Source: Streptosporangium sp. NBC_01756
Lineage (GTDB): Bacteria; Actinomycetota; Actinomycetes; Streptosporangiales; Streptosporangiaceae
Direction of reading: 5' to 3'
Length of the DNA: 64,000 nt
Assembly: GCF_035917975.1 (NCBI RefSeq)
Contig: NZ_CP109130.1
Location: 5,270,001 to 5,334,000, forward strand
Each line of letters begins with the position of its first letter. Position 1 is the first letter of the stretch. The position numbers were made by a program, and so were the translations under genes. Shown in pieces: positions 1 to 64,000 of the stretch. The notes beneath the pieces are model-generated. The model did not search any database and was not told the origin of the DNA. It saw nothing but the letters and a program-made list of their open reading frames with translations.

Positions 1-591
1 GCGATAACCGGCGTCCTTCATCCGGTCCCAGGGCGACGCGCCGCCGGGGGAGTCGTGAGAGAAGGTGCCGCTCACGGCCATCTCCTCCGAGTGGATCCGG
101 GCCGACTTGATCAGCCGCCTGTCGACGCGGAGGGGGGCGCAGCCGTGTCGCCCGCGCTGGACGTTGGTGAGATTGATGACCTCCCGCTCCATCGGGGACA
201 GGGGGGTGGAGACCATCAGGGTGTTCTCCCCCTCCCTCCCGTTGAGGACGTAGCGGTGTTCGTCGTCGTCGGTGAACTCGTCGCCCGAGCGGTCCGGGTC
301 CCTGGTGGCGCGCGGCGTGACCTGCCGCCGGGCCGCCGTGGGGACCGGGGTGGGACGGGTGACCCGGGCGAGCGGCAGGCGCCGGCCGGGCAGACCGGCG
401 GCGGTTCCGGCGTCGGCCGCGGTCGTCGACGGCGCGGGCTTGGCCAGATAGATCTGGCCGGGGTCTTCCTCGCCGCGGCTCTGCCTGCCGATGAGGAACC
501 CGAGCAGCAGCACCGTCATCAGGCACGTGAACAGCCCCATGCGGCGCAGGCTGGTCCGCTGGGTAGGCCGGGGGTGGGGAAGCTGCCACAT
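1..591 (-). CDS. CAP/SCP-domain exported protein, 3' end outside the window
   Basis: The reverse strand reads continuously from an ATG at 591 to the window edge (197 codons, no stop), so the C-terminus is missing. Residues about 18-35 form one hydrophobic segment, either a signal peptide or an N-terminal anchor. A Pro/Thr/Arg-rich linker follows. From about residue 130 the sequence matches the start of a CAP (SCP/YkwD) domain: an [13 protein letters not shown] helix, a Cys, then HSEEMA and SGTFSHDSP, which supply the His/Glu pair and the second His typical of the family. Bacterial CAP proteins are secreted or envelope-bound and mostly of unknown activity. It is divergent from rplM. The family is clear; the function is open. 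Confidence 0.82.
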
Positions 592-744
592 ACCGCTGTC
601 AAAGATAGAGATGTTTGCAGTGGGGAAGAAGAGAATGTCGAGAACGTGTCGGAACCGTTCTGTGAAAGCCGAGTGCGCCGATTCCCATGCAGTCTCTTAT
701 CACCGGTAGACTGCCCACGGACACCGGCGGAGAGTCGCGTCGTT

Positions 745-774
745 TTGACCCATGCTCATCTGCGCCGGTATCCT
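745..774 (+). promoter_or_regulatory. Probable housekeeping promoter of the rplM operon
   Basis: TTGACC (745-750) and TATCCT (769-774) are separated by 18 bases, a near-consensus pair for the main sigma factor. The start site would lie near 781, giving a leader of about 170 bases before rplM. The 592-948 interval otherwise holds no gene; its left part must carry the promoter of the divergent CAP-domain gene, for which I see no convincing pair. Confidence 0.6.
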
Positions 775-948
775 GCTAGTTCGTTGTGTGCGAATTGGTC
801 TCCTCCGCAGACCGATACGCGGCGCGTCCGGCGTCATCTCCTGAATCAGGGAGACGGAAGGTCCGGGCTGTCGTGTGCCCGCACCTACCGACCACGTTGC
901 TGTCAGTTCCGACAGCGCCGAAGACGCGAGCAAAGAAGGCATACGACC

Positions 949-1392
949 GTGCGCACGTACACACCCAAGCCTGCCGAAGTCGAGCGTCAGTGGCACATCA
1001 TCGACGCCACCGACATCGTGCTTGGCCGGCTGGCCAGCCACGTCGCGATCCTGCTTCGCGGTAAGCACAAGCCGACCTTCGCCAACCATGTCGACACCGG
1101 TGACTTCGTCGTCATCATCAACGCCGACAAGGTCGCGCTGACCGGTAACAAGCTCGAGCAGAAGAAGGCGTACCGTCACTCGGGCTACCCCGGTGGTCTG
1201 CGTTCGGTGACCTACGGCGAGCTCATGGAGAAGCGCCCTGACCGTGCCGTCGAGAAGGCCGTCAAGGGCATGCTGCCCAAGAATGCTCTCGGTCGGAAGA
1301 TGATCAAGAAGCTCAAGGTCTACGCCGGCTCCGAGCACCCGCACCAGGCGCAGCAGCCGGTGCCCTTCGAGCTGACCCAGATCGCCCAGTAG
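949..1392 (+). CDS. rplM: 50S ribosomal protein L13
   Basis: A 147-residue protein of usual family length. It begins [20 protein letters not shown] and contains the L13 signatures [18 protein letters not shown] and the [11 protein letters not shown] loop. L13 binds 23S rRNA early in 50S assembly. The reading frame is open much further upstream, but the GTG at 949 is preceded by an AAGAAGG ribosome site at 933-939 and matches the known N-terminus. rpsI follows after 69 bases, the conserved L13-S9 pairing. Confidence 0.97.
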
Positions 1393-1461
1393 TCGCTAGC
1401 TGCTTATCGCCAGCAGCGTCGGCCGACGGCCGGCGCCGAGTAGGAAAGTTAGAGGAGAACC

Positions 1462-1980
1462 GTGGCTGAGCCCACCGGTGTCGAGACGCCCGTCGAGGGC
1501 GAGCAGGAGTACTCCCCGGAGGAGTTCCCCTCCGAGTACACCTCCGAGTCCACTGTCAGCGGCGAGGCCGCCGTCCGCAAGCCCATCACCACGGGCAACT
1601 CGTACGGCACGGGCCGCCGTAAGGAGTCCGTCGCCCGGGTGCGCATCGTTCCGGGCACCGGCAAGTGGACGATCAACGGCCGTCCGCTGGACGGCTACTT
1701 CCCGAACAAGGTCCACCAGCAGATCGTCAACGAGCCCTTCGTGGTCCTCGGTGCCGAGGACCAGTTCGACGTCATCGCCCGCATCAACGGCGGCGGCGTG
1801 ACCGGCCAGGCCGGTGCCCTGCGCATGGGCCTCGCCCGCGCGCTGACCATCCTGGACGTCGAGGTCAACCGCGCCCCGCTGAAGAAGGCCGGCTTCCTGA
1901 CCCGTGACGCCCGCGCCACCGAGCGCAAGAAGTACGGTCTCAAGAAGGCCCGCAAGGCTCCGCAGTACAGCAAGCGTTAA
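1462..1980 (+). CDS. rpsI: 30S ribosomal protein S9
   Basis: 172 residues from a GTG start, with an AGAGGAGAA ribosome site at about 1450-1458. The first 40 or so residues are an acidic extension rich in Glu, Ser and Pro, as in other high-GC actinomycetes. The conserved S9 body follows: [13 protein letters not shown], the YFPNKVHQ stretch, [19 protein letters not shown], and the basic tail ending KAPQYSKR that reaches the ribosomal P site. It is co-transcribed with rplM upstream and glmM one base downstream. Confidence 0.97.
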
Positions 1981-1981
1981 G

Positions 1982-3337
1982 TTGGGGCGCCTTTTCGGCA
2001 CCGACGGGGTACGTGGGGTCGCGGGGAGCGACCTCACGGCCGAGCTCGCCATGGACCTGTCCGTGGCCGCGGCTCATGTCCTCGGCGATGCCGGGGCGTT
2101 CAACGACGGCGGCGGGCGGCATGGCCGCCCGATCGCCGTCGTGGGCCGGGACCCGCGGGCTTCAGGAGAATTCCTGGAGGCCGCTGTGGTCGCCGGCCTT
2201 GCGTCGTCTGGCGTGGACGTCCTCCGGCTCGGCGTGCTGCCCACCCCGGCGGTCGCTTACCTCACCACCGCTCTCAGAGCCGACATGGGCGTGATGATCT
2301 CCGCCTCCCACAATCCCGCCCCGGACAACGGGATCAAGTTCCTCACCCGCGGCGGCTACAAGCTGCCCGACTCGGTGGAGAGCGAGATCGAGCAGCGGCT
2401 CGGCGAGAAGTGGCAGCGTCCTGTCGGCGCTTCGGTCGGCCGCGTGCGCGAAGCGTACGGCGAGACCGACCGTTATGTGTCCCATGTGCTGTCCACCGTG
2501 TCCAACGGCCTGGACGGCCTGAATGTGGTCCTTGACTGCGCCCACGGCGCCGCCCACCTGGTGGCGCCCGAGGCATTGCGGAGGGCGGGGGCGACGGTGG
2601 AGACGATCGGGGCCCGCCCCGACGGTCTCAACATCAACGCCGAGGTCGGATCCACCCACCTCGACAAGCTCCAGCAGATCGTCGTCTCGCGCAACGCGGA
2701 CGTCGGAATCGCCTATGACGGTGACGCCGACCGCTGCCTGGCGGTCTCGCACACCGGCGAGGTGGTCGACGGCGACCAGATCATGGCCGTGCTCGCCACG
2801 GCGATGCACGCCGAGGGAAGACTGGCGAAAGACACGGTGGTCGCCACCGTCATGTCCAACCTGGGCTTCAAGATCGGCATGAGGAACGCCGGCATCGACG
2901 TGGTCGAGACCGCGGTGGGCGACCGCTACGTGCTGGAGGCCATGAAGGCCGGCGGCTACAACCTCGGTGGTGAGCAGTCCGGTCATGTCCTCATGCTCGA
3001 CCATGCCACCACCGGAGACGGTCTGCTGACCTCGCTGCAGTTGCTGGCGGTCGTGGCGCGTGCGGGCCGGCCGCTGGCGGAGCTGGCGTCGGTGATGACC
3101 CGGATGCCGCAGATCCTGATCAACGTCAAGGGCGTGGACCGGGCGAAGGCGTCGGTTCCGGAGCTGTCGGTCGCGGTCGCGGCGGCGGAGGCGGAGCTCG
3201 GGGAGACCGGCCGGGTGCTGATCCGGCCGAGTGGCACCGAGCCGATGATCCGGGTCATGGTCGAGGCCACCTCTGCCGAGCAGGCCGAGCTGATGGCGGA
3301 CCGGCTGGCCGAGGTCGTCCGCAGGTCCTGCGTCTGA
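1982..3337 (+). CDS. glmM: Phosphoglucosamine mutase
   Basis: Interconverts glucosamine-6-phosphate and glucosamine-1-phosphate on the route to UDP-GlcNAc and peptidoglycan. It is 451 residues from a TTG at 1982, read [15 protein letters not shown], the standard N-terminus; this TTG is one base after the rpsI stop, so translation is probably coupled. The phosphoserine motif MISASHNP puts the active serine near residue 109. The Mg-binding loop AYDGDADRC and the C-terminal phosphate-binding [11 protein letters not shown] are both present. No good ribosome site precedes the TTG, which fits re-initiation after S9. glmS, the preceding pathway step, lies about 19 kb downstream. Confidence 0.96.
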
Positions 3338-3342
3338 AACGG

Positions 3343-3397
3343 CGACCGCCCTCCTCCTGCCCGCCGCGTGCCGGGCAAGGGGAGGGCGGTCGTCGTT
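3343..3397 (+). terminator. Rho-independent-type terminator after glmM
   Basis: A perfect 12-bp stem (CGACCGCCCTCC at 3343-3354 against GGAGGGCGGTCG at 3381-3392) directly follows the glmM stop, with only a short T-containing tail (TCGTT). It closes the rplM-rpsI-glmM unit. Confidence 0.75.
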
Positions 3398-3910
3398 CAT
3401 CAGTCGGTCAATGTTCGAGGTTGAGCCACCGGGCGCCGGTCGGACTCGCACCGCCGCTTTCCGGCCCGTAGGGTCGTGCCCATCGCAGCGGACCATCGCG
3501 AGCCGTGTCGTTCGAGCGGGTTGAGAGTGGATTGTCCCCGCTGCCGTGCCGACGATCCGGCCGCCATTGCCGGATGGCGCACGCCCGGAGAAGCGCATCA
3601 TTTGACGCCACGCCGGTAATCCCCCGTCATTGACACTTTGAGTAGTTGATCAGACACTCTGAGTTGTTGTTGTGGATCTTTCTTTCGGGGATGCCACCGG
3701 CGACCAGAAGCGGGCTTCCTCTCCGAGGATTCCGCTGACGGACAAGTATCGAGGGATCGGCGTCGCTTTCGTTCATCGCCGCCCCTGTCCCCGCCTACGG
3801 TTCAGCCGAGGTGACGGATCCACCGATGCCTGATTCCGTCATGGGCGGGCACATGACCTTTCCCGCCTGTCTGAGCCGTGCGGTGGCGTCGCCATGCTTT
3901 GGGGGCGGCG
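3398..3910 (+). promoter_or_regulatory. Gene-free interval upstream of the giant gene, with a tandem repeat
   Basis: No convincing gene in 3398-3910. Two near-identical 17-base direct repeats, GACACTTTGAGTAGTTG (3632-3648) and GACACTCTGAGTTGTTG (3653-3669), start 21 bases apart (15 of 17 identical), which would present the same DNA face on successive turns. A TTGACA at 3630-3635 overlaps the first copy. This interval must carry the promoter of the giant surface-protein gene; a possible -10 is TACGGT at 3796-3801, without a good -35. Operator function is an inference. Confidence 0.4.
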
Positions 3911-6900
3911 ATGAGCGGGGATGTTCGCGCGGGCTCGCGATCCGGTCGGCGCGGCCTGCGCGCGCCCGGCGCGATGATCATCATGTCCCGGTACCGGCGG
4001 CCGATCGCCCGGCTCCTCGTGCTGGCCCTGGCCGGTTCGGCGCTGACCGGCACGTCGACCGTACTGGCGCCGGCCGCCGAGTCGGCGATCGGCACGCTCC
4101 TGTTCGACCAGCCGTTCCACAACAACACGGCCAACGGGGAGGGCGCCGTGGTACTGCCCGCGCTGCCGGCCGGTGCGACCGGGACGAACGCGGCCTGCCT
4201 GACCGCTGTTGGCAACAACAGCACCGGCGTGCTGCGCAGTTGCCCCACCGACCGGGACAGTCAGGGCAACGGCAAGCTGCGTCTGACGAACGCGACGACC
4301 AATCAGGCGGGCGGCGTCTTCGGCGCGGTCAGCGTGCCCACCTCACAGGGCCTGGACGTGACGTTCAACAGCTACCAGTACGGCGGGGGCAACGCCGACG
4401 GCATGGCCTTCGTACTGGCGGCGGTCAACCCCGCCAATCCCCAGTCCCCGGCCAACATCGGCCAACTGGGCGGCGGACTGGGCTACACCTCGACCGGCAG
4501 CCTCCCCGGTCTGGCCTACGGCTACCTCGGCATCGGCCTCGACGTCTTCGGAAACTACAGCACCACCACCTACCAGGGGAGTGGCTGCACGAACCCGGCC
4601 TACATCGGCAGTGGAGGCGTCAAGGTCGCCGGACAGGTCGTCGTGCGCGGGCCGGGCAACGGCACCGTCGGCTACTGCGCGATCAACAGCACGGCGTCCT
4701 CGACGACATCCCCCGCCCTCCCGCTGCGGGCGACCACCCGTACGGCCGTCCCAGTCCAGGTCGGCGTCAACCCCACCGGCTCGATCCTCACCACCGCCGC
4801 CGGCCTGACGATTCCGCCCCACAGCTACCGGGCCGTGGTCACCCTGGTGGGCGGCGCGACGAGGACCCTGACGGGCACGCTTCCGGCGGTCTCCGCAGGT
4901 CTTTACCCGGCGAGCTGGCTGAACGCCGACGGGACTCCCAAACAGCTCGCGTTCGGCTGGGTTGGCTCCACCGGAGCCGTGACCGACTTCCACGAGCTCG
5001 ACAACGCCAAGGTGCTCACGATCAGCCCGGTCCCCGAGCTGACCGTCGCGCAGACCAGTTACAACGCCGCGACGCTGCAGCCGGGCGATCCGGTGACCTA
5101 CACCGTCGTCGCCGGGGTCGCCGCGGGCCTGAACGAGACCGCGCCGATCTCGATGACCCAGACGCTACCGGCCGGGACCGTGGCCGCGGGCGCGTACGGC
5201 ACGGGGTGGGTCTGCGCGGCGCCGTCCGGGCGGTCCATCACCTGCACCAACAGCAACGGCCCGTTCACGGCCGGGGCGACGTTACCGCCGATCACCGTGG
5301 TGGGCATCGTCACCGGGACCGGCGTCACGCCGTCGCTGGTCCAGACCACGACCGTGGCCACGTCGTCGTCCGCCGACGCCAATCCCGGCTACTCGTCGGC
5401 GACGACGGTGGGAACGCTGCCGGCGACGCCTGGCGGCATCACCTTGAGCTCGACCATCGGCCCGATCGCCGGCGGTAACCCGGTGACCGTGAGCGGCACG
5501 AACATCTCCACCGCGACCGCGATCGAGATCGGCACCACCGCCCAGCAGACCAGCGGCACCCCCGTCGTCCTGCTGCCCTGCGTCTCCGGAGCCACCAGCG
5601 GGTGCTTCACCAACAACGGCGACGGCACGCTGACCATCCCGTCCATGCCGGCCCGGGCCACCAGCGCGACGGTGAGTTTCACCGTTGTCACGCAGGGTCT
5701 CGCCTCGGCCGCCACCTACATCTACGCGTCCGCGCCGGCGGCGCCGGCCACCCCCACCGCCACGGCGGGAGTGACCAGCGCCACGGTGACCTGGACGGCG
5801 CCGAGCAGCAACGGCAGTGCCATCACCGGCTACGTGGTGACCCCCTACATCAGCGGCGTGGCCCAGACACCGGTGGTCTTCGACGCCTCGACCACCGTCC
5901 GGACGCTGACCGGGCTGACCACCGCCGTGCCGTACACCTTCACGGTGGCGGCGGTGAACGCCTTCGGCACCGGGTCGCCCAGTACGGCGTCCAACGCGGT
6001 CACCCCCTACGCCGTCCCGGGCAAGCCGGTCATTACCGCGGCGACCGCGGGATCCGCGTCCGCGCTGCTCACCTGGACGGCGCCGAGCAGCAACGGCAGT
6101 GCCATCACCAGCTATGTCGTGACGCCCTACATCGCCGGTGTCGCGCAGTCGACCCAGACCTTCGCCAGCGCCGCGACCACCCAGAGCGTCACCGGTCTCA
6201 CCCCGGGGACCGCGTACACGTTCACCGTCACCGCCCGCAACCTCGCGGGCGCGGGCCCGCCGTCCGACCCCTCCTCCGCCGTGGTCCCCAACACGCTGCC
6301 CACCTTCACCTTCGCCGCGCCGCCGGCCGGTGAGGTGGGGGCGCCCTACAGCGTCCCGCTGACCGTGACCGGCGGTACCACGCCGTACGTCTGGTCGGTC
6401 AGCACGGGCAGCCTGCCGCCTGGGCTGACCCTGAACGCCGCCACCGGTGTGCTGTCGGGCACCCCGACGACCGCGGGCAGCTATTCCTTCACCGCACGGG
6501 TGACGGACGCCAGCAGCGCGACCACCACTCGGGCGGTCACCCTGGTCATCGCACCGCCACCGGTGCTGACCTTCGCGGCGCCGCCCGGCGGGGAGGTGAG
6601 CATCCCCTACAGCGTCTCGCTGACCGTGAGCGGCGGCACCGCGCCGTACGTCTGGTCGATCACCGCCGGTAGCCTCCCGCCCGGCCTCACCCTGAACACC
6701 GCCACCGGGGTGCTGTCGGGCACCCCGACGGCTGGAGGCGTCTTCTCCTTCTCCGTCAAGGTGCTCGACGCCCAGAACCAGAGCGACACCAGAACGGTGA
6801 ACCTGACGATCGCGGCGCTGCCGACGTTCACCTTCAACCCGCCGCCGTCCGGGCAGGCCGGGGTCGCCTACAGCGTCCCGCTGACCGTCACCGGAGGCGT

Positions 6901-9900
6901 CGCGCCCTACACGTGGTCGCTCAGCGCGGGCAGCCTGCCGCCGGGGCTGACCCTGAACACCGCCACCGGCGTGCTGTCGGGCACCCCGACCACGACAGGC
7001 AGCTATCCGGTCACCTTCCGGGTGGTGGACGCGAACGGCCTGGCCGACACCCGGGCGGCGACGCTGGTCATCACGGTCGGCCCCCTGGTCATCACCAAGA
7101 CGGCCGACGCCTCCTCGGCGGCTCCGGGCGGCACGGTCGGCTACACGGTCACCGTGCGCAACACCGGGTCGAGCGCGTTCACCGGCGTGACGGTGAACGA
7201 CGCGCTGGCGGGTGTCCTCGACGACGCGACGTACAACGGTAATGCGAGCGCGACCGCCGGCTCGGTGTCCTTCGCCACTCAGACGGTGACCTGGACCGGA
7301 AACGTGGCGGCCGGCGCAGTCGTGACCATCACCTACTCGGTCACGGTGAACAGCCCGGACACCGGCAACAAGGTGCTGACCAACGTGGTGACCTCGCCGA
7401 CGGTCGGCAGCACCTGCCCGGCCGGCGGCACCGACCCCCGGTGCACCGCCACGGTGACCGTCTCCGGGCTGTCCATCGTCAAGGCGGCCGGTGTCTCGAC
7501 GGCGACCCCCGGCCAGACGATCGGCTACACCGTCACGGTGACGAACAACGGCCAGACCCCGTACACCGGCGCGACGTTCACCGACTCGTTCGCCGGTCTG
7601 CTCGACGACGCGACGTACAACGCCGACGCCGTCGCGACGAGCGGTAATTTGTCGTACACCAGCCCCGGCCTGACCTGGACCGGTGACCTGGCGGTCGGTG
7701 CGAGCGCGACCATCACCTACTCGGCCACGGTGCGCAATCCCGCCACCGGGAATCGGACCATCGCCAACACGATCTCCTCGGCCACTCCCGGCAGTACCTG
7801 CCCGCCGGGGAATCCCGGCACGGGGTGCACCGCCACGGTCACGGTGCTGGTCCCCGCCCTGGCGATCAGCAGCAGCGCGGACGTGACCACCACGACACCC
7901 GGCTCGGTGGTCAACTACACGGTGACGGCCTCCAACACCGGGCAGACAGCGTATGTCGGAGCGAGCTTCACCACCTCCCTGGTGGGCACGCTGGACGATG
8001 CGACGGGCAACGGCGACCTCTCCGCGACGTCAGGCACCCTGGTCAACAACCTGAACGGCACCTTCACCTGGACCGGCGACCTGGCCATCGGCGCGACGGT
8101 CACCATCACCGGTTCGGTCACGGTGAAAAATCCCGACAACGGGAGCCGGGTGCTGACGACCTCCATCACGTCCGCCACGCCGGGGAACACCTGCCCGGCG
8201 GGCAACCAGGCCCCCGCGTGCTTCACCACCGTCACCGTCCTGATCCCCGGCCTGACGATCACCAAGGCGGCCGACGCGTCGACCACGACACCCGGGTCGG
8301 TGGTGAACTACACGGTCGCGGTCACCAACTCAGGGCAGACGCCCTACACGGGGGCCACGTTCGCCGATGCGCTGACCGGGGTGCTGGACGACGCGACGTA
8401 CAACGCGGACGCCGCCGCGACCAGCGGCTCGGTCGGCTTCGCCGGCTCCACCCTGACCTGGGCCGGTGACCTGGCGGTCGGCGCGACCGCGACGGTCAGC
8501 TACTCGGTCACCGTCGCCGACCCCGGCACCGGGGACAAAACACTGACCAACACGGTCACCTCGGCCACCACCGGCAGCAACTGCCCGACCGGCAGCGGCG
8601 ACACCCGATGCGCCGACAGCGTGACCGTCCTCGTCCCGCAGTTGACGATAACCGACGAGACCGATGTGTCCACCACGGTCCCGGGCGGCGTCGTCACCTA
8701 CACGCTCACGCTGGCCAACACCGGGCAGACCGCCTACACGGGGATCAGCGCCGAGTTCACCATCGCGGGCTTCCTCGACGACGCTACCTACAACGGCGAC
8801 ATCGTGACCAGTTCGGGCAGCATCGATGTGACCCCGGAAGGCGCGCTCCTGTGGACGGGGGACATCGCGGTCGGCGCGACGGTCACCATCGTCGGTTCGG
8901 TCACCGTCAACGACCCCGACACCGGGGACAAGACCCTGAGCACCTCCATCACGTCCGCCGCGCCCGGCAGCAGTTGCCCGGTCGTCGGCGCGACGGCGCC
9001 CGGCTGCTTCTCCGTCGTCACCGTCCTGGTCCCCGAGCTGACCCTGGAAATCACCGCCGACACCTTGACCGCCACGCCGGGCAGCACCGTCACCTACACG
9101 GTCACGGCCACCAACACCGGGGAGACCGCCTACACGGGCGCCCAGGTGACCGACCTGCTGGCCGAGGTCATCAACGACGCGGCCTACAACGGTGACGCGA
9201 CGGCGACGTCCGGCAGCGTGTCGTACACCAGCCCCAACCTGACCTGGACCGGTGACCTGGCGGTCGACGCGAGTGCGACGATCACCTACTCGGTCACCGT
9301 GAACGACCCCGCCCTCGGCGACAAGCGGATGACCAACACGTTGGTGTCGAGCACGCCCGGCAGCATCTGCCCGTCCGGGAGCACCGACACCCGCTGCACC
9401 GCGGTGGTGGACATCCTCGTGCCGGGGTTGACCGTGGCCAAGAGCGCGAACGCCACGACGACGACGCCGGGGGCGACCGTCGGCTACACGCTCACCGTCA
9501 CCAACGCGGGGCAGACGCCGTACACCGGCGCCACCGTCACCGACGCGCTGGCCGGGGTGCTGGACGACGCGGTCTACAACGGTGACGCGGCGGCGACGTC
9601 CGGCGGTGTGTCGTACACCAGTCCCACGCTGACCTGGACCGGTGACCTGGCGGTCGGGGCGAGCGCGACGATCACCTACACGGTCACCGTGAACAACCCC
9701 GACGCCGGCAACGCCCTGCTCACGAACACCGCCGTCTCGACCGCGACGGGGAGCAACTGCCAGAGCGGAAGCACCGACACCCGCTGCACCGTCTCCGTGC
9801 CGGTGGCGCGGCTGGTCATCGACCAGAGTTATACCGCGAGCACCGCGACACCGGGTTCGACGATCACTCTCAACGCCACGTTCACCAACACCGGCAATGT

Positions 9901-12900
9901 TCCCTACACCGGAATCACCATCTCCAGCCTCAGCGCCGGCACCATCGACGACGCCATTCCCAACGGGGACCAGACCGCCAGTTCGGGCACGCTCGTGCTC
10001 AGCGCCACGGCCATCACCTGGACCGGGAACATCCCCGTCGGGGGCGTCATCACGGTCACCGGCACCCTGACCGTGAAGAACCCCGACCCCGGGGACAAGA
10101 TCATCACCGGCACCCTGGTCTCGACCGCTCCCGGCAACAACTGCCCGTCCGGCGGCTCCGACCCCCGTTGCACGGCTCGGCTCGACGTGACCGTCCCCGG
10201 CCTGACGATCATCCAGACCGCCGACACCCCCGTCACAGTCCAGGGGGGCACCGTCGGATACACGGTCGTCGTCACCAACTCGGGACAGGCTCCGTACACC
10301 GGCGCGACGTTCACCAATGCCCTGGCGGGCCTGCTGGACGACGCGGTCTACAACGGCGACGCGACGGCGACGACCGGCACGGTCGGCTTCGCCGGGTCCA
10401 GCCTGACCTGGACCGGGAACCTGGCGGTCGGCGCGAGCGCCACGATCGCCTACACGGTCACGGTGCGCAACCCCGACCCCGGGGACAAGCTGCTGTCCGC
10501 CACCATCTCCTCTCCGACCACCGGCAGCAACTGTGCCCCGGCGAGCGGTAACACGCAGTGCACCAGCAACGTGATCGTGCTCGTCCCGGCGCTGACCATC
10601 ACCAAGACCGCCAGCCTTACGACGGCGGTGCCGGGGAGCCTGATCACCTACACGGTCACCGCCGTCAACACCGGCCAGCTCCCCTACACGGGGGCGACGT
10701 TCACCGACGCGCTGGCCGGGGTGCTGGACGACGCGGTCTACAACGGGGACGCGGCGGCGACGTCCGGCACAGTCGGCTTCGCCGGGTCCGATCTGACCTG
10801 GACCGGGGATCTCGCGCCCGGCGCAAGCACAACCGTCACCTACACGGCCACCGTCGACAATCCGGCGACCGGCGACCTGAGCCTGCAGAACGCGATCACC
10901 TCCACCACCTCGGGGAACAACTGCCCGTCCGGTGGGACGGACCCCCGCTGCAGCAACAGCATCCCGATCACGGATGCCACCACACTGACGTTCGACAAGG
11001 TCGCGAGCATCCCCTCGGTCGCGCAGGGCGAGACGGTCACCTACACCGTCACGATCAGCAACAGCGGGCTGACACCGTACGTCGACGCGACGTTCACCGA
11101 CTCCCTCACCGGCGTGCTGGACGACGCCACCTACAACAACGACGCCGCGGCCGGCACAGGAGACGTCACCTACACCGAACCCGAGCTGACCTGGACCGGG
11201 ACCGTCCCGGCCGAGGGGTCGACCACAGTTACCTACTCGGTGACAGCGAACACGCCGGACGTCGGCGACGGGATTCTCCCCAACATCTTGGTATCGGACT
11301 CGGCAGGCGGCAACTGTGCTACGGCGAGCACCGACCCACGCTGCACCACCGTGGTGACCCTGGCGCGCCTGGCCATCGTGAACACGTCCGACTCGCCGAC
11401 CTACCTCCCCGGCGAGGTGGTGCACTACACCACGGTGATGACCAACACGGGGCAGACACCGTACACCGGGATCAGCGTCCTGTTCGCCGGGACCGGCGGC
11501 GTCGACGACACCGTCCCCAACGGGGATCAGAGCGCCACCTCCGGGTTGTTGTCACTGGGCCTCGACGGGCTCACCTGGACCGGTAGCATCCCCGTCGGTG
11601 GGAGTGTCACGCTGACCGGCAGCGTCACGGTGAACAACCCCGACCTGGGCGACAGGGTGATCCCCCTCACCTCGGTCTCCACGGCGCAGGGCAGTCCCTG
11701 CCTGGTAGAGACCGACCCTGGGTGCACCCTCACCGTCACCGTGCTGATCCCCGAACTGGCGGTCACCAAGGTCGCAGACCGGACGGCGGTGGTTCCGGGA
11801 GGCGCGGTGGCCTACACGGTCACGATCGCCAACACCGGGGAGGCCCCTTACACCGGCGCAACCGTGACCGACGATCTGGCGGGCGTGCTGAACGAGGCGA
11901 CCTACAACGGTGACGTGGCGGCGACGAGCGGCACAGCCGGCGTCACCGGCACCACGCTGACCTGGACCGGCGACCTGGCGGTGGACGAGACAGCGACCGT
12001 CTCCTACTCCGTCACCGCCGGCAGCGCCGGCACCGGCGGCAAGCTGCTGAGCAACGTGGTCTCGTCCACCGAGGCGGGCAGCACCTGCCCGCCCGCCAGC
12101 GGGAACACGGCGTGCTCCGCGAAGGTCGTCATCCTCACCCCGATCCTGACGATCGTCAAGACATCCAGCGCCGCGTCGACCACGCCCGGTGGGACGGTCA
12201 CCTACACGGTGACCGCCACCAACACCGGCCAGGTCCCGTTCGCCGCGGCGAACTTCACCGACGCGCTGGCCGGGGTGCTGGACGACGCCGCCTACAACGG
12301 CGACGTGTCCGCCACCCGCGGCACCGCCACCTTCGGCAGTCAGGCGGTGAGCTGGAGCGGCGCCCTCAACCCGGGCCAGGCCGCCGTCATCACCTACAGC
12401 GTCACAGTCGCCACTCCGGGCACCGGCGACCAACGGCTGATCAACACCGTCACCTCCACCACCTCGGGCACCACCTGCCCGGTCGGCGGGACCGACTCCC
12501 GGTGCGCCAAGGAGGTCCCGGTCGCCAGGATCACCATCACGAATGTGACGGGCGTCAGCACGGCCATCCCGACCGGGGTGGTCGGCTACACGATCACGGT
12601 CACGAACACCGGGCAGGTGCCGTACACCAGCGTCGTCCTGAACGGCCTGCTCGCCGCGGTCCTGGACGACGCGACCCCCAACGGCGACGGAGTGGTCTCG
12701 GCAGGCAGCTTCACCCTCGTCCCGGAGAACGCCGCAGTGCGGTGGGTGCTTCCCCTCGCGGTCGGCGCCACCGCCACCGCCACCTTCTCGGTCACAGTGC
12801 GCAACCCCGATCCGGGTAACAAGACCATGAGAGCCGTCGTCACCTCGGACGCGCCGGGGAACAACTGCCCCGTCGGGAGCACCGACCCGACCTGCGTCTC

Positions 12901-15658
12901 GACCGTGACCGTACTGACCCCCGCGCTGACCCTCACCAAGAGCGCGGACAAGACCACGGTCACCCCCGGGGGAACCATCACCTACACGATCGACGTCACC
13001 AACTCCGGCCAGAACCCGTACACCGGGGCGACGGTGACCGATTCGCTGGCGAGGGTGCTCACGGATGCCACGTACAACGGCGATGCGTCCGCCACGAGCG
13101 GCACGGTCACGGTCGTCGGGTCCACCCTGACCTGGGTCGGCGACCTGGCGGTCGACGCGGATGCGACGATCACCTTCTCGGTCACCGTGCTCGATCCCGA
13201 CCCCGGTGACAAGCTGATCGTCAACAGCGTCTTCTCCGATGCGCTGGGCAGCACCTGCCCGTCCACCGGGACCTTCCCGGCATGCACGACGCTCGTCACG
13301 GTGCTCGTCCCCGCGCTGACCGTCACCAACGTCGCGGACACCGTCACCACCACCCCGGGCTCCACGGTCGGTTACACGGTCACGATCGTGAACACCGGCC
13401 AGACCCCGTACACCGGGGCGACGGTCACCGACGCGCTGGCCGGGATACTGGACGACGCCGTCTACAACGCCAACGCCACCGCGACGAACGGCAACGTGTC
13501 CTACACCAGTCCCACGCTGACCTGGACCGGTGACCTGGCGGTCGGCGCGAGCGCGACGATCACCTACACGGTCACCGTGCGCAACCCCGACACCGGGAAC
13601 AAGACCATGACCGGCGTGGTCGCCTCGTCCGCACCGGGCAGCACCTGCCCGGTGGGCGGTGGCGGCGGCTCTGCCTGCACCTCGACGGTGACCGTCCTGA
13701 TCCCCGCGCTGGCCGTCTCCGTCGCTGCGGACACGGCGACCACGACCCCCGGTGCCACCGTGCGGTTCACCGTCACGATTGCGAACTCCGGTCAGACCCC
13801 GTACAGCGGGGCGACCGTCACGGACGCACTGGCCGCGGTGCTGGACGACTCGACCTACGACGGCAACGCGGTCGCGGGCACCGGCACCGTCGTGCTGGCG
13901 GACTCCACCCTGACCTGGACCGGTGACCTGGCGGCCGGTGCGAGCACGACCGTCACCTACACGGTGAAGGTCAACGACCCCAGCGCCGGTGACAAGGCCA
14001 TGACCAATGTCGTCGCCTCGTCCGTGCCGGGCAGCACGTGCCCGGTGGGTGGCACCGCCCCGGCGTGCACCGCGACCGTCACCGTCCTGATCCCAGCCCT
14101 GAGCATCACCCAGAGCGCCAATGTGGCGACCATCACCCCCGGTGGCACGGTCGTCTACACGGTCGCGCTCACCAACACCGGGCAGACGGACTACGCCGCG
14201 GCCACCGTCGTCTCCGCGCTCGACGGGCTGTTCCCGGACGTGGTCTACAACGGTGACGCGACCGCGAGCACCGGCACCCTCGACTACACGGCGCCGAAGC
14301 TGACCTGGATCGGCGCCCTGGCGATCGGCGCGAGCGCCACGATCACCTATTCCGTCACGGTGAAGGATCCCGACCCCGGTGACAAGGCCCTGACCAGCAG
14401 CGTGACCTCGCTCACCCCGGGCAGCACCTGCCCGGCGGGCGGCACCGACCCGGCGTGCGCGACGCTCGTGCGGGTCCTGGTGCCGCAGCTCACGATCACG
14501 CAGACCGCCGACACCGGCACCGTCGTCGCCGGGAACGCCGTGCACTACACGGTGACGCTGACCAACACCGGCGAGACCGACTACACCGGCGCCGCGTTCA
14601 CCGAGTCGCTGGCCGGGGTGCTCGACGACGCCACCTACGACGGCGACGCGACCGCCAGCACCGGCACCGCCACCTACACCGACGGCGTCCTCGCCTGGAG
14701 CGGCAACCTCGCGATCGGCGCCACCTCGACGGTCACCTACTCGGTCACCACCATCTATCCTCCGCCGGGGAACAAGACCTTGACCGGCACCGTCGTCTCC
14801 ACCACTCCCGGGACGACCTGCCCTGCCGGGGGGACCGACCCCGGCTGCACCACGACCGTCACCGTCCTGGTCCCCGGCCTCGCCATCACCAAGACCGCCG
14901 ACAACAGCGGGGACGTGGTCGCCGGCGGCGTCGTCCAGTACACGATCGTGGCCACCAACACCGGTGAGGCCCCGTACGCCGCGGCCACGTTCACCGACGT
15001 GCTGACCGGAGTGCTCGACGACGCGACCTACAACGACGACGCGACCGCCACGGTCGGCACCGTCGGTCGCGTCGGCGACCTGCTGACCTGGACCGGGTCA
15101 CTGCCGATGCAGGCGAGCGCGGTCGTCACCTTCTCCGTCACCACCAGTAAGGAGGCGTCCCCCGGAGACGGAGTCCTCGACAACCAGGTCACCTCGGCGA
15201 CGACGGGTAGCACCTGTCCCACCGGCGGCACCGACCCCGGTTGCTCGGTCCTGACCGACGTGGCTGCCGTGAGCATCAACCTCACCGACCTGACCAGTGC
15301 TTTCACCCTGAGCGGGCCTCCGGATTCGACCGTCCGGAGCAACGGAGCGGTGACCATGACGGTCACCACGAACAACCTCGACGGTTACGCCGTCACCGTC
15401 CAGGCGGCGTCTGCCGAGCTCACCCCGGCTCAGCCCGGCAACACCGCCACCATCCCGGTCGGGAACCTGCAGGTGCGCGAGAGCGGCACGTCGGTCTTCC
15501 GGCCCATCTCGTCCGACGCCCCGCTGCTCATCCACGAACAGCCTGGCCCGTCCGCTCTCAACGGGGACGCCATCGTCAACGACTTCGAGGCCTATATCCC
15601 CTTCGTCCCGGCCGACGACTACTCGGGGACGCTCACCTACATCGCGACGGCCAAGTGA
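3911..15658 (+). CDS. Giant exported repeat protein: lectin-like head, TIG-like, FN3, putative-Ig and 21 DUF11-type modules
   Basis: About 3,915 residues. A signal peptide (basic MSRYRRPIARLL run, hydrophobic core, cleavage near the AAESA stretch, about residue 58) leads into a Gly/Asn-rich L-type-lectin-like domain (about 61-375). Next come a DUF11-like segment, a TIG-like domain (about 507-607), two fibronectin type III domains (about 607-797; both carry WTAPSSNGSAIT), three putative-Ig domains (about 797-1056; GSLPPGLTLN and GVLSGTP motifs), 21 DUF11-type repeats (about 1058-3783), and a C-terminal beta-rich domain. There is no LPXTG motif, membrane anchor or basic tail at the end, so it is secreted or held by a partner. 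The start is uncertain: ATG 3911 has a GGGGGCGG stretch 5 bases upstream; GTG 3878, ATG 3974 and ATG 3983 are alternatives. A role as an adhesive or stalk-like surface fibre is inferred. Confidence 0.85.
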   Translation: MSGDVRAGSRSGRRGLRAPGAMIIMSRYRRPIARLLVLALAGSALTGTSTVLAPAAESAIGTLLFDQPFHNNTANGEGAVVLPALPAGATGTNAACLTAVGNNSTGVLRSCPTDRDSQGNGKLRLTNATTNQAGGVFGAVSVPTSQGLDVTFNSYQYGGGNADGMAFVLAAVNPANPQSPANIGQLGGGLGYTSTGSLPGLAYGYLGIGLDVFGNYSTTTYQGSGCTNPAYIGSGGVKVAGQVVVRGPGNGTVGYCAINSTASSTTSPALPLRATTRTAVPVQVGVNPTGSILTTAAGLTIPPHSYRAVVTLVGGATRTLTGTLPAVSAGLYPASWLNADGTPKQLAFGWVGSTGAVTDFHELDNAKVLTISPVPELTVAQTSYNAATLQPGDPVTYTVVAGVAAGLNETAPISMTQTLPAGTVAAGAYGTGWVCAAPSGRSITCTNSNGPFTAGATLPPITVVGIVTGTGVTPSLVQTTTVATSSSADANPGYSSATTVGTLPATPGGITLSSTIGPIAGGNPVTVSGTNISTATAIEIGTTAQQTSGTPVVLLPCVSGATSGCFTNNGDGTLTIPSMPARATSATVSFTVVTQGLASAATYIYASAPAAPATPTATAGVTSATVTWTAPSSNGSAITGYVVTPYISGVAQTPVVFDASTTVRTLTGLTTAVPYTFTVAAVNAFGTGSPSTASNAVTPYAVPGKPVITAATAGSASALLTWTAPSSNGSAITSYVVTPYIAGVAQSTQTFASAATTQSVTGLTPGTAYTFTVTARNLAGAGPPSDPSSAVVPNTLPTFTFAAPPAGEVGAPYSVPLTVTGGTTPYVWSVSTGSLPPGLTLNAATGVLSGTPTTAGSYSFTARVTDASSATTTRAVTLVIAPPPVLTFAAPPGGEVSIPYSVSLTVSGGTAPYVWSITAGSLPPGLTLNTATGVLSGTPTAGGVFSFSVKVLDAQNQSDTRTVNLTIAALPTFTFNPPPSGQAGVAYSVPLTVTGGVAPYTWSLSAGSLPPGLTLNTATGVLSGTPTTTGSYPVTFRVVDANGLADTRAATLVITVGPLVITKTADASSAAPGGTVGYTVTVRNTGSSAFTGVTVNDALAGVLDDATYNGNASATAGSVSFATQTVTWTGNVAAGAVVTITYSVTVNSPDTGNKVLTNVVTSPTVGSTCPAGGTDPRCTATVTVSGLSIVKAAGVSTATPGQTIGYTVTVTNNGQTPYTGATFTDSFAGLLDDATYNADAVATSGNLSYTSPGLTWTGDLAVGASATITYSATVRNPATGNRTIANTISSATPGSTCPPGNPGTGCTATVTVLVPALAISSSADVTTTTPGSVVNYTVTASNTGQTAYVGASFTTSLVGTLDDATGNGDLSATSGTLVNNLNGTFTWTGDLAIGATVTITGSVTVKNPDNGSRVLTTSITSATPGNTCPAGNQAPACFTTVTVLIPGLTITKAADASTTTPGSVVNYTVAVTNSGQTPYTGATFADALTGVLDDATYNADAAATSGSVGFAGSTLTWAGDLAVGATATVSYSVTVADPGTGDKTLTNTVTSATTGSNCPTGSGDTRCADSVTVLVPQLTITDETDVSTTVPGGVVTYTLTLANTGQTAYTGISAEFTIAGFLDDATYNGDIVTSSGSIDVTPEGALLWTGDIAVGATVTIVGSVTVNDPDTGDKTLSTSITSAAPGSSCPVVGATAPGCFSVVTVLVPELTLEITADTLTATPGSTVTYTVTATNTGETAYTGAQVTDLLAEVINDAAYNGDATATSGSVSYTSPNLTWTGDLAVDASATITYSVTVNDPALGDKRMTNTLVSSTPGSICPSGSTDTRCTAVVDILVPGLTVAKSANATTTTPGATVGYTLTVTNAGQTPYTGATVTDALAGVLDDAVYNGDAAATSGGVSYTSPTLTWTGDLAVGASATITYTVTVNNPDAGNALLTNTAVSTATGSNCQSGSTDTRCTVSVPVARLVIDQSYTASTATPGSTITLNATFTNTGNVPYTGITISSLSAGTIDDAIPNGDQTASSGTLVLSATAITWTGNIPVGGVITVTGTLTVKNPDPGDKIITGTLVSTAPGNNCPSGGSDPRCTARLDVTVPGLTIIQTADTPVTVQGGTVGYTVVVTNSGQAPYTGATFTNALAGLLDDAVYNGDATATTGTVGFAGSSLTWTGNLAVGASATIAYTVTVRNPDPGDKLLSATISSPTTGSNCAPASGNTQCTSNVIVLVPALTITKTASLTTAVPGSLITYTVTAVNTGQLPYTGATFTDALAGVLDDAVYNGDAAATSGTVGFAGSDLTWTGDLAPGASTTVTYTATVDNPATGDLSLQNAITSTTSGNNCPSGGTDPRCSNSIPITDATTLTFDKVASIPSVAQGETVTYTVTISNSGLTPYVDATFTDSLTGVLDDATYNNDAAAGTGDVTYTEPELTWTGTVPAEGSTTVTYSVTANTPDVGDGILPNILVSDSAGGNCATASTDPRCTTVVTLARLAIVNTSDSPTYLPGEVVHYTTVMTNTGQTPYTGISVLFAGTGGVDDTVPNGDQSATSGLLSLGLDGLTWTGSIPVGGSVTLTGSVTVNNPDLGDRVIPLTSVSTAQGSPCLVETDPGCTLTVTVLIPELAVTKVADRTAVVPGGAVAYTVTIANTGEAPYTGATVTDDLAGVLNEATYNGDVAATSGTAGVTGTTLTWTGDLAVDETATVSYSVTAGSAGTGGKLLSNVVSSTEAGSTCPPASGNTACSAKVVILTPILTIVKTSSAASTTPGGTVTYTVTATNTGQVPFAAANFTDALAGVLDDAAYNGDVSATRGTATFGSQAVSWSGALNPGQAAVITYSVTVATPGTGDQRLINTVTSTTSGTTCPVGGTDSRCAKEVPVARITITNVTGVSTAIPTGVVGYTITVTNTGQVPYTSVVLNGLLAAVLDDATPNGDGVVSAGSFTLVPENAAVRWVLPLAVGATATATFSVTVRNPDPGNKTMRAVVTSDAPGNNCPVGSTDPTCVSTVTVLTPALTLTKSADKTTVTPGGTITYTIDVTNSGQNPYTGATVTDSLARVLTDATYNGDASATSGTVTVVGSTLTWVGDLAVDADATITFSVTVLDPDPGDKLIVNSVFSDALGSTCPSTGTFPACTTLVTVLVPALTVTNVADTVTTTPGSTVGYTVTIVNTGQTPYTGATVTDALAGILDDAVYNANATATNGNVSYTSPTLTWTGDLAVGASATITYTVTVRNPDTGNKTMTGVVASSAPGSTCPVGGGGGSACTSTVTVLIPALAVSVAADTATTTPGATVRFTVTIANSGQTPYSGATVTDALAAVLDDSTYDGNAVAGTGTVVLADSTLTWTGDLAAGASTTVTYTVKVNDPSAGDKAMTNVVASSVPGSTCPVGGTAPACTATVTVLIPALSITQSANVATITPGGTVVYTVALTNTGQTDYAAATVVSALDGLFPDVVYNGDATASTGTLDYTAPKLTWIGALAIGASATITYSVTVKDPDPGDKALTSSVTSLTPGSTCPAGGTDPACATLVRVLVPQLTITQTADTGTVVAGNAVHYTVTLTNTGETDYTGAAFTESLAGVLDDATYDGDATASTGTATYTDGVLAWSGNLAIGATSTVTYSVTTIYPPPGNKTLTGTVVSTTPGTTCPAGGTDPGCTTTVTVLVPGLAITKTADNSGDVVAGGVVQYTIVATNTGEAPYAAATFTDVLTGVLDDATYNDDATATVGTVGRVGDLLTWTGSLPMQASAVVTFSVTTSKEASPGDGVLDNQVTSATTGSTCPTGGTDPGCSVLTDVAAVSINLTDLTSAFTLSGPPDSTVRSNGAVTMTVTTNNLDGYAVTVQAASAELTPAQPGNTATIPVGNLQVRESGTSVFRPISSDAPLLIHEQPGPSALNGDAIVNDFEAYIPFVPADDYSGTLTYIATAK
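7084..15260 (+). repeat. Array of 21 tandem DUF11-type coding repeats
   Basis: Each unit is about 390 bases (130 residues). A typical unit reads LTITKTAD..TTPG..V.YTVT..NTGQTPYTGATFTD, then LAGVLDDATYNGDA, LTWTGDLAVGA, an ITYSVTV strand and a closing segment with two cysteines (TCP...DPRCT) that could form a disulphide. I count 21 units by their opening LxITxxAD-type strands. Similarity is high enough at the DNA level to leave long open frames on the opposite strand. Most units have the ITYSVTV form; units 3, 5, 8 and 12 carry TITGSVTV-type strands instead, so the array is a mosaic of at least two subtypes. Confidence 0.9.
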
Positions 15659-15747
15659 CGCGCCGCCGTTCCGGACGGGACCTCGGCAGGTCGTCGAGCA
15701 CGTCTCACCGCATTCACCTGACAAACGAACGATGTGAAGGAGAAGTC

Positions 15748-16497
15748 ATGGCAGAGATCCACCCCCGCACCGCAACGCGGCGCACCGCCACTCTCTGCGG
15801 ACTCGGTGCGTTCCTGGCCGTCACCCTCGCCACGCTCTCACCGGCGGCGGCCGTACTCAAGCCGCACCCGGAGGACGACGACAGGAAGGCGTCCGCGCTC
15901 ACCTCACATGGGGACAGCGACAAGGACAGAGACAGGGACAGGGACAAGGACAAGGACAAGAAGGCACCCGTCGCCGCCGCTCCCAAGCTGAGCATCAGTG
16001 TCGACAACGGCCGGACCGCCGCGCAGGAAGGGGACCGGCTCACCTACACCGTCACCGTCAACAACATCGGCACGGACAAGGCGCACGGGCTCGACCTCAC
16101 CCAGAGTCTGCCGACCGGCCTGCACTTCGTCTCGGCCGACGGCCATGGTACGGCGGCGAAGGGCCAGGTCCACTGGACCGTCGACGTGCCCGCGGGCAAG
16201 AAGGCGACCTTCCACACCACCGCCGAGGTGCGGGCCACGCCGGAGGACCTCCTGCGCCTGGCCACCGTCGCCTGCGCGAGCACCAAGGGGGACGACAAGC
16301 CGCTCGTCTGCGCCACCCACTCCGACCAACTGCCGGCCGGGGCGGCCGCCGCCGAGGCCGCCCGTGCGGCCGCCGATCCCGCCAGCCGGCTGTGGTACGC
16401 GGTGGCGGTGGCGGGCCTGCTGGCCCTGGTGCTGGCCGGGATGCTGTTCCTCCGCCGTTCCAGGCGTCGCGCCGGAGCACGGCGGTCGTCCTCGTAA
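15748..16497 (+). CDS. Membrane-anchored single-DUF11 protein, partner of the giant protein
   Basis: 249 residues from an ATG with GAAGGAG at 15736-15742. It has a signal peptide (ending near SPAAA), an Asp/Lys/Arg alternating linker encoded by a hexanucleotide repeat, one DUF11-like domain (LSISVDNGRTAAQEGDRLTY onward) and a C-terminal helix (LWYAVAVAGLLALVLAGMLF) followed by an arginine-rich tail. LPAGA lies 17 residues before the helix, so a non-canonical sortase signal is conceivable, but a plain membrane anchor fits equally well. It lies 89 bases after the giant gene on the same strand and shares its main domain, so it may tether or cap the giant fibre (inference). Confidence 0.78.
   Translation: MAEIHPRTATRRTATLCGLGAFLAVTLATLSPAAAVLKPHPEDDDRKASALTSHGDSDKDRDRDRDKDKDKKAPVAAAPKLSISVDNGRTAAQEGDRLTYTVTVNNIGTDKAHGLDLTQSLPTGLHFVSADGHGTAAKGQVHWTVDVPAGKKATFHTTAEVRATPEDLLRLATVACASTKGDDKPLVCATHSDQLPAGAAAAEAARAAADPASRLWYAVAVAGLLALVLAGMLFLRRSRRRAGARRSSS
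15913..15960 (+). repeat. In-frame hexanucleotide repeat (GACARG)
   Basis: Eight tandem hexamers of the type GACAAG/GACAGG encode the Asp-Lys/Asp-Arg linker of the anchored DUF11 protein. Slippage by whole units would change linker length without breaking the frame. Confidence 0.75.
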
Positions 16498-16509
16498 CAG
16501 CTCGGCGCA

Positions 16510-16543
16510 ACGGGGTACGGCACTCCCGCAGGCCGTACCCCGT
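16510..16543. terminator. Bidirectional hairpin between convergent genes
   Basis: ACGGGGTACGGC (16510-16521) and GCCGTACCCCGT (16532-16543) form a perfect 12-bp stem with a 10-base loop. It lies between the DUF11 partner gene and the opposing AraC-type regulator and can serve both. Confidence 0.7.
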
Positions 16544-16546
16544 CGT

Positions 16547-16963
16547 TCAGGAGGAGGCGGGTTTCGATCCTCCGTTCCTGACCGGTCGCGTGTGGATCTT
16601 GGCGACGCAGGCCGGGACGGCGGCGCCCTCGTCATGGCGGCGGGCCCGGTACGAGCTGGGGCTCTCGCCGACCAGCTCGGTGAACCGCGAGCTGAACGTC
16701 CCCAGCGACGCGCAGCCGACCGTGAAGCAGACCTCCGTCACCGTCAGGTCGCCCCGCCGCAGCAGCGCCTTGGCCCGCTCGATGCGGCGCGTCATCAGGT
16801 AGCTGTACGGCGTCTCCCCGAAGGCGGCGCGAAAGCTGCGGGAGAAGTGGCCCGGCGACATGAGGGCGACGCGCGCCAGCGCCGGAACGTCGAGCGGCTT
16901 CGCGTAGTCGCGGTCCATCAGGTCACGGGCCCGGCGCAACCGGACGAGGTCCTCCAACGTCAC
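16547..16963 (-). CDS. AraC/XylS-type transcriptional regulator, DNA-binding domain only
   Basis: 138 residues, essentially just the two-helix-turn-helix AraC domain: DVPALARVALMSPGHFSRSFR for the first HTH and the conserved TVTEVCFTVGCASLGTFSSR for the second, ending with the SPSSYR motif. There is no N-terminal ligand-binding domain, so it is either a stand-alone regulator or relies on its short C-terminal tail, which has one Cys. It is transcribed away from the ABC cluster upstream of it. Its target is unknown. Confidence 0.88.
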   Translation of the reverse strand: MTLEDLVRLRRARDLMDRDYAKPLDVPALARVALMSPGHFSRSFRAAFGETPYSYLMTRRIERAKALLRRGDLTVTEVCFTVGCASLGTFSSRFTELVGESPSSYRARRHDEGAAVPACVAKIHTRPVRNGGSKPASS

Positions 16964-17039
16964 CCGACCACCATCCCACAGCGCCGGACGCCGCCCGCGT
17001 CGGCCCAGTGCCCAGTGCCCAGTGCAGGCTCAAGACCTA

Positions 17040-17068
17040 GGCGACCGGCCCAGTGCAGGCCGGTCGCC
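17040..17068 (-). terminator. Second hairpin downstream of the ABC operon
   Basis: GGCGACCGGCC (17040-17050) and GGCCGGTCGCC (17058-17068) make a perfect 11-bp stem with loop CAGTGCA. Just beside it, 17003-17024 holds three copies of a 7-base CCCAGTG unit, and CAGTG recurs in the hairpin loop. Confidence 0.55.
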
Positions 17069-17105
17069 CTGGCTGCTCGACGGCGCAGCGCGCCGAGGAA
17101 CCGTG

Positions 17106-17137
17106 CATGTGCGCCCCCGCAGATGGGGGCGCACATG
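17106..17137 (-). terminator. Hairpin terminator directly after the ABC permease stop
   Basis: CATGTGCGCCCCC (17106-17118) and GGGGGCGCACATG (17125-17137) form a perfect 13-bp stem with a 6-base loop, one base past the stop codon of the last gene of the minus-strand ABC cluster. Confidence 0.75.
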
Positions 17138-17138
17138 G

Positions 17139-17855
17139 TCACTCGTCGCCGGTGAGGGAGAAGCTCCGCAGCCGCTGCCCCGCCCAGACGACCGCGCCGG
17201 CGGTGACGACGACCAGGGCGGGTACGGCGAAGCCGAGGGCGATCTCGGTGGACAGGAACGGCGAGGACGACAGCTGGTCGGCGACCGACTGGGCCCACTG
17301 CTGGATGGAGAACTTACGGGCTCCGGGGACGAAGTTGCCGACCACGCCCTCCCAGAGGAGCGCGTAGACGATGCCGACGGTGACCGCGTGCCGGGTCAGG
17401 ATGCCCAGCAGCATGAACACCGCCGCGTAGGCGACACCGCCGATCAGGGCGCCGAGGGCGAAGCCGTACGCGATTCCGGACTGGAGACCGACCAGCAGGT
17501 AGGCCGCGACGAAGGTCGGCACGGCGGCGAACAGCGCGAGGATCGAGGCGGCGACCAGGAACTTGGTCCGCGCGATGACCGGGCGGGAGATCGGTTTGGC
17601 CAGCATGTGGATGATGGTTCCGTCGTCGATCTCGGGGGCGATCACGCCGGTCCCCGCGATCATGCCCAGCAGCGGCAGCATGGTGCCGACGGCGAAGGTC
17701 TGCAGGAGCGTGACGGCGGCGCTCTCACCTCCGCCGCCGACCACACGCAGCAGCAGGGCCAGCCCGATCAGCACCAGCGGCAGAATGATCAGCAGCCAGA
17801 TCCGCCGGCGGCCGAGCAGCGCCCGATAGGAGATTCCGGCGATGACACCGTTCAT
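17139..17855 (-). CDS. ABC-2 type transporter permease
   Basis: 238 residues with about six hydrophobic segments (for example RIWLLIILPLVLIGLALLLR near residue 18), the layout of an ABC-2 exporter permease. The cytoplasmic stretch IAPEIDDGTIIHMLAKPISR after the second segment is typical of this group. The ATPase gene ends two bases upstream, so the two form a transporter. The substrate cannot be read from the sequence. Confidence 0.88.
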   Translation of the reverse strand: MNGVIAGISYRALLGRRRIWLLIILPLVLIGLALLLRVVGGGGESAAVTLLQTFAVGTMLPLLGMIAGTGVIAPEIDDGTIIHMLAKPISRPVIARTKFLVAASILALFAAVPTFVAAYLLVGLQSGIAYGFALGALIGGVAYAAVFMLLGILTRHAVTVGIVYALLWEGVVGNFVPGARKFSIQQWAQSVADQLSSSPFLSTEIALGFAVPALVVVTAGAVVWAGQRLRSFSLTGDE

Positions 17856-17857
17856 GG

Positions 17858-18772
17858 TCAGCCACTCCTGTTGATCAGATAGGAGAAGACGCTCTCCAGG
17901 TCTTCGTCGGCCGGCGAGATCTGCCAGATCCGCACCCCGGCGTCCTTGGCGACCCGGGGCAGCAGCCGGGTGAAGCGCCGGAAGTCGACGGCCCGCACCT
18001 CCAGGCCCGCCTCGGTGAGCGCGACCGCGCCGGAGGAGGCGTCGGCGATCAGGGCGGAGGCCAGGCGGCGGTCGTCGCTGGAGCGGACCTGGAACACGTG
18101 CGGCCGGTCGGTCATCCTGCGCCTGATCTCGCGGAAGTCGCCGGAGGCGGCGTGGCGGCCGGCGACCAGGACCTCGATGTGCTGGGCGACGCGCTCCACC
18201 TCCTCCAGGATGTGCGAGCTGAACAGGATGGTCTTGCCCGCGGTGCCCATGGCGCGGATCAGGTCCATCAGGTGCAGGCGCTGGCGCGGGTCCATGCCGT
18301 TGAACGGCTCGTCGAGCAGGAGCACCTCCGGGTCGTGCACGAGCGCCGCGGCGACCTTGACGCGCTGGCGCATGCCCTTGGAGTAGGTCTCCACCCTGCG
18401 GTCCTTGGCCGGCTCCATGTCGACCATGGCGAGCGCCTTGCGCGCGGCGTCCTCGGGGTCGGGCAACTGGTGGAGTCTGGCGCTGGACAGCACGTACTGC
18501 CAGCCGGTGAGGAAGCCGTAGACGGCCTCGCGCTCGGGGACCAGGCCGATCGAGCGGTAGATCTCGTGGTTGCGCCAGATCTTCGTGCCGTCCAGGGTCA
18601 CCGTGCCGCCCGAGGGGGCCAGGAACCCGGCCATCATGTGCAGCAGCGTGGACTTGCCCGCGCCGTTGGGGCCGAGCAGGCCGGTGACGCCGGGGCCGAT
18701 GGTCATGGTGACGTCGTTGACGGCGACCACGTTGCCGTACCAGCGTGAGACCTGGGCCAGTTCGATTCTCAT
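17858..18772 (-). CDS. ABC transporter ATP-binding protein
   Basis: 304 residues. Walker A is GPNGAGKSTLLHM, the signature is YSKGMRQRVKVAAALVHDP, Walker B is VLLLDEPFNGMDP, and the H-loop is FSSHILEEVERV. A C-terminal extension of about 80 residues is typical of ATPases paired with ABC-2 permeases. It overlaps the upstream permease by 4 bases and is followed by the 238-residue permease, placing it in one operon with two ATPase/permease pairs. Confidence 0.92.
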   Translation of the reverse strand: MRIELAQVSRWYGNVVAVNDVTMTIGPGVTGLLGPNGAGKSTLLHMMAGFLAPSGGTVTLDGTKIWRNHEIYRSIGLVPEREAVYGFLTGWQYVLSSARLHQLPDPEDAARKALAMVDMEPAKDRRVETYSKGMRQRVKVAAALVHDPEVLLLDEPFNGMDPRQRLHLMDLIRAMGTAGKTILFSSHILEEVERVAQHIEVLVAGRHAASGDFREIRRRMTDRPHVFQVRSSDDRRLASALIADASSGAVALTEAGLEVRAVDFRRFTRLLPRVAKDAGVRIWQISPADEDLESVFSYLINRSG

Positions 18773-19647
18773 CGGGCGGCAGCCTTCCGGTAGCGCAGGA
18801 CCAGGGCGGTCACCGACAGGGCGATCAGCGCGAGCATCACCAGGATCGCCAGGACGGTGCCCGCCCCCGCCGGGTAGACGGTGGACGCGGACGGCTTCGC
18901 GTCGAAGATGCCCACCTGCACCGCGGCGTCGACGAGGAAGAACGGGTTGATCATCCAGGCCAGCCCGGCGGCGGTGTAGTTGTTCGTCGACTCCATCGTC
19001 GCCGCGATGACGGTGGAGACGGCCGAGGCGAGCAGGTAGAAGGCGATGACCGAGGCCACGCCCAGGCCGCGCCTGGGGGTGAAGGAGGCGATCGCCACGC
19101 CGAGGCAGGCCAGCAGCACCGCGTAGCCGACGGCTCCGGCCATGCTGGTCAGGTAGTCGGCGGTGTGCGTCGGCCCGGGGAGGTCGACGACCACCTCACC
19201 GAGGAACAGCACGGTGAGCGGGACCGCCAGCAGCAGGAACATCGCCGCGATCATCGCCGCGAGCTTCGCCCCCACGTAGTCGATCAGCGTCACCGGGCGC
19301 GACAGGTAGAGCGGTAGCACGCGGAACCGCAGGTCGGGCGCCACCGTGTAGGGGGACTGCGAGGCCAGGAAGATCGCCAGCACGGCCTGCATGATGACCG
19401 CGTACTCGGTGTAGCGCATCCCCTCCTGCTTGACCAGTGCCATGATCGCGATGGAGACGACCGCGGGGAGCAGCATGATGCCCGCCAGCAGGAACGGGAT
19501 GATCTTCGCGCGGGCCGTACGGCCCAGCCCGAACACGCCGCGCAGGCTGTGCACGGCGAGTGCGGCGGTGGCGTGGGCGCGGCCGAGCCGTACGCCGTCG
19601 TAGTGGCGGTATCCGATGTCATGGATGACACCCGTGGGCTCAGACAT
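18769..19647 (-). CDS. ABC-2 type transporter permease
   Basis: 292 residues with an N-terminal cytoplasmic stretch (IHDIGYRHYDGVRLGR, a recurrent start in actinobacterial permeases of this type), then about six membrane segments. It overlaps the preceding ATPase gene by 8 bases and the following ATPase gene by 4, so the four genes are translationally coupled. The two permeases are of different length and not close copies; they may form one heteromeric exporter or two separate ones. Confidence 0.88.
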   Translation of the reverse strand: MSEPTGVIHDIGYRHYDGVRLGRAHATAALAVHSLRGVFGLGRTARAKIIPFLLAGIMLLPAVVSIAIMALVKQEGMRYTEYAVIMQAVLAIFLASQSPYTVAPDLRFRVLPLYLSRPVTLIDYVGAKLAAMIAAMFLLLAVPLTVLFLGEVVVDLPGPTHTADYLTSMAGAVGYAVLLACLGVAIASFTPRRGLGVASVIAFYLLASAVSTVIAATMESTNNYTAAGLAWMINPFFLVDAAVQVGIFDAKPSASTVYPAGAGTVLAILVMLALIALSVTALVLRYRKAAAR

Positions 19648-20545
19648 TGGCCGGCTCCCTGAAGACGTCCTCGATGCGCTGGCGGCCCTGCTCCATGCGG
19701 ACCAGGCAGAGGTCGAGCTCGCAGACGGCGTCGCGCAGGGTGTCGAAGGTCTCCGGCGCGCGGACGTGGACCAGGAGCATCCGCCCGTGGGGGGTGACGG
19801 TCTCGCCCAGCTCGGTGAGGCGGGCCGCCAGCGCGTCCTGCCCCTCCTCGACCTCCACGGTGACGGTCTGGGTGGTCTGGGTGAACTCGCCGATGGACGA
19901 CGAGCGCAGCAGCCTGCCGCCGTCGATCACGATGACGTGGTCGCAGACCCGCTCCAACTCGCCCAGCAGGTGGGAGGTGACCAGCACGCTGATGCCGAAC
20001 TCGGCGCCGATCTTGCGGATCAGCGTGAGCATCTCGTCGCGGCCTTGCGGGTCGAGGCCGTTCGTCGGCTCGTCCAGGAGCACCAGGCGTGGATCGTGCA
20101 CCAGGGCCTGGGCCAGTTTGACCCGCTGTTTCATGCCGGTGGAGTAGCCGCCCATCGCGCGGTAGCGCTCCTCGTAGAGGCCCACGTGACGCAGCACGTC
20201 GGCGGCGCGCTCCCGGGCCGCGGTGCGCGGCAGGCCCGACATCCGGGCCATGTGCACGGTGAACTCGGTGGCGGACAGATCGGGGGGCAGGCAGTCGTGC
20301 TCGGGCATGTAACCCACGACCCGGCGGATCTCGGCGCCCTGGACCGTCACGTCCATGCCGAGCACTTGGGCACTGCCGGCGGAGGGCGGGAGCAGGCCCA
20401 GCAGGATCTTGATCAGCGTGGACTTGCCCGCGCCGTTGGCGCCGACCAGGCCGGTCACACCGGAACCGACGGTGACGGTGAGCTGATCGAGTGCCGTTAC
20501 CCCGGGGAAACGTCTGGTCAGTCCCTCGGTGGCGAGGATAGTCAT
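19640..20545 (-). CDS. ABC transporter ATP-binding protein, first gene of the operon
   Basis: 301 residues. Walker A is GANGAGKSTLIKIL, the signature is YSTGMKQRVKLAQALVHDP, Walker B is LVLLDEPTNGLDP, and the H-loop is VTSHLLGELERV. It starts with ATG at 20545 and leads the four-gene ABC-2 cluster running down to 17139. No drug-specific or lantibiotic-specific feature is visible. Confidence 0.92.
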   Translation of the reverse strand: MTILATEGLTRRFPGVTALDQLTVTVGSGVTGLVGANGAGKSTLIKILLGLLPPSAGSAQVLGMDVTVQGAEIRRVVGYMPEHDCLPPDLSATEFTVHMARMSGLPRTAARERAADVLRHVGLYEERYRAMGGYSTGMKQRVKLAQALVHDPRLVLLDEPTNGLDPQGRDEMLTLIRKIGAEFGISVLVTSHLLGELERVCDHVIVIDGGRLLRSSSIGEFTQTTQTVTVEVEEGQDALAARLTELGETVTPHGRMLLVHVRAPETFDTLRDAVCELDLCLVRMEQGRQRIEDVFREPANV

Positions 20546-20627
20546 GCTCGGACACTACCTATCGGGTGGGGTGAATTCCTCCGTCCCACGGAGGAGCCGT
20601 CCCTCCTCCATCGGACGGGCGGGCGTC

Positions 20628-21587
20628 CTACCCGTGCCCGGAACCGTGCGGCCGCCGCGCCGGAAGCCGCACGCCGAACCTGGACCAGTAGGCCCGCTGG
20701 ACGATCAGTGTCATCGTGCCGGAGATGACCATGCCCGCGATGTTCACCCCGAGCTGGGCGGCCGACGCCGCCACGTCGCCCCAGAGTGCCAGCGCCGTGG
20801 CGAGGGCGAAGTAGCCGGCGGCGGGGACCGTGGTCACCGAGATGAAGACGCCGACCAGGGCCGAGGACTTGCCCGCGGTGACCGAGAGCACGCCGGCCGC
20901 GCCGGCCAGCAGCGCCACGACGAAGGACCACCGGTCGGGTTTGACGATGAACTCGATCTCCTTGTGGCCGTTCAGGCTCGACGGTTCCATCCAGCCCAGC
21001 CCGCGTAGGGCCAGGGCGCAGGCGAAGGTGATCGCGATGGCGACCACGAAGCCGATGGCCAGCGTGCGCAGGGCTCGCCCGATCAGCTCCGGGTCTCGCC
21101 GGAGCAGGCCGAAGCAGACGGCCGCGATCGCCCCGAACTCCGGTCCCAGCACCATCGCGCCGACGATGAGGATGGGCGAGTTGACGATCACGCCGATCGC
21201 CGCGATCTGCGTGGCGATCGTCAGGAACGCCAGGAAGGCCCAGGTGAGCCGGGAGTCGTCGCTGACCTTCCGGGCGAACTCCGCCCAGACCACGGCGTCG
21301 TCCCCCTCTCCGGGAGCCTCCTCCTCGGCGCGGTCGGCCGCGTCCGAGATCGACAGGTCGACCTGCTCGGCGGCGATGGAGCCCTCCGCGCACAGGCCGA
21401 GCCGCTGGAGCTGTTCGATCACCTCGTTGGCGGCCTCCCGGGCGATGTCGAGCTGGATCAGGTCGCCCTCGGGGGAGCGAGCCGCGCCGGGGAGCACGAC
21501 GAGATTGGTCACGCCGACGGCGCCGTCGAGCAGCGCCAGGACGTCGTCCGTCAGCTCCCGCGGACTGATCACGCGTAGATGCAGCAC
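20628..21587 (-). CDS. DUF389 (TIGR00341-type) membrane protein
   Basis: 319 residues. An N-terminal soluble domain of about 120 residues (LHLRVISPRELTDDVLALL onward, ferredoxin-like in appearance) is followed by six hydrophobic segments. The conserved DUF389 stretch is present: SPILIVGAMVLGPEFGAIAA, with further glycine-rich membrane helices. The biochemical role of the family is not established as far as I know. It stands alone between the ABC cluster and coaA, on the same strand. Confidence 0.85.
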   Translation of the reverse strand: MLHLRVISPRELTDDVLALLDGAVGVTNLVVLPGAARSPEGDLIQLDIAREAANEVIEQLQRLGLCAEGSIAAEQVDLSISDAADRAEEEAPGEGDDAVVWAEFARKVSDDSRLTWAFLAFLTIATQIAAIGVIVNSPILIVGAMVLGPEFGAIAAVCFGLLRRDPELIGRALRTLAIGFVVAIAITFACALALRGLGWMEPSSLNGHKEIEFIVKPDRWSFVVALLAGAAGVLSVTAGKSSALVGVFISVTTVPAAGYFALATALALWGDVAASAAQLGVNIAGMVISGTMTLIVQRAYWSRFGVRLPARRPHGSGHG

Positions 21588-21646
21588 GGGCCCACCCTAG
21601 AACCTGTGTTGCGGTGCACCGGAGCCCGGAGAAGGGGTGCCCGGGG

Positions 21647-22579
21647 TCAGATGCGGCGCAGCCGTGCCCGCCGGATGGAGTGGTCGGCGCCCTTGTACAG
21701 CACGAGGCCGGCTCTGCCCCGGGTGGGGGCGATGTTCTCCACGAGGTTGCGCTCGTTGATGTCGCGCCACACGTTCCTGGCGAACGCGGTCGCCTCCTCG
21801 TCCGACAGTTCGGCGAGGTATCTGAAGTAGGACTTGGGATCCTCGAAGGCCGTACGGCGGAGCTTGTGGAAGCGGTCCACGTACCAGTCGCGGATGTGCT
21901 CGGTCTTGGCGTCGACGTAGATGGAGAAGTCGAAGTAGTCGTTGATCGCGAGCGCGGTGGGCGGAGCGGGCTGCAGGACGTTGAGTCCCTCGACGATGAG
22001 GATGTCGGGCCGGCGCACGGCCTGGGTCGCGCCGGGGACGATGTCGTACTCCAGGTGGCTGTAGACGGGGGCGTTCACCTCGGGCAGCCCGGCCTTGACG
22101 TCGGCGACGAACCGGACCAGGGCCCGCCGGTCGTAGCTCTCCGGGAAGCCCTTCCGGTGCATGATGTCCCTGGCGGTGAGGACCTCGTTCGGGTAGAGGA
22201 AGCTGTCGGTGGTGACCAGGTCCACCCGGGGGTGCTCGGGCCAGCGGGCCAGCAGGGTGTGCAGCAGCCGGGCGGTGGTGGACTTGCCGACCGCGACGCT
22301 GCCGGCGATGCCCAGGATGTACGGCGTGGGCCGCGGGCGGGCGCCCAGGAAGGTGTTGAGCGCCGCGCTGCGCTGCCTGGCCCCGGTGAAGTGGAGGTTG
22401 AGCAGCCGGGTCAGCGGCAGGTAGATGTCGGTGACCTCGGCGAGGTCGATCGGGTCGTCGATCCCGCGCAGATCTTCGAGTTCTTCCTCGGTGAGCGTCA
22501 GGGGCGTGTTCTTGCGGAGTTCGCCCCATTGCGCCCGGCTCAGCTCGACGTACGGCGTCGCGTCCCACCCGTTGGTCAT
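21647..22579 (-). CDS. coaA: Type I pantothenate kinase
   Basis: First step of coenzyme A synthesis: ATP-dependent phosphorylation of pantothenate. 310 residues, the usual length. The P-loop [14 protein letters not shown], the [12 protein letters not shown] segment (equivalent to the Walker-B/substrate loop), the RKGFPESYD motif and the DFSIYVDA stretch are all diagnostic. It is divergent from glmS; 139 bases separate the two starts. Confidence 0.96.
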
Positions 22580-22652
22580 GGTCCCGAAGCCTACTGACCT
22601 GTCGGAAGCGGTCCCCCGTGGGGACGGCCCTGCCCGACGCCGGGCAGGATTC

Positions 22653-22682
22653 TTGGCACCCCGGGGGGGTTCTCCATAGGCT
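22653..22682 (+). promoter_or_regulatory. Candidate glmS promoter with an upstream dyad
   Basis: TTGGCA (22653-22658), an 18-base spacer and TAGGCT (22677-22682) give a plausible promoter, with a start near 22689. Just upstream an 8-bp inverted repeat, CCTGCCCG (22629-22636) and CGGGCAGG (22641-22648), could act as operator or as a hairpin in the coaA leader. No glmS ribozyme-like element is visible. Confidence 0.45.
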
Positions 22683-22718
22683 CAACGGTCGATCCTTCCC
22701 ATGACAGAGGGGGAGGCC

Positions 22719-24563
22719 ATGTGTGGAATCGTGGGATATGTCGGTCAACGTCAGGCGGTCGAGGTCGCGGTCGAGGGGCTGGGACGCCTTGAGTACCGGG
22801 GGTACGACTCGGCGGGGATAGCCCTGGTCGGGACCGGCGGCGCGCTGACCGTGCAGAAGCGGGCCGGGAAGCTGGTCAACCTGCGCTCCCTGCTCGCCGC
22901 GCGCCCCACGCCACCGTCGACCGTGGGGATCGGGCACACCCGGTGGGCCACCCACGGCGCGCCGACCGACCGCAACGCCCACCCGCACACCGACTGCGAG
23001 GCGCGGATCGCGGTCATCCACAACGGCATCATCGAGAACTTCGCGGCGCTCCGTACCGAACTGGAGAACGACGGGCACAAGCTCGCCTCCGAGACCGACA
23101 CCGAGGTGGTGGCGCACCTGCTGGAACGGTTCGCCGGGGACGGCCTGGCCGAGGCGATGCGCCGGGCGTGCCGGCGGCTGGAGGGGGCGTTCACACTGCT
23201 GGCGGTCTCGGTGGACGAGCCCGACGTGGTCGTCGGCGCGCGGCGCAACTCACCGCTGGTGGTCGGGCGCGGGGAGGGGGAGAACTTCCTCGGGTCGGAC
23301 GTGGCCGCGTTCATCGCCTACACGCGGGAGGCGGTCGAGCTCGGCCAGGACCAGGTGGTCGAGCTGCGGAGGTCGGAGATCACGGTCACCGACTTCCACG
23401 GAGCCCCCGCGCCGACCCGCGACTACCACGTGGACTGGGACGCCTCGGCCGCGGAGAAGGGCGGCCACGACTACTTCATGCTCAAGGAGATCGCCGAACA
23501 GCCGAGGGCGGTCGCCGACACGCTGCTCGGCCGGGTCGGCCCCGACGGGCAGCTGGTGCTGGACGAGATGCGGCTGTCGGACCAGGAGCTGCGGGACATC
23601 AACAAGATCATCGTTGTCGCGTGCGGGACCTCCTACCACGCGGGGCTCATCGCGAAGTACGCCATCGAGCACTGGGCCGGGGTGCCGTGCGAGGTCGAGC
23701 TGGCCAGCGAGTTCCGCTACCGCGACCCGATCCTCAACCGGGACACGCTGGTCGTCGTGATCACCCAGTCCGGAGAGACGATGGACACGCTGATGGCCGT
23801 ACGGCACGCCCGTGAGCAGCGGTCCCGGGTGCTGGCCATCTGCAACGTGAACGGCTCCACGATCCCCCGCGAGTCCGACGCCGTCCTCTACACCCATGCG
23901 GGCCCGGAGGTCGCGGTCGCCTCCACCAAGGCCTTCCTCACCCAGCTCGTGGCCTGCTACCTCGTGGCGCTCTATCTGGCCCAGATCCGGGGAACCCGGT
24001 TCGGTGACGAGATCTCCCAGGTCATCGAGTGGTTGGCACAGATCCCGGCCAAGGTCGAGGAGGTGCTCCGGACCGTGGAACCGGTCCGCGCGCTGGCCCG
24101 ATCGCTGGCCGCCGAGCGCTGCGTGCTCTTCCTCGGCCGCCACGTGGGGTTCCCGGTCGCACTGGAGGGGGCGCTGAAACTCAAGGAGCTGGCCTACATG
24201 CACGCCGAGGGCTTCGCGGCGGGCGAACTCAAGCACGGCCCGATCGCGCTGATCGAGAAAGGCCTGCCGGTCGTGGTGGTCGTCCCCTCCCCGTCCGGCC
24301 AGCGCGTGCTGCACGACAAGATCGTGTCGAACATCCAGGAGATCCGGGCCAGGGGGGCGATGACCATCGTCATCGCGGAGGAGGGGGACAGCACGGTCGC
24401 CCCCTACGCCGACACGCTGATCGGCATCCCCGCCGTGCCGACGCTGCTCCAGCCCCTGGTGGCCACGGTGCCGCTGCAGGTCTTCGCCTGCGAACTGGCC
24501 GCCGCAAAGGGCCACGACGTCGACCAGCCCCGCAACCTGGCCAAGTCCGTCACCGTGGAGTAG
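22719..24563 (+). CDS. glmS: Glutamine-fructose-6-phosphate aminotransferase (isomerizing)
   Basis: Makes glucosamine-6-phosphate for cell-wall precursors. 614 residues. The ATG at 22719 is chosen because it puts the catalytic cysteine at position 2 (MCGIVGYVG) and has AGGGGGAGG just upstream; the ATG at 22701 would add six residues before it and cannot give a free N-terminal Cys. The glutaminase domain (to about residue 240) shows HTRWATHG and HNGIIEN. Two SIS domains follow (TQSGETMDTLMA; STKAFLTQ), and the protein ends NLAKSVTVE as usual. It works with glmM, at the left of this window, and nagA, at 46 kb. Confidence 0.97.
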   Translation: MCGIVGYVGQRQAVEVAVEGLGRLEYRGYDSAGIALVGTGGALTVQKRAGKLVNLRSLLAARPTPPSTVGIGHTRWATHGAPTDRNAHPHTDCEARIAVIHNGIIENFAALRTELENDGHKLASETDTEVVAHLLERFAGDGLAEAMRRACRRLEGAFTLLAVSVDEPDVVVGARRNSPLVVGRGEGENFLGSDVAAFIAYTREAVELGQDQVVELRRSEITVTDFHGAPAPTRDYHVDWDASAAEKGGHDYFMLKEIAEQPRAVADTLLGRVGPDGQLVLDEMRLSDQELRDINKIIVVACGTSYHAGLIAKYAIEHWAGVPCEVELASEFRYRDPILNRDTLVVVITQSGETMDTLMAVRHAREQRSRVLAICNVNGSTIPRESDAVLYTHAGPEVAVASTKAFLTQLVACYLVALYLAQIRGTRFGDEISQVIEWLAQIPAKVEEVLRTVEPVRALARSLAAERCVLFLGRHVGFPVALEGALKLKELAYMHAEGFAAGELKHGPIALIEKGLPVVVVVPSPSGQRVLHDKIVSNIQEIRARGAMTIVIAEEGDSTVAPYADTLIGIPAVPTLLQPLVATVPLQVFACELAAAKGHDVDQPRNLAKSVTVE

Positions 24564-24603
24564 CCGGCGGGGTAGGCGGCGGGGTAGGCGGCCCCGCCGT
24601 CCC

Positions 24604-24626
24604 GTTGTCCACAGCCTGTGGACAAC
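24604..24626. promoter_or_regulatory. Perfect inverted pair of DnaA-box sequences between glmS and acpS
   Basis: TTGTCCACA (24605-24613) and its exact complement TGTGGACAA (24617-24625) face each other, inside perfect 11-base arms around one central base. TTGTCCACA is the DnaA box used in Streptomyces and mycobacteria. It can also fold as an RNA hairpin after glmS, but no T-tract follows. No replication origin genes are nearby, so a non-origin DnaA site is the inference. Confidence 0.55.
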
Positions 24627-24742
24627 GTCTCTGGATTGCCGGTCCGTATAACGGGGAAAGCCTCAGGTCCCCATATCGGCCGATCATCCCCGCGGCTCGG
24701 TGCGAAACGGCCACGGTACCCGGGTTTCGCTAACCTGGATCC

Positions 24743-25093
24743 GTGATCGTGGGCATCGGCGTGGACGTCGTGGACGTGGCCCGGTTCGAGAGGACACTGG
24801 AGCGGAGCCCGGGGCTGCGGACGAGGCTGTTCACCGAGGGCGAGCGGGTCCTCGCCGTGCAGTCCCTTGCCGCGCGGTTCGCGGCCAAGGAGGCGGTGGC
24901 CAAGGCACTCGGCGCGCCGCCCGGCCTGGCCCACCTGGAGGCCGAGGTGCGGACCGGTGAGCACGGCCGGCCGGAGCTGCACGTGAGCGGCAGGGTCGCC
25001 GAGGTCGCGGCGGCGCTCGGGGTGACGCGGTGGCACGTGTCGCTGACGCACGACGGGGGCGTGGCCGTCGCCTACGTGATCGCCGAGGGGTGA
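24743..25093 (+). CDS. acpS: Holo-[acyl-carrier-protein] synthase
   Basis: Transfers the 4'-phosphopantetheine arm of CoA to acyl carrier protein. 116 residues from a GTG, the usual size. The motif [16 protein letters not shown] provides the metal-binding Asp, and [12 protein letters not shown] the conserved Glu/Lys. The C-terminus carries the family's [19 protein letters not shown] stretch. A TAACCT at 24731-24736 ends only six bases before the GTG, so the mRNA may be leaderless. It sits between glmS and nnr, a conserved actinomycete order. Confidence 0.95.
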
Positions 25094-25293
25094 ACGTCCC
25101 GGAGGCCGCGCGGACCGGGGCCGGACGCCCGGCGCGCGGTCCGCGGGCAGCATCCGGTCGCCCCGGGAGACCCCGGCGGGCGGACCCTCGGGGACACCCG
25201 GCCCGCGGGCGGTCAGGGGGCCGAGGCTCCGGAGCCGCACCCGGACCACGCCGGACCACGCGGTGGTGACCGGCGCGGGATAGCGTCGAGATC

Positions 25294-26886
25294 ATGCTGA
25301 CCGCTTACACCATCGACCAGATCAGGGCGGCCGAGGCGGCGCTGATGGCCACCCTGCCGGAGGGCACGCTCATGGAGCGGGCGGCCACCGGACTCGCCGT
25401 GGCCTGCGCCAGGACGCTCGGCCACGTGTACGGCTCCCGTGTCGTGCTGCTGGTCGGCGGCGGAGACAACGGCGGCGACGCCCTCTACGCCGGGGCGCGG
25501 CTCGCTTCCAGGGGAGCCAGGGTGGACGCGATCCTCGCCGGGACGCGGGTCCACGCGGCCGGGCTGGCCGCGCTGCGACGGTCCGGGGGACGCGTGACGG
25601 AGCTCGGCGGTGCCGTCTCCGGAGAAGCTCCGGCGGCTCCGCCGGACGCCGGGCCGGATGCGGGAAGGACCGTCCCCGCGCGGGACGCGCCCGGAGACGG
25701 TCGGACACTCGCGCGGCCGGGGCGCGGCGCCGTCTCGGCGGCCGGTGAGCTCATCCGGGCGGCGGACCTGGTCGTGGACGGGCTGGCCGGGATCGGCGGG
25801 ACGGGGGCCCTGCGCGAGCCGTACGCGACCCTCGCGGGGCTGGCCGGCGAGACGGCCGGAGCGGTGGTCGCGGTGGACGTGCCGAGCGGGGTGGACGCCG
25901 GCAGCGGCCGGATCGACGGGGTCGCGGTCCGGGCCGACGTCACGGTGACCTTCGGGGCCTACAAGATCGGTTCGCTGGTCGACCCGGGCGCGGGGAACGC
26001 GGGCCGGCTGGAGCTCGTCGACATCGGGCTCGGGCCGTACCTGCCGGACCCCGAGGCGACCGCGCTGACCGGCGCCGACGTGGCACGGATGCTGCCCAGG
26101 CCGGACGCCGGCTCCGACAAGTACAGCAGGGGCGTGGTGGGCGTCGCCGCCGGCAGCCACGAGTACACCGGGGCCGCCGTGCTGGCCGTCGGCGGGGCGA
26201 TCCGGGCGGGGGCGGGGCTGGTCCGCTACGCGGGGGTCGCCGAGCCGGTGGCCCAGGTACGGGCCCGCTGGCCCGAAGCCGTGATCACCCCGCTGCGGCC
26301 GGGCGAGGGGATCGGCGAGGTGGGCCGGGTGCAGGCGTGGGTCCTGGGCCCCGGGCTCGGCACCGGGCCCGAGTCGCTCGCCCTCGCCCGTTCGGTGCTG
26401 GCGAGCGACGTCCCGGTGCTCGTGGACGCCGACGGCCTCACCCTGGTGGCCCAGGACAGGTCGCTGCTCCGGCGGGCCGCGCCGGTGCTGATCACCCCGC
26501 ACGCGGGTGAGCTGTCGCGCCTGCTGGACGTGCCGCGGGCACAGATCGAGGCCCGGCGGCTGGAGCACGTACGGCGGGCCGCGTCGGAACTGGGCGTGAC
26601 CGTCCTGCTGAAGGGGTCCACCACACTGGTCGCTCAGCAGGGGCTGCCGGTCAGGGCCAACCTCACCGGCAGCCCCTGGCTGGCCACCGGCGGGACCGGC
26701 GACGTGCTGGCCGGGCTCGCGGGCGCGCTGCTGGCCGGTGGGCTCAGCGGATACGACGCGGCCTCCTGCGCCGCCTATCTGCACGGAATCGCCGGGCGGC
26801 ACGGCCCGCTCGCCGCCTGGGACGTCCTCGAAGCCGTCCCCGGCGTCATCAGGACGCTCACCGATGGGCTTCGGAAGGACGGCTGA
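25294..26886 (+). CDS. nnr: Bifunctional NAD(P)H-hydrate epimerase / ADP-dependent dehydratase
   Basis: Repairs hydrated NAD(P)H. 530 residues in two domains. The epimerase part (about 1-215, YjeF_N) has VGGGDNGGDALYAGARLA and VVAVDVPSGVDAGSG. The dehydratase part (about 245-525, carbohydrate-kinase-like) has GVVGVAAGSHEYTGAAVL, the VLITPHAGELSRLL stretch and the catalytic TGGTGDVLAGLAGALLA. An extra Pro/Gly/Ala-rich insertion at about residues 108-150 (within the N-domain) looks like a disordered linker and lengthens the protein slightly. It is followed 17 bases later by alr. Confidence 0.95.
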   Translation: MLTAYTIDQIRAAEAALMATLPEGTLMERAATGLAVACARTLGHVYGSRVVLLVGGGDNGGDALYAGARLASRGARVDAILAGTRVHAAGLAALRRSGGRVTELGGAVSGEAPAAPPDAGPDAGRTVPARDAPGDGRTLARPGRGAVSAAGELIRAADLVVDGLAGIGGTGALREPYATLAGLAGETAGAVVAVDVPSGVDAGSGRIDGVAVRADVTVTFGAYKIGSLVDPGAGNAGRLELVDIGLGPYLPDPEATALTGADVARMLPRPDAGSDKYSRGVVGVAAGSHEYTGAAVLAVGGAIRAGAGLVRYAGVAEPVAQVRARWPEAVITPLRPGEGIGEVGRVQAWVLGPGLGTGPESLALARSVLASDVPVLVDADGLTLVAQDRSLLRRAAPVLITPHAGELSRLLDVPRAQIEARRLEHVRRAASELGVTVLLKGSTTLVAQQGLPVRANLTGSPWLATGGTGDVLAGLAGALLAGGLSGYDAASCAAYLHGIAGRHGPLAAWDVLEAVPGVIRTLTDGLRKDG

Positions 26887-26903
26887 CCTGCCAGACTGGA
26901 AAG

Positions 26904-28031
26904 ATGAGCTTCCCGATGACCCCGGCCGAGGCACGGGTGGACCTGTCGGCGATCCGCGACAACGTCGCCCTGCTCGGGGGGCACGTCCCCGGTGCCGAGA
27001 CGATGGTCGTGGTCAAAGCGGACGGCTACGGGCACGGGCTGGTCGCCTGCGGGCGGGCCGCCCTGGAGGGCGGGGCCACCCGGCTCGGCGCCGCCTACAT
27101 CCGTGAGGCCCTGGAGTTGCGGGCCGCGGGGATCACCGCGCCGGTCCTGGCGTGGATCATCCCGCCCGGCGAGCCCCTGGATCAGGCGATCGGCCAGGAG
27201 GTGGAGCTTTCGGCCGCCACCCCCGCGCTGGTGGACGAGATCGCCGAGGCGGCCGGCCGTGCGGGCAGGGCCGCCAGGGTGCACCTGAAGGCGGACACCG
27301 GCCTCTCCCGTGGCGGCGCGGGGCCCGCCGACTGGTCCGCGCTGGTGGATCGGGCCCTGGCCCGGCAGACCGACGGGACCGTCGAGATCGCCGGGCTCTG
27401 GTCGCACTTCGCCTGCGCCGACATCCCGGGCCACCCTTCCATCGCGGCCCAGCTCACCGCCTTCGACGACGCGCTGGCGATCGCGGAGAAGGCGGGTGCC
27501 GGCGGCTCCCAGGTGATCCGGCACATCGCCAACTCGGCGGCGACGGTGACGCTGCCGCAGGCACGTTACGACATGGTCCGGCCGGGCATCGCGGCCTACG
27601 GCCTGAGCCCCATCCCCGAGCTCGGTGATTTCGGTCTCCGTCCCGCGATGACGCTGGCGGCGCGGATCGCCTTGGTCAAGAGGGTTCTGGCGGGTTCGGG
27701 CGTGTCCTATGGGCACCTTTATGTGACAGATTGTGAAACAACGCTTGGTCTCGTCCCCCTCGGGTACGCGGACGGCATCCTGCGACAGGCCACCAATCAG
27801 GTGGAGGTGCTGGCGGGTGGCCGCCGGCGACGGATCGCCGGGCGGGTCTGCATGGACCAGTTCGTGATCGACGTGGGAGACGATCCGCTGGCGGAGGGGG
27901 ACGAGGTGATCCTGTTCGGCGACGGTTCGCGGGGCGAACCGACAGCGCAGGAGTGGGCGGATTCCCTGGGCACCATCACGCATGAGATCGTGACCAGGAT
28001 CGGTTCGCGGGTTCCACGCGTTTACCGGTGA
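26904..28031 (+). CDS. alr: Alanine racemase
   Basis: PLP enzyme supplying D-alanine for peptidoglycan. 375 residues. The PLP lysine is Lys38 in MVVVKADGYGHGL. The second catalytic residue is the Tyr of GVSYGHLYVT, near 270. GYADG and the VCMDQFVIDVGD motif are present. A short stretch near 27715-27750 is clearly poorer in GC than its surroundings but still encodes the conserved catalytic segment. It is followed closely by an alpha/beta hydrolase, as in many actinomycetes. Confidence 0.96.
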   Translation: MSFPMTPAEARVDLSAIRDNVALLGGHVPGAETMVVVKADGYGHGLVACGRAALEGGATRLGAAYIREALELRAAGITAPVLAWIIPPGEPLDQAIGQEVELSAATPALVDEIAEAAGRAGRAARVHLKADTGLSRGGAGPADWSALVDRALARQTDGTVEIAGLWSHFACADIPGHPSIAAQLTAFDDALAIAEKAGAGGSQVIRHIANSAATVTLPQARYDMVRPGIAAYGLSPIPELGDFGLRPAMTLAARIALVKRVLAGSGVSYGHLYVTDCETTLGLVPLGYADGILRQATNQVEVLAGGRRRRIAGRVCMDQFVIDVGDDPLAEGDEVILFGDGSRGEPTAQEWADSLGTITHEIVTRIGSRVPRVYR

Positions 28032-28051
28032 AAGGCATCTCAGGGGGTCGC

Positions 28052-29188
28052 ATGAGCACTACCACACGGCGCAGGGTCGGGATCGCGGGCGCGGTCGTCG
28101 GTGTGGCATCGGCCGGGGTGGCCGCCGCGGCCTTCGCCAAACGGTATGCCGTCGGCCGCATCAGGCTCCGGCCCGACCTTGAGGCGAACGAGCCGCTGGG
28201 CGAGCTGCGGGGCCGGCCCACCACGGTCACCACCTCCGACGGCGTGTCCCTGCACGTCGAGGTGGACGGCCCCGAGGACGCCCCGCTGACCGTGGTGTTC
28301 TGCCACGGCTACACCCTCAACCTGGACTCCTGGCACTACCAGCGGCGCGACCTGCGCGACTCCTACCGCATGGTCCTGTGGGACCAGCGCTCCCACGGGC
28401 GCTCACCGCGCACCACGGCCGAGGACTCCACCATCGACCGGCTCGGCGACGACCTGGCCGAGGTGATCGACGCGCTGGTGCCCGGCCCGTGTGTGCTGGT
28501 GGGGCACTCCATGGGCGGCATGACGATCATGGCGCTGGCCGACCGGCGCCCCGAGCTGTTCGGCGACCGGATCAGGGGCGTCACACTGATCTCCACCTCC
28601 TCGGGCAAGCTGGCCGAGGTCTCCCTGGGCCTGCCCGCGCTGCTGGCCAAGGCGGTGCACAAGGTCACACCGGGCACGGTGTCGATGCTGAGTCGCGGCG
28701 GCGCCCTGGTCGACAGGGGCCGCGAGGCGGGCAACGACGTGGCCTTCCTCGCCCTGCGCCACCTGGGATTCGGTGATCCCAAGAACGTCAGTCCCACGGT
28801 GGTCGACTTCGCCGAGTCGATGATCCGCTCCACCCCGTTCGAGGTGATCGCCGACTTCTATCCGGCGCTGATGTCGCACGACAAGCTGGCGGCGCTGCCG
28901 ATCCTGGACGGCGTGCCCGTCTCGATCATCGTCGGTGACAAGGACTGGCTGACCCCCGTGGACCACAGCAAGGCGATGGCGGCGGCCCTTCCCCGCGCCC
29001 AGTTCACCGAGGTCCCCGACAGTTCGCATCTGGTCCAGTTGGAGCGGCCGACCGTCGTCAACGACGCCTTACGCGACCTGATCAAGCGGGCGACCGCCGA
29101 CAGCACGGCGGACGGCACAGCAGAAGGCACGGCGGACGGCACGGCGGACGGCGCAGCTGAGGGCACGGCGGACGGCACGGAGCGATGA
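28052..29188 (+). CDS. Alpha/beta hydrolase with N-terminal anchor and repetitive tail
   Basis: 378 residues from the ATG at 28052, which has AGGGGG seven bases before it (the GTG at 28028 overlapping the alr stop would add eight residues). A hydrophobic helix (VGIAGAVVGVASAGVAAAAF) suggests export or membrane anchoring. The hydrolase fold shows the HGYTLN oxyanion loop, the nucleophile GHSMGG and the final His in SSHLVQLERP, a complete triad with the Asp of VGDKDWLTP. The last 30 residues are a low-complexity Ala/Asp/Gly/Thr tail encoded by a tandem repeat. Substrate unknown. Confidence 0.88.
   Translation: MSTTTRRRVGIAGAVVGVASAGVAAAAFAKRYAVGRIRLRPDLEANEPLGELRGRPTTVTTSDGVSLHVEVDGPEDAPLTVVFCHGYTLNLDSWHYQRRDLRDSYRMVLWDQRSHGRSPRTTAEDSTIDRLGDDLAEVIDALVPGPCVLVGHSMGGMTIMALADRRPELFGDRIRGVTLISTSSGKLAEVSLGLPALLAKAVHKVTPGTVSMLSRGGALVDRGREAGNDVAFLALRHLGFGDPKNVSPTVVDFAESMIRSTPFEVIADFYPALMSHDKLAALPILDGVPVSIIVGDKDWLTPVDHSKAMAAALPRAQFTEVPDSSHLVQLERPTVVNDALRDLIKRATADSTADGTAEGTADGTADGAAEGTADGTER
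29101..29182 (+). repeat. Short tandem repeat encoding the hydrolase tail
   Basis: Imperfect copies of a 12-base unit of the type GGCACGGCGGAC encode a GTADGTAD-like tail. Divisible by three, so copy-number change keeps the frame. Confidence 0.65.
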
Positions 29189-29246
29189 GCAGAGCCATGG
29201 ACGTGGCCGCCGGGGGAGCTCGGCCGTCGACGGGAGTGAGTGAGAA

Positions 29247-29690
29247 GTGAGAGTCGTGGCGACCGCCGGAGAGATGCGGGAGCTGGGCACGGAGCTGGCG
29301 GGGCTGCTCCGCCCGGGAGACCTGGTGCTGCTGTCCGGACCGCTCGGGGCGGGCAAGACGACCCTGGTCCAGGGGATCGCCGAGGGGCTCAAGGTGCGCG
29401 GGCCGATCACCTCGCCGACCTTCGTCGTCGCGCGGGTGCATCCCTCCCTGTCGGGCGGTCCCGCGCTGGTGCACGCCGACGCCTACCGGCTGGGCGGCGG
29501 CCTGGAGGTCGACGACCTCGACCTGGACGCCTCACTGGAGGATTCGGTGACGGTGGTGGAGTGGGGCGAGGGCCTTGTCGAGGGACTCGCCGACGACCGG
29601 CTGGAGATCTCCATCGGCCGGAGCGACACCGGTGAGGACCGGACGGTACGGCTCAGCGGGATCGGTGCCCGATGGGAGGGCATCGTGTGA
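29247..29690 (+). CDS. tsaE: tRNA t6A synthesis ATPase TsaE
   Basis: 147 residues from a GTG. Walker A is SGPLGAGKTTLVQGI, the switch-like motif is ITSPTFVVARVH, and the Walker-B-like segment is VTVVEWGEGL, the family order. TsaE works with TsaB and TsaD in threonylcarbamoyl transfer to A37 of ANN-decoding tRNAs. TsaB, RimI and TsaD lie 1.6 kb downstream; here a sortase and its partner interrupt the usual tight tsaE-tsaB arrangement. Confidence 0.95.
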   Translation: MRVVATAGEMRELGTELAGLLRPGDLVLLSGPLGAGKTTLVQGIAEGLKVRGPITSPTFVVARVHPSLSGGPALVHADAYRLGGGLEVDDLDLDASLEDSVTVVEWGEGLVEGLADDRLEISIGRSDTGEDRTVRLSGIGARWEGIV

Positions 29691-29860
29691 TCCGCCTACA
29701 TAGGCGGGAAAATCCTGGCACGCTGGCACTACGCCCCACTTGATATAGATCATCAGGGCCGAAGATCGGCTCTGGCGCTTTTGCCCATGTTTAATGGGGA
29801 AGTGGTGGGAAGTTGTGCCGGGCGAGGGTCGTCGGCCGGACTGCGAAGTGGAGTGCGACG

Positions 29861-30526
29861 GTGCCAAGAGTCAAACGTGTCGCGGTTCTGGGAGTCATCA
29901 CCCTTTTCGGGATGACGGGGATGGTCGGGTGCACGGCCGAGGCGAACTCGGGCAGCCCCACGGGGACGGCCTCGCCCACCGTGCCGGGGAGCAGCCGGCA
30001 GGACATCGAGGTCCAGTTGCAGCCGGCCCGCGTCAAAGCGGGCCAGAAGGTATGGGTGCTGGCGAACTGCCCGATTCCCGAGGGCGGCCCCGAGCACCGC
30101 GGCACCGCCTCGTCCCAGATCTTCCGCACCCCGGTCGCCCTCGATCCAATCCTCACGACGCCCTCTCCGGCCCCCTCGAACGGCGCCACCCCCGTGGCGA
30201 AGCCGTGGGTCCGCGGCCAGGCCACCGTGGCCACCGGCAGCGTGGCCGGCATCTACGAGGTCAACGCCAGGTGCGAGGGGACCAACGACACCGGCAAGGC
30301 CAGCCTCCGGATCACGGTGGACGCCAAGCCGACCCCGAAGGACACGCCCACCGCCAAGCCGACCCGGACCGTCATCAGCACCCACGCGCCCGGCACGGGC
30401 GGCGGAGGGACCGCGGCAGGCGGTCCCCGGGACTCGGGCATGCCGTTCGGCGTGACCGGAGCCCTGCTGGCGGCGGCGCTCGCCGGCGGCGTCGGCTTCG
30501 CGGTCGTACGTCGCCGCCGCTCGTAG
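29861..30526 (+). CDS. Exported, C-terminally anchored protein paired with a sortase
   Basis: 221 residues from a GTG at 29861, chosen for the GTGGAG seven bases upstream. The N-terminus is a signal sequence ending GMVGC, close to a lipobox, so it may be a lipoprotein. A beta-type domain with two cysteines (about 45-145) is followed by a Pro/Thr/Lys linker, a C-terminal helix (FGVTGALLAAALAGGVGFAV) and an RRRRS tail. That end looks like a cell-wall sorting signal, yet no LPXTG or LAXTG is visible before the helix. It lies six bases before the sortase gene, so it is the obvious candidate substrate or partner (inference). Confidence 0.78.
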   Translation: MPRVKRVAVLGVITLFGMTGMVGCTAEANSGSPTGTASPTVPGSSRQDIEVQLQPARVKAGQKVWVLANCPIPEGGPEHRGTASSQIFRTPVALDPILTTPSPAPSNGATPVAKPWVRGQATVATGSVAGIYEVNARCEGTNDTGKASLRITVDAKPTPKDTPTAKPTRTVISTHAPGTGGGGTAAGGPRDSGMPFGVTGALLAAALAGGVGFAVVRRRRS

Positions 30527-30532
30527 TCCCCG

Positions 30533-31099
30533 ATGGCTGAATCCTCCCGCTGGTCCCGGATCATCCTGGCCGGAGTCATCACGGGCGCCGTCATGGTCGC
30601 GTTCAGCAAGGGCGGCGGTGTGGACATACCGCCCGCCCGGAGTTCGATCGTGCCCAGCCGCATCGACATTCCGTCGCTGGGCATCAAGGCGCCCCTGATG
30701 AAACTCGGCGTGGCGGACGGCCAGATCGAGCTTCCGCCGTACGAGAAGCCGGACACGGCGGGCTGGGTCAAGGACAGCGCCGTCCCCGGCGACCAGGGGG
30801 CCGCGGTGATCCTCGGGCATGTGGACACCAAGACGGCCCCCGCGGTCTTCTACAAGCTGAAGGAGATGCGGGAGGGGCAGGTCGTCAAGGTCGTCCGCAG
30901 TGACGGCAAGGTCGCCCAGTATCGCGTGGACGCCGTCGAACGGGTGAGCAAGGACAGGTTCCCGGCGGACAAGGTCTATCTGGAGGACGGCCTCCGGCTG
31001 ATCACCTGCGGCGGGAATTTCGACTGGGACAAGCACGAGTACCGTGACAACGTGATCGTCTACGCCACCCTGGTCAAGCCGGCCGGTTCCACGACCTGA
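30533..31099 (+). CDS. Class F-type sortase
   Basis: 188 residues. An N-terminal membrane helix (RIILAGVITGAVMVAF) is followed by the sortase barrel: IDIPSLGIKAPL, VILGHVDTKTAPAVFYKL with the catalytic His, LRLITCGGNFDW with the catalytic Cys, and HEYRDNVIVYA with the Arg. The TCGG and GHVDT motifs are those of actinobacterial class F enzymes. It would cleave a sorting signal and attach the protein to the envelope. The neighbouring upstream gene is the likely partner; the giant DUF11 system 15 kb away has no recognisable LPXTG either. Confidence 0.9.
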   Translation: MAESSRWSRIILAGVITGAVMVAFSKGGGVDIPPARSSIVPSRIDIPSLGIKAPLMKLGVADGQIELPPYEKPDTAGWVKDSAVPGDQGAAVILGHVDTKTAPAVFYKLKEMREGQVVKVVRSDGKVAQYRVDAVERVSKDRFPADKVYLEDGLRLITCGGNFDWDKHEYRDNVIVYATLVKPAGSTT

Positions 31100-31170
31100 C
31101 CCCGGAGCAGCGGAAACCGCCGGGAAATCCCCCGTTCCCGCCGGCTGCCGACCGAGCCGGAGGGGCGGCC

Positions 31171-31261
31171 GGCACCCCCTTTGCCGGGCAGGGAACCGGG
31201 CGGGACCATGCGTCCGGCACCCCCCTTTGCCAGGCAGGGAACCGGACGGGACCATGCGTCC
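31171..31261 (+). repeat. Direct duplication of a 45-base intergenic unit
   Basis: Unit 1 (31171-31215) and unit 2 (31216-31261) are nearly identical, beginning GGCACCCCC and ending GGGACCATGCGTCC, with about three differences. They lie in the 212-base gap between the sortase and tsaB. The similarity suggests a recent tandem duplication. Confidence 0.8.
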
Positions 31262-31311
31262 GGGCCAGTGGAGTGGGCCCGGCGTCACCCGACCGACTAG
31301 GCTAGCTGTCC

Positions 31312-31995
31312 GTGCTGGTCCTGGCTTTTGATACCGCGACCCCCGCCGTCACCGCAGCCCTGCACGACGGTGAGCGGGTCCTCTCCGAGTCGACGACCGT
31401 TGACGCGCGTCGCCACGGTGAGCTGCTCGTGCCCACGATCGAGACGGTCCTGCGGGAGGCGGGGGCCTCGCTCGGCGACGTCACCACCGTCGTCGCGGGC
31501 TCCGGTCCGGGTCCCTACACCGGCCTGCGGGTCGGCCTGATGACCGCCCAGGCCCTCGCGACGTCGCTGGGCGTCCCGGCCTACGCCGTGTGCACGCTCG
31601 ACGCCGTCGCCTACGGCAGCGGGCTGGCCGAGCCGTTCCTGGTGGCCACCGACGCGCGGCGCAAGGAGGTGTTCTGGGGCCACTACGAGGACATGAGGGT
31701 CCGGCTGTCGGGCCCCTCCGTCGACAGGCCGCAGGATCTGCCCGGGGAGCTTCCGCTCGTCGGGGCAGGTGCGCGGATGTACGCCGCGGTCGTCGGGGCC
31801 TCCCGCCTGGTGGACGCGCCGGAGTACCCCCTCGCGGGGGCGCTGGCGGCGCTGGCCGCCGAGCAGCTCGGCGGGCCGGACGTCCGGGAGGTCGTGGAGA
31901 GCGGCACGCACCCGGTGCTGAGCCTGCCCCGCCCGATCTACCTGCGCCGTCCCGACGCCAAGGTGCCTTCGGCGCCGAAGAAGGTCTCCACATGA
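31312..31995 (+). CDS. tsaB: tRNA t6A synthesis protein TsaB
   Basis: 227 residues from a GTG. It starts LVLAFDTATPAVTAAL and has the GSGPGPYTGLRVGL motif, the ASKHA-fold signatures of TsaB (inactive TsaD paralogue and scaffold). It overlaps rimI by four bases (ATGA), and rimI overlaps tsaD, so the three are translationally coupled. Confidence 0.95.
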   Translation: MLVLAFDTATPAVTAALHDGERVLSESTTVDARRHGELLVPTIETVLREAGASLGDVTTVVAGSGPGPYTGLRVGLMTAQALATSLGVPAYAVCTLDAVAYGSGLAEPFLVATDARRKEVFWGHYEDMRVRLSGPSVDRPQDLPGELPLVGAGARMYAAVVGASRLVDAPEYPLAGALAALAAEQLGGPDVREVVESGTHPVLSLPRPIYLRRPDAKVPSAPKKVST

Positions 31996-32444
31996 CAGCG
32001 GTGCTGCGCCGGATGACGGCCGACGACCTGGCCGCCGTGATGAAGATCGAACGGGAGACCTTCCCGCACGACGCGTGGAGCGAGGGCATGCTCCGCGGCG
32101 AGCTCGACGACCAGCCCAGGACCCGGCACTACGTGGTGGCCCTGGTGGACGAGGAGATCGTCGGCTACGCCGGGCTTTTCGTCGCGGGGGACCAGGCGGA
32201 CGTGCAGACCATCGCCGTCCTGGCCGGCCGGCGGCGGGCCGGGATCGGTGCGGCCCTGCTGACCGAACTGCTGGCCGAGGCCGTACGGCGGAGCGCAAGC
32301 TCGGTCTTCCTGGAGGTGCGCGCCGACAACCCGGACGCGCAGGCGATGTACGACCGGTTCGGATTCGAGCGGATCGGCCTGCGCCGCCGCTACTACGAGG
32401 ACGGCACCGACGCGATCACGATGAAGAAGGATCTCAATGCGTGA
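31992..32444 (+). CDS. rimI: Ribosomal-protein-alanine N-acetyltransferase, GNAT family
   Basis: 150 residues. The GNAT acetyl-CoA motif reads [19 protein letters not shown], followed by [20 protein letters not shown] and the [13 protein letters not shown] end, which are RimI signatures. The family acetylates the N-terminus of S18, though actinobacterial members may have wider targets. The start ATG overlaps the tsaB stop. Confidence 0.93.
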
Positions 32445-33468
32445 CGAACCCCTGGTCCTGGGCATCGAGACCTCCTGTGACGAGACCGGAGTGGGCATCG
32501 TCCGGGGGCACACCCTGCTGGCCAACACGATCGCCTCCAGTGTCGAGGAGCACGCCCGGTTCGGCGGTGTGGTGCCCGAGGTCGCCTCCCGGGCGCACCT
32601 GGAGGCGATGACACCGACCATCGAACGGGCACTGGAGCAGGCCGGCCTGCGCTTCACCGACATCGACGCGATCGCGGTGACCGCCGGCCCGGGCCTCGCC
32701 GGTGCGCTGCTCGTCGGCGTGGCCGCCGCCAAGGCCTACTCACTCGGCCTGGGGGTGCCGCTGTACGGTGTGAACCACCTGGCCGCCCATGTGGCCGTGG
32801 ACCAGCTCGAACACGGCGCGCTGCCCAAGCCGTGCATCGCCCTGCTCGTCTCGGGCGGCCATTCCTCCCTGCTGCTGGTGCCCGACGTCGCCAGGGAGGT
32901 CGTCCCGCTGGGGTCCACGGTCGACGACGCCGCCGGTGAGGCGTTCGACAAGGTGGCCCGGGTGCTCGGGCTGCCCTTCCCCGGCGGCCCCTACATCGAC
33001 CGGGCGGCCCGGGACGGTTCCGGCACGGCCATCGCGTTCCCGCGCGGCAAATACGACGACGGGACGCTCGACTTCTCCTTCTCGGGGCTGAAGACCGCGG
33101 TGGCCCGCTGGGTGGAGGCCCGCGAGAGGACCGGCGAGCCGGTCCACGTGCCCGACGTGGCGGCGTCGTTCCAGGAGGCGGTGGTCGACGTGCTGACCCG
33201 CAAGGCCCTGCGGGCGTGTCGCGAGCACGGCGTCCAGGACCTGCTCATCGGCGGTGGCGTGGCCGCCAACTCCCGGCTGCGGGCCCTGGCCCAGGAGCGT
33301 TGCGACGCGGCCGGCGTACGGCTCCGCGTCCCCCGCCCGGGACTGTGCACCGACAACGGGGCCATGGTGGCCGCGCTCGGTTCCGACCTGGTGGCGGCCG
33401 GTGTCACCCCGTCCCTGCTGGACATCCCCGCCGACTCCTCGCTCCCGATCACCACCGTCCACGTCTGA
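32437..33468 (+). CDS. tsaD: tRNA N6-adenosine threonylcarbamoyltransferase
   Basis: 343 residues. [15 protein letters not shown] opens the ASKHA fold; the metal site HLAAH is present, as are VSGGHSSL and [12 protein letters not shown]. It transfers threonylcarbamoyl from the adenylate to A37 of tRNA, in complex with TsaB and TsaE. It overlaps rimI by eight bases. Confidence 0.97.
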
Positions 33469-33497
33469 TCGGCCGCGTTACGCGGGGCACAGGGGGA

Positions 33498-33519
33498 GGC
33501 CGGACAGCTCGGTCCGGCC
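33498..33519. terminator. Hairpin between tsaD and the opposing hydrolase gene
   Basis: GGCCGGAC (33498-33505) and GTCCGGCC (33512-33519) form a perfect 8-bp stem with a 6-base loop. Convergent genes lie on both sides; there is no T-tract. Confidence 0.5.
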
Positions 33520-33609
33520 GCGCCGATCGTCTCTGCGACCGCCAGGGCGATGTTCACGACCACCGGCACCGGCGCACGGAACCGGCGGCCGGGGTCCGCA
33601 ACGCGGTTC

Positions 33610-34827
33610 CTAGGGGTTGCGGAAGGTGACTTCGGGGTTGGCGGTGGACGGGCCGTCCAGCAGCCGCTGGTGCCTGCCACGTAGGTGCTGGTCGAAGAAG
33701 GCGCCCACGTACGCGGTGGTGATCTCGCCCGCCCGCTTTCCGGAGAGTGGCGCGGAGGGGTCGGTCATCCCGGCCTGCCCGCCCAGAATGGGCAGGTCGA
33801 TGAAGGTGAAGTGGCCGGAACCGGCCACTGTCAGCCAGCGCTTCCAGCCGTCCAGACGTCGCCAGTCCCGCGGCCAGCTCGTGTCGGCGGAGCCGGGCGA
33901 GTGCTGGGCCTCGCTGCCGAGCATGAGGAACGGCCGTTTGCCGAAGCCGGCGTCCGGAACCGGCGCGAAGAAAGTGCCGTCCATGTTCGCCCCGGCGCGT
34001 ACGCGGCGGTCCGCGGCCATGACGCTCGCCGCGGCATTGCCGCCGAGCGAGTGGCCGGCGGCGCCGATCCGCTGCGGGTCGATCATCTTCCAGCGCTTCC
34101 AGGCCGGTGCATGGCCAGCGGTGCGGGTCAGCTGGTCGACGACGAAGGAGATGTCGGCTGCCCGGCCGGCGGCGGCCTTGCCCAGCAGCTTCTTCTCCGC
34201 CGCATCGGAGGGGGCCTTCTCCACCGTCTCGCATGCGACGCAGGTCAGGGTACGGCCGCCTGGGAAAGTGGTGCCGAACGACTCGTAGGCGTGATCCACG
34301 AGCGCGACGACATAGCCCTTCGAGGCGAGCTCCTCGGCGAGGGTGGTCAGGGTGGCGCGGTTGAGCGAGAAGCCCGGAGAGAGCACTACCAGGGGGTGCT
34401 CGCCACCGGCGGGGCGGGCGCCGACGCGTGCGTTCGTGCGCGTGCCGGCGAGCAGTTGGGCCTTGAAGAGGGTGTCGAGCTTCTGCCCCTTGAGCAGGAG
34501 CCGGGCCTCGTCCGTGGTCATGTACGGAGCGGCGCTCCCGCCGGTGCGGGCCGGGTAGTACATCGACACCATCAGCTCACGCGCGCCCGCTGCCGGCACC
34601 CATGGGTCGCGGCGCCTGCCGTCGACGAGGTGCAGGGTGTCGCGCCCGACCCCGTACTGACCGGTGGGGTGGGGGATCGCGAGGCGGACGTCGGAACCGT
34701 CCGCATCGGAACCGTCCGCAGCGGCGGCAGCGGCGGCCGGGAACGGCATCGAGGCGGCCGTCGCGACCGACAGGGGCAGAGCCAGGGCGAGGAGGGCGGC
34801 GGCGGTGTTGCGGCGAGTTCTGATCAC
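33610..34827 (-). CDS. Exported PAF-acetylhydrolase-like alpha/beta hydrolase
   Basis: 405 residues with a twin-Arg-like/Sec signal (MIRTRRNTAAALLALALPLS, cleavage in the Ala-rich run near residue 36). The mature part matches the platelet-activating-factor acetylhydrolase family: HPLVVLSPGFSLNRAT for the oxyanion region, the nucleophile GHSLGGNAAASV, an ANMDGTFF segment for the acid, and SGHFTFIDLP for the His. Related Streptomyces enzymes are secreted lipases or esterases. Two cysteines (CVAC) near residue 195 are a possible disulphide or metal feature. Substrate is not readable. Confidence 0.88.
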   Translation of the reverse strand: MIRTRRNTAAALLALALPLSVATAASMPFPAAAAAAADGSDADGSDVRLAIPHPTGQYGVGRDTLHLVDGRRRDPWVPAAGARELMVSMYYPARTGGSAAPYMTTDEARLLLKGQKLDTLFKAQLLAGTRTNARVGARPAGGEHPLVVLSPGFSLNRATLTTLAEELASKGYVVALVDHAYESFGTTFPGGRTLTCVACETVEKAPSDAAEKKLLGKAAAGRAADISFVVDQLTRTAGHAPAWKRWKMIDPQRIGAAGHSLGGNAAASVMAADRRVRAGANMDGTFFAPVPDAGFGKRPFLMLGSEAQHSPGSADTSWPRDWRRLDGWKRWLTVAGSGHFTFIDLPILGGQAGMTDPSAPLSGKRAGEITTAYVGAFFDQHLRGRHQRLLDGPSTANPEVTFRNP

Positions 34828-34849
34828 GAACAGGATCGTAGGAAAGATC

Positions 34850-34903
34850 CCATTGTGCCGGACAATGCCGAAAGACCAGCTTATGCCCTTACTTTGGTAA
34901 GGG
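34850..34903. promoter_or_regulatory. Two small dyads upstream of the exported hydrolase gene
   Basis: CATTGT (34850-34855) and ACAATG (34862-34867) are perfect 6-base arms with a 6-base gap. CCCTTAC (34886-34892) and GTAAGGG (34897-34903) are perfect 7-base arms with a 4-base gap. Both lie 20-80 bases before the start at 34827, where a repressor or activator could act. The second may instead be the transcription end of the coiled-coil gene. Confidence 0.45.
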
Positions 34904-34954
34904 TGGCAGGGTGCTCCAGGCCGGAACGGGCCGTTGGCGCCGGGCTGTACGGGC

Positions 34955-36265
34955 TCAGTCCTTGTCGCCCCGGGCGGGGCGGAGAAGGGCTTCGGCGAGG
35001 GTCAGCATGGTCTCCTCAAGCGCGCTCAGGCTGCGGCTGAGCTCGGCGCGGGCGGGCTCCATCGTCTCGCTGAGAGCCTCGGTCAACTGCTCGCGGTCGG
35101 GCTGGGCGCGGAGCATGCCGGCCAGGTGGGCGAGGGCGGCCTGAGCATGGGTGACGCGCTCGTCCAGGGAGTCGAAGCGCCTGGCGTGGTCCCCCGCCTG
35201 GTCGCCGATGATCTCGCGGATGTTCAGGATGGCGGGTAGCCGGCCGACGCGCTGGTCGACGGCCTCCACCCGGTCGTCGAGGTCCTCCAGCCGCAGCCCG
35301 AGCTTCTCCGTGTGACCGTCCAGCATGGACAGCCGGGAGTCGACGGCGTCGACCCGGCCGGCGATGCGGCCCTCGACGTCGTAGAGCCGCTCGTCGAGTG
35401 TGTCGAAACGGTCGTCGTGGCGGTCCGTGATCTCCCTCAGACGGGGGCCCACTCCGCTCATCCGCTCGTCCAGGGCGGCGAGGTGGCCGTCGATCCCGCC
35501 CAGCCTGCCGTCCAGTCCGTCGATGCGGACCTCGACGCCGTCGGCCCTGCCGTCGGTCCGGGACACGAGCAGGCTGACCCTGCCGTTGACCTGCTCGACG
35601 GCGGCGAGCAGGCGGTCGGTCGCGTCGCTGACGGTCTTCCGCACGGTCGTCGAGAGGTCGAGCATCCCGGACTCAAGGCGCTCGGCGCGCTGGGTGAGGT
35701 CGGCCAGGGTCCGGTCCAGCCGGGTGAACCGGGTGGCCGCGGCCTCCATGCCGGCCTGTATCCGGCCGAGGCGCTCGGCCAGCTCTCCCAGGCCGTCGCC
35801 GACGTCCCGGGTGCCGTCGGAGATCGACTGGAGGCGGACGAGGACCTCGTCCACGTTCTCGCCGACGGCGCCGACATCGGCCCACAGGCTCGGCAGTTCG
35901 CCGAGGGGCGTCACCCGGTCGTGAACGGAGCCGACGCGCTCTCCCATGGCGTCCACCCGGTCCCGGACCGCCTCGACATGCTGGGCGAGCCCCTCGGCCC
36001 AGGTCGGCGGATGGACGGTGCCGTCGTCCAGCCGGCCGTGGCCGGACTCCGGCGAGCCGCCCAGCCCGCCGGGCTCACGCTCCCTGACCTCGCGCAGCAA
36101 CCACTCCATGCCCTCCAGTCGCTGGCGGATCTCGTTCAGCGCGGTGTCCTGGGTGTCCTGCCCGGACACCTGGTCCCGGGTGGCGCGGGCGAGAAGCTCG
36201 CGCATCCGGTCGGAGATGGCGGCCTGGCTGCCTGTCTGGAGCGGGGTGGGGGCGGAGTGATCCAC
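34955..36265 (-). CDS. Long coiled-coil protein of unknown function
   Basis: 436 residues from a GTG at 36265 with GAAGGAG six bases upstream. Most of the chain is one long amphipathic helix array rich in Asp, Arg, Leu, Val and Gly, with recurrent short units of the type LDERVDxVDxRLxxLDxR (for example RFDTLDERLYDVEGRIAG and RVDAVDSRLSMLDGHTEKLG), reminiscent of apolipoprotein-like or methyl-accepting helical bundles. No membrane segment or signal peptide, so it is probably cytoplasmic and oligomeric. I do not recognise a family. Upstream (36421-36450) is a notably AT-rich patch that probably holds its promoter. Confidence 0.75.
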   Translation of the reverse strand: MDHSAPTPLQTGSQAAISDRMRELLARATRDQVSGQDTQDTALNEIRQRLEGMEWLLREVREREPGGLGGSPESGHGRLDDGTVHPPTWAEGLAQHVEAVRDRVDAMGERVGSVHDRVTPLGELPSLWADVGAVGENVDEVLVRLQSISDGTRDVGDGLGELAERLGRIQAGMEAAATRFTRLDRTLADLTQRAERLESGMLDLSTTVRKTVSDATDRLLAAVEQVNGRVSLLVSRTDGRADGVEVRIDGLDGRLGGIDGHLAALDERMSGVGPRLREITDRHDDRFDTLDERLYDVEGRIAGRVDAVDSRLSMLDGHTEKLGLRLEDLDDRVEAVDQRVGRLPAILNIREIIGDQAGDHARRFDSLDERVTHAQAALAHLAGMLRAQPDREQLTEALSETMEPARAELSRSLSALEETMLTLAEALLRPARGDKD

Positions 36266-36456
36266 CGAGAACTCCTTCACTCGCCGACGGTCGGCCACCT
36301 GGTGGGATTGGTCCGGCCTGCTGAAGAACACGGTTGAACCGCATGCGGGGGAAGAACTCCCGCGCGACGACCCTAGCCTTTGGGCCGCAGTTTTCCGCGC
36401 GGACTTTAAAAGATCATGATTGCCACCATATTGTCCGCAATAATCATTTTGCCAGG

Positions 36457-37623
36457 TCAGGAAGGGGTGCAGATGAGGGCGAAAGGCCTCTCGATAATCC
36501 TGGTGAGAATGACCACGGCCGATTTGTCGCCGGAAAGTCGCAGGTCTTTCCGGAGCCGGTCGACGTCGACCGCCGACCCGCGCTTTTTGATCGTCGCGTT
36601 GCCGACCCCGCGCTCGCGGAGCGCCGCCCGCAGTCGTTTCAGCGAGAACGGCAGCACCTCGTGGACCTCGTACCGGGACGCCCACGGAGTCCGCGACGCG
36701 ACGTCCCCGGTGATGTAGGCGATGTGCGGGTCGAGCAGGTGGCCGCCGACCATCGCGGCGATCTCCCCGACGAGGTGGGCCCGGATCGCCGCGCCGTCCG
36801 GCTCGTACACGTAACGGCCGACGGGGCCGTGTCCGGCCGGTCCGAGCACGGGATCGGGGACCAGCGTCGCGCCGGTGGGCAGGATCGTCGCCCGGCGTTC
36901 CGCCTCTCCCGCCAGCCCTCCGCACCAGATCACCGCTTCCTTGACGTCACCCTTGTAGGAGACCCACTCGGTCTCGGTGCCGGCGGGGAGGAACGCGTAG
37001 GGGATGCCCGGGGCGACCTTCAGGCAGGCGGCCTCCGCCTTCGCCACCATCCCCAGGACGTCGGGCCACGGCGGGGAGTAGGCCATCGGATCGAAGGTCC
37101 TGCCCCGCGCGGTACGGCGGGCGGGGTCGGCGAACAGCACGTCGAAGGCGGCTGGATCCAGCGTGGCGGCGTCGGCCGCCCGGACCGAGACCCGCTCCCC
37201 GAAACCGAGGGCGTCGGCGTTGGCCTGGGCGATCGCGGCGGTGAGCGGGTCGGCGTCCACGGCCTCGACCTCGCAGCCGGCCCTGGCCAGTGCGAGGAGG
37301 TCGCCGCCGATGCCGCAGCACACGTCGGCGACCCGGGAGCCCGGCGCGATGCGGCGGGCCCGGTGGTCGGCGACCTCGCGGCGGGTGGCCTGCTCCAGGC
37401 CGCCGGAGGTGAAGTACATCACGTCGGCGTCGGCGCCGAACTTCTCCCCGGCGCGCCGCCGGAGCGTGGCCTGGGTGAGCGCGGCCGAGGTCAGGTCGGC
37501 GTCGTAGGTCTTCCTGAGCCGCGTCACCGCCGCCACCGGATCGTCTCCGGCGAGCCCGGCCGCCATGCCCAGGGCCTCCTGGCCGCGCGGCGTCAGCAGT
37601 TCCCGGAATGCGTCAAGGTCCAC
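36457..37623 (-). CDS. Class I SAM-dependent methyltransferase with THUMP-like domain
   Basis: 388 residues. The SAM-binding segment is RVADVCCGIGGDLLALARAG, followed by VEAVDADPLTAAIAQ and VLFADPARRT, a class I methyltransferase with a DPAR motif in the position used by base methylases. The C-terminal part ending in the GVGNATIKKRGSAVDVDRLR stretch matches the THUMP-like domain found in actinobacterial members. An RNA substrate is likely from the domain but unproven. Confidence 0.86.
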   Translation of the reverse strand: MDLDAFRELLTPRGQEALGMAAGLAGDDPVAAVTRLRKTYDADLTSAALTQATLRRRAGEKFGADADVMYFTSGGLEQATRREVADHRARRIAPGSRVADVCCGIGGDLLALARAGCEVEAVDADPLTAAIAQANADALGFGERVSVRAADAATLDPAAFDVLFADPARRTARGRTFDPMAYSPPWPDVLGMVAKAEAACLKVAPGIPYAFLPAGTETEWVSYKGDVKEAVIWCGGLAGEAERRATILPTGATLVPDPVLGPAGHGPVGRYVYEPDGAAIRAHLVGEIAAMVGGHLLDPHIAYITGDVASRTPWASRYEVHEVLPFSLKRLRAALRERGVGNATIKKRGSAVDVDRLRKDLRLSGDKSAVVILTRIIERPFALICTPS

Positions 37624-37642
37624 GTCGCCCGACGTTACCGCC

Positions 37643-38323
37643 TCAGCTCAGCAGGTCGGCGAGATCTATCTCGATGGGGAACGGCACCTCCACGGAGAGC
37701 CTGCCGTGATGGATGCCGGTGGGGACGTAGGCGTGAGTGGCGGGGTCGAGCTCATAGACATAAACGACTGGTTTGCCAGCTTCATCCTCGATGCGCCAGA
37801 AATGGGTAATTCCGGCTCCGGCGTAACGGAGGGGTTTGACCTCGCGGTCCCGCAGCTTGGACTCGGGCGAGACCACTTCCACGACCAGGCAGACCTCCAC
37901 CGGGGCGTACGAGGTGCGATCGTGATCATGGTTCAGGGCGGCGTCGATCAGAAGCACATCGGGGCAGGGGCGCTGCCTGGCGCCAAGGGTGATGTCCATC
38001 TGAGTGGCCACCGCGAGGTTTTCGGGCGCTTGAGCCTCGAACGCGCTCGCGAGTCTGCGGATCACGACATCGTGGAAACGTTTCTGGGGGGACATGAAGA
38101 TGAGGGCTCCATCGACGAGTTCGACGTGCTTGAAGAAGTCCAGCTCGCCGTTGGGGCCCTCCTGGGGGAGGTTGTCGAGGTCGTCGGCCGTCCATCCCCC
38201 GTCCGGGGGGTAGGGCCAGTTGGCGAGCGGATCGCCCGCCTCGCGAAGCGTGCCCGTCTCCTCGCTCATCGTGCTGGTCACATCGCCCACCGTAGCGTCG
38301 TCGTCATTACTTTGCGTGGCCAT
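37643..38323 (-). CDS. Uma2-family (DUF820) putative endonuclease
   Basis: 226 residues if the ATG at 38323 is used; the ATG at 38269 is an alternative giving 208 residues. The Uma2 core is present: ELVDGALIFMSP, RPCPDVLLID with the acidic residue, CLVVEVVSPESKLRDREVK with the ExK-type pair, and YAGAGITHFWRIED. The fold is PD-(D/E)xK, but the biological role of this abundant actinobacterial and cyanobacterial family is unknown. It is divergent from groES, 273 bases apart. Confidence 0.85.
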   Translation of the reverse strand: MATQSNDDDATVGDVTSTMSEETGTLREAGDPLANWPYPPDGGWTADDLDNLPQEGPNGELDFFKHVELVDGALIFMSPQKRFHDVVIRRLASAFEAQAPENLAVATQMDITLGARQRPCPDVLLIDAALNHDHDRTSYAPVEVCLVVEVVSPESKLRDREVKPLRYAGAGITHFWRIEDEAGKPVVYVYELDPATHAYVPTGIHHGRLSVEVPFPIEIDLADLLS

Positions 38324-38444
38324 TCGCCCACATCCCGTCAGAGCTCGCCCGCGTCCTTCCGTATATTCCCCCAATCGCGGGGGCGGCGACCCCCGGAAAG
38401 GAGAGGGGGCGATGTTCGCCGGAAGCACACACGGGCGGTTCGTG

Positions 38445-38473
38445 TTGACTGTCAAGCCCTCCTTGCATACTGT
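38445..38473 (+). promoter_or_regulatory. groES-groEL promoter
   Basis: TTGACT (38445-38450), a 17-base spacer and TACTGT (38468-38473), placed so that the transcript would begin at about 38480, the first base of the CIRCE element. Confidence 0.6.
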
Positions 38474-38479
38474 TCCGTA

Positions 38480-38506
38480 TTGGCACTCTCCCCGTGAGAG
38501 TGCCAA
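38480..38506. promoter_or_regulatory. CIRCE operator (HrcA binding site)
   Basis: TTGGCACTC, nine bases, then GAGTGCCAA: perfect arms, one base per arm off the classic TTAGCACTC/GAGTGCTAA. It overlaps the predicted transcription start of groES-groEL, so HrcA would repress the operon in the absence of heat stress. Confidence 0.93.
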
Positions 38507-38596
38507 ATCATATGCGACGAGGCAGGTCTGACACCCGCGACGGCAGACCGCTGGTCGCCTCTTCTAGATCATTCAAATCTGAAGGGGAGGTCCGAC

Positions 38597-38908
38597 GTGA
38601 CGACCGCCACCAAGGTTCCCGTTAAGCCGCTCGGCGACCGCATTGTGGTCCAGCCGCTTGAGGCCGAGCAGACCACCGCTTCCGGCCTTGTTATCCCGGA
38701 CACCGCCAAGGAGAAGCCGCAGGAGGGCAAGGTCCTCGCGGTGGGCCCCGGCAACTGGGACGAGGACGGCGACAAGCGGATTCCGCTCGACGTCAAGGAG
38801 GGCGACATCGTCCTCTACAGCAAGTACGGCGGCACCGAGGTGAAGTACGGCGGCGAGGAGTACCTGGTGCTCTCCGCCCGCGACGTGCTCGCCATCATCG
38901 AGAAGTAG
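38597..38908 (+). CDS. groES: Co-chaperonin GroES
   Basis: 103 residues from a GTG with GGGGAGG at 38583-38589. The mobile loop ([14 protein letters not shown]) and the roof and barrel motifs [22 protein letters not shown] are those of Hsp10. It caps the GroEL1 ring encoded next. Confidence 0.97.
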
Positions 38909-38935
38909 TTCACGCTTCATAAAGATGACGTATCG

Positions 38936-40620
<1,685 letters not shown>

Positions 40621-40637
40621 TCTCCATCGGATCCGGT

Positions 40638-40680
40638 ACGGCTCGCGTCCCCCAGGGGGCGCGAGCCGTTTCTGTTTTCC
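40638..40680 (+). terminator. Terminator of groES-groEL
   Basis: ACGGCTCGCG (40638-40647) pairs with CGCGAGCCGT (40660-40669); the tail TTCTGTTTT is T-rich, the best intrinsic terminator in the window. Confidence 0.85.
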
Positions 40681-40747
40681 GGTAAACCGAAAGGGGCCCC
40701 AAAGCGTCACTACGCTTCGCCCTGAAGGCCAAACGTCTCTCTAACAA

Positions 40748-40768
40748 ATAGCCGACATATTCGGCTAT
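40748..40768. promoter_or_regulatory. AT-rich region with inverted repeat upstream of the sigma gene
   Basis: ATAGCCGA (40748-40755) and TCGGCTAT (40761-40768) are perfect 8-base arms around CATAT, in a stretch (40738-40830) far richer in A+T than the rest of the window. Motifs such as TAAAAT and CATACT lie just downstream and could be a -10. No gene fits in 40681-40903, so this is the control region of the sigma gene. Confidence 0.5.
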
Positions 40769-40903
40769 CCAGTAAAATATTAAGGCATACTAAGGCCGCT
40801 GCCGTCATCATTTGATTACACCCCGTTATCTCCGCCTCAATGTGACCAATCCGTAGCCGTTCGCTATGACGACAGGCCGGATCAGGGCGGGCATCATGCC
40901 TAA

Positions 40904-41533
40904 GTGACCGAGGGATGCGTCGCCGACGCCAAAAATGGGGTAAGGCTTGCGACGAGATCTGAAGGGACCGCCCATAGGGATGATCTCAAGGATCTGACAA
41001 GCCTCGCCGTTCAGGGAGATCGCACCGCGATCGAAAGCCTGATCGCGCAGTTAAGGCCAATGGTCGTCCGTTACTGCCGTGCTCGTCTCGGCCGGGTTTC
41101 CGGCCAGTATCACATCGCGGATGACGTGGCTCAGGAGGTGTGCATCGCGGTCCTGTCCGCTCTGCCCCGCTACCGTGACATGGGGCGCCCGTTCGCGTCC
41201 TTCGTCTTCGGGATCGCCTCCCACAAGGTGGCCGACGCGCTGCGCAGTTCCGTGCGCTCCGCCGTGCCCACCCAGGACCTCCCGGACGGGCCTGACGAGG
41301 GCCCGGGGCCGGAGGAGACGGTGGTCCGCTACATCGAGGCCGAGCACGCCCGCAGGCTGCTCGAAAGGCTCCCGGACAACCAGCGCCAGTTGCTGATGCT
41401 CAGGGTGGTGTCGGGTCTTTCCGCAGAGGAGACGGGTAATGTACTGGGCATGTCAGCAGGTGCGGTCCGGGTCGCCCAGCATCGAGCGCTGGCCCGGCTG
41501 CGGGCGATGGCGGAGCTGGAGTCGATAGCTTGA
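40904..41533 (+). CDS. shbA: ECF sigma factor of SigD/ShbA type
   Basis: 209 residues from a GTG. Region 2 reads [40 protein letters not shown] (helix 2.4 near residue 100); region 4 reads [14 protein letters not shown] and [20 protein letters not shown]. Position between groEL1 and guaB matches mycobacterial sigD and Streptomyces shbA, the latter known to drive the principal sigma gene hrdB in Streptomyces griseus. The acidic [12 protein letters not shown] linker between regions is typical. The exact orthologue name is by context, not by alignment. Confidence 0.85.
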
Positions 41534-41788
41534 CCGCGGAGCAGCCAGGCCGGTCCGGGCGGTGCGGGCGGGCGGGGCGGAGCCGGGCCCATGGAGCCGG
41601 TCACAGCCCCGGACGAGTGCTGCCATGACGACGGTCCACCCACGGCGTCCGGCCCGGAGATACGGGCCGGAGGAGGATCCCGCGGTCGCCGAGACCGACG
41701 CCGTCCTGGAGGCGCTCTCCCGCAGGGAAGCCGTCGCCACGTCCGACGTCGCCGTCGGGCTGCTGTCCGCGCTGATCGAGGACGTCGA

Positions 41789-43817
<2,029 letters not shown>

Positions 43818-43895
43818 GGCCTGTCGCGGATGCCGAGAAACGGACGACAAGGGCTCCGCGCCAGGTTCCGCGAGCAGGCGGGTCACAACGGCACG

Positions 43896-43928
43896 GTACG
43901 GCTCGCGCCCGACTGGCGTGAGCCGTAC
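43896..43928 (+). terminator. Strong hairpin between guaB and guaB3
   Basis: GTACGGCTCGCGCC (43896-43909) pairs with GGCGTGAGCCGTAC (43915-43928), 14 bp with one G-U pair. It lies 26 bases before guaB3, whose start has only a weak purine-rich site (GGGAAAGA) near 43940. It may attenuate readthrough from guaB. Confidence 0.55.
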
Positions 43929-43954
43929 ACGCATGGAATGGGAAAGACAGGCAT

Positions 43955-45073
43955 ATGACTCAGGTGGAGATCGGGCGCGGCAAGAACGGCCGTCGTGCCT
44001 ACGCGCTCGACGAGATCGGTATCGTCCCCTCCCGTCGCACCCGCGACCCGGAGGAGGTCTCGATCGCCTGGCAGATCGACGCCTACCGGTTCGATCTGCC
44101 CGTCGTGGTGAGCCCGATGGACAGTGTGGTCTCGCCGAAGACCGCGATCGAGGTCGGCCGGCTCGGCGGTCTCGCCGTGCTCGACCTCGAAGGGCTGTGG
44201 ACCCGCTACGAGGACCCGACGCCCCTGCTGGCGGAGGTGGCCGAGCTCAAGGGCGAGGCGGCCACGAAGCGGCTCCAGGAGATCTACGACGCGCCGATCA
44301 GAGACGAGCTGATCGGCCGGCGCATCGAGGAGATCCGCGCGGCCGGAGTGACCACGGCCGTCCGGCTGTCCCCGCAGCGCACGGTCCAGCACCACAAGGC
44401 CGTCATCGACGCGGGCGTGGACATCTTCGTGATCCGCGGCACCACGGTCTCCGCCGAGCACGTGTCCAGCCGGGCCGAGCCGCTGAACCTCAAGCAGTTC
44501 ATCTACGAACTCGACGTCCCGGTGATCGTCGGTGGCTGCGCCACCTACACCGCGGCGCTGCACCTGATGCGGACCGGCGCGGCCGGCGTGCTCGTCGGCT
44601 TCGGCGGCGGCGCCTCGCACACCACCCGCACGGTGCTGGGCGTGGTGGTGCCGATGGCGACCGCCATCTCCGACGTGGCCGCGGCCCGCCGTGACTACAT
44701 GGACGAGTCCGGCGGCCGCTACGTCCACGTCATCGCCGACGGCGGCATGGGCACCTCCGGCGACATCGCCAAGGCGATCGCCTGCGGCGCCGACGCGGTC
44801 ATGGTCGGCTCGCCGCTGGCCAGGGCCGTCGAGGCTCCCGGCCACGGTTTCCACTGGGGCTCGGAGGCGCAGCACCCCGAGCTTCCCCGGGGCCGGAGGG
44901 TCGAGTTCGGCACGGTCGGCACGCTGGAGCAGATCCTGCACGGCCCGTCCTCGGTCGCCGACGGCTCGATGAACCTGATGGGCGCGCTCAAGCGCACGAT
45001 GGCCACCGCCGGATACTCCGACCTGAAGGAGTTCCAGCGGGTCGAGGTCGTCGTCGCGCCGCACACCAGCTGA
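43955..45073 (+). CDS. guaB3: GuaB3-family IMP dehydrogenase-related protein
   Basis: 372 residues, no CBS insertion. The family start GRGKNGRRAYALDEIGIVPS is clear. Phosphate-binding glycines (GGMGTSGDIAKAI) remain, but the IMPDH catalytic loop GxGSICTTR reads GFGGGASHTTR, so the nucleophilic Cys is replaced (His222 at the aligned place). Whether it catalyses IMP oxidation cannot be decided from sequence. It follows guaB on the same strand as in all actinomycetes I recall. Confidence 0.93.
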   Translation: MTQVEIGRGKNGRRAYALDEIGIVPSRRTRDPEEVSIAWQIDAYRFDLPVVVSPMDSVVSPKTAIEVGRLGGLAVLDLEGLWTRYEDPTPLLAEVAELKGEAATKRLQEIYDAPIRDELIGRRIEEIRAAGVTTAVRLSPQRTVQHHKAVIDAGVDIFVIRGTTVSAEHVSSRAEPLNLKQFIYELDVPVIVGGCATYTAALHLMRTGAAGVLVGFGGGASHTTRTVLGVVVPMATAISDVAAARRDYMDESGGRYVHVIADGGMGTSGDIAKAIACGADAVMVGSPLARAVEAPGHGFHWGSEAQHPELPRGRRVEFGTVGTLEQILHGPSSVADGSMNLMGALKRTMATAGYSDLKEFQRVEVVVAPHTS

Positions 45074-45092
45074 CGCCTGCCGAAATTCCGCG

Positions 45093-45123
45093 CGGACGCC
45101 CGGCCCGGTGGGCCGGGCGTCCG
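45093..45123 (+). terminator. Terminator after guaB3
   Basis: CGGACGCCCGGCC (45093-45105) and GGCCGGGCGTCCG (45111-45123) form a perfect 13-bp stem with a 5-base loop. Confidence 0.75.
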
Positions 45124-45216
45124 CCGTTGCGGCGGTATCTCCAGTGATCACGACGTCCGCTGACGATAAGGGTTGGCGAAAGTGACGTATGGGGGAAAAT
45201 CTGTGAACATGCCCAT

Positions 45217-46152
45217 GTGCCGGATGATCCCGAACTCCGGGTCGCTCTCAAGGAGGGCCCTTTCCACGTCGCGCTCCGCGCGGCGGTGGAGGCACGCGGC
45301 CTGACTCTGGACCGGCTCCGCCGGCGCCTGGAGGAGCGTGGCCTGCGGGTCGGGATGACGAGCCTGAGCTACTGGCAGCAGGGCCTGCGCCGGCCCGAGC
45401 GACCTGAGTCGCTGCGTGCCGTACGCGCGCTGGAGGAGATCCTCATCCTGCCGCCCCGCTCGCTGATGGGCCTGCTCGGCCCGCCGCGGCCCCGGGGCCG
45501 CGGGCAGGGCGCCGGTCCGCAGCCGGCCGCGGCGCCCTACGCCTCGATCCTGGGCTCCGCGAGCGCCCTGTCGACGCTGCTGCACGATCTGGACGGGGTG
45601 GCCGACGACCGGCGGCTGCACATCGCCGCGATGTACGAGTCGCTCCGGATCGGGGCGGACCGCAGCACCGTCCGGCGCGAGACGCTCCAGGTGGTGCAGG
45701 CGCACGAGGACGCCGCCGACCGCTACATCATGGTCTACCGGGGCGACATCGGATGCGATGTGGAGCGCGTACGGATCCGGGCGCTGGAGGACTGCCGGGT
45801 CGGCCGGGTCCGCCGCGACGGGCCGACCGCCCTGGTGGTGGCCGAGCTGCTGTTCGACAGGGCGCTTCGGACCGGGGACACCCAGGTGATCCGCTACGAG
45901 CTCGCCGATCCGAGCGGGGTGGAGACCACCGAGTACGAGCGGGGCTTCCGCTTCCCGGCCGGCCAGTACATGCTCCGGGTGAGCTTCGACCCCGGCGCCC
46001 TGCCCGCCAGCGTCCGCCGTTTCGCCCGCCACGACTCCGCCGCGGGTGAGCACGACCAGGCCGTGCTCACCCTCAACGCCCACCACGCGGTCCACCTGGT
46101 GACGGGATCGCTCCAGCCCGGCCTGATCGGCATCCGCTGGACGTGGTCGTGA
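45217..46152 (+). CDS. Unrecognised regulator-like protein with N-terminal HTH-like segment
   Basis: 311 residues from a GTG. Residues about 10-80 resemble a XRE-type helix-turn-helix (FHVALRAAVEARGLTLDRLR, then YWQQGLRRPERPESLRAVRALEEIL), a pattern of actinomycete proteins that recruit DNA or another protein. The rest (about 105-311) is alpha/beta with no motif I can assign. A TTGGCG (45173-45178) and GAAAAT (45195-45200) 16 bases apart may be its promoter. It converges on nagA with only three bases between stops. Confidence 0.75.
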   Translation: MPDDPELRVALKEGPFHVALRAAVEARGLTLDRLRRRLEERGLRVGMTSLSYWQQGLRRPERPESLRAVRALEEILILPPRSLMGLLGPPRPRGRGQGAGPQPAAAPYASILGSASALSTLLHDLDGVADDRRLHIAAMYESLRIGADRSTVRRETLQVVQAHEDAADRYIMVYRGDIGCDVERVRIRALEDCRVGRVRRDGPTALVVAELLFDRALRTGDTQVIRYELADPSGVETTEYERGFRFPAGQYMLRVSFDPGALPASVRRFARHDSAAGEHDQAVLTLNAHHAVHLVTGSLQPGLIGIRWTWS

Positions 46153-46155
46153 AGG

Positions 46156-47292
46156 TCAGGAGGGCTCGACGATCCAGCTCCCGCGCTTCATGACCCCGCG
46201 GACTTCCAGGGCGTCGTCGAGGACCACCAGGTCGGCCTGCTTGCCGACGGAGACGGAGCCGAGGAGGCCGGCGAGGCCGATGACCCGGGCGGGGGTGAGC
46301 GAGGCGACCTCGGCAGCCTCGGGCAGCGACAGGCCGACCTCCTGGACGCTGCGCCGGAAGGCGACGTCCATGGTGAGGGTGCTGCCCGCGATGGAGCCGC
46401 CCTCGGCCAGCCGGGCGACACCGCCGGTGACGTTCACCTTCATCGGGCCGAGCCCGTAGACGCCGTCGCCCATGCCGGCCGCCGCCATCGCGTCGGTGAT
46501 CAGCGCGGTCCGGCTGGGGCCCGCGACATCGTAGGCCAGGCGCATCATCGCCGGGTGCAGGTGCACGCCGTCGTTGATCAGCTCGATCGTGACGCGGTCG
46601 TCCTCCAGCAGCGCGGCGACCGGGCCGGGGTCACGGTGGTGCAGCGGTGGCATCGCGTTGTAGAGATGGGTCGCGACGCTGCCGCCGGCGTCGATGCCCG
46701 CGAGCGTCTGCTCGTAGGTGGCGTCACTGTGCCCGAGCGCGGCGATCACGTCGTTCGCGACCGCCTCCCCGATGGTGTCCAGCGCCCCGGGCAGTTCGGC
46801 GGCGATGGTGAGCATCCGCACATGGCCGCGCCCGGCCTTGAGCAGGCCGGCGAACTCCCGGGGCGAGGGGTCACGCAGCAGCGCCGGGTCGTGCGCGCCG
46901 CAACGGGCCCGGGAGATGTAGGGGCCCTCGAAGTGGATCCCGGCCAGCAGACCGTCCTGACACAGGTCGGCGAGGGCGGCGGTCGCCCTGGCCAGGTCGT
47001 CCAGCGTCGCGGTGACCAGACTGGCCATGAGCGTGGTCGTGCCGTGCCGGGCGTGCAGGGCGGCGATCCGGACCGCCTCGTCCGGATCGCCGGTGGGGAA
47101 GGAGCCGCCCGCTCCGCCGTGGTTGTGGATGTCGACGAACCCCGGTACGACGTATCGACCCGCGAGGTCGTGTCCCTGACCGGGGGCGGAGCCCTGACCC
47201 ACGTGGGTGATGCGGCCGTCTTCGATGGTGAGCCAGCCTCCGTGGACACCTTCGGGGGTCACGATGCGGGCGCCGGCGAGTGTGATGCTCAT
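46156..47292 (-). CDS. nagA: N-acetylglucosamine-6-phosphate deacetylase
   Basis: 378 residues. The amidohydrolase metal motif VPGFVDIHNHGG, the active-site HFEGPYI, the later His of ALGHSDATYEQ and the catalytic Asp of TALITDAMAAAG are all present. It deacetylates GlcNAc-6-P, so that glucosamine-6-P can be shared between sugar breakdown and the glmS/glmM cell-wall route, both in this window. The ribosome site GAGAGGA lies eight bases before the ATG. A possible DasR-like site sits about 40 bases upstream. Confidence 0.95.
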   Translation of the reverse strand: MSITLAGARIVTPEGVHGGWLTIEDGRITHVGQGSAPGQGHDLAGRYVVPGFVDIHNHGGAGGSFPTGDPDEAVRIAALHARHGTTTLMASLVTATLDDLARATAALADLCQDGLLAGIHFEGPYISRARCGAHDPALLRDPSPREFAGLLKAGRGHVRMLTIAAELPGALDTIGEAVANDVIAALGHSDATYEQTLAGIDAGGSVATHLYNAMPPLHHRDPGPVAALLEDDRVTIELINDGVHLHPAMMRLAYDVAGPSRTALITDAMAAAGMGDGVYGLGPMKVNVTGGVARLAEGGSIAGSTLTMDVAFRRSVQEVGLSLPEAAEVASLTPARVIGLAGLLGSVSVGKQADLVVLDDALEVRGVMKRGSWIVEPS

Positions 47293-47329
47293 GGGACCAT
47301 CCTCTCCGGTCTCCGGAGGGCCGGTCGAC

Positions 47330-47345
47330 GGTGGTCGGGACCGCC
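47330..47345. promoter_or_regulatory. Possible DasR-type (dre) operator upstream of nagA
   Basis: GGTGGTCGGGACCGCC has GGTC and GACC arms with further flanking symmetry (one G-T break), like the Streptomyces DasR consensus TGGTCTAGACCA, though the central TA is GG here. DasR is a GlcNAc-responsive repressor of nag genes. Weak on sequence, supported by position. Confidence 0.35.
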
Positions 47346-47430
47346 CGAGGCTCGGGGCGCCTTCCCGGGCCTCGGGCGGACCTGTCTGCCCGCGCCGTTG
47401 CCGAGAGCCCGGGGCCGGAACCTTCGGCGG

Positions 47431-48297
47431 CTACCGGCCGAGCCCCATGAGCGCGAGGTAGCCGTCCTCCAGGGTCGGCTCGGCGGGCCGGGCGGCGGGA
47501 TCGGGGGTGGTGGGCGCGATGACCCGGTAACGCATCCCCGCCCCCTCCGGGAGGGCGGCCACCACCCGGCCCCACGAGGGGGCGGGGCCGGAGGTGGTCA
47601 GCGTCCACACCTGCCGGTCGGCCCGGGAGACCAGCTCCCCGACGTTCCCCTGGAACACCAGGCGCCCCTTGGCGAGCACCGCCAGCAACCGGCAGGTCTG
47701 CGCGATGTCCTCGACGATGTGTGTGCTGAGCAGGACCGTGCGGTCGTCCGCGAGCCGGGAGAGCAGGATGCGGAACCGGATCCGCTCCTCGGGGTCCAGC
47801 CCGGTGGTCGGTTCGTCCACGACGAGCAGGCGCGGATCGGCGAGCAGCGCCTGCGCGATGCCGACCCGCCGCAGCATGCCGCCGGAGAATCCCTTGAGCC
47901 TGCGGTCGGCGTCCTGGCTGAGCGCCACCAGCTCCAGCAGTTCGCCGATCCGGCGTCGCCGGGAGGGGCGGGAGTCGAGCCCCTTGAGCAGGGCGATGTA
48001 GTCGAGGAACTGCCGCGCGGTCAGCTCGGGGTAGACCCCGAGGTCCTGCGGGAGATAGCCGAGCGTCCGCTGTACGGCGAGCCGCCCGTCGGCGGCGGTG
48101 ATGTCGTGCCCGCCGACGCGGACCGTCCCCGAGGTGGGCCGCAGCAGCCCCGCCAGGATCCGCATGAGCGTGGTCTTGCCCGCCCCGTTGGAGCCGAGCA
48201 GGCCGTACATGCCGGTCGGCACGTCGAGGTCGAGCCCGTCGAGGGCCTGGACGCCGCCCTTGTAGGTCTTGGTCAGGCGGGAGATCTCGATGCGCAT
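47431..48297 (-). CDS. ABC transporter ATP-binding protein of the sigma-linked operon
   Basis: 288 residues. Walker A is GSNGAGKTTLMRILAGL, the signature is FSGGMLRRVGIAQALL, Walker B is LLVVDEPTTGLDP, and the H-loop is LSTHIVEDIAQT. It is the last gene of a five-gene minus-strand operon led by an ECF sigma factor; the preceding permease gene ends one base upstream. The most similar overall plan is an ABC-2 exporter. Confidence 0.92.
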   Translation of the reverse strand: MRIEISRLTKTYKGGVQALDGLDLDVPTGMYGLLGSNGAGKTTLMRILAGLLRPTSGTVRVGGHDITAADGRLAVQRTLGYLPQDLGVYPELTARQFLDYIALLKGLDSRPSRRRRIGELLELVALSQDADRRLKGFSGGMLRRVGIAQALLADPRLLVVDEPTTGLDPEERIRFRILLSRLADDRTVLLSTHIVEDIAQTCRLLAVLAKGRLVFQGNVGELVSRADRQVWTLTTSGPAPSWGRVVAALPEGAGMRYRVIAPTTPDPAARPAEPTLEDGYLALMGLGR

Positions 48298-48298
48298 G

Positions 48299-49132
48299 TC
48301 AGGACTCCGTCCGGGCGGTGTGGAGGCGGGTGAGGAGGAGGACGGCCGCCGCGAGCGCGATCATCACGGCGATCCAGAGGAGGGCGACGGCCGGGCTCGC
48401 CTCGGGCCGCAGGACGTTCAGTGCGGCGCCCTCCCACGGGCCGTAGACCTCGCCTCCGGGCGGCAGGATGACGTAGGGGAGGTAGGTCAGGCTGTGACCG
48501 AGGTCGAAGAGGCCGTAGGCCACGTACTGGCTGCTGGGGGAGAGGATGCTGCGGGACAGGGTCGGCATCATGGTGGCGGGGATGAGGGTCCCCCAGAACC
48601 AGTAGACGACGAACAGCACGCGGAACAGCAGCGGCGGCATCAGCAGGGGACCGGCCAGGGCGAACGCCCCCACGGAGAGCAGCCCGGGGATGACGGCCGT
48701 CACCAGGAGCGCCACCGACCAGCCCAGCGCGGCGGGTGCGCCCTCGGTGACCGTGTAGACCACGGCCCGGCCGAGATAGACGATGACGAGCGGCACGGCG
48801 GTGGCCGCGCACGTGCCGAGATACTTGCCGATCAGCCGGCCGGTGCGGGCGGCGGGAGTCGTGTCCAGGACATCGGTCATGCCGAGCCGCCGGTCACGGA
48901 TGAGCCGGTCGGCGAGTAGACAGCCGTAGACGATGGGCAGCAGGCTCATGAGCAGGGTGGCCGAGTCGACCATGGCCACCTTCGGGTCGTGTCCTTCGTT
49001 GTGACCCAGGTTCAGGTCCACGTACGTATGGCTGAAGGCGGCGACGGTCGCCGCGTAGACCAGCCCGTAGACGATCCACAGGACGGGCCGGCGGAGCTGC
49101 ATGCGGAATTCGTAGCGCAGGGTCGCGATCAT
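48299..49132 (-). CDS. ABC-2 type permease of the sigma-linked operon
   Basis: 277 residues from the ATG at 49132, which overlaps the stop of the preceding gene (ATGA). It starts MIATLRYEFRMQLRRP, a classical permease opening, and has about six membrane segments, with the cytoplasmic DRLIRDRRLGMTDVLDTTP loop seen in ABC-2 permeases. Confidence 0.86.
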   Translation of the reverse strand: MIATLRYEFRMQLRRPVLWIVYGLVYAATVAAFSHTYVDLNLGHNEGHDPKVAMVDSATLLMSLLPIVYGCLLADRLIRDRRLGMTDVLDTTPAARTGRLIGKYLGTCAATAVPLVIVYLGRAVVYTVTEGAPAALGWSVALLVTAVIPGLLSVGAFALAGPLLMPPLLFRVLFVVYWFWGTLIPATMMPTLSRSILSPSSQYVAYGLFDLGHSLTYLPYVILPPGGEVYGPWEGAALNVLRPEASPAVALLWIAVMIALAAAVLLLTRLHTARTES

Positions 49133-49830
49133 TCGGTCTCGCCTCCGAGGATCCGTTCGGCGTTGCCGAGCAGGGGCCAGGCCGCCGCGGCGAGCAGCAA
49201 CGCGGTCGCCAGCAGGGTCAGCCGGTTGGGCAGCCAGTCGCCGGGCGCCGTCCCGCGCGTGGTGGCGAACAGGTGGAGCAGCCGGGGCACCGTGCTCTCC
49301 TGCATGGCGCTGGAGAGCACCTGTTCCAACACCCAGAGAAACGCGATGAGGGAGGTGGCGGCCGCAGTGTTGCGGAGCGCGACCGCGGCGAGCAGTCCCA
49401 GGGCCGCCAGCCAGAGCGTGGGGGACAGCCAGGTGAGCTGGCCGGTCAGCCCGCCGGGGGCGCCGGGCAGTACCTCCCACCAACCGGTGGCGATGAGCAG
49501 CGCCGAGGCGGCCAGGGCGCAGAGGGCCGTCCAGCCGACCGTCACGACCAGTCGGCGCAGCAGCGTCGAGCGGTATCCGGTGGGCAGGGTGAGTTGCAGC
49601 TCCACCGCGCGGTCCCGGCCGACCAGCGAGGCCGCCGCCAGGCCGGCCACGAGCGGGACCCCCGTTTCCATGGCTGTCACGAGGAACCACGCCGTGTTCC
49701 CCTCCCGGGAACCGAGTCGCGTGCCGAACCCGGCGAGGAGCGCGATGAGGAGGACGAGGACCGGGGGAGCCAGCAGGGCCGTGGGACCGGCCCTGCGTAT
49801 CTCGTGCGACCAGAGGCCGAGGGGTTTCAT
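49129..49830 (-). CDS. Membrane protein, second permease-like subunit
   Basis: 233 residues with about six hydrophobic segments, starting MKPLGLWSHEIRRAGPTALL. The loop GRDRAVELQLTLPTGYRSTLLRR between helices 2 and 3 is a short relative of the ABC-2 cytoplasmic loop. It overlaps both neighbours by four bases, so it is translationally coupled to them. Confidence 0.82.
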   Translation of the reverse strand: MKPLGLWSHEIRRAGPTALLAPPVLVLLIALLAGFGTRLGSREGNTAWFLVTAMETGVPLVAGLAAASLVGRDRAVELQLTLPTGYRSTLLRRLVVTVGWTALCALAASALLIATGWWEVLPGAPGGLTGQLTWLSPTLWLAALGLLAAVALRNTAAATSLIAFLWVLEQVLSSAMQESTVPRLLHLFATTRGTAPGDWLPNRLTLLATALLLAAAAWPLLGNAERILGGETE

Positions 49831-50588
49831 GACCGGTGAGTTGCGCGGGCCCGCCGGATCGGTTCACCCGCGCCCGTCATGATCACGGCGGCGATCGCCA
49901 GGGCCAGGGCGAGGCCGACCGTGGCCGGGCCGGTCGTCCAGAGGCGCTGGAGGCTCTCGGGGACGGGCGCGTCGGTGAAGGTCAGCGCGTACAGGCTCCA
50001 CACCGCCAGCGCGCCGCCCATCGCGCCACCGGGGTTCCAGCACACCGCCAGCAGCAAAGTGAGCGCCGCGAGCGCCGCCATCGGCCCCAGCCACGTCGCG
50101 ATCAGTGACGACAGCCCGGCGGGGAGGTAGCTCAGCGGTGCCAGCACCACCGAGGCGAGCAGCGCCAGGAGCAGGTCGTAGCCGAACACCAGCGTCACCC
50201 TGGCCAGCAGGACGATGCGCGGCGAGGTCGGTGTGACGGCGACCAGTTCGAAGGCGTCGTCCTGCTCCGGGCCGTACAACGTGGCGACCCCGGCCGCGGC
50301 GACCAGCGGGGCGGCGAGGGCGAGTACGAACTCGGCGGCTTCGACCCTGACCAGGGCGTAGCCCGCGCCGATCGCGACCGCCATGACCAGCGCGGAGAGC
50401 AGCCAGATCACCGGGCGCAGCATCCGGGCCTCCATCGCCAGCAGCGCCCACGCCCGGTACGGCCTCGGCCTGGACCAGGTCTCCGCACCGTCGAGTGCGG
50501 ACCTCGTCAGCGCGGCGTTTACGGCCTCCGGCCCGGGGGCGGGCGGAATGTCGTCGCGGATCCCGGACAGCTCAGGCCATTCGTTCAT
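49827..50588 (-). CDS. Membrane protein following the ECF sigma; candidate anti-sigma/permease
   Basis: 253 residues. The first 55 or so are cytoplasmic and acidic-to-basic (PELSGIRDDIPPAPGPEAVN), then six membrane segments follow. It overlaps the sigma gene by 17 bases, the usual place for an anti-sigma factor, but lacks a zinc-finger HxxxCxxC motif. It therefore may be a permease whose N-terminal tail binds the sigma factor (inference), linking transporter state to transcription. Confidence 0.72.
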   Translation of the reverse strand: MNEWPELSGIRDDIPPAPGPEAVNAALTRSALDGAETWSRPRPYRAWALLAMEARMLRPVIWLLSALVMAVAIGAGYALVRVEAAEFVLALAAPLVAAAGVATLYGPEQDDAFELVAVTPTSPRIVLLARVTLVFGYDLLLALLASVVLAPLSYLPAGLSSLIATWLGPMAALAALTLLLAVCWNPGGAMGGALAVWSLYALTFTDAPVPESLQRLWTTGPATVGLALALAIAAVIMTGAGEPIRRARATHRS

Positions 50589-51162
50589 CGATGCACTCCC
50601 TCAGGGTCGCTCGCGCGTGATGCAGACGGCTTTTCACCGTGCCGACCGGGATTCCCAGCACTTCGGCGATCTCCCGGTGGCTCAGGTCGTTGAGGAAGGA
50701 GAGCACCACGACCTCGCGCTGTGCCAGCGGCAGCCGTACCAGCGCCGCCTGCACCCGCTCACCGCCCACGGCCAGCTCCTCCGGGCCGGGCAGGGGATCG
50801 GCGCCGTCGGACGGTTCGGCCGCGAGGGGCGGGGGGACGCCGCGCAGCCGGTTGTGCGCCTGCCGGCGCGCCACCCCGAACAGCCAGGTGCTGACACTGG
50901 ACCGGCTCTGGTAGGTGCCCGCCGAGCGCCAGACGGCCAGCAGGGTGTCCTGGAGGATCTCCTCGGCCGTGCCCCGGTCCCCGGCCAGCCGGTAGAGGAA
51001 GGCGAAGAGCGGGCCGGCGTATCGCTCATACACCTCGGTCAGCGCGCTCGTGTCACCGTCGGCCATCCTGGTCAGCACAGCCGCGTCCGCGTCCCGCTCA
51101 CGTGCACGACGGCCCGCGGCCCTGAACCTGCGTAACGCCACCACCTCGGTTCCCCCATCCAC
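50572..51162 (-). CDS. ECF RNA polymerase sigma factor leading an ABC operon
   Basis: 196 residues from a GTG. Region 2 shows YERYAGPLFAFLYRLAGDRG, AEEILQDTLLAVWRSA and STWLFGVARRQAHNRLR; region 4 shows LPLAQREVVVLSFLNDLSHR and LGIPVGTVKSRLHHARATLR. All are classical ECF features. It has no conventional anti-sigma gene; four membrane/ABC genes follow without a gap. Its own promoter (51163 upward) shows no recognised ECF site. Confidence 0.9.
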   Translation of the reverse strand: MDGGTEVVALRRFRAAGRRARERDADAAVLTRMADGDTSALTEVYERYAGPLFAFLYRLAGDRGTAEEILQDTLLAVWRSAGTYQSRSSVSTWLFGVARRQAHNRLRGVPPPLAAEPSDGADPLPGPEELAVGGERVQAALVRLPLAQREVVVLSFLNDLSHREIAEVLGIPVGTVKSRLHHARATLRECIDERMA

Positions 51163-51297
51163 GACAGGTGTGTAGCGCCGTCTCCGGGCAACGGTTCACC
51201 ATCCGTCCGGAGCGGTCGGGGAGCCGACGATAAATGTTTGCGGGGAGCTCTCCCGCTGTTCACGGGAGGTGTGGTGCGAATCTCGTCCCGCTGTTCC

Positions 51298-51311
51298 CTA
51301 CTGATCAGTAG
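51298..51311. promoter_or_regulatory. Perfect 14-bp palindrome upstream of glpD
   Basis: CTACTGATCAGTAG, 68 bases before the glpD start and between it and the divergent sigma gene. A regulator dimer site is the natural reading; a TAGGGT at 51319-51324 could be the -10 just beside it. Confidence 0.5.
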
Positions 51312-51378
51312 TGATGCCTAGGGTAGATGGGTAGATACCCGACGCCAAGTGACAACCCGTACCCCAGGGGGATGCAGC

Positions 51379-53115
51379 ATGACGGCGCGAATGGGCACGG
51401 CACGGCTCGGTCCTGCCGAGCGGGCCGACGCACTGGCACAGATGGGCGCCCAGGAACTCGACGTGGTGGTGATCGGCGGCGGTGTCGTCGGTGCGGGGGT
51501 CGCGCTGGACGCGGCGACCCGTGGGCTGAGCGTCGGGCTGGTGGAGGCGCGCGACTTCGCCTCCGGCACCTCGTCCAGATCATCGAAACTGATCCACGGT
51601 GGGCTGCGCTATCTGGAGCAGCTCAACTTCGACCTGGTCAGGGAGGCGCTCCGGGAGCGGGCCCTGCTGCTGCAGCGGATCGCCCCGCACCTCGTGCGGC
51701 CCGTGCCGTTCCTGCTCCCGCTCACGCACGTCGGATGGGAGCGGCCGTACATCGGGGCGGGTCTGGTGATGTACGACTCGCTGGGCTTCTCCTTCGGCTC
51801 CACCCGGGGCGTGCCCGGACACCGGCACCTGTCGCGCAGGCGGGCGCTGCGGCTCGCGCCCTCGCTGCGGCGGGCGGCGTTCTCCGGTGCGGTGCAGTAC
51901 TGGGACGCCCAGGTCGACGACGCCCGCTACGTGATGACGATGCTGCGGACCGCCGCCTCCTACGGGGCGCACGTGGCCTCGCGGACCCAGGTGGTGGGCT
52001 TCCTGCGGGAGGGCGAGCGGGTCACCGGAGTGCGGGTGCGCGACCTGGAGACCGGGACCGAGATGGACGTGCGGGCCCGGCAGGTGGTCAACGCCACGGG
52101 TGTGTGGACCGACGACATCCAGGAGCTGGTCGGCGGCCGGGGGCAGATCCACGTCCGCGCGTCCAAGGGCATCCACCTGGTCGTCCCGCGTGACCGGATC
52201 CACTCCCTCACCGGGATCATCCTGCGCACCGAGAAGTCGGTGCTGTTCGTGATCCCCTGGGGGCGCCACTGGATCATCGGGACCACCGACACCCGCTGGG
52301 ACCTGAACCGGGCGCACCCGGCGGCCTCCCGCTCGGACATCGACTACGTCCTTGAGCACGTGAACGAGGTGCTCTCGGTGCCGCTCACCCGCGACGACGT
52401 CGAGGGCGTCTACGCCGGGCTGCGGCCGCTGCTGTCGGGGGAGTCGGAGGAGACCTCCAAGCTCTCCCGCGAGCACATCGTGACCCACCCGGTGCCCGGA
52501 CTGGTCATGGTGGCCGGCGGCAAGTACACGACCTACCGGGTGATGGCGCAGGACGCGGTGGACGCGGTGGCGCACGGGCTGGACCAGCGGGTCCCGCCGT
52601 CGTGCACGGACCGGATCCCGCTGGCCGGGGCGGAGGGCTACCAGGCGCGGTGGAACGCCCGGCAGCGGCTGGCCCACTCGTCCGGGCTGCACGTGGCGCG
52701 GATCGAGCACCTGCTGCAGCGGTACGGGTCGATGGTCGACGAGGTTCTCGCGCTGATCGAGGAGGACCCGTCGCTGGCCCTCCCGCTGAGCGGTGCGGAC
52801 GACTACCTGCGTGCGGAGGTCGTCTACGCGGCCACCCACGAGGGTGCCCGCCACCTGAACGACGTGCTGGCCCGGCGCACCCACATCTCGATCGAGACCT
52901 TCCACCGGGGCCTGGGTGTGGTGCAGGAGGCGGCCGAGCTGCTCGCCGGGCCGCTGGGGTGGGACGCCGAGCGGATCAAGCGCGAGGTGGAGTACTACAC
53001 GAAGCGGGTCGAGGCCGAGCGCCTCTCCCAGGAGCAGGACACCGACCAGGAGGCCGACGCGATCCGCCTCGGCGCCCCCGACGTGGTCCCCGTCGCCACT
53101 CCGGAGAGCGCCTGA
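51379..53115 (+). CDS. glpD: Aerobic glycerol-3-phosphate dehydrogenase
   Basis: FAD enzyme oxidising glycerol-3-phosphate to dihydroxyacetone phosphate at the membrane. 578 residues from the ATG at 51379, with AGGGGG seven bases upstream (a GTG/ATG at 51349 would add ten residues). The FAD motif VVVIGGGVVGAGVALDAATRG is followed by FASGTSSRSSKLIHGGLRYL and later GGKYTTYRVMAQDAVD. The C-terminal helical extension is normal for the family. No glpF or glpK is adjacent. Confidence 0.94.
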   Translation: MTARMGTARLGPAERADALAQMGAQELDVVVIGGGVVGAGVALDAATRGLSVGLVEARDFASGTSSRSSKLIHGGLRYLEQLNFDLVREALRERALLLQRIAPHLVRPVPFLLPLTHVGWERPYIGAGLVMYDSLGFSFGSTRGVPGHRHLSRRRALRLAPSLRRAAFSGAVQYWDAQVDDARYVMTMLRTAASYGAHVASRTQVVGFLREGERVTGVRVRDLETGTEMDVRARQVVNATGVWTDDIQELVGGRGQIHVRASKGIHLVVPRDRIHSLTGIILRTEKSVLFVIPWGRHWIIGTTDTRWDLNRAHPAASRSDIDYVLEHVNEVLSVPLTRDDVEGVYAGLRPLLSGESEETSKLSREHIVTHPVPGLVMVAGGKYTTYRVMAQDAVDAVAHGLDQRVPPSCTDRIPLAGAEGYQARWNARQRLAHSSGLHVARIEHLLQRYGSMVDEVLALIEEDPSLALPLSGADDYLRAEVVYAATHEGARHLNDVLARRTHISIETFHRGLGVVQEAAELLAGPLGWDAERIKREVEYYTKRVEAERLSQEQDTDQEADAIRLGAPDVVPVATPESA

Positions 53116-53124
53116 GTCGTCGCA

Positions 53125-53163
53125 CGCCCCGCGTCCCCGGCCGTGGGCCGGGGACGCGGGGCG
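53125..53163. terminator. Very strong bidirectional terminator hairpin
   Basis: Perfect 18-bp GC stem: the arm at 53125-53142 (CGCCCCGCGTCCCCGGCC) with its complement at 53146-53163, loop GTG. It separates glpD from the convergent propeller lipoprotein gene. Confidence 0.8.
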
Positions 53164-53174
53164 CAGCCGGCGGA

Positions 53175-55406
53175 TCAGTCGAAGGGGATCCAGGCCTGGT
53201 CGGCGAGGCCGTTCATGTCGCTGACCTTGAGACCCAGGTCGGAGACCGTCCAGAGGCTGTCGCCGATGACGGCCGAGCGGCGGATGCCCTGGTCGTAGGC
53301 GATGAGGCGGCTGTTGCCCTCGGCCTTGGGCGCGGGGTGGGTGACAGTGCCGGTCCGGGTGACGGCGGAGTCGTCGACGGTGAGGACGAGGGCGGCGGCG
53401 CCTCCCTGCTCGCTACCGCTCCAACTGGTCAGCGGTAGCACCGCCATGCCCGTCTTGGCCCAGTAGAGGAAGGCGTGCGGGTCCCATTCGGCCTCGGTGC
53501 CGGAGTCCTTCTGGAACATCTGCGACAGGCGGCGCGGGTTGGCCGGGTCGCCGACGTCGAACAGCGAGACCTGCGTGCCGAGCCTGCGGCCCTCCTCGCT
53601 CGCCTCCTGGCCGACGCCGATCAGCCGTCCGTCGCCCGCCGGGTGCAGGTAGGCGGAGTAGCCGGTGATCTTCAGCTCGCCCGTCTTCCTCGGGGCCGCC
53701 GGGTCACGCAGGTCGAGGGTGTAGAGCGGGTCCACCTGCTTGAACGTCACCACGTAGCCGACCGGGCCGATGAACCGGACCGAGTAGATCCGTTCACCGT
53801 CGCCCAGGCCGCCGACCTCGCCCACCTTGTTCAGGGTGTCGGCCTTGAGCACGTAGACGGCGCTGGAGCTGGTCTGCCCGGAGGCCGAGGTGGTGGCGAC
53901 CCGCAGGTGCCCCTCGTGTTCGGACAGGGAGTACTGGTTGAGCAGCCGTCCGGGCACCCTGCCCGAGGCGACGTAGCGGGGCGCGCCCGGCGCGGTGATG
54001 TCGAACCGGTGGATCTCGGTCTCCTCGGGCGGCTCGACAGGTGTCGCCGTGGGCTCGGGAGCCGGTTCGGTGGTCGCGGTGGGTTCGGCCGGGGACGGGG
54101 CAGCGGTCACGGTGGTGGTCGCGGTGGGATCGGCCGGGGTCGCGGTGGTGGTCGCCGAGCCGGACGGCGGGGGAGAGGCCGGAGCGGGCGTGCCGGGTGC
54201 GGTGGGCGCGGGCGTGGCGGTCACCGGCGGCTCTGTCGGGGTCGGCTCGACCTTCGGGGCCTGCGCGGTGGAGGACGGGGTGTCCTCGGCCTTCGGGGGC
54301 TGCGCGGTGGAGAACGGGGTGTCCTGGATCTTGGGGGGCCGCACCGTGGCCGACGGCGTGTCCTCGACCGCCGGCGGCTCGATCGGCCGGGGCCACCACC
54401 AGCGGGGGTTGCTGGTGACATACAGGCTGGAGCCGGTGCCGTAGACCGTGTCGCCGTCGGCCGCCACGCTGATCGGCGCGGTTTCGGCGAGCCCCTGGGC
54501 CAGGTCGAAGCTGTGCACCGTCAGCATCGACGTGCCGCTGTACTCCGAGGGGTGGCTGACCCGGTCGCAGGTGACCGCGCCGGTCGAGGTCGCGCCCTTG
54601 GCGTCCGTCGTCTCGAACGTCGGCAGCCACGCCTCGATGGGCGCCTTCTTGATGATCTCCGCGTTCCGGCGGGTCCGCTCGCTCTCCGGGACGTCGGGCC
54701 CGGCGTCCGGGAAATCGATCTTCGGCTGGCTGCGGACCACCACCCGGACCGTCGAGCCGATCATCCTGGCGTCCACATGGGAGCCGTCCGGGGTGAGCGA
54801 GCCGAGCACCTTCGGCTCCCCGGACAGGTCGACCAGAACGTAACGCGGTCCCGGGCTCGCCGCCTGCTTGGCCATCGCGCCGAACGGGATGATCCCGCCG
54901 CCGGAGAACAGCACCAGGGCCCGGTCCCCGCTGACCAGCAGGTCGGCCGGGGCCCACGCCTGTTCGGAGTCGACCAGCCTGAGCGTGCCGGTGACCTTCC
55001 TGGTGGCGGTGTCCACGACCCGCAGCACGCCGCGGTTGACGGTGATCACCCGGTTGCCGTCGGTCTTCACCAGGTCCGGCTCGTCGACCCCGGCCTCGTG
55101 CACGTTCGTGGTCGAGTGCTCGGGCGCCGCGACCTTGGACCGGGCGGCCGTGGCGACATCCGAGCGCGCCTCCATGTACATGATCTGCGGCCCGGCCAGG
55201 CCCCACGGCCCGACCTTCCCGGCCGCCGCCGTCCGCAGCCCGGCCAGCATGTCGTCGCAGCCGTCGTAGGAGACCAGCTTGACGTTCCCCAGATCGACCG
55301 GTGCCGTACGGCTCGCGCCCGGTTCCGTCTCCGTCGAGCTGCACCCCGCGGCGAGCAGGGCGGCGGCGAGGGTGACGGCGCCGGCCGTACGAATCGATTT
55401 CCTCAT
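53175..55406 (-). CDS. Beta-propeller-domain lipoprotein
   Basis: 743 residues. The signal ends with the lipobox LLAAGC (lipidated Cys near residue 22). The mature protein belongs to the secreted C-terminal-beta-propeller family (GNRVITVNRGVLRVVD, GDRALVLFSGG, then VGYVVTFKQVDPLYTLDLRDP and VIGDSLWTVSDLGLKV). Between about residues 345 and 465 lies a Pro/Thr/Ala-rich stretch, with near repeats such as DTPFSTAQPPKAEDTPSSTA, which looks like an unfolded linker or glycosylation zone inside the propeller. Function of the family is unknown; extracellular binding is plausible. Confidence 0.87.
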   Translation of the reverse strand: MRKSIRTAGAVTLAAALLAAGCSSTETEPGASRTAPVDLGNVKLVSYDGCDDMLAGLRTAAAGKVGPWGLAGPQIMYMEARSDVATAARSKVAAPEHSTTNVHEAGVDEPDLVKTDGNRVITVNRGVLRVVDTATRKVTGTLRLVDSEQAWAPADLLVSGDRALVLFSGGGIIPFGAMAKQAASPGPRYVLVDLSGEPKVLGSLTPDGSHVDARMIGSTVRVVVRSQPKIDFPDAGPDVPESERTRRNAEIIKKAPIEAWLPTFETTDAKGATSTGAVTCDRVSHPSEYSGTSMLTVHSFDLAQGLAETAPISVAADGDTVYGTGSSLYVTSNPRWWWPRPIEPPAVEDTPSATVRPPKIQDTPFSTAQPPKAEDTPSSTAQAPKVEPTPTEPPVTATPAPTAPGTPAPASPPPSGSATTTATPADPTATTTVTAAPSPAEPTATTEPAPEPTATPVEPPEETEIHRFDITAPGAPRYVASGRVPGRLLNQYSLSEHEGHLRVATTSASGQTSSSAVYVLKADTLNKVGEVGGLGDGERIYSVRFIGPVGYVVTFKQVDPLYTLDLRDPAAPRKTGELKITGYSAYLHPAGDGRLIGVGQEASEEGRRLGTQVSLFDVGDPANPRRLSQMFQKDSGTEAEWDPHAFLYWAKTGMAVLPLTSWSGSEQGGAAALVLTVDDSAVTRTGTVTHPAPKAEGNSRLIAYDQGIRRSAVIGDSLWTVSDLGLKVSDMNGLADQAWIPFD

Positions 55407-55475
55407 GCCCTTAGGACGGATCGGGGACAGGGCCGGTTCAGACCCTTACCGACTGGTAGCCACGGGCGGCCACCC

Positions 55476-55485
55476 AGAATATTCT
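55476..55485. promoter_or_regulatory. AGAATATTCT palindrome at the start of the aldehyde dehydrogenase gene
   Basis: A perfect 10-base palindrome six bases before the ATG at 55492, where no ribosome site is visible. It could be an extended -10 for a leaderless mRNA or a regulator site. Confidence 0.4.
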
Positions 55486-55491
55486 TCGACC

Positions 55492-57057
55492 ATGGCCGTC
55501 ACTCTTGGAGCTACCCGGACACTCGACCCGAAGATGATCGAACGCGTCGTCCGGCAGGTGACCTCCAGCGGGAAGACGCAGACGATCACCGCGCCCTTCA
55601 CCGGCGAACCCCTCGCCGAGTTGCCGATCTCCACCGCCGAAGACGTCCGCACCGCCCACGCCGGGGCGCGTGAGGCCCGGCGGGCCTGGGCGGCCCTGCC
55701 CGTGCAGGAGCGGATCAAGCCCTTCCTGCGCCTGCACGACGCCCTCCTCGACCGGCGTGCGGAGATCCTCGACGTGGTCCAGTGGGAGACGGGCAAGGCC
55801 CGCAGGCACGCCTTCGAGGAGGTCCTCGACGTGGCGGGCTGCACGCTCCACTACGTACGGCGGGCGCCCGGCCTGCTGGCGCCCAAACGACGCGCGGGCA
55901 TCTTCCCCGTCGCGACGAAGACGGTCGAGGTGCGCCACCCCAAGGGCACCGTGGCGCTGATCTCCCCGTGGAACTACCCGCTCTCGCTCGGCGTCACCGA
56001 CGTCGTCCCGGCCCTGCTCGCCGGCAACACCGTGGTCCACAAACCCGACACCCAGACCGCGCTGTCCACGCTGTGGACGATCGACCTGCTGGTCTCCCTC
56101 GGCATGCCCCGCGAGATCTGGCAGGTCGTCCTCGGCGACCCCGCCGAGATCGGCGACCCGTTGATCGAGGGCGCCGACTACGTGGCGTTCACCGGCTCGA
56201 CCCGGGGCGGCCGGAAGATCGCCGAGGCGGCGGCCGCCCGGCTGATCGGCTGCTCGCTGGAGCTCGGCGGCAAGAACCCGATGATCGTCCTCGACGACGC
56301 CGACCTGGACGTGGCCGCGCAGGGCGCGCTGCGCGCCTGCTTCACCAACGCCGGGCAGCTGTGCATCTCCATCGAGCGGCTCTACGTGCACGACGCCGTG
56401 CACGACGCCTTCGTGGAGAGGTTCGTCCGCCAGACCCGCAACATGAAGCTCGGTGCGGGGCTCGACTGGAATGTGCAGATGGGCTCGCTCACCTCCCGGC
56501 GTCAGCTCGACGCGGTCGGCGCCCATGTCGACGATGCCGTGGCCAAGGGCGCCGAGGTGCTCACCGGCGGAAAGGCGCGTCCCGACGTCGGCCCGCTGTT
56601 CTACGAGCCCACGATCCTGGCCGGGGTGGACGAGAGCATGCGCCTGTGCCGCGAGGAGACCTTCGGCCCGGTCGTCTCGATCCACCGGTTCGCCGACGAG
56701 GACGAGGCGGTCGAGAAGGCCAACGACAGCGACTACGGCCTCAACGCCTCCGTCTGGACCCGCGACCTGGCCCGGGGCCGTGCGCTGGCCGCCCGGATCA
56801 AGGCCGGGACCGTCAACGTCAACGAGGGGTACGGCTCGGCCTACGCCTCCTACGACGCTCCCATGGGCGGCATGAAGTCCTCCGGTCTGGGGCGGCGGCA
56901 CGGGGCCGAGGGGCTGCTGAAGTACACCGAGGTGCAGACCATCTCCAGCCAGGCCTCCTGGATGGGGTTCGAGCCGATCCTCGGCATGACCTACGACAAG
57001 TACGCCGACACCCTGGCGGGCCTGCTCAAGACCATGAAGAAGCTTCATCTGAAGTGA
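55492..57057 (+). CDS. NAD(P)-dependent aldehyde dehydrogenase (succinate-semialdehyde type)
   Basis: 521 residues from the ATG at 55492. The catalytic Cys lies in NAGQLCISIERLYV, the general-base Glu in LELGGKNPMIVLDDAD, and the cofactor region in SPWNYPLSLGVTDVVPALLAG and AFTGSTRGGR. The sequence is of the GabD2-like subgroup found beside GMC oxidases in actinobacteria. A GMC oxidoreductase gene follows 148 bases later on the same strand, and a common substrate, alcohol then aldehyde, is the inference. Confidence 0.92.
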   Translation: MAVTLGATRTLDPKMIERVVRQVTSSGKTQTITAPFTGEPLAELPISTAEDVRTAHAGAREARRAWAALPVQERIKPFLRLHDALLDRRAEILDVVQWETGKARRHAFEEVLDVAGCTLHYVRRAPGLLAPKRRAGIFPVATKTVEVRHPKGTVALISPWNYPLSLGVTDVVPALLAGNTVVHKPDTQTALSTLWTIDLLVSLGMPREIWQVVLGDPAEIGDPLIEGADYVAFTGSTRGGRKIAEAAAARLIGCSLELGGKNPMIVLDDADLDVAAQGALRACFTNAGQLCISIERLYVHDAVHDAFVERFVRQTRNMKLGAGLDWNVQMGSLTSRRQLDAVGAHVDDAVAKGAEVLTGGKARPDVGPLFYEPTILAGVDESMRLCREETFGPVVSIHRFADEDEAVEKANDSDYGLNASVWTRDLARGRALAARIKAGTVNVNEGYGSAYASYDAPMGGMKSSGLGRRHGAEGLLKYTEVQTISSQASWMGFEPILGMTYDKYADTLAGLLKTMKKLHLK

Positions 57058-57132
57058 GGCCCGCCGCTCCGCGGGGTGACCGCCGGCCGGGTGAGGTGAG
57101 GTCCGCCGCTCCGCGGGTGACCGCCGGCCGGT
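57056..57132 (+). repeat. Direct repeat of about 36 bases after the aldehyde dehydrogenase gene
   Basis: 57056-57092 and 57098-57132 are near-identical (GAGGYCCGCCGCTCCGCGGG start, GACCGCCGGCCGG end), the first copy overlapping the stop codon. A recent tandem duplication. Confidence 0.7.
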
Positions 57133-57205
57133 CGCGGGAGCCGGCGGGGCGGTTCGGGCCGAGGATACGCGCCGCGGCCGGCTCATGGCCCGAAGGGAAC
57201 GGTGG

Positions 57206-58897
57206 ATGTTCAACTACGACGTGCTGGTGATCGGCTCGGGGTTCGGCGGCAGCGTCTCGGCGCTGCGGCTGACTGAGAAGGGCTACCGGGTGGCCGTGCT
57301 GGAGGCCGGGCGCCGGTTCGACGAGAGCACGCTACCCACCACCTCCTGGCGGGCCCGTGACTTCCTGTGGGCCCCGGCACTCGGGCTGAAGGGCATCCAG
57401 CGCATCCACGTGCTGCGCGGCCAGAAGGGCACCGGCGTCATGGTCCTCGCGGGCGCCGGGGTCGGCGGCGGCTCGCTGGTCTACGCCAACACCCTCTACG
57501 AGCCTCTCGACCCGTTCTTCCGGGACGCCCAGTGGTCGGGCATCACCGACTGGAAGGCGGAGCTCGCCCCCTTCTACGACCAGGCCAGGCGGATGCTGGG
57601 CGTGGTCGTCAACCCGACCGTCACCCGCGCCGACGAGGTGGTGCGGAAGGTCGCCGACCGGATGGGCGTGGGCGACACCTTCCATCTGGCCCCGGTCGGC
57701 GTCTTCTTCGGTGAGCCGGGCGTCGAGGTCGACGACCCCTACTTCGGCGGAGCCGGACCACGCCGCAGGGGCTGCGTCGAGTGCGGCGAGTGCATGACCG
57801 GCTGCCGGCACGGCGCCAAGAACACCCTCGTCAAGAACTACCTCCACCTCGCCGAGCGGGCCGGTGCCAAGGTCCATCCGGAGACCACCGTCACCTCGGT
57901 CCGCCCGGTGGACGGCGGCTACGAGGTCGAGGTGAGCAGGACGGGCACGCCCTGGCGCCGCCGTACCCTCACGGCCAGGCAAGTGATCTTCGCAGCCGGG
58001 ACGTACGGCACGCAGCGCCTGCTGCACCGTCTCAAGGCCGATGGGCTCCTACCCCGGCTGTCCGACCAGCTCGGCGCTCTGACCAGGACGAACTCCGAAG
58101 CGCTGCTCGGCTTCGAGCGACTGTCCGTCGAGGGGGAGAAGCTCAACCGCGGGGTGGCGATCACCTCCTCCATCCACCCGGACGCCCACACCCACATCGA
58201 GCCCGTCCGCTACGGCGACGGCTCCAACGCGATGGGCATGCTCCGCACCCTGCTGATCGACGGCGGCGGCCCGCCCCGCTGGCGGGTGTTCCTCGCCGAG
58301 GCCGTGCGGCGCCCCCACCGGCTGCTGCGGGTCTTCAACCACCGCCGATGGTCCGAGCGCGGGCTCATCGCCCTGGTCATGCAGGTGAAGGACAACTCGA
58401 TCACCCTGTCCGCCCGGAAGGGGCCATTCGGCTGGCGGCTCCGCTCCCGGCGGGGACACGGCGAGCCCAACCCCACCTGGCTCCCGGTCGGCCACGAGTT
58501 CGTCCGGCACGCCGCCGAAGAGGTCGGCGGGATGGCCGGGGGCTCCTGGCTGGACCTGCTGGACATCCCCGCCACCGCGCACTTCCTGGGCGGCTGCGCC
58601 ATCGGCGCCGACCGCGACAGCGGGGTGATCGACGCCTACCACCGCGTGCACGGTTACCAGGGGCTGCACGTCGTCGACGGCTCCGCCGTCTCCGCCAATC
58701 TCGGCGTCAACCCCTCCCTCACCATCACCGCCCAGGCCGAGCGCGCCATGTCGCTCTGGCCCAACAGGGGAGAGACCGACCCCCGTCCCGCCCCCGGCTC
58801 CCCTTACGTCCGGCTGCCGCCGGTCGCCCCCAGGGCCCCGGCCGTCCCCGCCGCGGCCCCCGGCGCCCTCCGCCTGCCCATCGTCGGCGTCACGTAG
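57206..58897 (+). CDS. GMC-family FAD oxidoreductase (cholesterol-oxidase-like)
   Basis: 563 residues from ATG 57206, with AAGGGA eight bases before; ATG 57185 would add seven. FAD motif YDVLVIGSGFGGSVSALRL, GVGGGSLVYANTLYEPLD, and the C-terminal GMC His/Asn region HFLGGCAIG and VDGSAVSANLGVNPSLTI are present. A cysteine cluster CVECGECMTGC followed by HGAKN sits at about residue 190, shared by actinobacterial GMC relatives and suggestive of a metal or Fe-S site. The Pro/Ala-rich tail is not conserved. Steroid or alcohol oxidation is inferred from the family. Confidence 0.9.
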   Translation: MFNYDVLVIGSGFGGSVSALRLTEKGYRVAVLEAGRRFDESTLPTTSWRARDFLWAPALGLKGIQRIHVLRGQKGTGVMVLAGAGVGGGSLVYANTLYEPLDPFFRDAQWSGITDWKAELAPFYDQARRMLGVVVNPTVTRADEVVRKVADRMGVGDTFHLAPVGVFFGEPGVEVDDPYFGGAGPRRRGCVECGECMTGCRHGAKNTLVKNYLHLAERAGAKVHPETTVTSVRPVDGGYEVEVSRTGTPWRRRTLTARQVIFAAGTYGTQRLLHRLKADGLLPRLSDQLGALTRTNSEALLGFERLSVEGEKLNRGVAITSSIHPDAHTHIEPVRYGDGSNAMGMLRTLLIDGGGPPRWRVFLAEAVRRPHRLLRVFNHRRWSERGLIALVMQVKDNSITLSARKGPFGWRLRSRRGHGEPNPTWLPVGHEFVRHAAEEVGGMAGGSWLDLLDIPATAHFLGGCAIGADRDSGVIDAYHRVHGYQGLHVVDGSAVSANLGVNPSLTITAQAERAMSLWPNRGETDPRPAPGSPYVRLPPVAPRAPAVPAAAPGALRLPIVGVT

Positions 58898-58953
58898 CCG
58901 AACCCGCGCTCGGTGTGGCGGATCCGCGCCCGTACCCAAGGGCAACTGCCGAG

Positions 58954-58980
58954 GTCACCGGCCTGCTCGCTCCCGGTGAC
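58954..58980. terminator. Weak hairpin between convergent genes
   Basis: GTCACCGG (58954-58961) and CCGGTGAC (58973-58980), perfect 8-bp arms with an 11-base loop, between the GMC oxidase gene and the opposing HTH gene. Confidence 0.4.
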
Positions 58981-59050
58981 AGTCGGTGTCGACTCCGGGC
59001 CAGGGCGCCGGGGTATGGCCCGGAGGTCATGGTCTCTCCGCCGGACGAGG

Positions 59051-59587
59051 TCAGGCCATGGCGTGACAGAGGCGTTCGCGGTCCTCGGCTGGGAGTCGGC
59101 GCTGGAGACGGTGCGCGCGGATCAGGGAGTCGGCGACCTCGCACACCCGTGCGATCTCCACCTCCATCAGTGACACCTCGGCCAGGTGGTTCTCGTGCAG
59201 CCAGGTCACCACCTCGGCCCACGACCAGAGACTCACCCGGGGCCGGCGCACCTTCGGCGCCGGAAACCCCCCGGGCCCCCGGCGGCCCACGGCCCAATGG
59301 TCGGCTGTGGCGAAGGTCCGCCCGGTCCGTTCGGCGATCTCGGTAAGCGTCACAAGGTCCTCGTTGACGCCGGTCACCTCAACGCCGGCTGCCCGGCCCT
59401 GGGCGATCGCGGAGGCGATCGCCTCCACCGCCGTGGCGGCTTCCCGGTCGAACGCGGCGACGCCGGGCCCACCCGTGCCGGGATCGAGTGACACCGTGGC
59501 GTCGTCCCATCCCGCCTCGTACAGGGCGTCGATCACCGCTTCACCGGCCAAGGCCACGAAGTGCAGCTCGAAGCTGTAAACGGTCAT
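59051..59587 (-). CDS. HTH protein, putative antitoxin-like partner of a HicA-like gene
   Basis: 178 residues from the ATG at 59587 with a strong GGAAGGAG site. Residues about 1-75 form an alpha/beta domain (VYSFELHFVALAGEAVIDAL, FDREAATAVEAIASAI); about 75-130 is a helix-turn-helix of excisionase/MerR style (VTLTEIAERTGRT, then FPAPKVRRPRVSLWSWAEVV). The ATG overlaps the stop of the 85-residue gene before it (ATGA), so both are made together. The family is widespread but uncharacterised as far as I know. The DNA-binding part would suit self-repression. Confidence 0.75.
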   Translation of the reverse strand: MTVYSFELHFVALAGEAVIDALYEAGWDDATVSLDPGTGGPGVAAFDREAATAVEAIASAIAQGRAAGVEVTGVNEDLVTLTEIAERTGRTFATADHWAVGRRGPGGFPAPKVRRPRVSLWSWAEVVTWLHENHLAEVSLMEVEIARVCEVADSLIRAHRLQRRLPAEDRERLCHAMA

Positions 59588-59841
59588 CGAATCTGCTCTC
59601 CTTCCGTCGGATCGTCTTCGGGTGCGTGCGGACATTGGTCAACGAGACGGCGCAGGCGCTTCGCGTGCGCCTCCGGAGAACGCGGCGTCGACCAGATGGA
59701 CGTCGGCGGTCTGCATCCTTGTTGTCCGCCAGGACATGAACCGCGTCCCCATGCGTGACCTCCGGCCTTCTCGACGGTCCATCCGGCGGTGATCATGTGA
59801 TCGATCGCCGCCCGTATCTCCTTGCCGGGATGCCGATCCAT
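59584..59841 (-). CDS. HicA-like small protein, putative toxin of a two-gene module
   Basis: 85 residues. Layout recalls the HicA double-stranded-RNA-binding fold: helix EIRAAIDHMITAGWTVEK, then a glycine-His motif AGGHAWGRGSCP in the place of HicA's catalytic GSH, a strand TSIWSTPRSPEAHAKRLRRL and a final helix. Two extra cysteines (C...C) flank the middle loop. No ribosome site precedes the ATG, and TAGTAT lies nine bases before it, so the mRNA may be leaderless. It is a toxin candidate by fold and by pairing with an HTH gene; not demonstrated. Confidence 0.7.
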   Translation of the reverse strand: MDRHPGKEIRAAIDHMITAGWTVEKAGGHAWGRGSCPGGQQGCRPPTSIWSTPRSPEAHAKRLRRLVDQCPHAPEDDPTEGEQIR

Positions 59842-59878
59842 GTAGAGGTAATACTACATCATGTTGAGTTAACTCTAC
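59842..59878 (-). promoter_or_regulatory. Dyad-rich control region of the HicA-like pair
   Basis: GAGTTAACTC (59866-59875) is a perfect palindrome. GTAGAG (59842-59847) and CTCTAC (59873-59878) form a wider inverted repeat, and TGTAG (59841-59845) with CTACA (59854-59858) another. They surround the likely -10, as expected of an autoregulated operon. The rest of the 59842-60181 gap shows no gene. Confidence 0.5.
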
Positions 59879-60181
59879 GGAATGCGAGAATCAAGGTGTC
59901 TCCAGGGTCGTGATCGCCGGAAGGATCCGGGGGCGCTGGTGACCAGGGGAAGATCTCTGTCGCCACCCTGCTCATTGTTCGGGCGGCAGCCTGGATGCGG
60001 CTTCGCCGCCTCGGTGATCGCCCGTGCCAGGGCCTCGGACTCCGGCCGCGGCCCGGCCACGATCGCGCCGATGTCACGTAGGTCCGCCGGGCGGTTCCGG
60101 GAGCCGGCGGGGGCGAGCACGGTGATGTGGCGCTGGACGCCTTGGCTGGCGGTTTGTCGGGGATTCGACCAGTATCCCGGT

Positions 60182-61573
60182 GTGATCTGGAACGTTGAGG
60201 AGTTCGTACGCGCCGCCACCGTGACCGTCGAAGGGCTGGCCGCCTACGTGGAGGAGAGCCAGCGTGGCGGCCCGCCCGTGCTGGGGCGTCGCCCGCCGCG
60301 TGAGCTGGCCGAGAAGCTGGGACTCGCCCGGTGGATCCGCGAGGGCGGGATGACACCGGAGAGCTACGCCGAATTCCTGACCGCCTATCTGGACGAGGGG
60401 ACCCGGCTCCACCACCCCGCCCACCTGGGCCACCAGATCGCCGCCCCCGACTTCCCCGCCGCGCTCGCCGACTTCGTGCACGGCGCCGCCAACAACCCCA
60501 TGGCGATCTACGAGATGGGCGCCTCGGCCGCGACCGTCGAGTTCGAGGTCCTGCGCTGGATGCTGGACACGGTGGGTTTCGGCGACACCGGCGGCGGGGT
60601 GCTCACCCACGGCGGCTCGCTGGCCAACCTCACCGCGCTGCTGGCCGCGCGGGCGGCCGCCGCGCCGGATGCGTGGACCGACGGGGTCCCCGCCGACCTC
60701 GCGCTGCTCGCGCCCGCGTCGGCGCACTACTCGCTCACCCGCGCCGCGGCGATCCTCGGGCTGGGGGAACGGGCCGTCGTGCCGCTGGACGTCGACGCGC
60801 TGGGCCGGATCGACGTCACCCGCCTGCCCGACGCCCTGGACCGGGTACGGCGGGCGGGACGGCGGCCGATGGCCCTGGTGGCCGGTGCCTGCGCGACAGG
60901 GACCGGCCTCCACGACGACCTGCGCGGCATCGGGGAGTTCTGCGCCGAGGCCGGCGTCTGGTTCCACGTGGACGGCGCCCATGGGGCGTCGGCACTGCTC
61001 AGCGAGGAGCACCGGCACCTGCTCGACGGGATCGAGCTGGCCGACTCCCTCATCTGGGACGCGCACAAGATGCTGCGCACCTCCAGCCTGGCGGCGGCCG
61101 TACTGACCAGGCGTGAGAACGACCTGGACGCGGCCTTCCGGCAGCGGGCGAGCTACCTGTTCTACGGTGACCAGGGCTTCGACCTGATCGGCAGGACCGT
61201 GGAGTGCAGCAAGGCCGAACTCGGCCTGAAGATCTTCCTCAATCTGGCCTGGCGGGGCGAGCGGGGCCTGGGTGAGCATGTCGCGCGGCAGTACGCCACT
61301 GCCCACCGTTTCTGGGAGCTGGCCCGGCAGCGCCCCGGCTTCACGTGCCCCTACGAGCCGGAGAGCAACATCGTCTGTTTCCGGTACGGCACCGGCGACC
61401 AGGTGGAGCTCCGCGAGCGGCTGATGGCGGACGGCGCGTTCCAGCTCACCTCGGCCGAGATCGACGGTGTCCGGCACCTGCGGATCGCCGTGATGGCCCC
61501 CGCCACGGACGACAAGACGCTGGAGGCGCTGCTCGACCGGATCGACGAGGAGGGACGGCAGGCCGGCCGGTGA
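60182..61573 (+). CDS. PLP-dependent group II decarboxylase
   Basis: 463 residues from a GTG at 60182 (no ribosome site; CAGTAT six bases before it hints at a leaderless mRNA). The cofactor region reads HVDGAHGASAL, and the PLP lysine lies in LIWDAHKMLRTSSLAAAVL. GGSLANLTALLAARAAA and the substrate region HPAHLGHQIAAP fit the glutamate/aromatic/diaminobutyrate decarboxylase family. The substrate cannot be fixed by eye. It is a stand-alone gene without recognisable siderophore or polyamine neighbours. Confidence 0.86.
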   Translation: MIWNVEEFVRAATVTVEGLAAYVEESQRGGPPVLGRRPPRELAEKLGLARWIREGGMTPESYAEFLTAYLDEGTRLHHPAHLGHQIAAPDFPAALADFVHGAANNPMAIYEMGASAATVEFEVLRWMLDTVGFGDTGGGVLTHGGSLANLTALLAARAAAAPDAWTDGVPADLALLAPASAHYSLTRAAAILGLGERAVVPLDVDALGRIDVTRLPDALDRVRRAGRRPMALVAGACATGTGLHDDLRGIGEFCAEAGVWFHVDGAHGASALLSEEHRHLLDGIELADSLIWDAHKMLRTSSLAAAVLTRRENDLDAAFRQRASYLFYGDQGFDLIGRTVECSKAELGLKIFLNLAWRGERGLGEHVARQYATAHRFWELARQRPGFTCPYEPESNIVCFRYGTGDQVELRERLMADGAFQLTSAEIDGVRHLRIAVMAPATDDKTLEALLDRIDEEGRQAGR

Positions 61574-61751
61574 CGGACCCGGCCGTCGGGCTCGACGGAG
61601 ACGGCGTGGTCCTGGTCGAGGTCGCAGCGGACCGGGGCTCCGGCCACCTCGACCGGGCCGCTCTCGTCGAAGGGTCGGCCGGTCCGCTTCTCCCGCACGG
61701 CGAGCGGGCCGGTCGTCGTTCCGTCCGCGGCGCCGTGGTCACGATCCGCCC

Positions 61752-62165
61752 TCAGTGGACATCCGAGTCGGGGTTGGCGGCGTCCCAGGCACGTCGGGAC
61801 GCGGCGATGCCGTCACGGTGTTCGGCCGACCAGTCGGCCAGGGCCTTCACCAGGTGGGTGAGGCTGTGGCCGGTCTCCGTCAGCTCGTACTCGACCTGCG
61901 GGGGGACCGTCGGATGAACGGTCCGGGAGACCAGGCCGTCGCGTTCCAGGCGCCGGACGGTCAGGGTGAGCATCCGCTGGGAGATACCGGGGACCGCCCG
62001 CTGGAGCTGCCGGAACCGGTGCATGCCCTGGGCCAGCTCGACGACGACCAGCACCGACCATTTGTCACCGATCCGGTCGAGAACCTCGCGGATGCCGCAG
62101 TCCTCATGCTCTCCCCCGCAGGAGACGACCGGTTCGGTGGTTACCGCGATGTGCCCCACTGACAT
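61752..62165 (-). CDS. HxlR-family transcriptional regulator
   Basis: 137 residues. The winged helix shows CGIREVLDRIGDKWSVLVV, FRQLQRAVPGISQRMLTLTV and LERDGLVSRTVHPTVPPQVE, the standard HxlR order, with a Cys pair (CGGEHEDC) at about residues 16-23 that could sense redox or electrophiles. It is divergent from an NmrA-type quinone reductase, the arrangement of the E. coli YtfH/QorR-YtfG (QorB) pair. Confidence 0.92.
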   Translation of the reverse strand: MSVGHIAVTTEPVVSCGGEHEDCGIREVLDRIGDKWSVLVVVELAQGMHRFRQLQRAVPGISQRMLTLTVRRLERDGLVSRTVHPTVPPQVEYELTETGHSLTHLVKALADWSAEHRDGIAASRRAWDAANPDSDVH

Positions 62166-62191
62166 GAAAGTGCCTCCTTATGCCATACGCC

Positions 62192-62231
62192 GTGGTTATC
62201 GATGATGGTCTCAGTTACCGGAAAGAACCAC
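62192..62231. promoter_or_regulatory. Operator candidate between the divergent regulator and reductase genes
   Basis: GTGGTT (62192-62197) and AACCAC (62226-62231) are perfect inverted arms, and a second pair GGTTA...TTACC lies inside. The 85-base divergent gap has room for overlapping promoters with HxlR-type control. Confidence 0.5.
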
Positions 62232-62250
62232 TCAATCGGGGGAGACCTCC

Positions 62251-63084
62251 ATGATTCTCGTCACCGGCGCCACGGGCGCCCTCGGCAGGCTCGTCGCCGC
62301 ACGGCTCTCCGGACGCGACGACGTCGTGCTCGGCACCCGTGATCCTCAGCAGGCCCCGGGAGGGCTCCCGGCGCGCCGTGTCGACTTCGACGACCCCGCC
62401 TCCCTGGCAGAGGCCTTCGCCGGGGTGGACACGCTGCTGCTCGTCTCGGCCGGCTACGGCGAGGACGACGCGGTCGTCGCCCGGCACGACGCAGCGATCG
62501 AGGCCGCGGAGAAGGCCGGGATCGGGCACATCGTCTACACCAGCCTGAGCGCCGCCGGGGACCACCTGACCTACGCCCTCGCCCACCGCTGGACCGAGCG
62601 CAGGCTCCGGGAGGGGGGCGCGAGCTGGACGATCCTGCGTAACGGCCTCTACGCCGAACTGCTCGCCACGCTCGCCCCCGTCGTGGACGGGAAGATCACC
62701 GCGCCCCTGGGACAGGGCAGGCTGGCCGCGGTCGCCAGAGAGGACCTCGCCGACGTCGCGGCCCGCGTGGTCGTCGACGCCCGGGCGCACGCGGGCCGGA
62801 CCTACGAGCTCGTCGGCGAGGAGGCCGTCGGCGGAGCCGACCTCGCCCGCGCCCTCACCGCCGCCACCGGGAGCGCCGTCTCCTACGAGCCCGGCACCCT
62901 CGCCGAGGCCCGTGCGGCCTTCGCGGCCTTCGGCCTGGAGCCGTTCCAGGTCCCGATGCTGGTGACCACGTATTCCAGCATCGCGAACGGGTTCATGGCG
63001 GAGACGGAGAGCGACCTGCGGGCCCTGCTCGGCCGGGCTCCCCGCTCCGCCCTGACGACCATCGCCGAGAGCGCTTCCCGGTGA
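62251..63084 (+). CDS. NmrA/NAD(P)H:quinone oxidoreductase-like protein (QorB/YtfG type)
   Basis: 277 residues with GGGGGAG upstream. The dinucleotide motif ILVTGATGALGRLVAARL opens an atypical SDR of the NmrA/QOR2 class; there is no classical Ser-Tyr-Lys triad. AGIGHIVYTSLSAAGDHLTYALAH and GASWTILRNGLYAELLATL match QOR2. It probably reduces quinones or similar electrophiles under control of the divergent HxlR regulator. Confidence 0.88.
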   Translation: MILVTGATGALGRLVAARLSGRDDVVLGTRDPQQAPGGLPARRVDFDDPASLAEAFAGVDTLLLVSAGYGEDDAVVARHDAAIEAAEKAGIGHIVYTSLSAAGDHLTYALAHRWTERRLREGGASWTILRNGLYAELLATLAPVVDGKITAPLGQGRLAAVAREDLADVAARVVVDARAHAGRTYELVGEEAVGGADLARALTAATGSAVSYEPGTLAEARAAFAAFGLEPFQVPMLVTTYSSIANGFMAETESDLRALLGRAPRSALTTIAESASR

Positions 63085-63190
63085 CGACCGGAGATCCTCG
63101 CTGACAGGACCAGGCTGAGGAGGTCAAGCGGCAGTCCGGACGGGCCGGCCGTACCGGCGGGTAAAGGATCATCGACCGGGCCGGGGCGGC

Positions 63191-63280
63191 TCAGTCCGTG
63201 GCCTTCCCGGTGGTGGCGAAGCGGGGGTCGTACTCGTCGGTCGGGGGTGGCGCGGCCCGGTCGCCCCGCTTCGGGCTCAC
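63191..63280 (-). CDS. Possible 29-residue coupled peptide or gene remnant
   Basis: A GTG at 63280 overlaps the TGA of the upstream gene (GTGA) and opens a 29-codon frame ending TDEYDPRFATTGKATD, which looks like real protein sequence. It may be the relic of a truncated downstream gene or a small partner. Very tentative. Confidence 0.25.
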   Translation of the reverse strand: MSPKRGDRAAPPPTDEYDPRFATTGKATD

Positions 63281-63750
63281 TCAGTCATTCGGGGCATGGG
63301 GGCGGGGCCGAGGTCGCCGTCGGGCTCGCGGGTGAGAAGGGCGAGCAGCGCCGGGTCCGCATGGATTTCGGCGCTGTGCCGCCACTGGGCCAGCAGGAGT
63401 GCGATCGGAGCGAGGTTCTCCAAGGCCACCGCGCCGCGCGCGATGTCCACCAGTTCGGCGAGCATCGTGTCCACGTCCTCCGGGGGGAGAAACGTGCTCC
63501 AGGGCAGAGCCTCGGGCAGGGCCTGGCGCAGGGCCGCGATGTTCTCGGTGCGCACGAGCCCGGCGAGCAGGCGGGAGGTGAAATCGACGACCGTGGTGTC
63601 CCGCTCCAACTGGTCGACGCGCATCAGCGCGAGGTCTCCGGCGTCGCGGCGCCGGAGACGCAGCGCCCGGACGGTGTCCAGCCTCCGCATGGTCGCGGCC
63701 GGATGATGGAGCAGCTCGCTGAAGGGCACGTCCTCATAGGCCATCGACAT
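63277..63750 (-). CDS. Phd/YefM-like small protein, antitoxin-like
   Basis: 157 residues from the ATG at 63750 (an earlier ATG at 63834 would run through a long inverted repeat and is unlikely). The N-terminal part (YEDVPFSELLHHPAATMRRL, then ALRLRRRDAGDLALMRVDQL) resembles the Phd/YefM antitoxin DNA-binding fold common in Streptosporangiaceae; the rest is helical with no known motif. No complete toxin gene follows: only a 29-codon frame overlaps its stop. Confidence 0.62.
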   Translation of the reverse strand: MSMAYEDVPFSELLHHPAATMRRLDTVRALRLRRRDAGDLALMRVDQLERDTTVVDFTSRLLAGLVRTENIAALRQALPEALPWSTFLPPEDVDTMLAELVDIARGAVALENLAPIALLLAQWRHSAEIHADPALLALLTREPDGDLGPAPMPRMTE

Positions 63751-63804
63751 GATGTCCACAGTAGCTCGGATGTTAACCCAGAGGTAGAGAGTGCTCACGG
63801 TCGG

Positions 63805-63834
63805 TTGAGGATTCTCGAGTACGAGAATCCTCAA
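63805..63834. terminator. Perfect 13-bp inverted repeat at the end of the AraC-type gene
   Basis: TTGAGGATTCTCG (63805-63817) and CGAGAATCCTCAA (63822-63834), loop AGTA. The regulator's stop codon lies inside the right arm. It fits a terminator of the AraC-type gene or an operator of the Phd-like gene, which begins 54 bases away. Confidence 0.6.
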
Positions 63835-64000
63835 GGGGCAGGGGATGATTCGGGTGCCGCCTGGGGGAAGGCCCGTCGGTAGTCGCTTGGCGACACCCCG
63901 ACCTGCTTGATGAAGTGGTGCCGGAGGTTGTTCGCCGTACCGAGCCCGCTCAGCTCCCCGATCTTCTCAATCGGCAGGTCCGTCGACTCCAGCAGGCCCT
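63831..64000 (-). CDS. AraC-family regulator, C-terminal part only
   Basis: The reverse strand reads without a stop from the window edge to 63831: about 56 residues, LLESTDLPIEKIGELSGLG, then NNLRHHFIKQVGVSPSDYRR, the second HTH and end of an AraC domain of GlxA/FtrA style. The N-terminal part lies outside the window. Confidence 0.85.
   Translation of the reverse strand, partial: GLLESTDLPIEKIGELSGLGTANNLRHHFIKQVGVSPSDYRRAFPQAAPESSPAP

Follow-up and report, generated by a model that had tools for sequence, protein, structure and literature searches.

A giant DUF7927-repeat protein with a lectin-like head in Streptosporangium and its candidate membrane-anchored docking partners

The window analysed here, a 64,000-nucleotide stretch of the 9.0-Mb, single-contig genome of Streptosporangium sp. 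NBC_01756, encodes a giant protein that is probably a secreted, lectin-tipped fibrillar adhesin of fixed length, whose C-terminal domain (CTD) would dock on membrane-anchored Ig partners in a way that resembles a WxL cluster in its working without being WxL by motif. In the proposed mechanism the giant would be exported via the general secretion route, and an Ig-like stalk, 21 repeats long (mostly 15 in other genera), would extend its L-type-lectin-like head outwards. The CTD, a putative WxL-type or pilin-like beta-sandwich, would serve as the docking module and would be captured at the cell by the membrane-anchored Ig partners encoded beside it, namely a WxLIP-like protein and a small protein with one DUF11 domain and a membrane helix (DUF11-TM) in other genera, and DUF11-TM alone at the window locus. 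The stalk would then fix how far from the cell the lectin-like head is displayed; we infer that the CTD binds the partners, that the fibre is kept on the cell by this docking and that the ligand of the head is a glycan.

Architecture and fixed length of the giant protein

The open reading frame of the giant (3878-15658, + strand) comprises 3,926 codons, and translation from 3911 yields 3,915 residues while the signal-peptide-like start at 3983 yields 3,891 (Table 1), signal peptides and helices throughout being called from sequence and hydropathy. Pfam assigns to it DUF7927 (E 8.3e-301, 20 stretches), DUF11 (E 7.1e-159) and fn3 (E 7.9e-21, two stretches), and because of these E-values the architecture is not a product of chance. 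A repeat HMM trained on the giant itself resolves exactly 21 units over residues 1035-3764, and the motif LPPGLTLN.ATGVLSGTPT recurs in each of the three Ig-like units. An earlier note on this DNA had read here a protein of about 3,915 residues with 21 DUF11-type modules and several Ig/FN3-like folds, all of which, coordinates included, is borne out, and its lectin-like head stands in part: the head matches the Pfam L-type lectin family PF18483 at E 1.9e-6 and shows two motifs, ADG..F and an LD-type one that ends in GN, conserved across eight sequences (alignment A2), but its 28.3 bits fall below the curated cut-off of 78.3 bits. Against PDB sequences the head gives a single weak match (E 0.013). 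Six full-length Streptosporangium orthologues align end to end with the window giant over 3,878-3,888 residues at 64-75% identity, with merely 3-13 of its residues gapped out, and codon position 3 varies modestly more than positions 1 and 2 in comparison with three of the six.

Table 1. Features of the giant gene and its neighbourhood, in window coordinates
Feature	Position	Strand	Basis or remark
Possible remnant of a lost WxLIP-like gene upstream of the giant	3772..3867	+	tblastn 47% over 32 aa, E 0.014, best of 9 queries; weak alone
Giant lectin/DUF7927 protein, ~3,891 aa	3983..15658	+	alternative starts 3974, 3911, 3878
Signal-peptide-like N-terminus of giant	3983..4087	+	judged from sequence
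L-type-lectin-like head of giant	4091..5041	+	PF18483 E 1.9e-6, under cut-off; alignment A2
Better-scoring of two fn3 stretches	6035..6280	+	PF00041 E 7.9e-21, 2 stretches
Three Ig-like units, ~87 residues each, boundaries approximate	6290..7084	+	motif at residues 811, 898, 985
21 tandem DUF11/DUF7927 repeats, ~130 residues each	7085..15274	+	Pfam and self-built repeat HMM
CTD of giant, 134 residues	15254..15655	+	alignments A1, A4; overlaps end of repeat 21 by few residues
DUF11-TM, 249 aa	15748..16497	+	AAGGAG upstream
DUF11 domain of DUF11-TM	15988..16293	+	Pfam
LPAGA segment of DUF11-TM	16330..16344	+	alignment A3; ~17 residues ahead of helix window
Transmembrane helix of DUF11-TM, then basic tail	16396..16452	+	hydropathy

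The giant is a stalk protein of fixed length. Repeat number is 21 in all eight intact Streptosporangium giants and 15 in all 17 intact giants of other genera, with no number between the two among these 25; the broken or contig-end-cut giants L054, L057, L059, L063 and L136 are left out of the count, as is the Micromonospora giant L077, which shows 21 repeats but whose upstream edge is cut. The repeats inside the window giant share a mean mutual identity of 50% (best pair 68%), window and S. carneum repeats at the same position share 63% on average, and the best S. carneum match lies at the same position for 17 of the 21 window repeats. For a repeat protein, a stalk length quantised at 15 or 21 units is unusually constant and points to a selected reach. 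One further genome (G014) carries tandem giants (L055 and L056) of 21 repeats each, with a single DUF11-TM gene between them and none found after the second.

The C-terminal 60 residues of the giant lack both a hydrophobic stretch (the highest 19-residue mean is 0.56) and a sortase-like motif, the LPYTG and LANTG of the protein being confined to the repeats, and neither a helix nor a sortase motif occurs in any of 29 giant C-termini (30 giants, with the fragmented L063 left out), in agreement with the earlier claim that the giant lacks an LPXTG motif or anchor. Sortase anchoring of the giant is rejected on the absence of a C-terminal signal in all 29. In the available text of PMC9210967, fibrillar adhesins with DUF11 stalks are likewise long, with an N-terminal adhesive domain and a repetitive Ig-like stalk, and DUF11 is a listed stalk domain; the giant shares the large size and repetitive stalk and differs in having no cell-surface anchor of its own, so that retention must come from partners. 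No description of the giant itself was found in the open-access literature.

The small membrane partner and the four-gene cluster

DUF11-TM follows the giant after a gap of 89 bp with a clear ribosome-binding site, and has a signal-peptide-like start, one DUF11 domain (E 1.4e-15), a helix near residues 217-235 and a basic tail. It lies directly downstream of 29 of the 30 giants with sequence past the 3′ end, the exception being the second tandem giant in G014, where it lies just upstream instead. The make-up of this gene accords with the earlier note, which described one DUF11 domain with a membrane helix, and the two-gene layout recurs in relatives. Since none of the 29 C-termini is anchored and 29 of 30 giants adjoin the small gene, the loci fetched show neither a giant with an anchor of its own nor a small gene that is never adjacent. 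The idea of a secreted fibre and its tether holds to that extent, but the CTD and the WxLIP-like partner were unforeseen, and DUF11-TM is one of two candidate anchors because the CTD is a separate domain and a WxLIP-like protein belongs to the cluster of other genera. The LPAGA segment is invariant across nine aligned Streptosporangium small partners (alignment A3) and is not favoured as a sortase site, as some 17 residues separate its end from the helix window and the Herbidospora small partners lack it. A distant DUF11-TM relative also occurs at eight loci with no giant, CTD or head nearby. In the window, L13, S9 and glmM-like genes lie upstream of the giant and a glmS-like gene about 6 kb downstream; an AraC-type HTH gene (16547-16963, - strand) is convergent with DUF11-TM and is followed by ABC transporter genes. 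A promoter and terminator scan of 15500-17200 gave nothing on the + strand and two weak terminator-like sites on the - strand.

A scan of named genomes yielded 14 loci (Streptosporangium 4, Herbidospora 6, Sphaerisporangium 2, Micromonospora 1, Frankia 1). Most loci of other genera encode on one strand, first, a WxLIP-like membrane protein with two Ig domains (open frames of 311-357 aa), then the giant, third a secreted protein consisting of the CTD alone (CTD-only; frames of 175-210 aa) and last DUF11-TM. The CTD-only gene lies between giant and DUF11-TM in 17 of 20 other-genus loci, giving one large and one small protein with a common CTD, and is missing in L063 (fragmented), L077 (Micromonospora) and L078 (Frankia); it is found at none of the ten Streptosporangium giant loci, the window included. 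A WxLIP-like gene stands directly upstream of the giant in all 18 other-genus loci whose sequence reaches that far (L077 and L136 are cut) and in one of eight Streptosporangium loci (S. carneum), and is absent at the window locus.

Searches by tblastn with nine WxLIP-like proteins find clear WxLIP-like remnants just before the giant in L060 (E 1e-7), L059 (1e-6) and L062 (2e-4), weak ones in L055 (0.002) and the window (0.014), and nothing credible in L053, L054 and L061; the window remnant covers the same protein segment and place as the stronger remnants in three relatives. Because such remnants sit just before the giants, the cluster seems, as judged from these alignments, to have been dispersed in Streptosporangium. 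Away from giants, all ten CTD-only genes of the host family on sufficiently long contigs have a WxLIP-like gene directly downstream, and G492, of another actinobacterial family, has an eleventh such pair, identified by inspection together with a weak PF06030 match. A WxLIP-like fragment also lies beside a CTD-only gene in G046 (L127), where the contig end cuts the locus; this 3.9-kb contig holds two CTD-only-like genes, the fragment and an opposite-strand frame of 621 codons with a CTD-like end. One WxLIP-like gene remains in the window genome, at about 6.91 Mb (L137) and 1.6 Mb from the window locus, and the 12 of 67 candidates scored there included no CTD-only gene. This WxLIP-like gene (L137:4314-5258) is an orphan with no CTD neighbour, and an open frame that overlaps its 3′ end on the other strand presumably resembles geosmin synthase. 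In L119, L122, L126, L138, L139 and L140 the gene after the WxLIP-like one is glycosyltransferase-like, about 635-655 aa long and similar from locus to locus (by eye), which hints at a glycan partner.

The C-terminal domain, the WxLIP-like protein and known systems

The last 134 residues of the giant form a separate domain, for which relatives also have a gene of its own with a secreted product. Profile A4 finds this CTD in 31 of 341 genomes of the host family (7 of 68 genera) and in four of 396 genomes spread evenly over the phylum, the window genome being one of them and two of the four lying near threshold. The two Trp-x-Leu motifs required of a WxL domain are absent, all 23 sequences of A4 being free of Trp, and Tyr45-x-Val47 and Tyr129 are invariant instead. 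Two giant CTDs and one CTD-only protein match no Pfam family at E up to 10, PF13731 included, and none of five PF13731 genome matches falls on a CTD. Because motif and Pfam tests fail, the CTD is on sequence grounds not filed as a WxL domain. Assignments to DUF11 and to any Pfam family were likewise rejected, as there is no profile link to DUF11 and no family matched; nor does a profile link join the CTD to DUF11-TM. Compared with actinobacterial WxL-like proteins, the CTD profile from a first alignment scores 18.6 vs 19.2 for the control and is not significant, and a deeper alignment gives Prob 68.8, E 4.5e-5 and a score of 34.8 vs at most 21.2 in five controls, a moderate link. The predicted CTD structure (pLDDT 94.5) resembles filament and pilin subunits (TasA/TapA fibres, chaperone-usher pili); the 50 model matches listed include no solved WxL chain, which excludes nothing, and PDB sequences give nothing below E 0.26.

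The first gene of the cluster encodes a distant WxLIP homologue. Two of nine WxLIP-like proteins match PF06030 (DUF916), at E 0.15 and 0.32 and under the cut-off, none of the nine matches DUF3324, and other Ig families match them about as weakly; the WxLIP of a Csc/WxL cluster would reach that cut-off and carry DUF3324. At genome level PF06030 falls on WxLIP-like genes at E 0.046-2.4 in 10 of 12 genomes, and at E up to 10 it also fires in 9 of 14 control genomes. The model of the WxLIP-like protein resembles pilus chaperones and solved WxLIP about equally, and the set finds nothing among PDB sequences at E up to 1. In L154 and L152 (G047 and G131), WxLIP genes above the Pfam cut-off are immediately preceded by large proteins (open frames of 1,092 and 839 codons) that match Pfam WxL weakly (E 0.025 and 0.125).

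The earlier statement that no described system has this layout is too strong, as the Csc/WxL clusters of Firmicutes have it according to the available text of PMC1534035 and PMC10599100. In these clusters, as far as the same sources and PMC9772566 can be followed, four secreted proteins in one cluster again include a two-Ig membrane protein, a large protein with a C-terminal docking domain, a small protein made up of that domain alone, and a small anchored protein, the roles being CscA for WxLIP, CscB for small WxL, CscC for large WxL and CscD for a short LPxTG protein. The available text of PMC1534035 gives some CscC proteins ConA/legume-lectin-like heads and describes CscD as very small and anchored, and that of PMC9772566 and PMC10599100 places the WxL domain at the end of large WxL proteins and predicts that WxLIP completes the WxL sandwich by inserting a strand; more than 91% of the small-WxL and WxLIP kind are from Firmicutes in the accessible part of PMC9772566. 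The present cluster differs in a CTD without W-x-L motifs or a Pfam WxL match, in giants of about 3,000 or 3,900 aa rather than about 500-1000, in the DUF7927 stalk of 15 or 21 units, in DUF11-TM replacing the LPxTG peptide, and in a window locus that keeps two of the four genes. The layout and first gene are Csc/WxL-like and the CTD is not WxL by motif; by analogy, the layout suggests a docking system like that of Firmicutes WxL, built differently.

The same two-gene logic recurs within Streptosporangiaceae in pairs of a WxL-like small protein and a WxLIP-like protein, which form a separate subfamily with a profile link to the CTD that is moderate only. Some of this WxL-like set have a Trp motif with D-x-R-G, Pfam WxL is reached at E 1.5e-4 (under the cut-off) in one of four scanned, and none has a WxL match among PDB sequences. 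One such pair lies in the window genome at about 1.573 Mb (L161, oriented 3167-3718 and 3729-4769), where the small protein has D-x-R-G and then a Trp motif and no Pfam WxL match, and the WxLIP-like gene matches PF06030 at E 0.02. As far as the literature searched shows, the apparently new elements are the size of the giant, the 15/21 stalk, DUF11-TM as a partner, the actinobacterial four-gene form and the break-up of the cluster, together with the predicted fold links from WxLIP to pilus chaperones and from the client CTD to filament subunits.

Alternative readings and meaning for the family

A docking adhesin is the best explanation of these data and the one we consider likely, and it has to be weighed against several findings: no Trp occurs in the 23 CTD sequences and no Pfam WxL match is found, the link to WxL-like proteins goes from non-significant to moderate only, the WxLIP-like proteins remain below the PF06030 cut-off with no DUF3324 and with other Ig families as weak, PF06030 also fires in control genomes, the candidates scored in the window genome include no CTD-only gene and its WxLIP-like gene is distant, eight loci have a DUF11-TM relative without giant, CTD or head, and the lectin call is below the Pfam cut-off. 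The resemblance of the predicted models to the subunits of TasA/TapA fibres and chaperone-usher pili (CTD) and to their chaperones (WxLIP-like protein) allows a different, rather unlikely reading, in which the CTD would be of pilin type and have an open groove, the WxLIP-like protein would act as a membrane-tethered PapD/TapA-like chaperone that lends a strand, and the giant would be a FimH-like tip adhesin with its lectin N-terminal and its pilin domain C-terminal; the CTD-only proteins, which have a conserved N-terminal extension, might polymerise or cap by means of it. It is correspondingly doubtful that donor-strand complementation lets actinomycetes build an appendage with a lectin tip, with CTD-only subunits and giant tail both pilin-type and completed by a membrane-anchored, PapD-like chaperone of the WxLIP class. 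If true, WxL clusters, TasA fibres and chaperone-usher pili would share a single mechanism, and the giant would be a tip adhesin of FimH type whose stalk length is set, as by a ruler, at 15 or 21 units. The literature found that joins WxL with the donor strand amounts to one paper, which mentions each once, and for TLP-1, known from a PDB title only, none was found.

Direct binding of the CTD to peptidoglycan or another wall polymer, with membrane partners that only help secretion or folding, is also unlikely; such binding is argued for WxL domains in the available text of PMC9772566 and PMC10599100, but no wall-binding residues were identified in the CTD here. That DUF11-TM alone binds the giant, perhaps by DUF11-DUF7927 contacts, with the CTD as merely the last stalk domain, fits the adjacency in 29 of 30 loci and the finding that DUF11-TM is the sole partner seen at nine of ten Streptosporangium giant loci (L057 being cut upstream and L056 having its copy upstream), but is improbable given a CTD that has no profile link to DUF11-TM, is a separate gene in relatives and pairs with WxLIP-like proteins without a giant in all 11 complete loci. 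A released matrix or sheath protein, not kept on the cell, would suit the absence of an own anchor from all 29 C-termini, but the conserved membrane-anchored partners that adjoin the giant make it very improbable.

At the window locus the putative tether of giant and DUF11-TM stands as the local form of a richer system, because DUF11-TM is the partner that remains there. If the docking adhesin is the correct reading, the docking principle of the WxL/Csc clusters would have been carried into actinomycetes with a giant adhesin, and the CTD and the WxLIP-like protein provide a defined pair on which the idea of WxLIP proteins as tethered donor-strand chaperones can be examined.
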